DNA of 37,709 nt from Verrucomicrobiota bacterium (GTDB lineage Bacteria; Verrucomicrobiota; Verrucomicrobiia; Verrucomicrobiales; Verrucomicrobiaceae), in contig CAUJJC010000304.1 in assembly GCA_963204975.1 (NCBI GenBank), forward strand, positions 1-37,709, in the 5' to 3' direction. The position numbers and the translations under genes are program-made. The notes under the pieces were generated by a model. The model was not told where the DNA came from. It saw nothing but the letters and a program-made list of their open reading frames with translations, and did not search any database. This document shows, in pieces, positions 1 to 37,709 of the stretch; position 1 is the first letter of the stretch, and every line of letters starts with the position of its first letter.

Positions 1-315
1 CTTCTTGTATTCGACGAGCTGGCGGATGAGGTCCCAGCGCGGATCGCTATCTTCGCCTTCCTCCTCCGGGGGCTGGAGCGTCTTGGGCAGCAGCTCGCGG
101 CTTTTGAGATACATCAGGTTGGCCGCCATGACGATGAACTCGCTGGCTAGCTCGATGTTCAGCATCTGGAAGGTATCGATGTAGGCGATGTATTGCTTCG
201 TGATGCGCTCAATGGAGATGTCGTAGATGTCCAGCTCGTCCTTCTTGACGAGGTAAAGCAGCAGGTCGAGCGGCCCTTCGAATATCTCCAGTTTGACTTT
301 GTAATCCTGATCCAC
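1..315 (-). CDS. scpA: Segregation and condensation protein A (N-terminal part, cut by window edge)
   Basis: ScpA is the kleisin subunit of the bacterial SMC-ScpAB condensin, which bridges the SMC heads during chromosome segregation. The visible 105 codons carry the hallmark N-terminal segment: VKLEIFEGPLDLLLYLVKK at about residues 6-24, then DELDIYDISIERITKQY, then the helix ending NLMYLKSRELLPK. The gene runs off the left edge, so the C-terminal winged helix is not seen. I chose the GTG at 313-315 because family members begin only a few residues before the VKLE segment; an in-frame GTG at 337-339 is an alternative. No clear Shine-Dalgarno site precedes either. It lies 72 bp downstream of rlmF on the same strand and could be cotranscribed with it. 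Confidence 0.93.
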   Translation of the reverse strand, partial: MDQDYKVKLEIFEGPLDLLLYLVKKDELDIYDISIERITKQYIAYIDTFQMLNIELASEFIVMAANLMYLKSRELLPKTLQPPEEEGEDSDPRWDLIRQLVEYKK

Positions 316-387
316 GCGGCTGGGAGTAGCGCAGGGCACCGGGCGCGGCAAGCGGGGAACCGGCGGAATAAAAGACCGTGACCTGAC

Positions 388-1290
388 TCAAAGGAAGGAC
401 CACGCGAGCGCTCGCGACTTCTTCTGGCCCTGCGCCATGTCCAGCACGCGGACTTGGCGGGCACCTTCGTGGCGCAGCGTGCGCTGGAGATCGGGCAGGT
501 GCTCGCTCCTCGATACGAGGCTGGTGAACCATTGGCTGAGCGTGGGGCGGCGGGCGCTTTCCTCGATCAGGCGGGTGATGAAACCGAGTTCACCTCCAGG
601 GCAGCAGAGTTCGCCCTCCTTGCCTGCACAATGGCGGATGGGCGATGCGGCGGGCTTGCCCGTGAGGTTGCTCAACTTTCGTTGGGTGCTCGCCGTTGCC
701 TCCTTCATGTTGCGGAAAAAGGGCGGATTGCACAGGGTGAGATGGAAGGTCTCCTGCGGCTTGATCACATCCTGCAGGCACTGCTGGCGTGACCATTGCA
801 GGCGCAAGTCGATGCGGTCGGCGATCTGCGGATTGCCCGCGAGGATCGCTCGCGCCGAGCGCAAGGCGTCGGCATCAATGTCCGTGGCGACAAAGCTCCA
901 GCCAAACTCGGCCACGCCGATGAGGGGGTAAATCGCATTGGCACCGCTGCCGATGTCCAGCACGCGCACCTTGGGTCCTGTGGGAACCCCTTTGCCTGCG
1001 GCGAGCAGATCAGCTACATGATGGATGTAGTCGGCACGACCCGGAATGGGAGGACAAAGATAGTCCGCAGGGATGTCCCAGTGCTGAATGCCGTAGTGGT
1101 GATGAAGCAGCGCCTGATTGAGCGTCTTCACCGCCATGGGATTGCCGAAATCAATCGTGTCCGTGCCCGCCGGGCTTTGACGAACCAAGGCCTTCAGCGC
1201 TGGCGTGCAGTCCGTCAGGGCCGCAAAGTCGTAGCCATCGCGATGACGACTGCGCGGGTGGAGGAGGCTCTTGGGCGAAGGTGTGGACAC
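388..1290 (-). CDS. rlmF: 23S rRNA (adenine-1618-N6)-methyltransferase RlmF
   Basis: RlmF (YbiN) methylates A1618 of 23S rRNA using S-adenosylmethionine. The 300-residue protein has the family length and layout. A conserved N-terminal region contains RHRDGYDF and DFGNPMAVKTLNQALL. The SAM-binding motif I, VRVLDIGSGANAIYPLIG, is at about residues 108-125, an acidic ATDID follows at 135-139, and the catalytic motif NPPFF is at 188-192, typical of N6-adenine methyltransferases. The start is GTG (1288-1290), only 6 bp after the stop of the small upstream gene, so the two probably form an operon. Two polar segments of the C-terminal half also match the family. Confidence 0.93.
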   Translation of the reverse strand: MSTPSPKSLLHPRSRHRDGYDFAALTDCTPALKALVRQSPAGTDTIDFGNPMAVKTLNQALLHHHYGIQHWDIPADYLCPPIPGRADYIHHVADLLAAGKGVPTGPKVRVLDIGSGANAIYPLIGVAEFGWSFVATDIDADALRSARAILAGNPQIADRIDLRLQWSRQQCLQDVIKPQETFHLTLCNPPFFRNMKEATASTQRKLSNLTGKPAASPIRHCAGKEGELCCPGGELGFITRLIEESARRPTLSQWFTSLVSRSEHLPDLQRTLRHEGARQVRVLDMAQGQKKSRALAWSFL

Positions 1291-1296
1291 GCGCGC

Positions 1297-1563
1297 TTAT
1301 TTCTTCCCCGGAGGAGTGCGGTGAGGACCGAAGTATTTCTCGCTTCGATAGCGCAGCCACACACGAAGCACCTGCGGCACCTGCTCGCGCTGCTCATCGC
1401 TGAGCGACTCGTAAAGCTCCAGTGCCTTCGCGCGCTCGTGACGGCAGGCATCATTCCGGTGTGCATCCCACAACGACCTCGCCGCCCGCAAGCGTCGGCA
1501 CGTCTCCTTCACCAAGGCAGTGCCGGTGAGCGGTGCGGCGTTGGGTTTCTTTTTTGCAGGCAT
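1297..1563 (-). CDS. Small basic hypothetical protein upstream of rlmF
   Basis: An 88-residue basic, soluble protein of unknown function. It begins MPAKKKPNAAPLTGTALVKE, has a helical middle (CRRLRAARSLWDAHRNDACR, then ALELYESLSDEQREQVPQVL) and ends in a basic tail with PPGKK. There is no signal peptide or membrane segment. It stops 6 bp before the GTG of rlmF, which suggests co-expression, and its codon use looks like its neighbours'. A role in RNA or ribosome biology would fit the charge and the neighbour but is only inference. I do not recognise a named family. Confidence 0.7.
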   Translation of the reverse strand: MPAKKKPNAAPLTGTALVKETCRRLRAARSLWDAHRNDACRHERAKALELYESLSDEQREQVPQVLRVWLRYRSEKYFGPHRTPPGKK

Positions 1564-1579
1564 GGTGGAGGAGATGGAG

Positions 1580-1641
1580 GACGAATGACCAATGGAGTGA
1601 CTATCCCTTCCTCATTGATTGGTCATTCCGTCATTCGTCAT
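1580..1641. repeat. Inverted repeat with short tandem units (element A)
   Basis: An intergenic imperfect palindrome. The left arm GAATGACCAAT (1583-1593) pairs perfectly with ATTGGTCATTC (1618-1628). A second pairing joins GACGAATGAC (1580-1589) with GTCATTCGTC (1630-1639), because the right arm holds one extra copy of a unit of about 8 nt (GGAATGAC) that the left arm lacks. There is no T-run. It lies between two minus-strand genes, the small rlmF partner and the dehydrogenase-like gene. Three other loci in the window share this architecture but not this sequence. Confidence 0.75.
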
Positions 1642-1700
1642 TAGCCGCTTTCGCAAGAATCCCGAGGCTGTCGATGCGTCTTTGGACGATCTGACGGCAA

Positions 1701-2585
1701 CTACGCGTGTCTTCCCTTAAACGTCAGCTCAGCGATGCCGGACTTGTCGAGTCCGCCGAGGCCGAGGGTCACCATCTTTTCATACTGCGCAACTGTGGCG
1801 CTGTTGAGTGGAAGATTGAGGCCCACTTCGGTGGCCAGACCTGCGGCGATGCCGCTGTCCTTGGCGGCGTGATCGGCGGAGAACCAGCAATCGTGCTCGC
1901 GGGCGACCATGTCGCCGCCGTCGGTCTCGAGCACGCGGGAGTTGGCACCGGTTTGCGAGAAGACTTCGCGAATCATGCCGAGGTCGTGCCCGAGGGCGGC
2001 AGCAAGGCCCAGACCTTCAGCGAGGCCAGCCGTGTTGATGTTCATCACCATGTTGACCAGGGCCTTCACTTCCGCTGCCCGACCAGGGCCGCCGATGAAG
2101 CGACGGTTCACGGACATCTGCTCGATCATGGCGCTTACCTTGTCATAGATCGCCTGATCGCCAGCGAGCATGAGGTAGAGCTTGCCTTCGCGAGCGTGGC
2201 TGATGGACGATGCCATGCAGGCTTCGAGCGAATGCGCGCCAGCCTTGTTCGCGGCGTCATAGACCTCACGATGGATGGCGGGCGAGAGGGTGGCGCAGTT
2301 GATGAAGATCTTCCCTGCGGCTCCGGTGAAGAGGTTGTCTTCGGCTCCGAAGAAGATGCTGCGCATCGCGGCATCATTGGTAACGACGGTGAAGATCACA
2401 TCGGCAGCTGCGGTGACATCGGCGAGCGTGGTGCAATCCTTGGCACCTAGTTCAGCGGCGAGCGCACTGGCGGCTTCGCGATTGACATCATAGACGGCAG
2501 TGACGGCGTATCCGCAATCCTTGAGACGACGGGCCATGTTGGCACCCATGCGGCCAACTCCAACAAATGCGACGGTTTGAGACAT
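1701..2585 (-). CDS. NAD(P)-dependent beta-hydroxyacid dehydrogenase (HIBADH/GarR superfamily)
   Basis: A 294-residue soluble oxidoreductase of the 3-hydroxyisobutyrate/tartronate-semialdehyde reductase superfamily, which oxidises or reduces short beta-hydroxyacids. The N-terminal Rossmann fold shows VAFVGVGRMGANMARRL (residues 5-21). The usual catalytic lysine region is recognisable as GPGRAAEVKALVNMVMN with Lys174. The central substrate loop is unusual: the family normally has a DAPVSGG-type motif, but here residues 121-129 read EACMASSIS, so the substrate may differ from 3-hydroxyisobutyrate. No neighbouring pathway gene identifies it. It lies 31 bp after a secreted-protein gene on the same strand and may share its transcript. 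Confidence 0.88.
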   Translation of the reverse strand: MSQTVAFVGVGRMGANMARRLKDCGYAVTAVYDVNREAASALAAELGAKDCTTLADVTAAADVIFTVVTNDAAMRSIFFGAEDNLFTGAAGKIFINCATLSPAIHREVYDAANKAGAHSLEACMASSISHAREGKLYLMLAGDQAIYDKVSAMIEQMSVNRRFIGGPGRAAEVKALVNMVMNINTAGLAEGLGLAAALGHDLGMIREVFSQTGANSRVLETDGGDMVAREHDCWFSADHAAKDSGIAAGLATEVGLNLPLNSATVAQYEKMVTLGLGGLDKSGIAELTFKGRHA

Positions 2586-2616
2586 GACGAAAGAGATGAC
2601 GAAGTTTGGTTGTGAA

Positions 2617-3636
2617 TCAAGGAGCGACTGGGGCGGCAGCAGGGTCTGGCAATGAGGGAGCCACGAGCTGGCGTAGCTGCTTGATCCACTCGGGTGACGA
2701 GGGATGGCCCGGATGATCCTTGATCACTTTGAGCATCTCAGCCATGCCGTTTACGGGGTTGGAGCCGCTCGCAGCGAGGTCAACGGCGCGCATCCAGCGA
2801 AGGGCCGGATACTCGTTCTGCTGCCAGATGGCAAACTCACCCTCTGGCAGCCGCTCCTTGCGGAAGCTGGCCTCGGCGTTGATCGCGGAGTCCCAGATGG
2901 TCGCGATGTCGTCTTTGTGCTTCTCGAGCGATGGCTTGAGGATCACCTGCTGATACATGCGGATGATATTGCCGGGCTCCATCGGCCAGCCTTCACGACG
3001 CAAGTAACGATCCAGCTGGTAGGCATCGATCACCACGCGCACATCCATGGCCGGGCCGCCGCGGCGGCCCCCGCCTCCGCCGCCACTGATGGGGCGCATC
3101 AGCATTTCGCCAGCCTGGCCGTGCAGTTTCTTTCCGTAGCTGATCATCGCCTGATGAAAGGCCTGAACCTTGGGAACCATGACGGACAGATCCTTGGCAT
3201 CATTTGCTTCCAAACTCAGCGCGAGGTATTCCAGAGACATTCGAAGCGCCATGGCTTGATCGCCCTCCTTATCCTCGTCTTTTTTGGTTTCATTGCGCTT
3301 CGCTAGCTCCGCCTTCTGCTCAATTTTCCGCGCTTCCTCGCGATCCGCGTCCTTGCGCTCGACATTGACCAGTTTGTCACAGTCTTCGATGAAGCTGATC
3401 GCTGCCGCATCGCTGCTGGCGGCGGTGCGGAGCTTCTGAATGACGCTGCCAAGGTTGGTGCCACGCTGCTGGAGGATCGTGCGTTCTAGTTCGGCGAGTT
3501 GCTTGAGCACGTTGGTGGCCTGATCAGCCGTCAGCGTAGCTCTGGGCGCGGGAGCGACAGGCGGCGTGGGTGTCTGCTGGGCGAAGAGGCTCGCAGACAG
3601 CGAACCGAGGGTGAGCATCGAAAGGACACGTTTCAT
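2617..3636 (-). CDS. Secreted hypothetical protein with helical and glycine-rich segments
   Basis: A 339-residue protein of unknown function with a clear Sec signal peptide (MKRVLSMLTLGSLSASLFAQ) followed by a proline/alanine-rich linker. Residues about 35-170 look helical and highly charged, including a lysine/glutamate-rich stretch at about 105-125. A run of six glycines followed by RRGG lies at about 190-200. The C-terminal half contains the conserved-looking segment RREGWPMEPGNIIRMYQQV and ends in a proline-rich tail. It sits between the DUF4112 gene (25 bp upstream) and the dehydrogenase gene (31 bp downstream) on the same strand, so the three may be one operon. I recognise no catalytic motif. 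Confidence 0.75.
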   Translation of the reverse strand: MKRVLSMLTLGSLSASLFAQQTPTPPVAPAPRATLTADQATNVLKQLAELERTILQQRGTNLGSVIQKLRTAASSDAAAISFIEDCDKLVNVERKDADREEARKIEQKAELAKRNETKKDEDKEGDQAMALRMSLEYLALSLEANDAKDLSVMVPKVQAFHQAMISYGKKLHGQAGEMLMRPISGGGGGGRRGGPAMDVRVVIDAYQLDRYLRREGWPMEPGNIIRMYQQVILKPSLEKHKDDIATIWDSAINAEASFRKERLPEGEFAIWQQNEYPALRWMRAVDLAASGSNPVNGMAEMLKVIKDHPGHPSSPEWIKQLRQLVAPSLPDPAAAPVAP

Positions 3637-3661
3637 AGGTTGGAAGAGAAGGAATCGAGCT

Positions 3662-4210
3662 TCAAACGAGCGGGATGGCGATGAGTTTCATCAACGCCCA
3701 CATGTAAGCGCTCCAAACCAGGAGCGCGAGGGCGAGACAAAGGCAGAAAAGCACTACCACAGACAACAAGACGATGCGGCTGCTACGCTTGACCGCCTGC
3801 TGTTCGCCTTCCTGCCAGCGCTGGAGCAGCATGAGGTTACGGGAGTTCGATTTGAAAAAGGCGGAGAAGAATGGGCCGATGCCTGGAATGGCGTCGAACA
3901 AGGCGTTGATCACCATATTCAATCCCATGCGGAAGATCACCGAGAAGGCGACTCCTTTGCGCACCGATTCCAGGATCACCACGGCGCTGACGCTGGAAGA
4001 CAAAAAATCGCCGATGCCAGGGATGAATGCGATGAGGGGATCGAGGCCAATTTTGAACTTCGTCCCTGGAATCTGCAGCAGTTCGTCCAGCCATCGGGCG
4101 ACGATCTTGGCAGTGGCATCCTTTTCATTCGCATTGTCACCCGGTGGTCGGATGGGTGATCGGTGGGATGAGGGTGGAATCACTTCATCTGGTTCGAGCG
4201 GTGTGCCCAT
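3662..4210 (-). CDS. DUF4112 family membrane protein
   Basis: A 182-residue inner-membrane protein of the DUF4112 family, whose function is unknown. The diagnostic features are LLQIPGTKFKIGLDPLIAFI followed by PGIGD (about residues 45-68) and a second matching PGIGP motif near residue 117, each beside a hydrophobic helix. A strongly hydrophobic helix (IVLLSVVVLFCLCLALALLV, about residues 145-165) lies near the C-terminus. The N-terminal 30 residues are polar and proline-rich. It is the first gene of a tightly spaced minus-strand run, and a rho-independent terminator at 4253-4295 separates it from the gene upstream. Confidence 0.85.
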   Translation of the reverse strand: MGTPLEPDEVIPPSSHRSPIRPPGDNANEKDATAKIVARWLDELLQIPGTKFKIGLDPLIAFIPGIGDFLSSSVSAVVILESVRKGVAFSVIFRMGLNMVINALFDAIPGIGPFFSAFFKSNSRNLMLLQRWQEGEQQAVKRSSRIVLLSVVVLFCLCLALALLVWSAYMWALMKLIAIPLV

Positions 4211-4252
4211 GATCTCTGAGGAAGTGGAGGATTAGACGAAGGCAAAGGGGTG

Positions 4253-4295
4253 AAAAACCAACGCCCACCGCACTGCCAGGCAGCGACGGTGGGCG
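4253..4295 (-). terminator. Rho-independent terminator (minus strand)
   Basis: Read on the minus strand, the stem CGCCCACCG (4295-4287) pairs perfectly with CGGTGGGCG (4270-4262). A small inner stem CTG/CAG lies inside, and the structure is followed by TTGG and a run of five T (4257-4253). It lies just after the stop of the 28-residue peptide gene and ahead of the DUF4112 gene, so it closes the transcript of the proline-rich gene and the peptide. Confidence 0.75.
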
Positions 4296-4325
4296 GGATG
4301 GGAGGCCTGCTTGTGCAACGGGGGG

Positions 4326-4412
4326 TTACATCGCGCCGCCCTTGGTCAGGAAATTCAGGACCAGGGTGACAACGGCAAGCACGAAAACGACGAGGGGAAG
4401 AAGAGTATTCAC
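4326..4412 (-). CDS. 28-residue single-helix membrane peptide
   Basis: A very short reading frame that starts with GTG (4410-4412) and ends with TAA (4326-4328). It encodes a peptide that begins MNTLLPLVVFVLAVVTLVLN and ends FLTKGGAM: one hydrophobic helix with a short positive tail. Three things support it: the uninterrupted transmembrane pattern, its place between the proline-rich membrane protein gene (35 bp upstream, same strand) and a good terminator (about 30 bp downstream), and the absence of any other gene there. There is no obvious Shine-Dalgarno site, which weakens the call. Its function is unknown; it could be a small accessory subunit of the neighbouring membrane protein. Confidence 0.5.
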   Translation of the reverse strand: MNTLLPLVVFVLAVVTLVLNFLTKGGAM

Positions 4413-4447
4413 GGTGGGAAGATGGGTTTGACGTGGGTCAGTCGAAA

Positions 4448-5419
4448 TCACTGAGGCAGTTCGTAGTCGCTGCCATGAATGAGTTCCTTGAACTTGGATG
4501 TGACCTCGTGGGTCTCATCATTCCGCATTTCCCAGGGCACGGACTGGTAGGCTGGCACCATGAGGCCAGACTCCTCGGACGCAGGTGCGGAGAACACACG
4601 ATCCGTGGCGAGCACCTGAATGCCCATCAGCACCACAGCAATAACGAGGCAGAAAGCCGAAATCGGTGCGAGACCGGCATCAGGGTCCTTCTCTTCATAG
4701 AACTGCTCAGCGTCAGCCATCGTGCGCTTCACTGGAGCGCTAGGAGGAGCGGGCATCGCAGCCGGGCGATTGAGGGGCTGGGTAGCCTGGAGCTTCTGGG
4801 TAGCCTTTGGCAGCGCAGCGGTAGGGCTGCCACCCAGAGGGGCGGTGCCTGTGCCGGTCGGCGGGCGTGGGGCTGCGACTGGCGGACGTGGAGCGGCGGA
4901 GAGAGGCTGCGTAACGGCACCGGCTTCCACACGCGGGGCACCTGGTGCAGGTGGGCGAGGGGCACCAGGAGCGCTGGGTGCCATCGGGCGGGGTGCGGAG
5001 GGAGCTGCCGGAGCTGCTGGGCGAGGAGGTGCGCCTGGCGCGGGGACGGCACCAACGCTTGGGGCCGGAGCTGCGGGCACCTGCATGGTCTTGCGACCAG
5101 GAGGTGGGATCGGTGCTGGAGGCAGAGAGACGGGATTCGTAGAAGCCTTGGGCGAGGGTGGTGGCAGCGGGGCCGAAGGGAGCTGGATCGGAGCTGTCGC
5201 ACGCTTGGATTCAGTCGGAGGTGGCAGGCCACCACTCGTGCTGGGCATCGGCACTGGGGCCGTGGCTTCACGAGGTTGAACCGCACCTGCGCCTGGACGG
5301 GCACGGAGGGTGATGCGCACCGTCTCCTTTTTCAGCGGCACCGCTGAGGTTTTAGGGGCACCAGGAGGTGGAATTGCGGCGGTCTTGGGTGTCGGTGGTG
5401 TGTTTTCGGCGTCGCTCAT
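4448..5419 (-). CDS. Proline/alanine-rich single-pass membrane protein
   Basis: A 323-residue protein of unknown function. Residues 1-230 are a low-complexity proline/alanine-rich region with recurring short motifs such as PPPGAP and APGAPR and scattered basic residues, probably disordered and cytoplasmic. A short acidic segment (MADAEQFYEEKDPDAG, from residue 234) leads into one transmembrane helix at about 251-270, followed by a polar tail of about 50 residues ending DYELPQ. The layout resembles proline-rich scaffold or anchor proteins. A candidate sigma-70 promoter lies 39-68 bp upstream, and the 28-residue membrane peptide follows on the same strand. Confidence 0.8.
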   Translation of the reverse strand: MSDAENTPPTPKTAAIPPPGAPKTSAVPLKKETVRITLRARPGAGAVQPREATAPVPMPSTSGGLPPPTESKRATAPIQLPSAPLPPPSPKASTNPVSLPPAPIPPPGRKTMQVPAAPAPSVGAVPAPGAPPRPAAPAAPSAPRPMAPSAPGAPRPPAPGAPRVEAGAVTQPLSAAPRPPVAAPRPPTGTGTAPLGGSPTAALPKATQKLQATQPLNRPAAMPAPPSAPVKRTMADAEQFYEEKDPDAGLAPISAFCLVIAVVLMGIQVLATDRVFSAPASEESGLMVPAYQSVPWEMRNDETHEVTSKFKELIHGSDYELPQ

Positions 5420-5457
5420 GGATGGATCCGGTTCGGGAAAATGGATTTAAGAGCGCT

Positions 5458-5487
5458 TATTTAGCGGATCGCGGTTCCCAACGTCAA
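5458..5487 (-). promoter_or_regulatory. Candidate sigma-70 promoter of the proline-rich gene
   Basis: On the minus strand TTGACG (5487-5482) is followed after 18 bp by TAAATA (5463-5458), about 40 bp before the start codon at 5419. The -35 box matches 5 of 6 consensus bases; the -10 box is weak. Only spacing and similarity support it. Confidence 0.4.
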
Positions 5488-5542
5488 TGCGTTTCTCCCC
5501 TTCGAGCAAAAATACTCACACCATCACTGGCCGATTAGGTGC

Positions 5543-6808
5543 TCAAAAGTCCCAGTCGATGGTCTCCGTTTTGATCGGCAAAGCGAGGCGGCTGACTTTG
5601 ACCCGGTTGGACTGAGGGGTGGGAAGCCGAGAAAACGTCTGAACGGTGGGGCGCTCGGCACCTGGCATGGAGGCTTGCGCCGAGGGAACGCCGGTTCCCG
5701 AGCGCGTAGCGATGATGAGCTTCTCCCGGCACTCTTGAGTGAGCTGCTCGAACAATTCGGCGGCAGAGCGGCGGTAGATGCTGGCGAGTCCTGGGTTGCC
5801 GTTTTTTTCGAGCGTGACGGCCAGATTGTGGAAAACTTCAGCGCGGCTGGAGTCGTCCGTCGCCGGGTTGTGCTTGTAGGCCCACACGCAGCGGTTGAAG
5901 CAGTCGAGGGCTTGCTCGTTCTGGCCGATCTGAAGGTGAACGCACCCTTCGTTGTTCAGCACTGCGGCCAAGAAGAGATCGGAGGCCCCGCGTTGATTTC
6001 CAATCAGCTGGGCCGCCTCGGCGTAGATTGCCAGGGCCTCCTTGGGGCGATCACTCTTCAGCTGAGTGGCGGCGATGTTGACCAGCAATTCGGCGGCAGC
6101 CGAACTGCCCAGTTCGTCTTCGTCCTTCAGCACCTGATGGGCCGCCTTGAAGTGGCGCAAAGCTGCATCTTGTTCATCGGCGAAGTAGGCGAAAATTCCT
6201 GTGCGCCGCTCAGCTTCAAATAAGGCCTCAGGATTGTGGGAAAGGTGAAGAACCGTGATGTCGAGCGCTTGCTGCTGCATTCGGAGGGCGCTGGTGAAAT
6301 CGCCACGATCAAAATAGAGGTAGGCGAGATTGCCTTGCAGTCCGGCTAGGTCACCAGCCAGAGAGTCGTCGTTGAGCTGCTTGTAGTGAGCGAGGGCCTT
6401 CAGGTAGCATCCTTCGGCCTCTGCGCCTCGATCCATTTCACGATAGACCATGGCGAGGTTGTTTTGCAGACGGGCAGCGGCTCGCGGATCGCAGAGTCCC
6501 CGGTTGGATTCGACCAGATCAATCGCCCTTTCATAGAGGCGGGCGGCTTCATCCCAGCGGCATCCATCCTGATGAGAGACGGCCATGCCAATCAGGGCCT
6601 TGGCGCGCAATTCGGTGTCGGGCTCCGTTTCGGCTTGGCTCAACCATACTTGGAACTGCTGGTTCCGTTGGGGATTCCGCCGGTCATCCGTCAGTGGAAC
6701 GGACTCTCCCCATCGTTTTTGGGTAGGCGTTGAGTGGCGGGTGGAAGTGGTTTCGGCAGGTCCCTTGGGGCGGAAGCTGATGAGGCGGCTTTCTGGAGTC
6801 GAGGTCAT
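5543..6808 (-). CDS. Tetratricopeptide repeat protein
   Basis: A 421-residue soluble protein made almost entirely of tetratricopeptide-like helical repeats from about residue 60 to 370. Examples are ARLQNNLAMVYREMDRGAEA, LAGLQGNLAYLYFDRGDFTS and AEVFHNLAVTLEKNGNPGLA; such repeats act as protein-binding scaffolds. The first 60 residues and the last 60 are polar and probably disordered. I placed the start at the ATG of 6806-6808 (MTSTPESRLISF). The frame stays open 40 codons further upstream, but that stretch reads through an AT-rich region likely to be the promoter, with a TTCG-looped hairpin at 6914-6929. No signal peptide is seen. A second, shorter TPR gene lies just upstream, so the two are probably a duplicated pair. 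Confidence 0.83.
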   Translation of the reverse strand: MTSTPESRLISFRPKGPAETTSTRHSTPTQKRWGESVPLTDDRRNPQRNQQFQVWLSQAETEPDTELRAKALIGMAVSHQDGCRWDEAARLYERAIDLVESNRGLCDPRAAARLQNNLAMVYREMDRGAEAEGCYLKALAHYKQLNDDSLAGDLAGLQGNLAYLYFDRGDFTSALRMQQQALDITVLHLSHNPEALFEAERRTGIFAYFADEQDAALRHFKAAHQVLKDEDELGSSAAAELLVNIAATQLKSDRPKEALAIYAEAAQLIGNQRGASDLFLAAVLNNEGCVHLQIGQNEQALDCFNRCVWAYKHNPATDDSSRAEVFHNLAVTLEKNGNPGLASIYRRSAAELFEQLTQECREKLIIATRSGTGVPSAQASMPGAERPTVQTFSRLPTPQSNRVKVSRLALPIKTETIDWDF

Positions 6809-7030
6809 CGGAATGAGAGGATGTGAATATGTGGCTCGGTTGGTGTCGGAAAGGGCGCAGGTAATGGGGTAGGGCGTGTTAATAACCGGTTGATAACTAA
6901 TACAAGTGAAATATTTGCGTTCGCGCAAAATTGCGGAACACCGTGGAACGCCCGCAGGACAATGCCTGGAGCTTCATCCGACTTGCTCTATTTCTAAGCC
7001 ATCAACCTATGTGGTCGGGTCAAGTGCAGG

Positions 7031-7630
7031 TCAACTGAGCGCTGAAACGGGCGACTGAGCGACCGCTGCGAACCGTGCCGAGCATTGCGCCGCAGCATCA
7101 CTCATACCGGCGCGGCGATAGAAACCCTCAAGCTGCCGGAGACACTTCAGGTGGTCCATCAGCGTGCCGGGAGGCCGGGCTCCTTCCAGGATACGGAGCG
7201 ACTGCTCCTGCATCCGCACCGAGGCCTCGGGCATATTGGCCGAGATGTAAAGCGTTGCCAGATTGGCATAGAGGTCGGCAAGTTCCTTGCCCCAAGGAGG
7301 CGTGTCGCACTCCTCCATCATGTTGATGGCCTGGATGTAGTAGCCTTCGGCCTCGCGGAGATGCCCCTTGGCCCGGAGAATCGTCGCCACATTGTTTTTT
7401 AAAGGAACGATCAGACGCCAAAGCGGGCGGTTTTCTGCGGTCTCGAGCAGCGACAGAGCGGATCGGTAGTGTTCCAGCGCTTCGACGAGTTGCTCTCGCT
7501 GCTGGCAGGCCCAGCCTTGTCGGCCTAGACTTTCGGCTCGGTCGCGAGGGGAAATGCCCTCGAATGAAGTGACAGCATCGACCGGTGGTTGGCCGGTAGG
7601 GGATGGAGACGAGGTGGCGATCCGATACAT
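7031..7630 (-). CDS. Short tetratricopeptide repeat protein
   Basis: A 199-residue soluble TPR protein. Repeats are visible as QGWACQQREQLVEALEHYRS, NNVATILRAKGHLREAEGYY and YANLATLYISANMPEASVRM, with a final helical pair near LEGFYRRAGMSDAAAQ. The start is the ATG at 7628-7630. It lies upstream of the larger TPR protein on the same strand with a gap of 222 bp containing an AT-rich stretch, so the two may be transcribed separately. It is divergent from the DUF1501 gene across a shared 165-bp promoter region. Its function is unknown beyond protein-protein interaction. Confidence 0.8.
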   Translation of the reverse strand: MYRIATSSPSPTGQPPVDAVTSFEGISPRDRAESLGRQGWACQQREQLVEALEHYRSALSLLETAENRPLWRLIVPLKNNVATILRAKGHLREAEGYYIQAINMMEECDTPPWGKELADLYANLATLYISANMPEASVRMQEQSLRILEGARPPGTLMDHLKCLRQLEGFYRRAGMSDAAAQCSARFAAVAQSPVSALS

Positions 7631-7795
7631 GGGGAAAGTCGATTGTGAGGAAGTCCAGACTACCAGTAGACGTAATCTTTTTCAACTTTTCGTCCAACAA
7701 AGTGCATCTTTTTAAAATACCATCGTTGGCTGAAAATGTGAGACGACCTTGCACGCTCGGCCCACCTAGCAGCGTTGAGTTCTCCCGCGCTCTCC

Positions 7796-9241
7796 ATGAT
7801 TCCGCACCACGAACTCCTCACCAACCGCCGTGACATCCTCCGCCGTGGGGGCGCTGGCTTTGGCGCTGTCGCCCTTGCTGCTTTGATGGGCGAGGACCCG
7901 TTGATGGCGGCCTTCGGCGACGCGAACGGCAAGCCCGCTAGCCCGGCTTCACCGAAAGTGGCGCACAAAGCGGGCCGCGCGAAGAGCGTGATCTTTCTCT
8001 TCATGGAGGGCGGTCCTAGCCACATCGACCTCTTCGATCCCAAGCCGCTGCTCCGTCAACTCGCCGGGCAGCGGATGCCGGACAGCTTCGGCACCGTCAT
8101 CACCGCGATGGGCGAGTCCAAGGCCCCGCTTCTGGCCGACAAACGCGAGTGGAAGCAGCACGGCGAGAGCGGCCTGTGGATCTCGGATTGGGTGCCGCAC
8201 ACGGCAAAGCTGGCCGATGATCTCTGCGTGGTGCGCTCGGTGGTCTCCGATGGCATCAACCATTCTGGCGGGGTGTGCCAGATGAACACCGGCTCCATCT
8301 TCGGCGGGCGTCCGTCGCTCGGTGCCTGGGTGAACTACGGCCTCGGCACCGAGAACCAGAACTTGCCCGCTTTTGTTGTGATCAAGGACACCGAGACCTC
8401 CGTGGTCAATGGCGTGCGCAACTGGGGCGCTGGCTTCATGCCTGCCACGTATCAGGGCGTCGAGTTCGAGGGTGGCACCGCGCCCATCGCCAACCTCGCG
8501 CACCCCAAGTCCATCAGCGACGCACGCCAGCAGGCCAAACTCAAATTTCTCGGCAAGATCAATCGCGACTTCGGCACCGGACGCGAGGACAACACCGAAC
8601 TCGACGCCCGCATCCGCGCCTACGAGCTGGCCTTCCGCATGCAAGCCCATGCACCCGAGGCCGTCGATCTCGGCAGTGAATCGGAAGCCACCAAGAAACT
8701 CTACGGCATCGACGATCCCAAGACTGCCGTCATGGGCCGCAACTGTCTCCTCGCCCGTCGCCTAGTCGAGCGCGGTGTGCGTTTCATCCAGCTCTACCAC
8801 GGCTCCGGCAGCAAGTGGGATGCCCACGCCAAGATCGAGGAGAACCACACCAAATACTGTGGCGAACAAGACAAGCCCGTGGCCGGTCTGCTGCGTGATC
8901 TGAAATCGCGCGGACTGCTCGACGAGACGCTGGTCGTCTGGGGCGGAGAGTTCGGGCGCACTCCCATGAGCGAGAAAGGCGACGGACGCGACCACAACCC
9001 CACCGGTTTCACCATGTGGATGGCGGGCGGCGGTGTGAAGGCCGGGCACACGATTGGCAACACCGACGATCTGGGCCTGCGCGCCGTGGAGGACAAGATT
9101 CACGTCCACGACTTCCACGCCACGATCCTCCACCTCATGGGCATCGACCACACCAAGCTCGTCTATACCCACAAAGGCCGCCCCGAGCGTATTGATCAGA
9201 ATGAAGGCAATCCCTTCACCAAGATCCGGGCGCTGGGCTGA
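7796..9241 (+). CDS. Tat-exported DUF1501 protein
   Basis: A 481-residue DUF1501 protein, related to the alkaline phosphatase/sulfatase fold and abundant in Planctomycetes and Verrucomicrobia. The N-terminus carries a twin-arginine signal (NRRDILRRGGAGFGAVALAA, about residues 10-29). Family segments follow: KSVIFLFMEGGPSHIDLFDP, VVSDGINHSGG, GVRFIQLYHGSGSKWDAH and VVWGGEFGRTPMSEKGDGRD, with histidines and aspartates that probably bind metal, and a C-terminal DFHATILHLMGIDH. I chose the ATG at 7796 rather than an in-frame TTG 21 bp upstream because Tat signals start close to the twin arginines. These genes usually follow a DUF1549/DUF1553 cytochrome-like gene; here no such partner is adjacent. 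Confidence 0.93.
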   Translation: MIPHHELLTNRRDILRRGGAGFGAVALAALMGEDPLMAAFGDANGKPASPASPKVAHKAGRAKSVIFLFMEGGPSHIDLFDPKPLLRQLAGQRMPDSFGTVITAMGESKAPLLADKREWKQHGESGLWISDWVPHTAKLADDLCVVRSVVSDGINHSGGVCQMNTGSIFGGRPSLGAWVNYGLGTENQNLPAFVVIKDTETSVVNGVRNWGAGFMPATYQGVEFEGGTAPIANLAHPKSISDARQQAKLKFLGKINRDFGTGREDNTELDARIRAYELAFRMQAHAPEAVDLGSESEATKKLYGIDDPKTAVMGRNCLLARRLVERGVRFIQLYHGSGSKWDAHAKIEENHTKYCGEQDKPVAGLLRDLKSRGLLDETLVVWGGEFGRTPMSEKGDGRDHNPTGFTMWMAGGGVKAGHTIGNTDDLGLRAVEDKIHVHDFHATILHLMGIDHTKLVYTHKGRPERIDQNEGNPFTKIRALG

Positions 9242-9253
9242 GGCCCGCCGTGG

Positions 9254-9625
9254 TCAGGGATTGGATGGGAATGTCGTTTGTTGCTGATGGTGAAGCATCG
9301 ACTGCTGATGCTGCGCTTCAGCGGATTGGAGAGCCGAAGATGCCAGAACCGTTGATTGCGAAGGGCTTCCATTTTGAGAAACCAAGGCCGTCACGCCCAT
9401 CCCGAAGCCTTTCATTTCATTGGCCCAGCGGGGTTTCCCAGTGAGCGCATCCAGCCCATACATGTAGCCGTCCACGGACACGACGAGCAAGTCGCTATCA
9501 AGCAGCAGGCTGACATACGAGCGTCCCGATGGTGCCGTCCATTGCCAGACGATGTGGCCTGTTTGGCGATGAAGGGCAGCCACACGTTTGTTGAAGCCAG
9601 CGAAGACAAGGTCGGAGAGTTTCAT
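9254..9625 (-). CDS. Short PQQ-like beta-propeller repeat protein
   Basis: A 123-residue protein with about two blades of a PQQ-type propeller: VFAGFNKRVAALHRQTGHIV followed by WQW (about residues 6-28), then VVSVDGYMYGLDALTGKPRW (about 46-65). The remaining 45 residues are glutamine/serine-rich and look disordered. There is no signal peptide, unlike the long secreted PQQ protein at the right end of the window. A full propeller needs six to eight blades, so this is either a small stand-alone domain that oligomerises or a remnant. I used the ATG at 9623-9625 because the frame further upstream has no propeller-like sequence. It converges on the DUF1501 gene with a 12-bp gap. Confidence 0.72.
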   Translation of the reverse strand: MKLSDLVFAGFNKRVAALHRQTGHIVWQWTAPSGRSYVSLLLDSDLLVVSVDGYMYGLDALTGKPRWANEMKGFGMGVTALVSQNGSPSQSTVLASSALQSAEAQHQQSMLHHQQQTTFPSNP

Positions 9626-9793
9626 GAGAGGGTGATGGGTGATCATCATTCGAAAGTGTGAAGCCTTACAAGACGGAAGTGGTTCGCTGGCTGGGTGATC
9701 ACATGATGAGCCTCTTCCGAGCATTCAAACTTTGTTGGCGCGATGTTGACCGTCACATCGTATCTGCCTTTGCTCCAACGCACTTCACCCACC

Positions 9794-10321
9794 ATGAAAA
9801 AGCTCTTCAAGTCCCTCACCGCTCTCGTCGCTCTCGTCACCAGTTCCTGCTTTGGCAATCAGGGCAAGATGGTCACTCCGCCCTATGATGCGCCTGCGGT
9901 GTCTTCCGTTGATCAAGACGGCAATGCCATCGACTTCGCTGAGATCTACAAGAAGGGCATCACGGTCGTCTATTTCTATCCCAAGGCCGATACTCCTGGC
10001 TGCACCAAGCAAGGCTGCAGCCTGCGCGATGCGCACACTGATCTCACCTCGCAGGGCGTGACCGTCCTTGGCGTCAGCACGGACAAGCCAGAGGCGAACA
10101 AGAAGTTCAAAGACAAGTTCAAGCTGCCCTTCACCCTCGTTTGCGATCCCGAAGGCAAGGTGCTCGAAGCCTTCAAGGTGGACAAGATTCCCGTGGTCGG
10201 GCTCGCCACACGCCAGTGCTTCGTGATCAAGGACGGCAAGGTGGTCTGGCATGATGCCAAGGCCTCGACTGAAAAGCAGGCCGAGGACATCAAGGCCGTG
10301 CTCGCTGAGTTGAAAAAGTAA
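9794..10321 (+). CDS. bcp: Peroxiredoxin of the BCP/PrxQ type, exported
   Basis: A 175-residue thiol peroxidase that reduces hydrogen peroxide and organic hydroperoxides. The active-site segment YFYPKADTPGCTKQGCSLRD contains the peroxidatic Cys70 and the resolving Cys75, the spacing of atypical 2-Cys PrxQ/BCP enzymes. The rest of the thioredoxin fold (VTVLGVSTDKPEANKKF, LPFTLVCDPEGKVLEAF) is complete. Unlike cytosolic BCP it begins with a signal peptide ending VTSSC (Cys19), a weak lipobox, so it may be a periplasmic lipoprotein. The ATG at 9794 starts this signal; the longer frame upstream does not improve it. A strong terminator follows. Confidence 0.92.
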   Translation: MKKLFKSLTALVALVTSSCFGNQGKMVTPPYDAPAVSSVDQDGNAIDFAEIYKKGITVVYFYPKADTPGCTKQGCSLRDAHTDLTSQGVTVLGVSTDKPEANKKFKDKFKLPFTLVCDPEGKVLEAFKVDKIPVVGLATRQCFVIKDGKVVWHDAKASTEKQAEDIKAVLAELKK

Positions 10322-10340
10322 CGCCGATCATCTCCTCGCA

Positions 10341-10369
10341 GGCCGCCTGGGCAACCGGGCGGCCTTTTT
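10341..10369 (+). terminator. Rho-independent terminator after the peroxiredoxin gene
   Basis: GGCCGCCTGG (10341-10350) and CCGGGCGGCC (10355-10364) form a 10-bp stem with one T-G wobble and a GCAA tetraloop, followed directly by five T. It begins 20 bp after the peroxiredoxin stop codon. Confidence 0.92.
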
Positions 10370-10424
10370 CTTTGTCCTCCTGCGACTCGACAAAACCTTC
10401 CGTCCCTCTAAACTCCGCCTTCCC

Positions 10425-11699
10425 ATGCTCGACATTCAACTCATCCGCAAGCAGCCCGACGATGTGAAACGCCGCCTCAATCAACGCGGCACTGACTACA
10501 CCAGCGTCATTGATGAGATCCTTTCCATCGACGAACAGCGCCGCCTTGCGGAGACTGAGCGCCAGAAGCTTCAGAGTGATCGCAATCGCATCAGCAAGGA
10601 GATCGGCATTGCCAAGAAAAACGGCCAGGACACCAGCGCCATCGAAGCCGAAGTGCGCGGCATCGGCACTCGCATCGACGAGATCGGACGTGAAGCCGAC
10701 GCCCTCGATGTCCGTCAGCGGGACATCATGCTCGGCCTGCCCAACATGCCGCACGAAGCCTGCCCCGTGGGTGCCAGCAGCGAAGAAAACCCGGAGGTTC
10801 GCACCTGGGGCAGCAAGCCGGACTTCACCTTCCAGCCGAAAGACCACATCAGCCTCGCGACCTCTCTCGGCCTCATCGACTTCGAAGCAGGCATCAAGAT
10901 CAGCGGCAGCGCCTTCATCGTTTATCGCGGCCAGGGCGCGAAGCTCGAGCGTGCCTTGCTCAACTTCCTCCTCGATCTCCACACGACACAGCACGGCTAC
11001 ACGGAAGTGGCAGTGCCGCACCTCGTGAAGCCTGAGTGCCTTGTGGGCACGGGTCAGTTGCCGAAGTTCGACGACCAGCTCTACAAGTGCGAGCGCGACA
11101 ACCTTTACCTCATCCCCACAGCCGAGGTGCCGGTCACGAATCTTCATCGCGAAGAGATCGTCGCCACTGACAAGCTGCCGATCAAATACGCAGGCTACAC
11201 CCCGTGCTTCCGCAGTGAAGCCGGAGCTGCTGGCGTCGGCACACGCGGCATGATCCGCATGCATCAGTTCGACAAGGTGGAACTCGTGAAGATCACCACA
11301 CCCGAAACCTCCTTCGCTGAGCTGGAAGACCTGACTGCGGATGCAGAGAAGGTGCTGCAACTGCTTGGCCTGCACTACCGCGTGATCGAACTCTGCACGG
11401 GTGACATCGGCTTTGGCAGCACGAAGACCTACGACATCGAAGTCTGGGCACCAGGTCAGAACGGTTACCTCGAAGTCTCGAGCTGCTCCAACTTTGGCAA
11501 CTTCCAGGCACGCCGCATGAACCTGCGCTATAAGCCCGAAGGCGAGAAGAAGACCGTGTTTTGCCACACCCTCAACGGCTCAGGCACCGCGCTCGCACGT
11601 CTCTACGTGGCTCTGCTCGAAACCTACCAGCAGGCTGATGGCTCCATCGCCATCCCGCCTGCGCTCCAGCCTTACTTCCATGCGGAGAAGATTGGCTGA
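10425..11699 (+). CDS. serS: Seryl-tRNA synthetase
   Basis: Class II aminoacyl-tRNA synthetase that charges tRNA-Ser (and tRNA-Sec where present). At 424 residues it has the normal length. It has an N-terminal tRNA-binding coiled coil (about residues 25-105), then a catalytic core with IPTAEVPVTN, motif 2 (FRSEAGAAGVGTRGMIRMHQ) and motif 3 within LEVSSCSNFGNFQARRMNLR, ending with the family-typical HTLNGSGTALARLYVALLE. The ATG at 10425 gives the canonical start MLDIQLIRKQPDDVKRRL. It begins just downstream of the peroxiredoxin terminator and so has its own promoter in the short gap. It converges with the next gene with only 11 bp between stops. Confidence 0.98.
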   Translation: MLDIQLIRKQPDDVKRRLNQRGTDYTSVIDEILSIDEQRRLAETERQKLQSDRNRISKEIGIAKKNGQDTSAIEAEVRGIGTRIDEIGREADALDVRQRDIMLGLPNMPHEACPVGASSEENPEVRTWGSKPDFTFQPKDHISLATSLGLIDFEAGIKISGSAFIVYRGQGAKLERALLNFLLDLHTTQHGYTEVAVPHLVKPECLVGTGQLPKFDDQLYKCERDNLYLIPTAEVPVTNLHREEIVATDKLPIKYAGYTPCFRSEAGAAGVGTRGMIRMHQFDKVELVKITTPETSFAELEDLTADAEKVLQLLGLHYRVIELCTGDIGFGSTKTYDIEVWAPGQNGYLEVSSCSNFGNFQARRMNLRYKPEGEKKTVFCHTLNGSGTALARLYVALLETYQQADGSIAIPPALQPYFHAEKIG

Positions 11700-11710
11700 T
11701 CGCCCTTCGA

Positions 11711-12712
11711 CTACGGCTGCTCTTCGTCCTTCGCGATCTCGACGCTCTTGCCTGAGGCAGAGTCCCAGAGATAAAAAGTCTGGTTGGTGTTGCCCTTGGA
11801 GTAGAGCAGCCGCTCGGTGCCGTTGATCGAGATTGCGGTCGCCGTGGTGATGAGGTCAAAGCTGTCGTCGATGATCTGCACGCTTGCGAGGCTCTTGGCC
11901 ATGTAGGCGTAATTGCCTTGCACCGTGTCGTTGGCACCCGAGCCTTCCTTCATCGCGGATGTGGGATTCATCGCCACGCGCAGCAACTGGCCCATGTGGT
12001 GACCACGCAGCACGACGAAGATGCTTTTGCCTGCGGGTAAGATGCGATTCACATACAAGCTGCCACCATTGGCCGAGTCGGTGTTGAAGAGTCCGAGCGG
12101 AGCGATGCGCACACCATTGAGAACGGGAGGCATCTCGGCTTGCTCGTCTTCCGGCTCGAACCCACCTTCCCAGAGATCGCCATCGCCATCGAAAAAGAAG
12201 CGCCCGTCGGCGGTGAAAGCTCCGGTGTAGATTGTCTGAACTCGGCGGCAGAACGTGCTCTTGAACGTCTTCTGCCCTGGCTTGCGGTAAAAGAAGAGGT
12301 GGCGGTTCGGATCGTCCTTCTCAGAGCCTGTCACGAAGAGATAGTCCGCGAAGTGCTCGCCTTTTGACGGCGCAACGATGAGGGAGGTAGAGTTCTCGAT
12401 GGCACCCAGATCGCAGAGCTTCCGCGTGCCCTTCGCATCGTGGACCCAGGCTGCCTTTTCGGTCGTGAACAGCGCTTCACCATCCGCGCCGCCAGCGAGT
12501 GCGACGATGCCTTCATCCTTCGGCAGAGTCACGGCGATCCGCTCCACGGTTTTGGTTTCAAGGTTTATCCGCTTCAGGCATCCCGTGTCAAAAGTGGGCA
12601 CGTAAGTCACCGTGCGACCGTCGGCGGAAAAGAAGGCGTCGCCTGCGCGGATGGAGTTGATACCTGCGAGGCCGAGCGTCAGAGCGAAGACAAATAAATG
12701 GGAGGAAGTCAT
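11711..12712 (-). CDS. Secreted propeller-like hypothetical protein
   Basis: A 333-residue protein of unknown function with a Sec signal peptide (MTSSHLFVFALTLGLAGINS, then IRAG). The mature part shows repeated beta-propeller-like strands: FFSADGRTVTYVPTF, GIVALAGGADGEALF, GAFTADGRFFFDGDGDLWEG and ISINGTERLLYSKGNTNQTF. It is therefore probably a periplasmic WD40/TolB-like propeller without a recognisable enzyme motif. It starts 50 bp after the stop of the PmoA-family gene on the same strand and may be cotranscribed with it, which would link both to handling of an imported polymer or sugar. That link is inference. Confidence 0.72.
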   Translation of the reverse strand: MTSSHLFVFALTLGLAGINSIRAGDAFFSADGRTVTYVPTFDTGCLKRINLETKTVERIAVTLPKDEGIVALAGGADGEALFTTEKAAWVHDAKGTRKLCDLGAIENSTSLIVAPSKGEHFADYLFVTGSEKDDPNRHLFFYRKPGQKTFKSTFCRRVQTIYTGAFTADGRFFFDGDGDLWEGGFEPEDEQAEMPPVLNGVRIAPLGLFNTDSANGGSLYVNRILPAGKSIFVVLRGHHMGQLLRVAMNPTSAMKEGSGANDTVQGNYAYMAKSLASVQIIDDSFDLITTATAISINGTERLLYSKGNTNQTFYLWDSASGKSVEIAKDEEQP

Positions 12713-12762
12713 GGTGGGAGAAGGTTTCGGCGAAGTTAGGAGGGTGAGGGTGCCTCACCAAC

Positions 12763-13962
12763 CTATTTCACGCTCGCCTTCGCGGGTGTGGCGTAGTCGT
12801 TCCATAGTTTCTCATACAACGCCGAGTCCGCAGGACCATCGACGGTGATGAGGCGGTAGCGCGAGACATACGGTTTGCCGTGTTCGATGCTCCAGTCCCC
12901 GTCCTGCGAGGGCGCGATGCAGAGCTGCGGGTTCTTTGGGTTGAGGCGCAGGGGCTGGGGGAAGCGGAAGTTCGAGGGATGAATCAGGATGACCATGCCG
13001 GTCGACTTGCCATCGACCATGCCGCCAATGTGGACCCACTTGCCCTTGGTAGAATCGCCTTTGACGCGGTTGTGACCTTCGCTGGTCAGCATCGTCACGG
13101 CATCGACGGGGTCCCATGAAGCATGGCCACGCACGCCGAGGCCGCCGTAGTGATACTTCGGCAGCTTCAGCGCGGTGCTGCTCGCGCAGGTCTGCGTGCT
13201 GGTGAGGTCGATGACGTTGATCGCCTTGTCGCCTGTGGCGGCGCGGAGGGCGGTCACTTCCCAGGTCTCGTGCAGCACGTCCTTTGTGCCATCTTGATGG
13301 TCGATGAAGCGATGCTTGCTCACGAAGCCCGCCTGCACGGGACCGCTCCAGCTTTTCACCAGCGAGTCGAAGCGCACCTCGGCGTCGATGCGTTCGCCGG
13401 TCTTGTCCTTGGCTTTGCCTTGGTTCCAGAAGTCTGGGTGGCTGCTGCCAAATTCCGTTTTCGTCCACGCCATCCACACGCCGCGATGCCAGCGATGATC
13501 GGGCGGATGATTGCCCGTCACGAGCAGTCCGCCCGGCGAGTAGATCGGGTGCAGATGCGCGCCGTGCTTGAAGACCTCGGACACGCCCGCAGGCACTTCG
13601 CCCGCCTCCATCTGGTAGTCGAACATCGGCTCCGCACCCTTGGTGAAACGCAGGACGCTGCCTTCTTTCTTGGCGTTCACCGGGATCTCGGGAGCGAAGG
13701 GCGGAGTCGCGGGTGCCAGCGTGAGAGTTTCGTTGGCCGCGAGATGAGGAATCACCACCACGGCCTTGCCCTCATCATCGACTTGCACTGGCAGCGGCGC
13801 GCCCTTGCCGGAACTCACCCATGCATCACGCAGGTCTGCTGGCGCATCGAAGGTCACGATGGCAGGGCTGCGCTCCACGGCACCGCCTTGCACCACGATA
13901 GACGCAGCATGGGCCGAGAACGATGAGATCAGAGCAAGGGGGAATGCGAACAGGCACTTCAT
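12763..13962 (-). CDS. PmoA family (DUF6807) secreted protein
   Basis: A 399-residue exported protein of the family named PmoA in databases (DUF6807), common in Verrucomicrobia and Planctomycetes near carbohydrate genes; its biochemical role is not settled. It has a signal peptide (MKCLFAFPLALISSFSAHA), an N-terminal beta domain, and the diagnostic core FKHGAHLHPIYSPGGLLVTG followed by NHPPDHRWHRGVWMAW (about residues 130-165), rich in histidines. Other matching segments are YHYGGLGVRGHASWD, VHIGGMVDGKSTGMVILIHP and the C-terminal YVSRYRLITVDGPAD. The propeller-like protein gene follows on the same strand. The histidine cluster suggests a metal or sugar site. Confidence 0.87.
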   Translation of the reverse strand: MKCLFAFPLALISSFSAHAASIVVQGGAVERSPAIVTFDAPADLRDAWVSSGKGAPLPVQVDDEGKAVVVIPHLAANETLTLAPATPPFAPEIPVNAKKEGSVLRFTKGAEPMFDYQMEAGEVPAGVSEVFKHGAHLHPIYSPGGLLVTGNHPPDHRWHRGVWMAWTKTEFGSSHPDFWNQGKAKDKTGERIDAEVRFDSLVKSWSGPVQAGFVSKHRFIDHQDGTKDVLHETWEVTALRAATGDKAINVIDLTSTQTCASSTALKLPKYHYGGLGVRGHASWDPVDAVTMLTSEGHNRVKGDSTKGKWVHIGGMVDGKSTGMVILIHPSNFRFPQPLRLNPKNPQLCIAPSQDGDWSIEHGKPYVSRYRLITVDGPADSALYEKLWNDYATPAKASVK

Positions 13963-14142
13963 GCGCTGGCTAACGAGGCGATCACTCCAAGTATTCCATG
14001 CATTCCCGCACCCAGCGCGGCCCCAGCGTGAATCCGGCTCATCGTTTCGTTGCGGAAAAGTCAGTTGCAGATGGGGTGAATGGGGTTACTTGCCCGCCCG
14101 CTTCTCACAGGGGCGGGATAACGAACCCACCCACAAACTCAC

Positions 14143-15588
14143 ATGTCACAGAAGAGCGACTTCGGATTGATTGGCCTCGCCGTCATGGGCCAGAACCTTG
14201 TCTTGAACGTGGAAAGCCGAGGCTTCCAGGTCAGCGTCTATAACCGCACCACCAGCGTCACCGATGAGTTCGTCGCGAAGCATCCGGGCAAGAAGCTGGT
14301 CGGCACCAAGACGCTGGAAGAATTCGTCCAGTCCCTCGCTTTGCCCCGCAAGATTCACATCATGGTCAAATCGACCGCCGTGAAGGACACCGACCGCGAT
14401 GCCGTGGACGCCGTCATTGAGCAGCTCATTCCGCTCCTCGATCAGGGCGACATCGTCATCGACGGCGGCAACAGCTTCTACCAGACCACCGAGCGTCGTG
14501 ACGCCTACCTCGCCGAAAAAGGCCTGCGCTTCATCGGTGCTGGCGTCTCCGGCGGTGAAGAAGGTGCCCGCAAAGGCCCTTCCATCATGCCCGGCGGCCC
14601 TGCTTCCACTTGGGAAGTGATGAAGCCCATCTTTGAATCCATCGCCGCGAAGGTCGATGGCGAGCCCTGCGTCATCCACATCGGTCCCGGCGGTGCCGGT
14701 CACTACGTGAAGATGATCCACAACGGCATCGAGTATGGCGACATGCAGCTCATCTGCGAAGCCTACAACATCTTCAAGCACGCCGGCTTCACCACCGACG
14801 AGATGGCCGCCATCTTCAACGAGTGGAACGAGGGCGACCTCCTCAGCTACCTCATCCAGATCTCCGGCAAGGCTTTGGAGCAAAAAGACCCCGAAACCGG
14901 CAAGCCCGTCGTCGAACTCATCGTCGATAAAGCCGGCCAGAAAGGCACCGGCCAGTGGACGCTCATGAACGCCGCCGAAAACGCCGTCGTCATCAGCACC
15001 ATCAACGCCGCCGTCGAGGCCCGCATCCTCTCCAGCCAGAAAAAGCAGCGCGTCGCCGCTAGCACCCAGCTCACCGGCCCGGACGGCACCGTCAACGCTG
15101 CCGATAAGGCCGACCTCGTGAAGAAGGTCCACGACGCCCTCTACGCCTCCAAGATCGTCAGCTACGCCCAGGGTCTCGATTTGATCCGCAGCACTGGCGA
15201 GAAGAAAGGCTGGAACCTCGACCTCGGACGCATCGCCGCCATTTGGCGCGGGGGTTGCATCATCCGCGCCCGCTTCCTCAACCGCATCACCGATGCGTAT
15301 CGCACCAACCCTACACTGGCCAACTTGATGCTCGATCCGTTCTTCAAAGACGTGCTCAGCAAGACCCAGCAAAACTGGCGCGAAGTGGTGTCCCTCGCCA
15401 CCCTCAGCGGTCTCCCCGTCCCAGCCTTCAGCGCCAGCCTCGGCTACTACGACAGCTATCGCGCCGCCCGCCTCCCCGCCAACCTCCTCCAAGCCCAGCG
15501 CGACTTCTTCGGTGCCCACACCTACGAGCGCACCGATAAGCCCGAAGGCCAGATGTTCCATACCGAGTGGCCTGAAGTGATCGGCTAA
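14143..15588 (+). CDS. gnd: 6-phosphogluconate dehydrogenase, decarboxylating
   Basis: Oxidises 6-phosphogluconate to ribulose 5-phosphate and CO2 with NADP in the oxidative pentose phosphate pathway. At 481 residues it is the long, standard form. Visible motifs are the N-terminal dinucleotide fold (FGLIGLAVMGQNLVLNVESR), VIDGGNSFYQTTERR, the substrate loop GVSGGEEGARKGPSIMPGG, catalytic Lys190 in GAGHYVKMIHNGIEYGDMQ and the C-terminal IAAIWRGGCIIRARFLNRI. Upstream genes are on the other strand, so it starts its own unit. Two palindromic repeats and a strong terminator follow. Confidence 0.98.
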   Translation: MSQKSDFGLIGLAVMGQNLVLNVESRGFQVSVYNRTTSVTDEFVAKHPGKKLVGTKTLEEFVQSLALPRKIHIMVKSTAVKDTDRDAVDAVIEQLIPLLDQGDIVIDGGNSFYQTTERRDAYLAEKGLRFIGAGVSGGEEGARKGPSIMPGGPASTWEVMKPIFESIAAKVDGEPCVIHIGPGGAGHYVKMIHNGIEYGDMQLICEAYNIFKHAGFTTDEMAAIFNEWNEGDLLSYLIQISGKALEQKDPETGKPVVELIVDKAGQKGTGQWTLMNAAENAVVISTINAAVEARILSSQKKQRVAASTQLTGPDGTVNAADKADLVKKVHDALYASKIVSYAQGLDLIRSTGEKKGWNLDLGRIAAIWRGGCIIRARFLNRITDAYRTNPTLANLMLDPFFKDVLSKTQQNWREVVSLATLSGLPVPAFSASLGYYDSYRAARLPANLLQAQRDFFGAHTYERTDKPEGQMFHTEWPEVIG

Positions 15589-15594
15589 AGTAGC

Positions 15595-15613
15595 CGAGTT
15601 GCGCCGCAACTCG
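15595..15613. repeat. 19-nt palindromic intergenic repeat, copy 1
   Basis: CGAGTTGCGCCGCAACTCG is a perfect 9-1-9 palindrome 6 bp after the gnd stop. Two related copies share the core AGTTGCGNCGCAACT. Confidence 0.8.
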
Positions 15614-15632
15614 TTCCGAAAACATCAAGGCC

Positions 15633-15651
15633 CCAGTTGCGGCGCAACTGG
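15633..15651. repeat. 19-nt palindromic intergenic repeat, copy 2
   Basis: CCAGTTGCGGCGCAACTGG is a perfect 9-1-9 palindrome 19 bp after copy 1. The pair lies between gnd and its terminator and may form a paired extragenic element. Confidence 0.8.
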
Positions 15652-15663
15652 ACTACTATCATA

Positions 15664-15690
15664 GGCGGCTGAGGCAACTCAGCCGCCTTC
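15664..15690 (+). terminator. Rho-independent terminator after gnd
   Basis: GGCGGCTGAG (15664-15673) and CTCAGCCGCC (15678-15687) form a perfect 10-bp stem with a GCAA loop, followed by TTCTT. The GCAA loop is the same as in the terminator at 10341. Confidence 0.85.
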
Positions 15691-15726
15691 TTGCATCTTG
15701 GGTTCAGTCTATTATCCTCCCGCCCC

Positions 15727-15951
15727 ATGCAATCCATCGCCCAGATACCCGTGCGCAAAGGCTGGCAGGCAGTGAAATGCTCCAGCTTGGACGACATGCG
15801 CACGCAGAACATCCGCTTCTGGCAACGGGCGGGCGGCGCGGCGATCCGCCAGGCCGCGTGGGATTTGGTCGTCGAGACCTGGCAGGCACAGCAGCGCAAT
15901 CCCGATGAACTCCGATTTCAAAGACTTGCTCCGGCTGTTCGCCACGCATGA
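15727..15951 (+). CDS. Small protein overlapping a nucleotidyltransferase gene
   Basis: A 74-residue protein starting MQSIAQIPVRKGWQAVKCSS. The part after residue 20 looks like one amphipathic helical domain (MRTQNIRFWQRAGGAAIRQA, then AWDLVVETWQAQQ), ending ELRFQRLAPAVRHA. Its last 47 bases overlap the start of the nucleotidyltransferase gene in another frame, so translation is probably coupled. Small helical proteins in this position next to DUF6036/MNT-type nucleotidyltransferases suggest a regulatory or antitoxin-like partner; this is inference from context. I chose the ATG at 15727 because upstream sequence reads into the gnd terminator region. Confidence 0.68.
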   Translation: MQSIAQIPVRKGWQAVKCSSLDDMRTQNIRFWQRAGGAAIRQAAWDLVVETWQAQQRNPDELRFQRLAPAVRHA

Positions 15952-16360
15952 GGTGCGCTACCTCATCGTGGGAGGGTATGCAGCCATGCATTACTCGCAG
16001 CCGCGTTTCACCAAGGACCTCGATCTCTGGCTCGAGCCCACAGAAGAAAACGCTACCCGTGTGATGCGGGCCTTCGGCGAGTTCGGTATGCCATTGATCG
16101 ACGTGACGCCCGATGACTTCGCCCAGGAGAGCTTCCAATACATGGTGGGCCGTGCCCCAGTCCTGTTCGACTTCCTCACCTCGCTCCCGAGGATGCAGTT
16201 CGCAAGCTGCTGGAATCAGCGCGTGACCGACGAGGACGAAGGATTCCCCATCCAATTCCTCAGTCGAGCCGATCTCATCAAAGCCAAGCAACAAGCCGGC
16301 AGGCCCCAGGACCTCGCGGATCTCGATGAGATTCGCCGTGCTAGTGACGAGGTAGTTTGA
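15905..16360 (+). CDS. Nucleotidyltransferase-fold protein (DUF6036-like)
   Basis: A 151-residue stand-alone nucleotidyltransferase domain. The glycine motif YLIVGGYAAMHY (residues 19-30) is followed by TKDLDLWLEP (about 36-45), whose DLD provides the two metal-binding aspartates of the MNT/pol-beta fold. The C-terminal segment FLSRADLIKAKQQAGRPQDL and the helix after it are typical of DUF6036 and related antitoxin-like proteins. These proteins are often parts of toxin-antitoxin or AbiE-like modules that transfer nucleotides to proteins or RNA. The overlapping 74-residue protein upstream is the likely partner. There is no HEPN gene next to it. Confidence 0.83.
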   Translation: MNSDFKDLLRLFATHEVRYLIVGGYAAMHYSQPRFTKDLDLWLEPTEENATRVMRAFGEFGMPLIDVTPDDFAQESFQYMVGRAPVLFDFLTSLPRMQFASCWNQRVTDEDEGFPIQFLSRADLIKAKQQAGRPQDLADLDEIRRASDEVV

Positions 16361-16519
16361 GGCACCGAACTGCTCTCAGCGGCCTTCTTGCTGTCTCGCA
16401 TTCTTGTGTCAATCGTAGGGCATGGTCACCGACCTCACGCCTCAATACCCTCGCCATGCTGCGTCGTGTGAAAGAGTTTTCCACGGATGGACTCGCTCGA
16501 GTTTCCTTGAGGTTTGATA

Positions 16520-17248
16520 GTGATTTTTGATCCCAAATCGATGCCTTCGGAATACGTCAAACAATGGTTCGAGAAAGCGAATGCCAAGAGACCAAAGGTC
16601 CAAGGTGTAGTTGCGTTGAAGCGCGTGACGATAATCAGCACCGCGATGGCAGACTCGAGGATACTTGCGTCACATCTCACACGATTTGGCAAAGAGTCGG
16701 ACCGTTATCGCTACCTGAAGGAAGAATCCTTCGAGTTGTCATCAGCAGGCCTTCTTGACGCTGTAATTCTTCATCGGGTCGATCAGGAGCCACGCCCAAT
16801 ACTAGCTTTCACATCAGGTGACGGAGCATCACTTTCTCTGACGAACATCGTTCCCGAAACGGTGTCATCCATCGACTGGAAGAGTTACAATGCGTTTGCA
16901 TCGAGTTTTGTGCTCCATTTCGGCGCATGGGTCAGACAGAATGCCCTTGTTGTTCAGATCAAGCAAACAAGCGGAAGGATAACTCTAAAGGACATTGTCC
17001 CTGGAGCAAAAACCCGGCAACTGTTTGAAGCCTTCTTGGCCCGCCATCCACTCAGCAGACACTTTCACGATACTCGAAGGCTGGACACATTTATCTGCGG
17101 CTTGCATCGCCACTGCCGAGGCAGGATTCAAACTTCGGATCTTGAGAGGTATCTGATCCAAGTCTTAGGCTGGTCTGAAGCCGATGCAGAATGGTGTGTT
17201 CAGAGGATAGATGTTGGTCTCGAGGTATTGGCGACGTATTCAGGTTAG
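16520..17248 (+). CDS. Orphan hypothetical protein in a low-G+C stretch
   Basis: A soluble protein of about 242 residues that I do not recognise. GAGG at 16509-16512 lies 7 bp before GTG 16520, which favours this start. The frame opens at a TTG 6 bp upstream, and an ATG at 16541 is also possible. Sequence features include GVVALKRVTIISTAMADSRI, RYRYLKEESFELSSAGLLDA, a beta-rich middle (PILAFTSGDGASLSLTNIVP) and a C-terminal helical part ending RIDVGLEVLATYSG. No signal peptide or membrane segment is seen. G+C is near 48% in the lines I counted, against more than 60% in core genes, which suggests transfer. It lies between the nucleotidyltransferase pair and the kinase-like pair. Confidence 0.7.
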   Translation: MIFDPKSMPSEYVKQWFEKANAKRPKVQGVVALKRVTIISTAMADSRILASHLTRFGKESDRYRYLKEESFELSSAGLLDAVILHRVDQEPRPILAFTSGDGASLSLTNIVPETVSSIDWKSYNAFASSFVLHFGAWVRQNALVVQIKQTSGRITLKDIVPGAKTRQLFEAFLARHPLSRHFHDTRRLDTFICGLHRHCRGRIQTSDLERYLIQVLGWSEADAEWCVQRIDVGLEVLATYSG

Positions 17249-17331
17249 TAAAACCCGCCAGATCTCCATGTGCCAGCAAGCGCATCACGCTTTGTTGACG
17301 CATTCCGAGATTTGCCAGATACTTCCCTATC

Positions 17332-17532
17332 GTGGACGCCAAAAAAAAGACTCTCGAAGTAACCTCTGCTCTGCCCCACGCAGAGCCGAAGGCGATTCGC
17401 TTGAAGCCTTCCACGACCGACTACGCGACCTTTGTGCGCACGACCTCGAAGGTGCTGGGCACGACCGGGCCGGCCTCGCGCAAGACCAAGCCAAGCGAGC
17501 TTGTGCTCTCGGTCGCGAATGCGGAATCCTGA
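17332..17532 (+). CDS. Small hypothetical protein before a kinase-like gene
   Basis: A 66-residue basic protein starting with GTG (17332) as MDAKKKTLEVTSALPHAEPK, continuing with a polar segment rich in Thr and Lys (TTDYATFVRTTSKVLGTTG) and ending SELVLSVANAES. A run of eight A near the start encodes Lys-Lys-Lys. Third-position G+C is high, which supports this frame over the overlapping one that leads into the next gene. The stop TGA at 17530-17532 lies 20 bp before the first in-frame GTG of the kinase-like gene, so the two are probably coupled. The function is unknown; it may be a cognate small partner of the kinase-like protein. Confidence 0.6.
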   Translation: MDAKKKTLEVTSALPHAEPKAIRLKPSTTDYATFVRTTSKVLGTTGPASRKTKPSELVLSVANAES

Positions 17533-17552
17533 GCCAGCCTGGACTGACGTGG

Positions 17553-18038
17553 GTGGAGTTTTGTCGCAACGCGGGTGAGCCTCATCTTGGCACCGAGCAT
17601 CTCGTCGAGCTGTCCGGCGACAAGCATCGAGTATTCAAGATCACCATCCCTCCCAACTTCGGCCTGACGCCGAAGGTCCTGCGTCATCCCGTGGTGAATC
17701 TCCGCGATGATCCGGCGCTGCCGAAGACTCGCCCGTCCATCGAGTTCCTCCCGGCGACGCCGCTCGAGTATCTTGAGCGCTGGATGGCGGCGAATGAGGT
17801 CTTTGGCGATGATGTGAAGCTCACGGCGGTGATCGAGTGGGCGGACGGGCAGGTGTCCTTCGCGATCAGCCAGCCGCAGTATCACGGCGAGCCAGCGACG
17901 GAACGAGAGATCGAGGCGGAATTCGAGGCATCGGGCTGGACGCGGTTCATCGACAGCGCGGGGCATGTCTTGTTTTTCAACTATGCCTTCCAAGTCCTGG
18001 CCATCGATGCCCTGCTGCGGAACTGGAAGGGGTGCTAG
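17553..18038 (+). CDS. Polyvalent-protein-kinase-like domain protein
   Basis: About 161 residues from GTG 17553; the true start is uncertain because the frame is open far upstream without a good start codon. It resembles the small kinase-like domain known from phage polyvalent proteins. LGTEHLVELSGDKHRVFKIT looks like the glycine-rich/lysine lobe; then ATPLEYLERWMAANEVFGDD, VSFAISQPQYHGEPATEREI and FFNYAFQVLAIDALLRN, in which Asp-x4-Asn matches a kinase catalytic loop. The protein stops only four residues later (WKGC), before the second metal-binding Asp expected in such proteins, so it may be truncated or inactive. The frame after the stop is repeat-rich. Family assignment is from memory of the pattern. 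Confidence 0.6.
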   Translation: MEFCRNAGEPHLGTEHLVELSGDKHRVFKITIPPNFGLTPKVLRHPVVNLRDDPALPKTRPSIEFLPATPLEYLERWMAANEVFGDDVKLTAVIEWADGQVSFAISQPQYHGEPATEREIEAEFEASGWTRFIDSAGHVLFFNYAFQVLAIDALLRNWKGC

Positions 18039-18064
18039 GGCTCTACCCGGAGGCTTGACCGCAA

Positions 18065-18230
18065 CGGCGGAGTCCACCGTCGCCGAAAGTCCAACCTGGG
18101 CCTTCGGTGGCCCCCCAACCGGGTCCGATTACCCTACTCTGTGCTCTGGCATCGGAGCCTTCGGGCTCCGATTACCCTCCTTCATAGCTCTGGTATCGGA
18201 GGTTCGAAGCAGGCGAGAGGGGGCCGGGGG
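18065..18230. repeat. Structured intergenic block with hairpins and a direct repeat
   Basis: A gene-free stretch after the kinase-like gene. ATCGGAGCC (18151-18159) and GGCTCCGAT (18164-18172) form a perfect 9-bp stem with a TTCG loop. GGGCC (18098-18102) pairs with GGCCC (18109-18113). The sequence TCCGATTACCCT, followed about 15 nt later by GCTCTGG and ATCGGAG, occurs twice in tandem (from about 18124 and 18165). No T-run follows, so terminator function is unlikely. Confidence 0.6.
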
Positions 18231-18243
18231 CCGGTAGCTCAGT

Positions 18244-18304
18244 GGGACGGTGGGACGGTGGGACATGCTGGCGATCTATTCGCGACCTACCGACCTACCG
18301 TCCC
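18244..18304. repeat. Inverted repeat with 8-nt tandem units (element B)
   Basis: The left arm 18244-18264 is GGGACGGT repeated (two full units and GGGAC). The right arm 18284-18304, read on the other strand, is GGGACGGT, AGGTCGGT, AGGTC. The arms are 21 nt each with four mismatches and a 19-nt loop. Both arms have an 8-nt period. The element ends 3 bp before the metX stop codon. Confidence 0.8.
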
Positions 18305-18307
18305 TCG

Positions 18308-19510
18308 TTACTCTACGATGTCACGGTCCACCACGCGGCTGGAGCGGCCTTCCAGGGCATAGACGAGGTGCGGCGTGTAAAGCTCGGGCTCCAGCAGGAA
18401 GGAGTCGTGGCCTTTGCTCGAATGCACGGTGATGTGCATCGACGAGACGCCTGCGCGCTCCAGGTGGCTGGTGAGTTCGGCTTGTTCCTCAGGGTAGAAG
18501 CAGAAGTCGCTGTCGATGCTGAAGACCAGGTAGTGATGCCCGGCGGCGCGTGACTTGGCGAAGAGTTCCTCGTAGCTGCTCACGCCTGCATCGCGCAGCG
18601 GATCAAAGCGCAACCACATATCAGCGATGCGCAGGTAGGTGTTCGCGTCGAAGCGCTTCACGAACTTCTTCCCCTGGTGCAGCATGTAACTCTCCACGTT
18701 GTGGCCCACGCGATACCAGGCGAGTTGGTCGGCGCATTGCTTCACCTCGCCGCGGGCGCGGCGCTCGATGGCGTCCAGATGCACGAAGGTCTTGTGCGAG
18801 ATCATGCGCGCGAGGGCGAGGCCATACTCGGGCTTCTCGCCATCGTAGTAGTCGCCGCCCTTGAAGTGCGGATCGTTCTCGATCGCCAGCACCTGCTCGA
18901 ACAAGGTCAATCGCGTGAGCACTGTGGTGCGCGGCCCGGTGGCCACAGGGACCACGAGATTCACTCGCTCGGGCAGCAGCGTGGCGAAGTTGATCGCGAT
19001 CAAACCGCCTACCGAGGAGCCGATCACCGCGTGCAGCTTCTTGATACCCAAGCCGTCGAGCAGCAGCGCCTGCGAGCGCACCACATCACTCGTGCGCACC
19101 GAGGGGAAAGCATTGCCATACGGCTTGCCGGTCGCTGGATTGATCGAAGTCGGTCCCGTGGACCCGTAGCAGCCGCCCAGCCAGTTCGCGCAGATGACGA
19201 AGTAGCGCTCCGTGTCCACCGCCTTGCCCGGCCCAATGTAAGAATCCCACCAGCCCTGCTGGCAATCCACCGTCCAGCGCCCGTCCGTGCCTGGCACATC
19301 CGCTGTGAAGCCCGCTGCGTGCTGGCTGCCGGACAGCGCGTGGAACACCAGCACCGCGTTGTCCTTCTTCGCGTTCAGGGTGCCGTAGGTCTCGTAGGCG
19401 ATCACTGCCTCCGTCAGCGATCCGCCGCCATCGAAGACGAATGGCTTCTCTGCCGTCGCGACGGTGAAGAACTGTGTGTGCGTTTCGCCAATGCCTTGAG
19501 GTGCTGCCAT
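18308..19510 (-). CDS. metX: Homoserine O-acetyltransferase
   Basis: Transfers an acetyl group from acetyl-CoA to homoserine in methionine synthesis. The 400-residue alpha/beta-hydrolase fold shows the family-specific FHALSGSQHAAG, GWWDSYIGPGKAVDT and CANWLGGCYGSTGP. The nucleophile Ser166 is in GSSVGG, the catalytic Asp is near 335 in SIDSDFCFYP and His368 is in SSKGHDSFLL. I used ATG 19508-19510; an upstream TTG would add 14 residues without family similarity. Some MetX-family members use succinyl-CoA and I cannot separate the two by eye with certainty. No other methionine gene is adjacent and I see no SAM riboswitch upstream. Confidence 0.95.
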   Translation of the reverse strand: MAAPQGIGETHTQFFTVATAEKPFVFDGGGSLTEAVIAYETYGTLNAKKDNAVLVFHALSGSQHAAGFTADVPGTDGRWTVDCQQGWWDSYIGPGKAVDTERYFVICANWLGGCYGSTGPTSINPATGKPYGNAFPSVRTSDVVRSQALLLDGLGIKKLHAVIGSSVGGLIAINFATLLPERVNLVVPVATGPRTTVLTRLTLFEQVLAIENDPHFKGGDYYDGEKPEYGLALARMISHKTFVHLDAIERRARGEVKQCADQLAWYRVGHNVESYMLHQGKKFVKRFDANTYLRIADMWLRFDPLRDAGVSSYEELFAKSRAAGHHYLVFSIDSDFCFYPEEQAELTSHLERAGVSSMHITVHSSKGHDSFLLEPELYTPHLVYALEGRSSRVVDRDIVE

Positions 19511-19625
19511 AAATGAGGGCGGCGAAGAAACACGCTGCGATTGATTGGGCAAAGCAAAATAACCCCTGCTTTACACGCCCCAGTCACCATGCAATATGCG
19601 GCGCTTTCCGGCTCCCAAAAGCAGC

Positions 19626-19644
19626 CCAGTTGCGCCGCAACTGG
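19626..19644. repeat. 19-nt palindromic intergenic repeat, copy 3
   Basis: CCAGTTGCGCCGCAACTGG is a perfect 9-1-9 palindrome in the 301-bp gap between metX and carB. It differs from copy 2 (15633) only at the central base. Confidence 0.8.
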
Positions 19645-19676
19645 AGCGCTCCCACGACCGACGAAAGCGCCAGGGA

Positions 19677-19770
19677 CTCATGATTCGAGATTCATGACTC
19701 CTGATTCAACGGCCAGCGCTTTGCGGAGAATGAATCAGGGATCACGAATCCAACGTCAGGACTCCCGACC
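19677..19770. repeat. Inverted repeat with 7-nt tandem units (element C)
   Basis: The arms 19689-19708 and 19731-19750 pair at 18 of 20 positions around a 22-nt loop. The left side runs as heptads (ACTCATG, ATTCGAG, ATTCATG, ACTCCTG), and the right side, read on the other strand, shows CTGATTC, GTGATCC, TGGATTC and CTGACGT. It lies 42-135 bp upstream of carB, within the untranslated leader or promoter region. Together with the 19-nt palindrome it fills most of the gap between metX and carB; I see no gene there. Confidence 0.75.
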
Positions 19771-19811
19771 TTTTCCATCCTTCCGCTTTCATACTCCATC
19801 CCTCCTCCCCC

Positions 19812-23114
<3,303 letters not shown>

Positions 23115-23120
23115 ACTGAG

Positions 23121-23147
23121 GAGGTGGTCGCAAATTGAGATCACCTC
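23121..23147 (+). terminator. Stem-loop directly after carB
   Basis: GAGGTGGTC (23121-23129) pairs with GATCACCTC (23139-23147), a 9-bp stem with one G-T wobble and a 9-nt loop, 6 bp after the carB stop. No T-run follows, so it may protect the transcript end rather than terminate. Confidence 0.4.
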
Positions 23148-23198
23148 GGACTCAACTTATTGAGCGACATCTCCAAGGACTGACTTACAAATCCAAAT

Positions 23199-23933
23199 AT
23201 GAAACTGCCGAAATCTATCAGCCCGTGCCCTATCGTTGAGGCCGTGTTTGAGTCGCGGTTCCAGACTGACGCACCTGAAGAGGCTGTTGTCGGCATGGTT
23301 TATCAGGCATTGCGGAAGGATTTCCCGAAGATGAGTGCCTTGCCGCTGGCCAGCCTCCCGCAGCAGATGAGAAAGGCAGACCCGGAGTTTACTTACCAAC
23401 CGCTTCATCGCTTGGAAGGGGAACGCATGGTTTTGCTGATTGGGCCACGCAATTTCGCAATCGCCAGCAAGGGCGACTATCTTGGTTGGCAGGAGTATTG
23501 TGCAGATGCTCTCCGCGTATTCGATACCATAGCTACGACCGGTATTTTCCAGAAGATCGAAAGATTTGGTCTGCGTTATATCAGCTTCTTTGAGGGAGAT
23601 GTTTTGAGCAATCTGACGCTGTCAGTCCAATTGCAGGGAAGGGAAATTCAAGGTGGCGAATCGTTCTTCAGAACGATACTACAGTGGGAAGGATGCTCTT
23701 GTCATTTGCAGGTTGGTAAAGACCTCAAACTCTCAAACCGAGATGGGAAGGCTGGTTCAGTGGTAGATATTGATGCGTTTGTGCAATCGCCAACGGCGAG
23801 CGGAAGTCCCCTTGATGATGCAAAGGGCTTTCTAGAGATGGCTCACCATGCAGAAAAAGACTTGTTCTTTACTCTCCTGAAGCCAGAATTCCTCGCGACC
23901 CTCTCACCAACCTATGAAGCCTCAACTACCTAG
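23199..23933 (+). CDS. TIGR04255 family protein
   Basis: A 244-residue protein of the TIGR04255 family, whose function is unknown. The family start is clear (PCPIVEAVFESRFQTDAPEE, from about residue 9), followed by a middle with GERMVLLIGPRNFAIASKGD and FQKIERFGLRYISFFEGDVL, and a C-terminal helix EMAHHAEKDLFFTLLKPEFL. It is the first gene of a tight three-gene unit: the next gene overlaps it by 20 bp. G+C is near 42-45% in counted lines, far below carB next door (about 68%), so the unit was probably acquired. There is no signal peptide. A link to conflict or defence is suggested only by the setting. Confidence 0.85.
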   Translation: MKLPKSISPCPIVEAVFESRFQTDAPEEAVVGMVYQALRKDFPKMSALPLASLPQQMRKADPEFTYQPLHRLEGERMVLLIGPRNFAIASKGDYLGWQEYCADALRVFDTIATTGIFQKIERFGLRYISFFEGDVLSNLTLSVQLQGREIQGGESFFRTILQWEGCSCHLQVGKDLKLSNRDGKAGSVVDIDAFVQSPTASGSPLDDAKGFLEMAHHAEKDLFFTLLKPEFLATLSPTYEASTT

Positions 23934-24222
23934 CATGTATCGTTCGGCATCGGGGTTTGTTCCCTCGGTTTCGGTTGTGCTGATGACCTCTCTTGCGGGT
24001 TTGGCAGCTAACGGGAAGGCCGAGGAAAAAGACCTGTGCTACGGCCTGCACCCTCACGGAATGGGGAATGCAGTGTTTTATCACCCTGCTTCCATTGAGG
24101 TTCGCAGTGAGCCGAGCGATGTGCTCCAGAAGTTTGCAGTCCAGATGCTTCAAGAATCGGTTGATCTGCCAGCAGCAGCAACTGAAGTCATCAACGAGCA
24201 TTTCTGGGATCTGCTGCTATGA
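23914..24222 (+). CDS. Hypothetical protein, middle gene of the TIGR04255 operon
   Basis: A 102-residue protein of unknown function. It begins MKPQLPSMYRSASGFVPSVS and continues with a short hydrophobic stretch (VVLMTSLAGLAA). A polar middle YGLHPHGMGNAVFYHPASIE and a C-terminal helical part with VLQKFAVQMLQESVDLP follow. It overlaps the TIGR04255 gene by 20 bp; an ATG at 23935, 1 bp after that gene's stop, is an alternative start. It is joined to the next gene by an ATGA overlap. Such double coupling usually means that the products act together in a fixed ratio. Possible membrane attachment through residues 18-32 is uncertain. Confidence 0.75.
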   Translation: MKPQLPSMYRSASGFVPSVSVVLMTSLAGLAANGKAEEKDLCYGLHPHGMGNAVFYHPASIEVRSEPSDVLQKFAVQMLQESVDLPAAATEVINEHFWDLLL

Positions 24223-24836
24223 GCGAAGCCGAACTTCTCGAAGATTTTAAGCAGTATTTGCCCAAATACTTGTCGCCAAACGGCACCGAGAACCTGTTCG
24301 CCGAACTGAAGCAGTTTCCTGCCAACATCGACCAGAGGCTTTACACGTCTCTCTTGAAAGCTGAGCCGATTATTTATCAAGGTGATGGCCTCTCAAACCT
24401 GCCGATTGTAAATCTACCGGACGCCAGAATAGAGGGGAAAAAGGCGATGGTCCTGTCAAACACATGCGACATTTCGCCAGATAATCCCAGGCCGATCCCA
24501 GCACGGATGATTTATTGCCCGATCATCAGCTTTGAGAAATTCGAGCGATTGCTGACGGCATCCCAAGCGAGTGTTTCAGACCACTACCTGAGGGACATTC
24601 GAGCTCAGAAAGTGAGTTCAATGTTCTTTCTGCCGAGAAATGACTCTCTCGGAGAGGATGCCATCGTTCTTTTGGACCGGGCAAACAATTGCGACATCAA
24701 TCAAGTTCCAGCGCACGAGATTCAATCGCGCCGACTGTTCACATTGAGCGACTACGGATTCTACCTTCTTATCTTCAAGCTTTCGATTCACTTTACCAGG
24801 ATTCGTGAAGCAGTGCGCCGGACCTCTGAGTCCTGA
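24219..24836 (+). CDS. Hypothetical protein with an SNTCDIS motif, last gene of the TIGR04255 operon
   Basis: A 205-residue soluble protein of unknown function. The most striking segment is KKAMVLSNTCDISPDNPRPI (from about residue 74), where a Cys-Asp pair follows a predicted beta strand. Nearby are YCPIISFEKFERLL, VSSMFFLPRNDSLGEDAIVL and the C-terminal FTLSDYGFYLLIFKLSIHFT helix ending RIREAVRR. The conserved-looking Cys/Asp and Asn could form an active or metal site, but this is inference. It shares the low G+C of the operon and its start codon overlaps the previous stop (ATGA). Its last 32 bases overlap the earliest possible start of the transposase gene, so an insertion boundary lies at or just after this stop. 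Confidence 0.75.
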   Translation: MSEAELLEDFKQYLPKYLSPNGTENLFAELKQFPANIDQRLYTSLLKAEPIIYQGDGLSNLPIVNLPDARIEGKKAMVLSNTCDISPDNPRPIPARMIYCPIISFEKFERLLTASQASVSDHYLRDIRAQKVSSMFFLPRNDSLGEDAIVLLDRANNCDINQVPAHEIQSRRLFTLSDYGFYLLIFKLSIHFTRIREAVRRTSES

Positions 24837-25413
24837 GAGGGCGAAAAGCAAGAGTGAGGCTGGGCTGCAAAGTGTATTCACTCTTTTCTTCACCTTCTGC
24901 CGCGCCGATTCGCTGCCGCGTGAACTCCTCGACGACTGGCTTCGCGCCCGCGAGGCCTTCCTCGCCGCGAATCCGCTGCCGTGGGACGACATCACCGAAG
25001 CGTGCTACCACGGCCAGTTCACCGACAAACTCGACGAACACCTCGACGCCGCGCACGGCTCCTGTGCCGTGCGTGATCCAGGCCTCGCTCAAATCGTTGC
25101 AGACCGCCTGCATCACTTCGACGGCCAGCGCTACGACCTCTGGAGCTACGTCATCATGCCCAATCACGTCCACGTCCTCTTCACCCTCCGCGACAGCGAA
25201 TCCCTCCCCGACACGCTCCAAGGCTGGAAAGGCGTTTCGAGCCGTCTCATCCACAAAACCGGCCTCAGCGCCCTGAATCCCTTCTGGCAGCCCGATTACT
25301 TCGACCGCCTCATCCGCAGTCCTGAACACTTCAGCACCGTGAAGGCCTACATGCGTGAAAATCCCGCCAAAGCGTGCTTGAAGGCCGGTTTTGCTCTTTG
25401 GGAGCGAAGCTGA
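24805..25413 (+). CDS. REP-associated tyrosine transposase (RAYT, Y1/HUH type)
   Basis: A single-strand transposase-like protein of the TnpA-REP/Y1 family that mobilises short palindromic repeats. The HUH core is clear in RYDLWSYVIMPNHVHVLFTL, with His-Val-His, and is followed by LQGWKGVSSRLIHKTG and FWQPDYFDRLIRSPEHFSTV, with the catalytic Tyr probably in the latter, then VKAYMRENPAKACL. The start is doubtful. Members usually open with about 20 residues leading to a TFRLADSLP-type strand; here residues before FFTFCRADSLP do not look like the family, and the frame overlaps the previous gene. It may therefore be 5'-truncated. G+C is high and unlike the operon before it. Confidence 0.85.
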   Translation: MKQCAGPLSPERAKSKSEAGLQSVFTLFFTFCRADSLPRELLDDWLRAREAFLAANPLPWDDITEACYHGQFTDKLDEHLDAAHGSCAVRDPGLAQIVADRLHHFDGQRYDLWSYVIMPNHVHVLFTLRDSESLPDTLQGWKGVSSRLIHKTGLSALNPFWQPDYFDRLIRSPEHFSTVKAYMRENPAKACLKAGFALWERS

Positions 25414-25521
25414 TCGAAGAGAGCGGAGCGCGGATTGCCTCGCTTTGCTCGCCCTACCGGCAGCTTTCTGCTGGCTGTCTTCGCTGCGCTCCGGCTCTCC
25501 TGTCCGCTCTATCTTCGCGGC
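25414..25521. repeat. REP-like imperfect palindromes after the transposase
   Basis: CGAAGAGAGCGGA (25415-25427) pairs with TCCGCTCTATCTTCG (25503-25517, two bulged bases). An alternative partner is the stretch rich in GAGAGC/GGAGCGC complements near 25484-25498. A small CAGC/GCTG hairpin lies near 25471. Nested palindromes next to a RAYT gene are what such transposases act on. Confidence 0.55.
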
Positions 25522-25620
25522 TTCATCCGCCTCGTGGAGCGCGGGGTGAATGCGCCGCCGATGAACGTGAACCGCTGATCCCCACGCCCACCTACCCCTT
25601 GACCGCCGCCCGCTTCCCCG
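25522..25620. repeat. Dispersed repeat, copy 1
   Basis: This copy runs from TTCATCCGCC through GCGGGGTGAATGCGCC and GATGAACGTGAACCGCTGA to CGCCCGCTTCCCCG. The first 60 bases match copies 2 and 3 with only about four differences each. The last 40 match copy 3. In one frame all three copies read through VNAP and MNVNR to a shared TGA. Confidence 0.85.
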
Positions 25621-25644
25621 CCTGCTGAGGTTCTTGATAGGAAA

Positions 25645-25665
25645 GTGGCACCGTCCTTTTGCCAC
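25645..25665. promoter_or_regulatory. Candidate operator upstream of the PIN toxin
   Basis: GTGGCA (25645-25650) and TGCCAC (25660-25665) form a perfect 6-bp inverted repeat 31 bp before the toxin start. Toxin-antitoxin modules commonly repress themselves at such sites; here it rests on position and symmetry only. Confidence 0.35.
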
Positions 25666-25695
25666 GCGTCATTTTGCCGTTACCCTTTGAGCGTC

Positions 25696-26178
25696 ATGAA
25701 CCAGCTCATTTACGTCGAGACCAGCATCCCGAGTTTCTACTTCGAAACCCGGCCTGGGGCACAAATCCAGGCCCGCCGTGAATGGACTCGCGAATGGTGG
25801 GAACTGGCACAGTGGCAGGACGAGTTGGTTTCCTCTCTCTGGGTGGTCCGAGAACTCGAAGAGACACCTGAACCGAAGCGGTCGGAATGCTTGGATTTGT
25901 TGCAGGGGCTTCGGTTGCTTCAGTCTGCCCCTGAGATTGATGAGATGGTCGAGCACTACATTGCCCATAAAGTCATGCCTGCGGATGCCGATGGCGATGC
26001 CCGCCACTTGGCAGTCGCCACGTTCTGGAAGTGTGATATTCTTGCCTCGTGGAACTGCAAGCACATCGCCAATGCGAACAAAAGCGATCACATCCGACAT
26101 GTGAACGAGGGGCTTGGCTTTGAAACGCCAAAGCTCATCACGCCGTATCACCTGCTAGAGTCAGGAGTTGACCCATGA
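25696..26178 (+). CDS. PIN-domain toxin-like protein
   Basis: A 160-residue PIN-domain protein, probably a type II toxin with RNase activity. The first strand YVETSIPSFYFETRP (residues 6-20) has Glu in place of the first PIN Asp, as in a known subgroup. SSLWVVRELEETPEPKR supplies the second acidic residue, PADADGDARHLAVATFWKCD the third, and LASWNCKHIANANK the C-terminal motif. I used ATG 25696 because it gives the standard start; the open frame further upstream lies in repeat DNA. It overlaps the next gene by ATGA, so toxin precedes antitoxin, the reverse of the commonest order. Confidence 0.85.
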   Translation: MNQLIYVETSIPSFYFETRPGAQIQARREWTREWWELAQWQDELVSSLWVVRELEETPEPKRSECLDLLQGLRLLQSAPEIDEMVEHYIAHKVMPADADGDARHLAVATFWKCDILASWNCKHIANANKSDHIRHVNEGLGFETPKLITPYHLLESGVDP

Positions 26179-26366
26179 AAACCACACCATCAACGCCGTC
26201 CCCAGACACAGACGACCTCGAATGGCTGCGAGCCATTCGGCGCAAGCTCACGTCCGAGTTTGGACACGACCAGAAGAAGCTCGGTGATGCCCTTCGAGCG
26301 CGGGAGCAGCGGATGGGTGATCGCATCGTCCGCACACAGAAGCGTCTCGTCCCAGCGCAACCCTGA
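26175..26366 (+). CDS. Small partner (putative antitoxin) of the PIN protein
   Basis: A 63-residue protein starting MKTTPSTPSPDTDDLEWLRA and continuing IRRKLTSEFGHDQKKLGDAL, a charged helical region. Small proteins of this pattern (RAIRRKLTSEFGHD) are known directly after PIN genes of this subgroup and are taken to be their antitoxins. The start overlaps the toxin stop (ATGA). No DNA-binding fold can be assigned by eye. The next dispersed repeat begins 30 bp after the stop. Confidence 0.75.
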   Translation: MKTTPSTPSPDTDDLEWLRAIRRKLTSEFGHDQKKLGDALRAREQRMGDRIVRTQKRLVPAQP

Positions 26367-26395
26367 TTGGCGAGACTTCGGACGAAGCAGCAGGA

Positions 26396-26535
26396 ACACC
26401 CTCAGCAGGCCCAGGTTGAAGCCGTGGAGAGCTTGGGCTTCCCAGGCTTGCTCAGAAGTGCCCGGTGGAGTTCATCCACCTCATGCAGCGCGGGGTGAAT
26501 GCGCCGACGATGAACGTGAACCGCTGATCCCCCCC
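26396..26535. repeat. Dispersed repeat, copy 2
   Basis: This copy shares with copy 3 the upstream part (ACACCCTC, CAGG, GCCGTGGA, CTCAGAAGT) and with both other copies the core from TTCATCCACCTCATG to GTGAACCGCTGATCC. It lacks most of the downstream CGCCCGCTTCCCCG part. It directly follows the PIN module. Confidence 0.85.
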
Positions 26536-26580
26536 ACGCCTGCCTGATACTCCAGCCACAAGCTGGCACAAGGGCTAGAG

Positions 26581-26990
26581 CGCTACTTCAGGTGCCATTT
26601 TTCAAAGCAACGGACACATTATCATAAACCAGTGGCACATTTGGTGTAGCTGTAGCCGCATTATAGTTATTTGATGGCACTATGGCTTTAGCATTGGGCA
26701 CAAACAAATGAATTGCGTTCACTTTTTGTTTAATCCGGTCACTGATTGATCTGTTGCAGTCACATTTCAAACAACTGCAATCACATGTAGTTATGCTAAT
26801 TTCATTGTGTTGTCTTCAAATGTGGCTGCATTAATTTAAAGAGCGTCAACAGCGTTTTAAATTGTGACTGCTGCATAAATAGTTGTGCTCATTAAATTGC
26901 AGGTTGTGCTTGCAATGCTTTACAGCGTGACGGCATACTAACCAATAGTGCTCCACCTGTGCAGCCGTGTTGCTGCACAGATGGCTAGAG
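26581..26990. other. AT-rich segment bounded by an 8-bp direct repeat
   Basis: G+C is about 39% by hand count over 26581-26940, against about 60% or more on both sides. Exact GGCTAGAG copies end at 26580 and 26990, embedded in longer similarity (GCTGGCACAAGG and GCTGCACAGATG precede them). A perfect 9-bp hairpin, CTGTGCAGC/GCTGCACAG with a CGTGTT loop, lies at 26957-26980. No convincing gene is present: two minus-strand frames of 60 and 94 residues are low-complexity, and the longer one runs across the boundary. No terminal inverted repeats are evident. The pattern fits an inserted element with target duplication, but a decayed phage or plasmid fragment or an assembly join are alternatives. 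Confidence 0.6.
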
Positions 26991-27014
26991 TGTTCCACTT
27001 TACCCTTCAAGCCA

Positions 27015-27992
27015 ATGCAACCATGGGAAGCGACGAAAAAGCGGGCGCAGGAGTCGCTGGCGGTGTGGGTGCGGTATGTGCCGGACCTGAGGGTGGGCGC
27101 TGAGGGGCCGGAGGTGCTGGAGGATAACATTGCGCGGTTCGAGCCGCTGGCGCAGGAGGTGACCGGGCTGCAGGATGCCTATGATGCGACCCTGCGGGCG
27201 GCGCAGGCTTCGCTGGATAAGCTGAAGCTGCTGGGGGTGAAGGTGCCGCCGATGATTGAGGCCCACTTGCACGATAACGAGGGGCTGCTGGAGGAACTGC
27301 GGAAGATCTATCGCACGGCGCCGCGCTCGGAGGCGACGATTCTGATGCGGGCGCGGGAGCTGTATCCGATTTGGTTGCTGGCGGATGAGGCGATGGCGGC
27401 GATGGTGCCATCGCAACCACCGATCACGCGACGGATTCAAAAGGTGGAACACTCGGCGGCGATGCTGAAGGCGCTGCTGGATGGCTACTCGGACCTGATT
27501 AAAGAGACGTCGTGGCAGGCGAAACGGCTGGCGGCGAGCAAGGCGGAGTTGAGGGCGCTGACAGAGGCGACGGACGTGCTGAACAAGCGCTGGTTCAAGG
27601 TGATGGACAGTGCGTTTGACCCAGGGTCGGACGAGCACGCGGCGCTGGAGGGCATTTCCACGGAGCCCTTTGCCAAGGTGCCGGTGGTGCTGGAGATCCG
27701 GTCGGTGAAGCAAGGGGGCCTGAAGGGTCGGCAGGTGCTGATCCGGTATGCGAAGACGGGCGGCGATCATGCGACGCGGTCATTCGTGAAATGGCAGGAG
27801 GTGGGGGTGGATACCGACTTTGTGAACCAGGAGCCGCTGGATAAGGCGGGCAATGCGCTGGGGCCTTTCGAGCCGGGCACGGAGCTGCGAATCATTGCGG
27901 AGGTGGCGAACAGCGTGGGCTCACGAACGTCCGCGCCGAGGAGCATCGTGGTCGCGGAGTCGATCGGGACACCCTCGGCAAACCCAGGCTGA
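27015..27992 (+). CDS. Coiled-coil hypothetical protein with a C-terminal beta domain
   Basis: A 325-residue protein of unknown function from ATG 27015 (MQPWEATKKRAQESLAVWVR). Residues about 30-210 are strongly helical and likely coiled coil (LAQEVTGLQDAYDATLRAAQ, SAAMLKALLDGYSDLIKETS). Residues about 230-315 look like an Ig/fibronectin-type beta domain (VPVVLEIRSVKQGGLKGRQV, ELRIIAEVANSVGSRTSAPR). No signal peptide or enzyme motif is seen. Similar helical-plus-beta proteins are, from memory, a recurrent family in Verrucomicrobia. The last eight codons (TPSANPG and the stop) lie within copy 3 of the dispersed repeat. The AT-rich segment ends just upstream of the start. Confidence 0.78.
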   Translation: MQPWEATKKRAQESLAVWVRYVPDLRVGAEGPEVLEDNIARFEPLAQEVTGLQDAYDATLRAAQASLDKLKLLGVKVPPMIEAHLHDNEGLLEELRKIYRTAPRSEATILMRARELYPIWLLADEAMAAMVPSQPPITRRIQKVEHSAAMLKALLDGYSDLIKETSWQAKRLAASKAELRALTEATDVLNKRWFKVMDSAFDPGSDEHAALEGISTEPFAKVPVVLEIRSVKQGGLKGRQVLIRYAKTGGDHATRSFVKWQEVGVDTDFVNQEPLDKAGNALGPFEPGTELRIIAEVANSVGSRTSAPRSIVVAESIGTPSANPG

Positions 27993-28134
27993 GGCCGTGG
28001 ATTTCGCAGGCTTATTCAGAAGTTCCTTGTTGGAGTGCATCCGCCTCATGGAGCGCGGGGTGAATGCACCGACGATGAACGTGAACCGCTGATCCCCGCG
28101 ATTGCCTATCCCTTGACCGCCGCCCGCTTCCCCG
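27970..28134. repeat. Dispersed repeat, copy 3 (longest)
   Basis: The most complete copy: it has the upstream part shared with copy 2, the core shared with both, and the downstream part shared with copy 1. It begins inside the last codons of the coiled-coil gene and ends 84 bp before the antitoxin gene. Confidence 0.85.
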
Positions 28135-28218
28135 TCGTCTCGGAGTTACCTGAGTCGGCTGGGAGAGCCGGTGAAGCTGAGCGTTGCGATACTTGCCCTG
28201 ATCACTTACTCTTTGCCC

Positions 28219-28422
28219 ATGACCACGCTAACCCTGGACCTTCCTGAAGCTCTCACAGCGGAACTCGACGCTGCCGTTGAGGCGGGCTGGTTTACGAGTC
28301 AGGCGGAAGCTGTCCGCGCGGCAGTGCGGGACATGATGAGTCATCAAAAGCTGGCGTTGCTGGAGCAGCAACAACTCGCGGACATTGACTGGTCTGTGAG
28401 CACCGCCGCGAAGCGTCCATGA
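28219..28422 (+). CDS. Ribbon-helix-helix antitoxin
   Basis: A 67-residue protein with a ribbon-helix-helix DNA-binding pattern: the strand TLTLDLPEALTAELDAAVEA and the helix TSQAEAVRAAVRDMMSHQ (about residues 27-44), with a C-terminal tail that probably blocks the toxin. The ATG at 28219 starts directly at the strand; the frame upstream is noncoding repeat. It overlaps the toxin gene by ATGA, the usual order for such modules. Autorepression is expected, but I see no clear operator. Confidence 0.82.
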   Translation: MTTLTLDLPEALTAELDAAVEAGWFTSQAEAVRAAVRDMMSHQKLALLEQQQLADIDWSVSTAAKRP

Positions 28423-28918
28423 ACGTGGTGGTCACGGACACTGGCATTTGCATCAGGTGGGAGCCATGCACTTGCTGGCACATCTCGGCAGCATTCAGGT
28501 GACGCCAACGGTCTGGAGCGAGTTGCGACGGCGCGCCCCAAGCTTGGCGATCAGTGGACTGCCAGCCTGGCTGTCTTTGACCCGCCCTGCAGCCTCCGCC
28601 ATGCTGCAAGCGAGCCAGTGGGTGAACGCACAAGTGCTTCATGCCGGTGAAGCGGAAGCGTTGGCCTACGCGCGGGAAACCCAAGCCGACCTGTTCCTGA
28701 CCGATGACACTGCGGCGCGGACGATGGGGGAGTCGCTTGGGATTCAAGTGCGCGGCTCGCTCGGCGTCGTGCTTTTCGCTGCCGCGTCGGGTCATCTCAA
28801 TAAGGCGGAGTGTTTGCAGACGCTTGATGCTCTGGAAACGCAATCGACGCTTTGGATGTCGGCCAAAGTTAAGTCGGCGGCCAGACAGGCTGTCTCGCAA
28901 ATTTTCGGTTCGCCGTAG
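28419..28918 (+). pseudogene. PIN/DUF3368-type toxin gene with an N-terminal frameshift
   Basis: The start codon overlaps the antitoxin stop and encodes MNVVVTDTG, the expected first PIN strand with Asp7, but this frame stops at 28500-28502. From about 28448 a second frame continues the protein to its end: HQVGAMHLLAHLGSIQVTPT, LHAGEAEALAYARETQADLF, LTDDTAARTMGESLGIQVRG and SLGVVLFAAASGHLNKAE, a good DUF3368 pattern. The shift corresponds to a net loss of one base (or 4, 7, 10) between about 28442 and 28450. Translation could restart at ATG 28466, but that product would lack the first catalytic Asp. The toxin is therefore probably inactive while the antitoxin is intact; a sequencing error is the alternative. 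Confidence 0.75.
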
Positions 28919-28925
28919 AAGCGTT

Positions 28926-28945
28926 GCGTGGCTCTAAAGCCACGC
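28926..28945. terminator. Hairpin between convergent genes
   Basis: GCGTGGCT (28926-28933) and AGCCACGC (28938-28945) form a perfect 8-bp stem with a CTAA loop between the toxin gene and the isomerase-like gene, 7 bp after the former's stop. No T-run is present, so a bidirectional terminator role is only possible. Confidence 0.4.
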
Positions 28946-28965
28946 CACGCTGAAATGAGCACCCC

Positions 28966-29844
28966 TTACGCCAGCGCCTCTTTGCAATACTGCACGCACT
29001 TCGCCACTTCCTTCACCGCGTCGGAGCCTTCGGGGATCTTGTATTCCAGCTCGATCTCGGCGGGGAAGGTCCACTTCTCCTTTTTCATCAACTGCAGCAC
29101 TTCTTTGATCGGAGTCTGGCCCTGGCCCCAAGGAACGTTGCCGCCGTCGGCGGTGCGGTCTTTGAGGTGCAGGTTCGTGATGCGCGCGTGATACTTCTCC
29201 AGCACGGGGATCGGGGATTTGCCCTTCGTGCCGGCGACGTAGTGGCCGATGTCGAGGTTGAAGCCGATGTATTGGCCGAGATCCAGGATGGAGTCGAACT
29301 TGTCCATCTCGGGCAGGTTGTTCGTGTGGTTGTGGAAGCCGACCCAGATCTTGTGCTTGTCCGCAAACGGCGCGACACGCGCGGCGAGGACGGCGTTGCG
29401 CTCCGTGGTCACGGCCGTGCAGCCGAGCGCCTTGGCCACGAGGAAGTTGAACTCGATCTCCTCATTCGACTGACCGAAGCCCATCTTGTGGATGTGAATG
29501 TTCACGCCTGCGTCGTTGAACATCTTCCGCATCTCCACGCACTTGGCGATCTGCTGCTCCCGCTCCGCATCGGTGATCTTGCCGCCTTTGATGCCTGCGA
29601 AAAGCTGCGTCGGTCCGCCCATGAGTTCCGTCTCGCTGATGCCGCAGTCGAGCAACGCCTTCAGCGTCTCCTCCGCCGTCTTCGCCATGCTGCGATAGCT
29701 ATACGTGATGCAGCCGACGCGCACCCCATTGAAGACCGAGTTCGGCTTCTCCGCCGACGAAGCGAGCCGTGGAAGCGAAAAGCCGGTGGCGGTGGCAAGA
29801 GCGGTGCTGAGGAAGCTGCGGCGGGAGAGCGAGTGTGTAGTCAT
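28966..29844 (-). CDS. Tat-exported sugar phosphate isomerase/epimerase-like protein
   Basis: A 292-residue TIM-barrel protein of the xylose-isomerase-like family with a twin-arginine signal (LSRRSFLSTALATATGFSLP, from residue 5). The mature part shows VRVGCITYSYRSMAKTAEET, GFHNHTNNLPEMDKFDSILD, GFNLDIGHYVAGTKGKSPIP, ITNLHLKDRTADGGNVPWGQ and EIELEY, giving the Glu/Asp/His metal ligands of these enzymes. Such exported members are very common in Verrucomicrobia and Planctomycetes and are thought to act on sugars in the periplasm; the exact substrate cannot be read from the sequence. It converges on the toxin gene. Confidence 0.9.
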   Translation of the reverse strand: MTTHSLSRRSFLSTALATATGFSLPRLASSAEKPNSVFNGVRVGCITYSYRSMAKTAEETLKALLDCGISETELMGGPTQLFAGIKGGKITDAEREQQIAKCVEMRKMFNDAGVNIHIHKMGFGQSNEEIEFNFLVAKALGCTAVTTERNAVLAARVAPFADKHKIWVGFHNHTNNLPEMDKFDSILDLGQYIGFNLDIGHYVAGTKGKSPIPVLEKYHARITNLHLKDRTADGGNVPWGQGQTPIKEVLQLMKKEKWTFPAEIELEYKIPEGSDAVKEVAKCVQYCKEALA

Positions 29845-30088
29845 GCCAAGGTGGAACGCCGAAGCGCGGCGTCTTTTGCCGGAATGTCGGAGAAATCAAG
29901 GACATGGAGACTAGGCGCAATGGTGTCACGACAGCGCCCGCATCATTCCCGCTTCCATCAAGCGCCCCGACATGGACCGCATCGGGCACAGCGATTTCGA
30001 TCGTTATCCCGATTCCGATGATTGTGTCGCATGTTGAACAATGAAGGAGGAATTGACCCGCGTCGGGGGACCGTGGACACTCCCGGCC

Positions 30089-31600
30089 ATGACTCGCCTC
30101 AAGCTCGCTCTCGCTCTGTGCCTCACGGCATTCACCGTTCACGCTGATGAACCCAAGGCTCCGCCCGCCAAGAAGGACGAGCCGAAGAAGGAGGACAAGA
30201 AATCGGAGTCCTCGACCACGACGGGCTCCGTGACCATCGGCGGCAAGGCGATCAACTACAAGGCGACGGCTGCAACGCTGCCGATCCTGAAGCCGGATGG
30301 CAAGCAATCGGCCTCGGTGTTTCACACGGCGTATGTGGTCGAGGGTGTGACGGCGACGGAGCGTCCGGTGACGTTCTGCTTCAATGGCGGCCCAGGGTCC
30401 AGCAGCGTGTGGGTGCATCTCGGGGCGTTCGGACCGCAGCGTGTGAACTTGCCTGCCGATGGGCTCACCGCTCCGCTGCCCCCTGGCGGCTGGGTGCCGA
30501 ATGAGTTCTCCATCCTGGACAAGACGGACCTCGTTTTCATCGACCCGGTCAACACGGGCTTCAGCCAGGCGGAGGACCCGCAGAAGGTGAATGAGTTCCT
30601 CGGCGTGCGTGAGGACATCCAGGCCGTCGGCGAGTTCATCCGTCTGTGGCTGACGCGCGAGAAGCGCTGGCTCTCGCCCAAGTTCATCGCCGGTGAAAGC
30701 TACGGCGGCATTCGTGGTGGCGGTCTCGCCGAGCACCTCGCCTCGCGTCATCGCATCTACCTCAATGGCCTCATCATTCTCTCCGGTCTGCTCGACTACG
30801 ACACGCTGATCGGCACCACCTTGAACGACCTGCCCAACATCGTCTCCCTGCCCGCGATGACCGCCGTGGCGCACTACCACAAGAAGCTGCCCGCCGATCT
30901 GCAAGCCGACCGCGCCAAGGCCATCGCCGAGTCCCGCGAGTATGCCTTCGGCGAGTATGCCCAAGTGCTGCTGCAAGGCCGCACGATCTCCAAGGAGAAG
31001 CGCGCTGCCGCTGTGGCGAAGCTCGCACGTCTGACCGGTCTCGCGCCGAACCTGATCGACGAGCAGGACTTGTTCGTCAGCGCTGGGTTCTTCCGCGAGA
31101 TGCTGCTGCGCGATCAGGGTCTGGTCCTCGGTGCCTACGATGCTCGGGTGACGGGCCGTGATGGTGACAAGTCAGAAAGCCATCCACAGATCGATCCCTT
31201 CATGAACGTCGTGGGCGGTATCGCTGCCGCGAGCATGAATGCGTATCTGCGCGAGGTGCTGAAGTATGAGAAGGACATGCCTTATGAAGTGCTCAAGCCG
31301 CAGCCAAGCTGGAACCATGGCCAGGGCAATAGCTTCACCAGCGTGAATGCCGATCTGGCCAAGGCGATGAAGGGCAATCCGCACCTGCAAGTGCTCGCGC
31401 TTCTCGGTTACAGCGACCTCGTCACGCCACCGGACAACATGCTGCTCAGCCTGCGCAAGCTGGCGATCCCTGACGAACTGCGGAAGAACATCCACACCGC
31501 CGATTACGAGGCCGGTCACATGATGTATACCAACCAGCCCGACCTGAAGAAGATGCACGCCGACATCAGTGCCTTCATCGACGGCTGCCTGAAGAAGTAG
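30089..31600 (+). CDS. S10 family serine carboxypeptidase-like protein, secreted
   Basis: A 503-residue exported peptidase of the S10 (carboxypeptidase Y-like) family, which removes C-terminal residues from peptides. A signal peptide (MTRLKLALALCLTAFTVHA) is followed by a charged Lys/Glu linker of about 25 residues. The oxyanion segment FCFNGGPGSSSVW, nucleophile Ser204 in GESYGG, Asp443 in GYSDLVTPP and His477 in YEAGHMMY form the expected catalytic triad. ATG 30089 begins the signal peptide; an in-frame ATG 48 bp upstream adds non-signal residues. A VOC protein gene follows 6 bp after the stop and is probably cotranscribed. Confidence 0.92.
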   Translation: MTRLKLALALCLTAFTVHADEPKAPPAKKDEPKKEDKKSESSTTTGSVTIGGKAINYKATAATLPILKPDGKQSASVFHTAYVVEGVTATERPVTFCFNGGPGSSSVWVHLGAFGPQRVNLPADGLTAPLPPGGWVPNEFSILDKTDLVFIDPVNTGFSQAEDPQKVNEFLGVREDIQAVGEFIRLWLTREKRWLSPKFIAGESYGGIRGGGLAEHLASRHRIYLNGLIILSGLLDYDTLIGTTLNDLPNIVSLPAMTAVAHYHKKLPADLQADRAKAIAESREYAFGEYAQVLLQGRTISKEKRAAAVAKLARLTGLAPNLIDEQDLFVSAGFFREMLLRDQGLVLGAYDARVTGRDGDKSESHPQIDPFMNVVGGIAAASMNAYLREVLKYEKDMPYEVLKPQPSWNHGQGNSFTSVNADLAKAMKGNPHLQVLALLGYSDLVTPPDNMLLSLRKLAIPDELRKNIHTADYEAGHMMYTNQPDLKKMHADISAFIDGCLKK

Positions 31601-31606
31601 GCGGCC

Positions 31607-31957
31607 ATGAAGCTCGAGAAGATCAAATACCTCATCCTCGCGCAGGAGATGGATCGCGCGATTCAGTTCTACGCGAAGGTGTTCGGCCTCACGGTTTCCG
31701 TGCAAGGCGAATGGTGGAGCGAGTTGAACTTCGGCGACACCATCGTCGCGCTGCACGGCGGCGGCGATGGCACGCCGAACCGCACCGATCTGAGCTTCCA
31801 GGTCGATAACATCGTCGCCGCCTGCCGGATCATCCGCGAGAACGGCGGGCGCATCGTCGCCGAACCTGACAAACGCGAAGGCGAGCCCATCGTGCTCGCC
31901 ACCTTCGCCGACACGGAGAACAACCAGGTCATGCTCACGCAGTGGGTGGGCTACTGA
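31607..31957 (+). CDS. VOC (glyoxalase-like) superfamily protein
   Basis: A 116-residue single-domain protein of the vicinal-oxygen-chelate fold. The first beta-alpha-beta unit is KYLILAQEMDRAIQFYAKVF followed by GLTV; the second half has TDLSFQVDNIVAACRIIREN, GGRIVAEPDKREGEPIVLAT and ADTENNQVMLTQWVGY. The C-terminal Glu-Asn-Asn region is where a metal ligand normally lies. Members include glyoxalases, dioxygenases and resistance proteins, so the reaction is not known. It is probably in an operon with the S10 peptidase. Confidence 0.88.
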   Translation: MKLEKIKYLILAQEMDRAIQFYAKVFGLTVSVQGEWWSELNFGDTIVALHGGGDGTPNRTDLSFQVDNIVAACRIIRENGGRIVAEPDKREGEPIVLATFADTENNQVMLTQWVGY

Positions 31958-31978
31958 CCAACGCCATTGCAGTAGAAA

Positions 31979-32062
31979 GATCGAGAAGTAGAGAAGTGAG
32001 AGGTTGAGAAACATCGCGATCCGTCTCTTCTCGACATCTTTACTTCTCCACCTCTTCACTCT
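31979..32062. repeat. Purine/pyrimidine inverted repeat with about 8-nt units (element D)
   Basis: The left arm 31979-32011 repeats GAGAAGTA, GAGAAGT, GAGAGGTT, GAGAAAC. The right arm 32023-32062, read on the other strand, repeats GAAGAGGTG, GAGAAGTA, AAGATGTC, GAGAAGA. The arms pair in more than one register. The element ends 12 bp before the next gene's start, within its untranslated leader. Confidence 0.7.
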
Positions 32063-32074
32063 CCCATTTATTTC

Positions 32075-32389
32075 ATGCCTCCACCATCACGCGGCTACAT
32101 CATTGAGGTCGATAACGACGGCGTGATCGAGAAGATCACCGTCGATGCTTTCGACGTGCTCACTTATGACTGCGGCCTCAAAGCTGGGCATAAAGTCAGG
32201 CTGAAGATGCCCATTCCGCTCGAAGATGATCGCGGCAAAGTCGTCCGCACCATCCCCAAAGGCAGCGCGTGGACCGTGCTCAGTGGTTCATCCCAGGACC
32301 CTGGATGCCTGTGGCTGGAGGATCCGGATGGTCAGGCGCACGCATGGGATGATGACGCCGAGGTTTTCCAGGTGTTCGAGCGGGCGTGA
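32075..32389 (+). CDS. Small beta-rich hypothetical protein
   Basis: A 104-residue soluble protein of unknown function, starting MPPPSRGYIIEVDNDGVIEK. The pattern of alternating hydrophobic residues (KITVDAFDVLTYDCGLKAGH, KVRLKMPIPLEDDRGKVVRT, SAWTVLSGSSQDPGCLWLED) suggests a small beta barrel, and the C-terminus is acidic (WDDDAEVFQVFERA). I do not recognise a family. It is convergent with the acetyltransferase gene, 3 bp apart, and follows the purine-rich hairpin. Confidence 0.7.
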   Translation: MPPPSRGYIIEVDNDGVIEKITVDAFDVLTYDCGLKAGHKVRLKMPIPLEDDRGKVVRTIPKGSAWTVLSGSSQDPGCLWLEDPDGQAHAWDDDAEVFQVFERA

Positions 32390-32392
32390 TGC

Positions 32393-32869
32393 TCACTCGC
32401 CAAACACCAGGCGCATCGGAATCATGCTGGAGAACTTGAACCCATGCTCCTGGAAAAAGGCCTGGGATTCGGCGCTGATCTTGTCGGTTAGCAGGGTGAT
32501 GCGCTTGAAGTCTTTTTTCTTCACGTAGTTCACCGCGTGCTCGAGCAGCTTGCCCCCGTAGCCATGGCGGCGGTGCTGGGGGTGGATGATGAGGTCTTCC
32601 AGAAGCACAGCGAAGCCCCCCTCGGCCGTGCTGATGGTGAAGAGCAGATTGATCATGCCAATGATCATGTGGTCCGTGCGGAGCACAAAGATGCGCCCCC
32701 TGCTGGGCTGTTCCAGGATCAGGCGCAGGCCGTGCTCTTGCTTTTGCCGGTCGGGGGCGAAGTCCTCCTCCTCGCTAAACAGGGCCACGAGCAACTCCAC
32801 CATCTGGGGCAGGTCCTCAATCGTCGCAGGCTCAAGGCGGGGTTCAGTTCTGGCAGGGGAGGTCGTCAT
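32393..32869 (-). CDS. GNAT family N-acetyltransferase
   Basis: A 158-residue acetyl-CoA-dependent acetyltransferase. The acetyl-CoA pyrophosphate-binding motif is QHRRHGYGGKLLEHAVNYV (about residues 98-116), preceded by the strand AVLLEDLIIHP and followed by ITLLTDKISAESQAFFQEHG, a standard GNAT C-terminus (AxxFYxxxGF-like). The substrate (protein or small molecule) cannot be told. The start at 32867-32869 leads to a Thr/Pro-rich tail before the fold. It is divergent from rpmH; the 189-bp gap between them holds the rpmH promoter. Confidence 0.9.
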   Translation of the reverse strand: MTTSPARTEPRLEPATIEDLPQMVELLVALFSEEEDFAPDRQKQEHGLRLILEQPSRGRIFVLRTDHMIIGMINLLFTISTAEGGFAVLLEDLIIHPQHRRHGYGGKLLEHAVNYVKKKDFKRITLLTDKISAESQAFFQEHGFKFSSMIPMRLVFGE

Positions 32870-32963
32870 CGGGGCCGATCATAGCCGCAGGAAGCCGTGC
32901 CAAAAGTGAATTTCCTGTCGCCCGAGGTCCAGGTGAGCAATTTCACGTCCAGGAAGGGCGCAT

Positions 32964-32991
32964 TTGACAACCAAGCGCGGGTTGTTACTAT
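32964..32991 (+). promoter_or_regulatory. Sigma-70 promoter of the rpmH cluster
   Basis: TTGACA (32964-32969, exact consensus) and TACTAT (32986-32991, four of six) are separated by 16 bp, about 70 bp before rpmH. Strong promoters are expected here because the cluster makes ribosomal protein and RNase P subunits. Confidence 0.65.
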
Positions 32992-33058
32992 GCGCGCCCT
33001 TTTTGCCGGATCGTATCCCGAGTCCGCAATCAGTTATTTCTAGCCCCAGACCACGCCC

Positions 33059-33343
33059 ATGCCCAAAAGGACCTACCAACCCTCCAAGAGAACTCGCAAG
33101 CAGCAGTTCGGTTTCCGTGCTCGCACCAAGACTGCGAAAGGTCGCGACATTCTTCGTCGTCGTCGCAAGGCAGGCCGCAAGCGTCTCACGCCTAAAGCGA
33201 CGGACATCAAGTTCCGCCGCCACACCAATTCTAACAAGCCTATGCTGGCTGATGCAACCTACGCCCGGCAAGTCCGCTCGGCGAGAGGTCAGAAGCTCGC
33301 GGCAAAGGCCCGTGCCGCTGCAGCAGCGGCTGCCAAGGCGTAA
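33059..33343 (+). CDS. rpmH: 50S ribosomal protein L34 with long C-terminal extension
   Basis: L34 lies in the large ribosomal subunit near 23S rRNA. Residues 1-45 are a typical L34 ([20 protein letters not shown] from residue 3, then [10 protein letters not shown]). Standard L34 stops there at about 44-46 residues; here the protein continues for about 50 more residues ([20 protein letters not shown], then basic and finally alanine/lysine-rich up to residue 94). The extension is in frame with good codon use. It may be a lineage feature or a distinct rRNA-binding tail. First gene of rpmH-rnpA-yidD-yidC-jag. Confidence 0.95.
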
Positions 33344-33361
33344 AGCCTGGCTTCGTCTCGT

Positions 33362-33709
33362 ATGCGTCTGCCCTCCCGCCTTCGTTTGAAGGCCTCCCGT
33401 GACTTTGCACAGGTCCGGGAGTTGGGGCAGAGCTTCCCTGGGCGATTTGTGGTGCTCGGAGTCCAGAAAGTGGCCGATCAATCACACTTCCAGTTTGGTC
33501 TGATCACCACCCGCAAGCTCGGGCATGCCGTCGTCCGTAACCGTATCCGAAGGTTGCTACGCGAAATTATCCGCGAAAAGCAGGCCCTGTTTGCCCTTGA
33601 TGTGCGCCTCGTAGTGATTGCACGTTGGCGGGCTGCGGAGGCCTCACTGGAGGATCTTCAATCTGACCTGCTAAAAACAGCTCGTCGCGCAGGTGTCTTG
33701 AAAGCATGA
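33362..33709 (+). CDS. rnpA: Ribonuclease P protein component
   Basis: The protein subunit of RNase P, which trims the 5' ends of tRNA precursors together with the RNA subunit. The 115-residue protein has the conserved start ([15 protein letters not shown]), the beta strand [20 protein letters not shown] and the RNR motif helix [16 protein letters not shown] (about residues 60-75) that binds the RNA. It starts 18 bp after rpmH. Its stop overlaps the yidD start (ATGA), so the two are translationally coupled. Confidence 0.96.
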
Positions 33710-33984
33710 GGTGGGTCGTTCGCATTTTGATCCGCAGCTATCAGCGCTTTCTCTCGCCCGTCATTCACTTCATCGGCGGCCCTGGCGCAGGCTGCCGTTT
33801 TCGTCCCACCTGCTCGGAGTATTTCCTTCAAGCCGTCGAGCACTGCGGTTTTTTCAGAGGCAGTTGGCTGGGTGTTTGCCGCATCGCACGGTGCAATCCC
33901 TGGGGAGGGTCGGGTTACGATCCCGTTCCGGGCACTGAGAAGACACCGGCTGACACCTGTGACGATCACCCGGAGTTCCACTAA
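33706..33984 (+). CDS. yidD: Membrane protein insertion efficiency factor YidD
   Basis: A small protein that aids YidC/Sec-dependent insertion of inner-membrane proteins. The 92 residues show the full family signature: [15 protein letters not shown] with an amphipathic N-terminal helix, then [20 protein letters not shown] and a C-terminal [20 protein letters not shown], with the conserved cysteines. The last 15 residues are a polar tail. It is coupled to rnpA by an ATGA overlap and followed by yidC after 87 bp. Confidence 0.97.
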
Positions 33985-34071
33985 TCTCGAAAATCGGAAT
34001 TGCTCCCGCCCGCCTCTTCTGGCACTGAGGCCACCCCTCTCCCCTCTTTTTTCACCTTCCCCCTTTAGAAC

Positions 34072-35907
34072 ATGGATCGCAAAGCCTGGATCATCGTCAC
34101 ACTCTGCGGCGCGCTGATGGCGCTCAACTTCTGGTATATGCAGAAGGAGACCGCCTATAAGCAAAAAATTGCCCAGGAGCAGTTGAACCGTGAAAAGGCG
34201 GAGAAAGCGGCCAAGGCCCAGACCTCAGCTACTGCTGCGTCCACAGCATCTCCGTCCGCAAGCGCTGTCACCGCACCCGCCGCCGGAGAGAAGGATGCAA
34301 CGAAAGGCGCACCTGAGCAGACCAGGGAACTCAAGGCTGGAAGCGTGACCTATGTGCTCACCACGCAGGGCGGTGGTATCAAGACGGCAGTGCTAGCCGC
34401 GCAGGATCAGGTGATTCTCAACCAGCATGGCAAGGATGCGATTGGAGCATTCCGCCGCGAGGCCAACACGGCGGATGGCATTGTTTACACCATCGTTGAA
34501 GCGACGGACAAGGCCGTGACATTTGAGGGAACTGACAGCGTCGCAGGTCTTGGCGTGAGGAAGAGTTACACGCTCTCATCGGGTGAGGGTGCCGACCCCC
34601 ATCTACTGAACCTGACGGTGACTGTCACGAACCAAGGCAATGCCCAGCATGTGTCTGAAGCTAATTCATTGTATGCGGGTGCTGCGGCTTCCCTTCAGCC
34701 AGACGATATTTTGCATCCTGCCGTCTTCTGGAATGACACGGGCGACGCTAATCAGCACGACACAACGTGGTTCGACGGTGGCATGTTCGGCTCGGCCCAA
34801 AAGGAATTTAAGCAAGAGTTCGCACAGCTTCGCTTCGGCGGCGTGATGAGCCGGTTTTATGTCAACATGCTCTCGCTCAAGACCACCATCGGCGTCGATG
34901 CGCCCGCTGGTCGGATGTGGGCTGAGCGCTTCCTCATTCCTCACACGGATGACAAGTGGACTGGCACGACAGTGGGCAACAAAGACTATGCCATTGAAGG
35001 CGCAATGAGCCTGCCCAAGATCGACCTCGCACCTGGCGCATCGAAGAGCTTCGAATACGAGTTGTATCTCGGTCCCAAGGAATACCACCGCCTTTCAGCT
35101 CTTGGCGATCTGCGCACCGGTATCATGTTCTACGGCTGGGTGAAGCCGGTGAGCTTGATCTTTGTGAACCTGATGCGCTGGCTCCATAATGCCGTGGGAA
35201 GCTGGGGCTGGGCGATCATTTTGATGACCATCACCATCCGCCTTCTGACGTGGCCAGTCTTTGCTTCCTCCATGAAGCAGGCCAAGCGCATGGGCAAGCT
35301 CCAGCCACTGATGAAGGAGCTTCAGGAAAAGTATAAAGACGACCAGCAGCGCCAGTCCCAGGAGATGATGAAGCTCTACAAAGATTACGGCTTCAATCCC
35401 CTCGGCTGCTTCATGCCCATGGTGATTCAGATCCTCATCTTCAGCGGCTTCTACAAGGTGCTTTACGTGGCCGCCGAACTGCGCGGGCAATCCTTTGGCT
35501 GGGTCCAGGACCTCTCGATGCCAGACACCATCGCACATCCGTTTGGCATTCCTCTCAATCCCCTTCCGATCCTCATGGGCTTGAGCACGATCATCCAGAT
35601 GAAACTCACGCCGCAGGCTCCGAGCGTGGACAAAACGCAGCAGCGCATGATGATGCTCATGCCGCTGATCTTCGTTTACTTCTGCTACACCTTCGCTGCC
35701 GCCCTTGCGCTCTACTACACCACGCAGAACATCTTTGGCATCTTCCAGAGCTGGGCCATGCGGAAGTTCAGCAATGACGACGATGCGCCGTTGAAGAAGG
35801 TGGAGCAAGCGCCCGCGACCCCGGCATCGCAGCCGCATCTGTTCCAGATGCCCGGCCAGAACAAGCCGAAGAAGAACAAGCCCTCACCACCTCGACTGGG
35901 GGGCTAG
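34072..35907 (+). CDS. yidC: Membrane protein insertase YidC
   Basis: YidC inserts and folds inner-membrane proteins alone or with SecYEG. At 611 residues it is the long Gram-negative form: an N-terminal helix (WIIVTLCGALMALNFWYMQ, about residues 5-23), an Ala/Ser/Lys-rich linker to about residue 85, a large periplasmic beta domain to about 345, then the conserved insertase core. The core includes WGWAIILMTITIRLLTWPVF with the essential Arg near residue 389, MGKLQPLMKELQEKYKDD in the coiled cytoplasmic loop and LGCFMPMVIQILIFSGFYKV. A basic Pro/Lys-rich tail (QNKPKKNKPSPPRLGG) may contact the ribosome. Fourth gene of the cluster. Confidence 0.97.
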   Translation: MDRKAWIIVTLCGALMALNFWYMQKETAYKQKIAQEQLNREKAEKAAKAQTSATAASTASPSASAVTAPAAGEKDATKGAPEQTRELKAGSVTYVLTTQGGGIKTAVLAAQDQVILNQHGKDAIGAFRREANTADGIVYTIVEATDKAVTFEGTDSVAGLGVRKSYTLSSGEGADPHLLNLTVTVTNQGNAQHVSEANSLYAGAAASLQPDDILHPAVFWNDTGDANQHDTTWFDGGMFGSAQKEFKQEFAQLRFGGVMSRFYVNMLSLKTTIGVDAPAGRMWAERFLIPHTDDKWTGTTVGNKDYAIEGAMSLPKIDLAPGASKSFEYELYLGPKEYHRLSALGDLRTGIMFYGWVKPVSLIFVNLMRWLHNAVGSWGWAIILMTITIRLLTWPVFASSMKQAKRMGKLQPLMKELQEKYKDDQQRQSQEMMKLYKDYGFNPLGCFMPMVIQILIFSGFYKVLYVAAELRGQSFGWVQDLSMPDTIAHPFGIPLNPLPILMGLSTIIQMKLTPQAPSVDKTQQRMMMLMPLIFVYFCYTFAAALALYYTTQNIFGIFQSWAMRKFSNDDDAPLKKVEQAPATPASQPHLFQMPGQNKPKKNKPSPPRLGG

Positions 35908-36042
35908 GCGGAGACGCTCAAGGGGGCCGTCCACATCTTTGCGGATGTTCTCATTTGGGGAGTTGAAACCTCAGGGGCTGCCGGTATTCGTTCATTGCAT
36001 CAGTTTCAGCGCCTTTGGTGCCACTAGACCCGTTCTCAAGCC

Positions 36043-36501
36043 ATGACTGCTCTCGAACAATCCCACCAGATCCTGGAGAACATGCTCGGTTATCTCGGCT
36101 TCTACGTCACCGTGGAAGAGGATCCCGCCAGCCCAGATGGCCCCACCTTGCAGATTCTGACGGATGAATCCGAAGCACTGATCGGCCCTCGTGGTGAAGT
36201 GCTGGACGATATCCAATATCTGGTGAACCGCCTGCTGATGCGTCGGATGCCAGATGCACCGCGAATCCGCGTCGATGTGGAATACTATCGTTCCATGCGT
36301 GAGGACAAAATGCTGGAAAAGGCACGATTGGAAGCCGAGCACGTCCGCGCCACGGGCAAGCCTGTGCAACTCCCGCCGATGAACAGCTACTATCGTCGGC
36401 TCATCCACAATGCCTTCGTGAATGATCGCGAGATCGCGACGGAGAGCGCCAAAGGGGACGCACGCTTCAAACGCGTGATCCTGAAGAAGCGCACGAGCTA
36501 G
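36043..36501 (+). CDS. jag: Jag/KhpB-type KH-R3H RNA-binding protein
   Basis: A 152-residue RNA-binding protein of the SpoIIIJ-associated (Jag/KhpB) family. The KH domain contains the GxxG loop as GPRGEVLDDIQYLVNRLL (about residues 48-65), and the R3H domain contains the Arg-x3-His motif in NSYYRRLIHNAFVNDREI (about 114-131). The N-terminal Jag-N domain found in Firmicutes proteins is missing, as is usual outside them. It lies 135 bp after yidC, in the classic order. Confidence 0.93.
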   Translation: MTALEQSHQILENMLGYLGFYVTVEEDPASPDGPTLQILTDESEALIGPRGEVLDDIQYLVNRLLMRRMPDAPRIRVDVEYYRSMREDKMLEKARLEAEHVRATGKPVQLPPMNSYYRRLIHNAFVNDREIATESAKGDARFKRVILKKRTS

Positions 36502-36623
36502 AGGCTTTTGATTCCTTTGTTGTTGTCTGCCAGGCAAGGCAACAGCGTGAGTGGCGTGCTGAACCAGTGCGCTCGCAGTTTGTTCGCGAGTGAACCGTCG
36601 ATGGCGCAGCGTTTGGGAGAGCG

Positions 36624-37709
36624 ATGTCATTGCCACGCCTTGCTCTTCTTCTGTATTCGAGTGTCCTCTTCGCTGCCGATCAGCCTCAGTGGGGGCAGGC
36701 GTGGACGCGGAATCTCGTTTCATCTGAGCAGCGCCTGCCGGGTGGATTTGATCCTGAGACGAAGCAAAACGTGAAGTGGGTGGCCGACCTCGGCACCCAG
36801 GCCCACTCGACTCCGATCATCGCTGGCGGACGCATTTTCGTCGGCACCAACAATGCCAATCCACGCGACCCCAGGCATGTGGGTGACCGAGGTGTGTTCA
36901 TGTGCCTGGACGAGAAGGACGGGCATCTGCTGTGGCAGCTCGTTGTGCCCAAGCTGGAAGATGACAAGTATCTCGACTGGCCGGAGATGGGCATGTGCTC
37001 GGAGGCGACGGTCGAAGGCGACCGCGTTTATCTCACGACTAACCGTGGCGAGGTGGTCTGCCTTGACGTGCATGGCATGTCCAATGGCAACGATGGCTAT
37101 CAAGATGAGGGCAAGCACATGACGCCTCGTGATGCTGCACCGATGACCTCCGGTCCTCTCGATGCGGACCTCGTGTGGCTGCTCGACATGAAGGAGGCGT
37201 GCGGCATCTGGTGTCACGATGGGGCTCACAGCTCAATCATGATTCAGGGCGAGCATTTGTATGTGAACACCGGCACTGGCGTGGACAACACGCATCGCTT
37301 CATCCGCAGACCGGAGGCACCGAGCTTGATCGTGGTCGAGAAGAGCACGGGCAAATACCTAGCTCGTGACGACGAGCGCATCTCACCCAACATCTTCCAC
37401 TCCACATGGTCGTCACCGAGCTTTGCCGAGATCGAGGGCAAGCCGACCATCTTCTTCTGCGGTGGCAATGGGATCACCTATGCCTTCGAGCCACTGGACC
37501 AGCCCGCACCAAGCGGTGAGGTGCTCAAGCTGACCAAGCGCTGGCAATACGACATGGACCCCACGGCACCGAAGACGCAGGTGCATCGCTTCACTCAGAA
37601 CAAGCAGGAGAGCCCGAGCAACATCTATGGCATGGCCGTGATCGCCGATGGCAAGCTCTTCGTCGCCGGTGGTGGCGATGTGTTTTGGGGCAAGAATCAG
37701 TCCTGGCTG
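36624..37709 (+). CDS. Secreted PQQ-like beta-propeller protein (cut by window edge)
   Basis: A reading frame of 362 codons without stop that runs off the right edge. GGGAGA lies 4-5 bp before ATG 36624, one of the best ribosome sites in the window. A signal peptide (MSLPRLALLLYSSVLFAADQ) leads to repeated propeller blades: KWVADLGTQAHSTPIIAGGR, VFMCLDEKDGHLLWQLVVPK, VYLTTNRGEVVCLDVHGMSN, LYVNTGTGVDNTHRF and IFFCGGNGITYAFEPLDQP. These resemble PQQ-dependent dehydrogenase propellers, but I cannot see the calcium and PQQ ligands, so an enzyme call is not justified. An interesting cluster CGIWCHDGAHSS lies near residue 192. Confidence 0.87.
   Translation, partial: MSLPRLALLLYSSVLFAADQPQWGQAWTRNLVSSEQRLPGGFDPETKQNVKWVADLGTQAHSTPIIAGGRIFVGTNNANPRDPRHVGDRGVFMCLDEKDGHLLWQLVVPKLEDDKYLDWPEMGMCSEATVEGDRVYLTTNRGEVVCLDVHGMSNGNDGYQDEGKHMTPRDAAPMTSGPLDADLVWLLDMKEACGIWCHDGAHSSIMIQGEHLYVNTGTGVDNTHRFIRRPEAPSLIVVEKSTGKYLARDDERISPNIFHSTWSSPSFAEIEGKPTIFFCGGNGITYAFEPLDQPAPSGEVLKLTKRWQYDMDPTAPKTQVHRFTQNKQESPSNIYGMAVIADGKLFVAGGGDVFWGKNQSWL

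Follow-up and report, generated by a model that had tools for sequence, protein, structure and literature searches.

What do the three closely packed genes downstream of carB in this Verrucomicrobiota contig do, and do they work together? The question comes from a sequence-only reading of the 37,709-nucleotide stretch that was analysed (the window), which took the genes for a candidate undescribed conflict or defence system and placed them between carB and a transposase. Both neighbours are indeed there. The features concerned are:

19812..23114, + strand: carB, recognised by its Pfam CPSase domains; context, outside the system
23199..23933, + strand: T1 (gene 1), TIGR04255 protein of 244 amino acids; proposed guardian and sensor of T2
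23914..24222, + strand: T2 (gene 2), 102 amino acids as given in the ORF list, with a start at 23935 also possible; proposed antitoxin
24219..24836, + strand: T3 (gene 3), 205 amino acids, phrog_4575, predicted MazF fold; proposed toxin
24805..25413, + strand: REP-associated/IS200-like transposase ORF (Y1_Tnp, E 2.4e-9; NF047646, E 1.2e-15, below the model cut-off); context

A compact operon of foreign-looking composition

The first gene had been read as a TIGR04255 member, and T1 matches this NCBIfam model with 118 bits (E 5.7e-34), which passes the curated cut-off of 30 bits. Three + strand ORFs with the described overlaps of 20 and 4 nt are present, but the 20 nt value depends on the start that is chosen for T2. 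That start is uncertain because five of seven close relatives, recorded at 79–95 amino acids, begin at or after the second Met; a start there would lie just past the TIGR04255 stop. The G+C content had been put at 42–45%, which gave the right direction but the wrong figure: it is 50.6% over the three genes (T1 50.6%, T2 52.8%, T3 49.2%) compared to 59.4% for the window and 61.2% for carB, and the composition of the operon is foreign-looking relative to both. A scan for promoters and terminators returned a few matches, near the means of shuffled sequences, and none that accounts for the operon.

The statement that none of the three genes has a known function holds for library names. Pfam names none of T1, T2 and T3 above a cut-off, PADLOC models give no match to any of them at E ≤ 1, and the two outer proteins fall into phage families without an assigned function (T1, phrog_5464, E 1.7e-30; T3, phrog_4575, E 2.9e-41). 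The open-access literature yielded no paper on TIGR04255 (CHP04255, IPR026349), phrog_5464 or phrog_4575, subscription papers and preprints being outside the scope of this search.

The toxin–antitoxin island said to border the operon is weakly borne out. An ORF at 28448–28915 matches DUF3368 below the cut-off, and the PIN-looking ORF of 160 amino acids (25696–26175) matches no Pfam model at E ≤ 1, so that its identity as a toxin rests on appearance. A 63-amino-acid ORF overlaps the latter past the transposase (window 25696–26363) and is likewise without a Pfam match at E ≤ 1. Farther along, rpmH and rnpA are neighbours (window 33059–33709), which suggests that this end of the contig is near a region that often accompanies the replication origin.

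The three families recur as a set

A scan with T3 alone as the query gave 101 loci, of which 67 lie on genome contigs and 34 on viral ones, some of the viral loci being duplicates of genome loci. A same-strand TIGR04255 gene precedes T3 in 57/67 and 33/34 of these, respectively, and an ORF of 85–199 amino acids fills the gap between T1 and T3 in every one of the 90 T1-positive loci. The sequence-only reading had named a lack of recurrent co-occurrence as grounds for its refutation; the three families clearly do occur together, as a complete set in 90 of the 101 loci found via T3, which is beyond chance. Going by record titles, complete sets are found in hosts such as Verrucomicrobia, Bacteroidota, several proteobacterial classes, Spirochaetia, Omnitrophota, Lentisphaerae, Hydrogenedentes, Cloacimonadota and Nitrospinaceae.

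The remaining 11 loci comprise four that are cut by contig ends (L005, L066, L068, L071), one without a T3 match (L070) and six real exceptions. In the latter, the first place is taken by a gene of 246–268 amino acids without a TIGR04255 match (L008, L061, L065) or by a 242-amino-acid gene with a weak trace of it (L046, E 0.27), only T2 and T3 are present (L031), or a T2-like ORF and T3 are preceded by other ORFs on a viral contig (L077). In the two Bacteroidota loci L061 and L065, T3 and an ORF at the position of T2 come after similar-looking genes of about 260 amino acids; these could possibly represent a second kind of first component.

The set is sporadic. Within the window's phylum, T3 occurs in 2/387 genomes, its own genome included, and TIGR04255 was found in 16/387, 16/296 and 28/349 genomes of the three phyla searched (centre genomes included). 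This distribution, the foreign composition and the phage copies described below speak against an operon with some unspecified housekeeping or metabolic role, a reading with which the lack of any match by sequence between T1, T2 or T3 and a named toxin domain over a cut-off would agree; we considered it, found it very improbable and dropped it.

The third gene is exchanged between sister operons

The main reason for the roles that we assign to the three slots comes from the sister operons, which we surveyed around 62 TIGR04255 genes of the three phyla, setting aside the three centre loci (window, L160, L227). Genes were picked by rule: of the ORFs able to start within an interval around the preceding stop, the longest was taken, earliest start first; the resulting figures overstate overlap, and a few picks (L145, L147, L219) may be chance ORFs. 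With starts so picked, the second gene begins at most 15 nt from the T1 stop in 59/62 operons (overlapping T1 in 53), and 60 have a third gene, which lies no more than 20 nt from the second in 56/60. The third slot is occupied as follows:

17/60: unnamed 'SVSRH' family
8/60: T3 type (seven strong matches, L137 at E 4e-4; two of the eight come from genomes G417 and G430, which were also in the T3 scan)
5/60: partner of about 270 amino acids with an HTH-type T2
4/60: PemK (L182, E 4.1e-13; L183; L184; L216), L183 and L184 being nearly identical
4/60: HEPN-type (L130 and L180 below the Pfam cut-off, L232 and L239 by cluster)
1/60: PIN (L146, E 2.8e-11)
21/60: small or single families

Outside this census, L203 carries a HEPN protein over the Pfam cut-off and L200 a weak HicA match (E 0.006). 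PemK is not common generally: the window's phylum yielded 22 matches over 79 genomes, the four PemK slots lying in the other two phyla searched, so that four among 62 slots is far more than expected. Most families of the third slot carry no recognised toxin domain, the one that fills 17/60 among them. Because the third gene is exchanged in this way, slot 3 is read as the toxin, slot 2 as the antitoxin, and TIGR04255 as an additional component common to the operons.

The 'SVSRH' protein, the commonest third gene of TIGR04255 operons, has about 140 amino acids and follows a second gene of 155–208 amino acids (L131, L134, L136, L138, L141, L181, L211 and L221 among others); the one pair scanned gave no Pfam match. 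The HTH-type assignment rests on L132, just below the Pfam cut-off, and L163 (outside the census), above it, the others being assigned by eye. In L132, L163, L174, L214, L217 and L223, an HTH-type second gene precedes a protein of about 247–281 amino acids with a TQSCNL/TQACDL-like Cys motif, which may be a distant relative of T3.

The T2 tail of the PIN operon L146 weakly resembles (E 0.05) a 96-amino-acid protein encoded directly before a PIN gene on a Planktothrix plasmid (L298), where the small gene and the PIN-domain gene lie between BREX pglX and DISARM drmA. A Nostoc record, the second examined of four, fits the tail less well and has a VapC gene three genes further. A similar search of plasmids with the T2 tail of the PemK type gave no match.

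T3 is predicted to adopt a MazF fold

T3 has 740 relatives at E ≤ 1e-3, 120 of these matches being listed. Structure prediction, which had been suggested for this protein, returned a confident MazF/CcdB-type barrel (pLDDT 91.4) that fits a conflict-type role: a helical N-terminus (residues ~1–49) precedes the predicted MazF/CcdB-fold domain (~50–196). The Cys-Asp motif that had been noted, SNTCDIS, is present, and the residues Q54, G55, D56, N81 and C83 are invariant in 84 aligned rows. The alignments behind the fold models leave out L001–L003 and broken, partial or identical copies of T3 or T1 (L006, L053–L055, L063, L066–L068, L071).

At the level of sequence, T3 is not a PemK member. It has no match to the PemK/MazF Pfam model PF02452 at E ≤ 1, and its profile aligned to that of 19 MazF relatives (L120, L122 and L127 left out) with an hhalign probability of 2.5%. 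The catalytic Arg of MazF is the conserved Arg of its RP motif, and it is invariant in the 19 MazF relatives. In T3, no conserved counterpart is found at the likely place, as mapped by secondary structure and eye; within positions 68–79, mapped by eye, the most basic column is position 72, with 60% Lys/Arg and a Glu in the window's protein. A search of solved structures by sequence with T1, T3 and their profiles gave no credible match. A restriction enzyme, suggested by a BstYI match in that search (E 0.91 only), was dropped as a candidate.

T1 was predicted with a pLDDT of 95.4. The fold matches of the predicted model are weak and mixed, and SecB is absent among those listed.

Most T2s end in a tryptophan-containing tail

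T2 evolves fast, and the searches with the window's protein found seven relatives. Its C-terminal end is best conserved, with a consensus of approximately N-x-F-W-D-L (INEHFWDLLL in the window). A Trp lies within the last eight residues of 64/85 unique T2s (85 out of 94, the window and L001–L003 among them) and makes up 9.4% of these positions as opposed to 0.55% elsewhere. EWEW-like ORF tails were also found, in any placement relative to mazF, in 4/22 MazF loci of the phylum, by a pattern that itself requires a Trp near the end.

The N-terminal half of the window's T2 is moderately hydrophobic. In the first 60 residues of the 85 proteins, the best 17-residue mean hydropathy has a median of 1.61 and is ≥1.6 in 44; this stretch beats its own shuffles at 0.05 in 26/85. 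Stretches of ≥1.6 are rarer in the T2s of other operon types (4/30, counted without the near-duplicate L184 and small families). T2 might instead be viewed as a small membrane-active toxin for which T1 and T3 are the restraint or delivery partners, the MazF fold serving for binding alone, a role that CcdB-fold proteins can take on towards other proteins. We regard this as unlikely: ordinary toxin enzymes (PemK, PIN) occupy the slot of T3 and not that of T2 in sister operons, and the T2s of PemK and PIN operons lack a hydrophobic stretch (0/4).

Phage copies and the carB insertion site

In the Peduoviridae phage Dobby, T1-T2-T3 ends at the portal gene. E. coli P2 has an antiviral hotspot between gpA and the portal gene gpQ, according to excerpts of PMC9122126, and the Dobby set thus adjoins one flank of the site that carries old-tin and other antiviral cargo in P2-like phages; those excerpts do not mention the T1-T2-T3 set in their description of the cargo. 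In phage VW-6S, the set lies between the CI repressor and the integrase. The C-terminal piece of T2 is annotated there (L001 4044–4992) as a XerC integrase, and the annotated start of T1 is 114 nt later than that of the ORF; both are likely misannotations. On a circular element of Phocaeicola, the set adjoins an ORF that looks by eye like an integrase.

The VW-6S and Dobby locations and the 34 viral-contig loci could be taken as signs of a prophage cassette for superinfection exclusion or immunity, in which all three proteins directly block an incoming phage and none is toxic to its own cell. Such a cassette seems improbable to us given that 67 loci, prophage and non-prophage unsorted, are on bacterial genome contigs from many phyla and that the third slot is exchanged for known toxin families.

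The window operon begins 84 nt past carB. In relatives, the carB 3′ end is an insertion site: the genes that follow it look different by eye in those relatives that could be read (16 of 19), and six of 20 relatives' stretches repeat part of the carB C-terminal segment once or, as in L272, twice, 0.7–2.6 kb downstream. The window has no second copy of the carB end. One gene that follows carB was found in 5/20 stretches, 16 nt behind it in L260 and at 1.7 (L264), 1.8 (L269), 2.6 (L261) and 10.7 kb (L265) in the others. The loci behind these observations are L260, L261, L264, L265, L269, L272, L273 and L275–L277. This insertion site, the Phocaeicola copy and the toxin-like third gene would suit an addiction module that stabilises a plasmid or island and has no antiphage role. 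Addiction alone would have no need of a third protein, and a phage carries its copy at a place known for antiviral cargo; we give this reading only a slight chance.

The enrichment near known defence genes for which the sequence-only reading had proposed a test was not seen. In 132 flanking ORFs (of 163 candidates) PADLOC matched 93 models, as compared to 75 models in 112 ORFs from stretches picked arbitrarily in the same genome set, raw model counts being a crude measure; the 96 ORFs that follow carB in relatives (95 of 134 listed and one with hand-set coordinates) matched 51 models, which is not above the comparison set. The defence-island argument is thus without numerical support. The other part of the claim, a conflict-type role, does fit, because (i) a MazF fold is predicted for T3, (ii) ordinary toxins are found in sister operons, and (iii) copies reside in temperate phages.

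A model for the three-part operon

Bringing together the conserved gene order, the tight spacing, the swapping of the third gene while TIGR04255 is kept, the predicted fold of T3, the Trp in the T2 tail and the presence in temperate phages, we lean towards the following reading, which we hold to be likely by a modest degree. The operon would be a three-part toxin–antitoxin system in which T3 is the proposed toxin, T2 the antitoxin, and T1 the guardian of the antitoxin and the probable sensor of the trigger; perhaps it is a switch directed against phages. T1 would bind the N-terminal part of T2 and keep it folded, and the Trp-containing C-terminal tail of T2 would cover T3. A product of a phage or of another stress would remove T1, upon which T2 would be degraded, and the freed T3 would attack RNA or another target, so that growth and phage production would stop. 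The part of T2 that would bind T1 need not be the hydrophobic N-terminal stretch.

The guardian logic proposed for T1 is modelled on toxin–antitoxin–chaperone (TAC) systems as the closest working model. In these, as described in excerpts of PMC11618068 and PMC6377645, a chaperone protects the antitoxin from degradation, a phage capsid protein takes the chaperone away in CmdTAC, and the third component is common to systems with different toxins, several of which are endoribonucleases. M. tuberculosis HigBA1-SecB-TA and E. coli CmdTAC, as far as these excerpts describe them, resemble the present operon in having three coupled genes and a third component shared across different toxins. The extra component here, however, is TIGR04255, which is the first gene and for which no SecB likeness was found; furthermore, the addiction segment of TAC antitoxins is C-terminal, whereas that of T2, if any, would be N-terminal. 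Because no likeness to SecB was found and the addiction segment of T2 is putative, membership in TAC is not claimed.

As in type II systems generally, a small antitoxin-like gene is coupled directly to a toxin-like gene (by a 4 nt overlap in the window). The MazEF and PemIK pairs share with the operon the predicted fold of T3, a small gene directly upstream and a Trp tail, and PemK itself holds the slot of T3 in L182, L183, L184 and L216. The differences are the extra first gene and, in T3, the N-terminal helical part, its own set of invariant residues and the lack of a sequence match to MazF. T1 is a member of TIGR04255, a subfamily model with no assigned function that is silent on partners, whereas here the family heads three-gene operons with exchangeable third genes. 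Two accounts of three-component or combinatorial toxin systems, Makarova 2009 (PMC2701414) and NetFlax (PMC10440598), do not mention the family in the excerpts available.

The operon may open an undescribed class of three-part systems. A broader reading, which we put forward tentatively and consider somewhat doubtful, is that TIGR04255 acts as guardian and phage sensor throughout a large combinatorial class, in which it is joined to interchangeable antitoxin–toxin pairs (MazF, PIN, HEPN and several families so far not taken for toxins). The branch represented in the window would then have a MazF-fold enzyme with a new active site, centred on an invariant Cys that adjoins a nearly invariant Asp.

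If this is true, the bare annotation label 'TIGR04255' would point to an entire class of three-part toxin systems, and many unnamed families of the third slot would gain a hypothesis of function. The idea behind toxin–antitoxin–chaperone systems, that a separate protein decides the fate of the antitoxin, would have a second, unrelated-looking guardian, with a direct bearing on how toxin systems sense phages.
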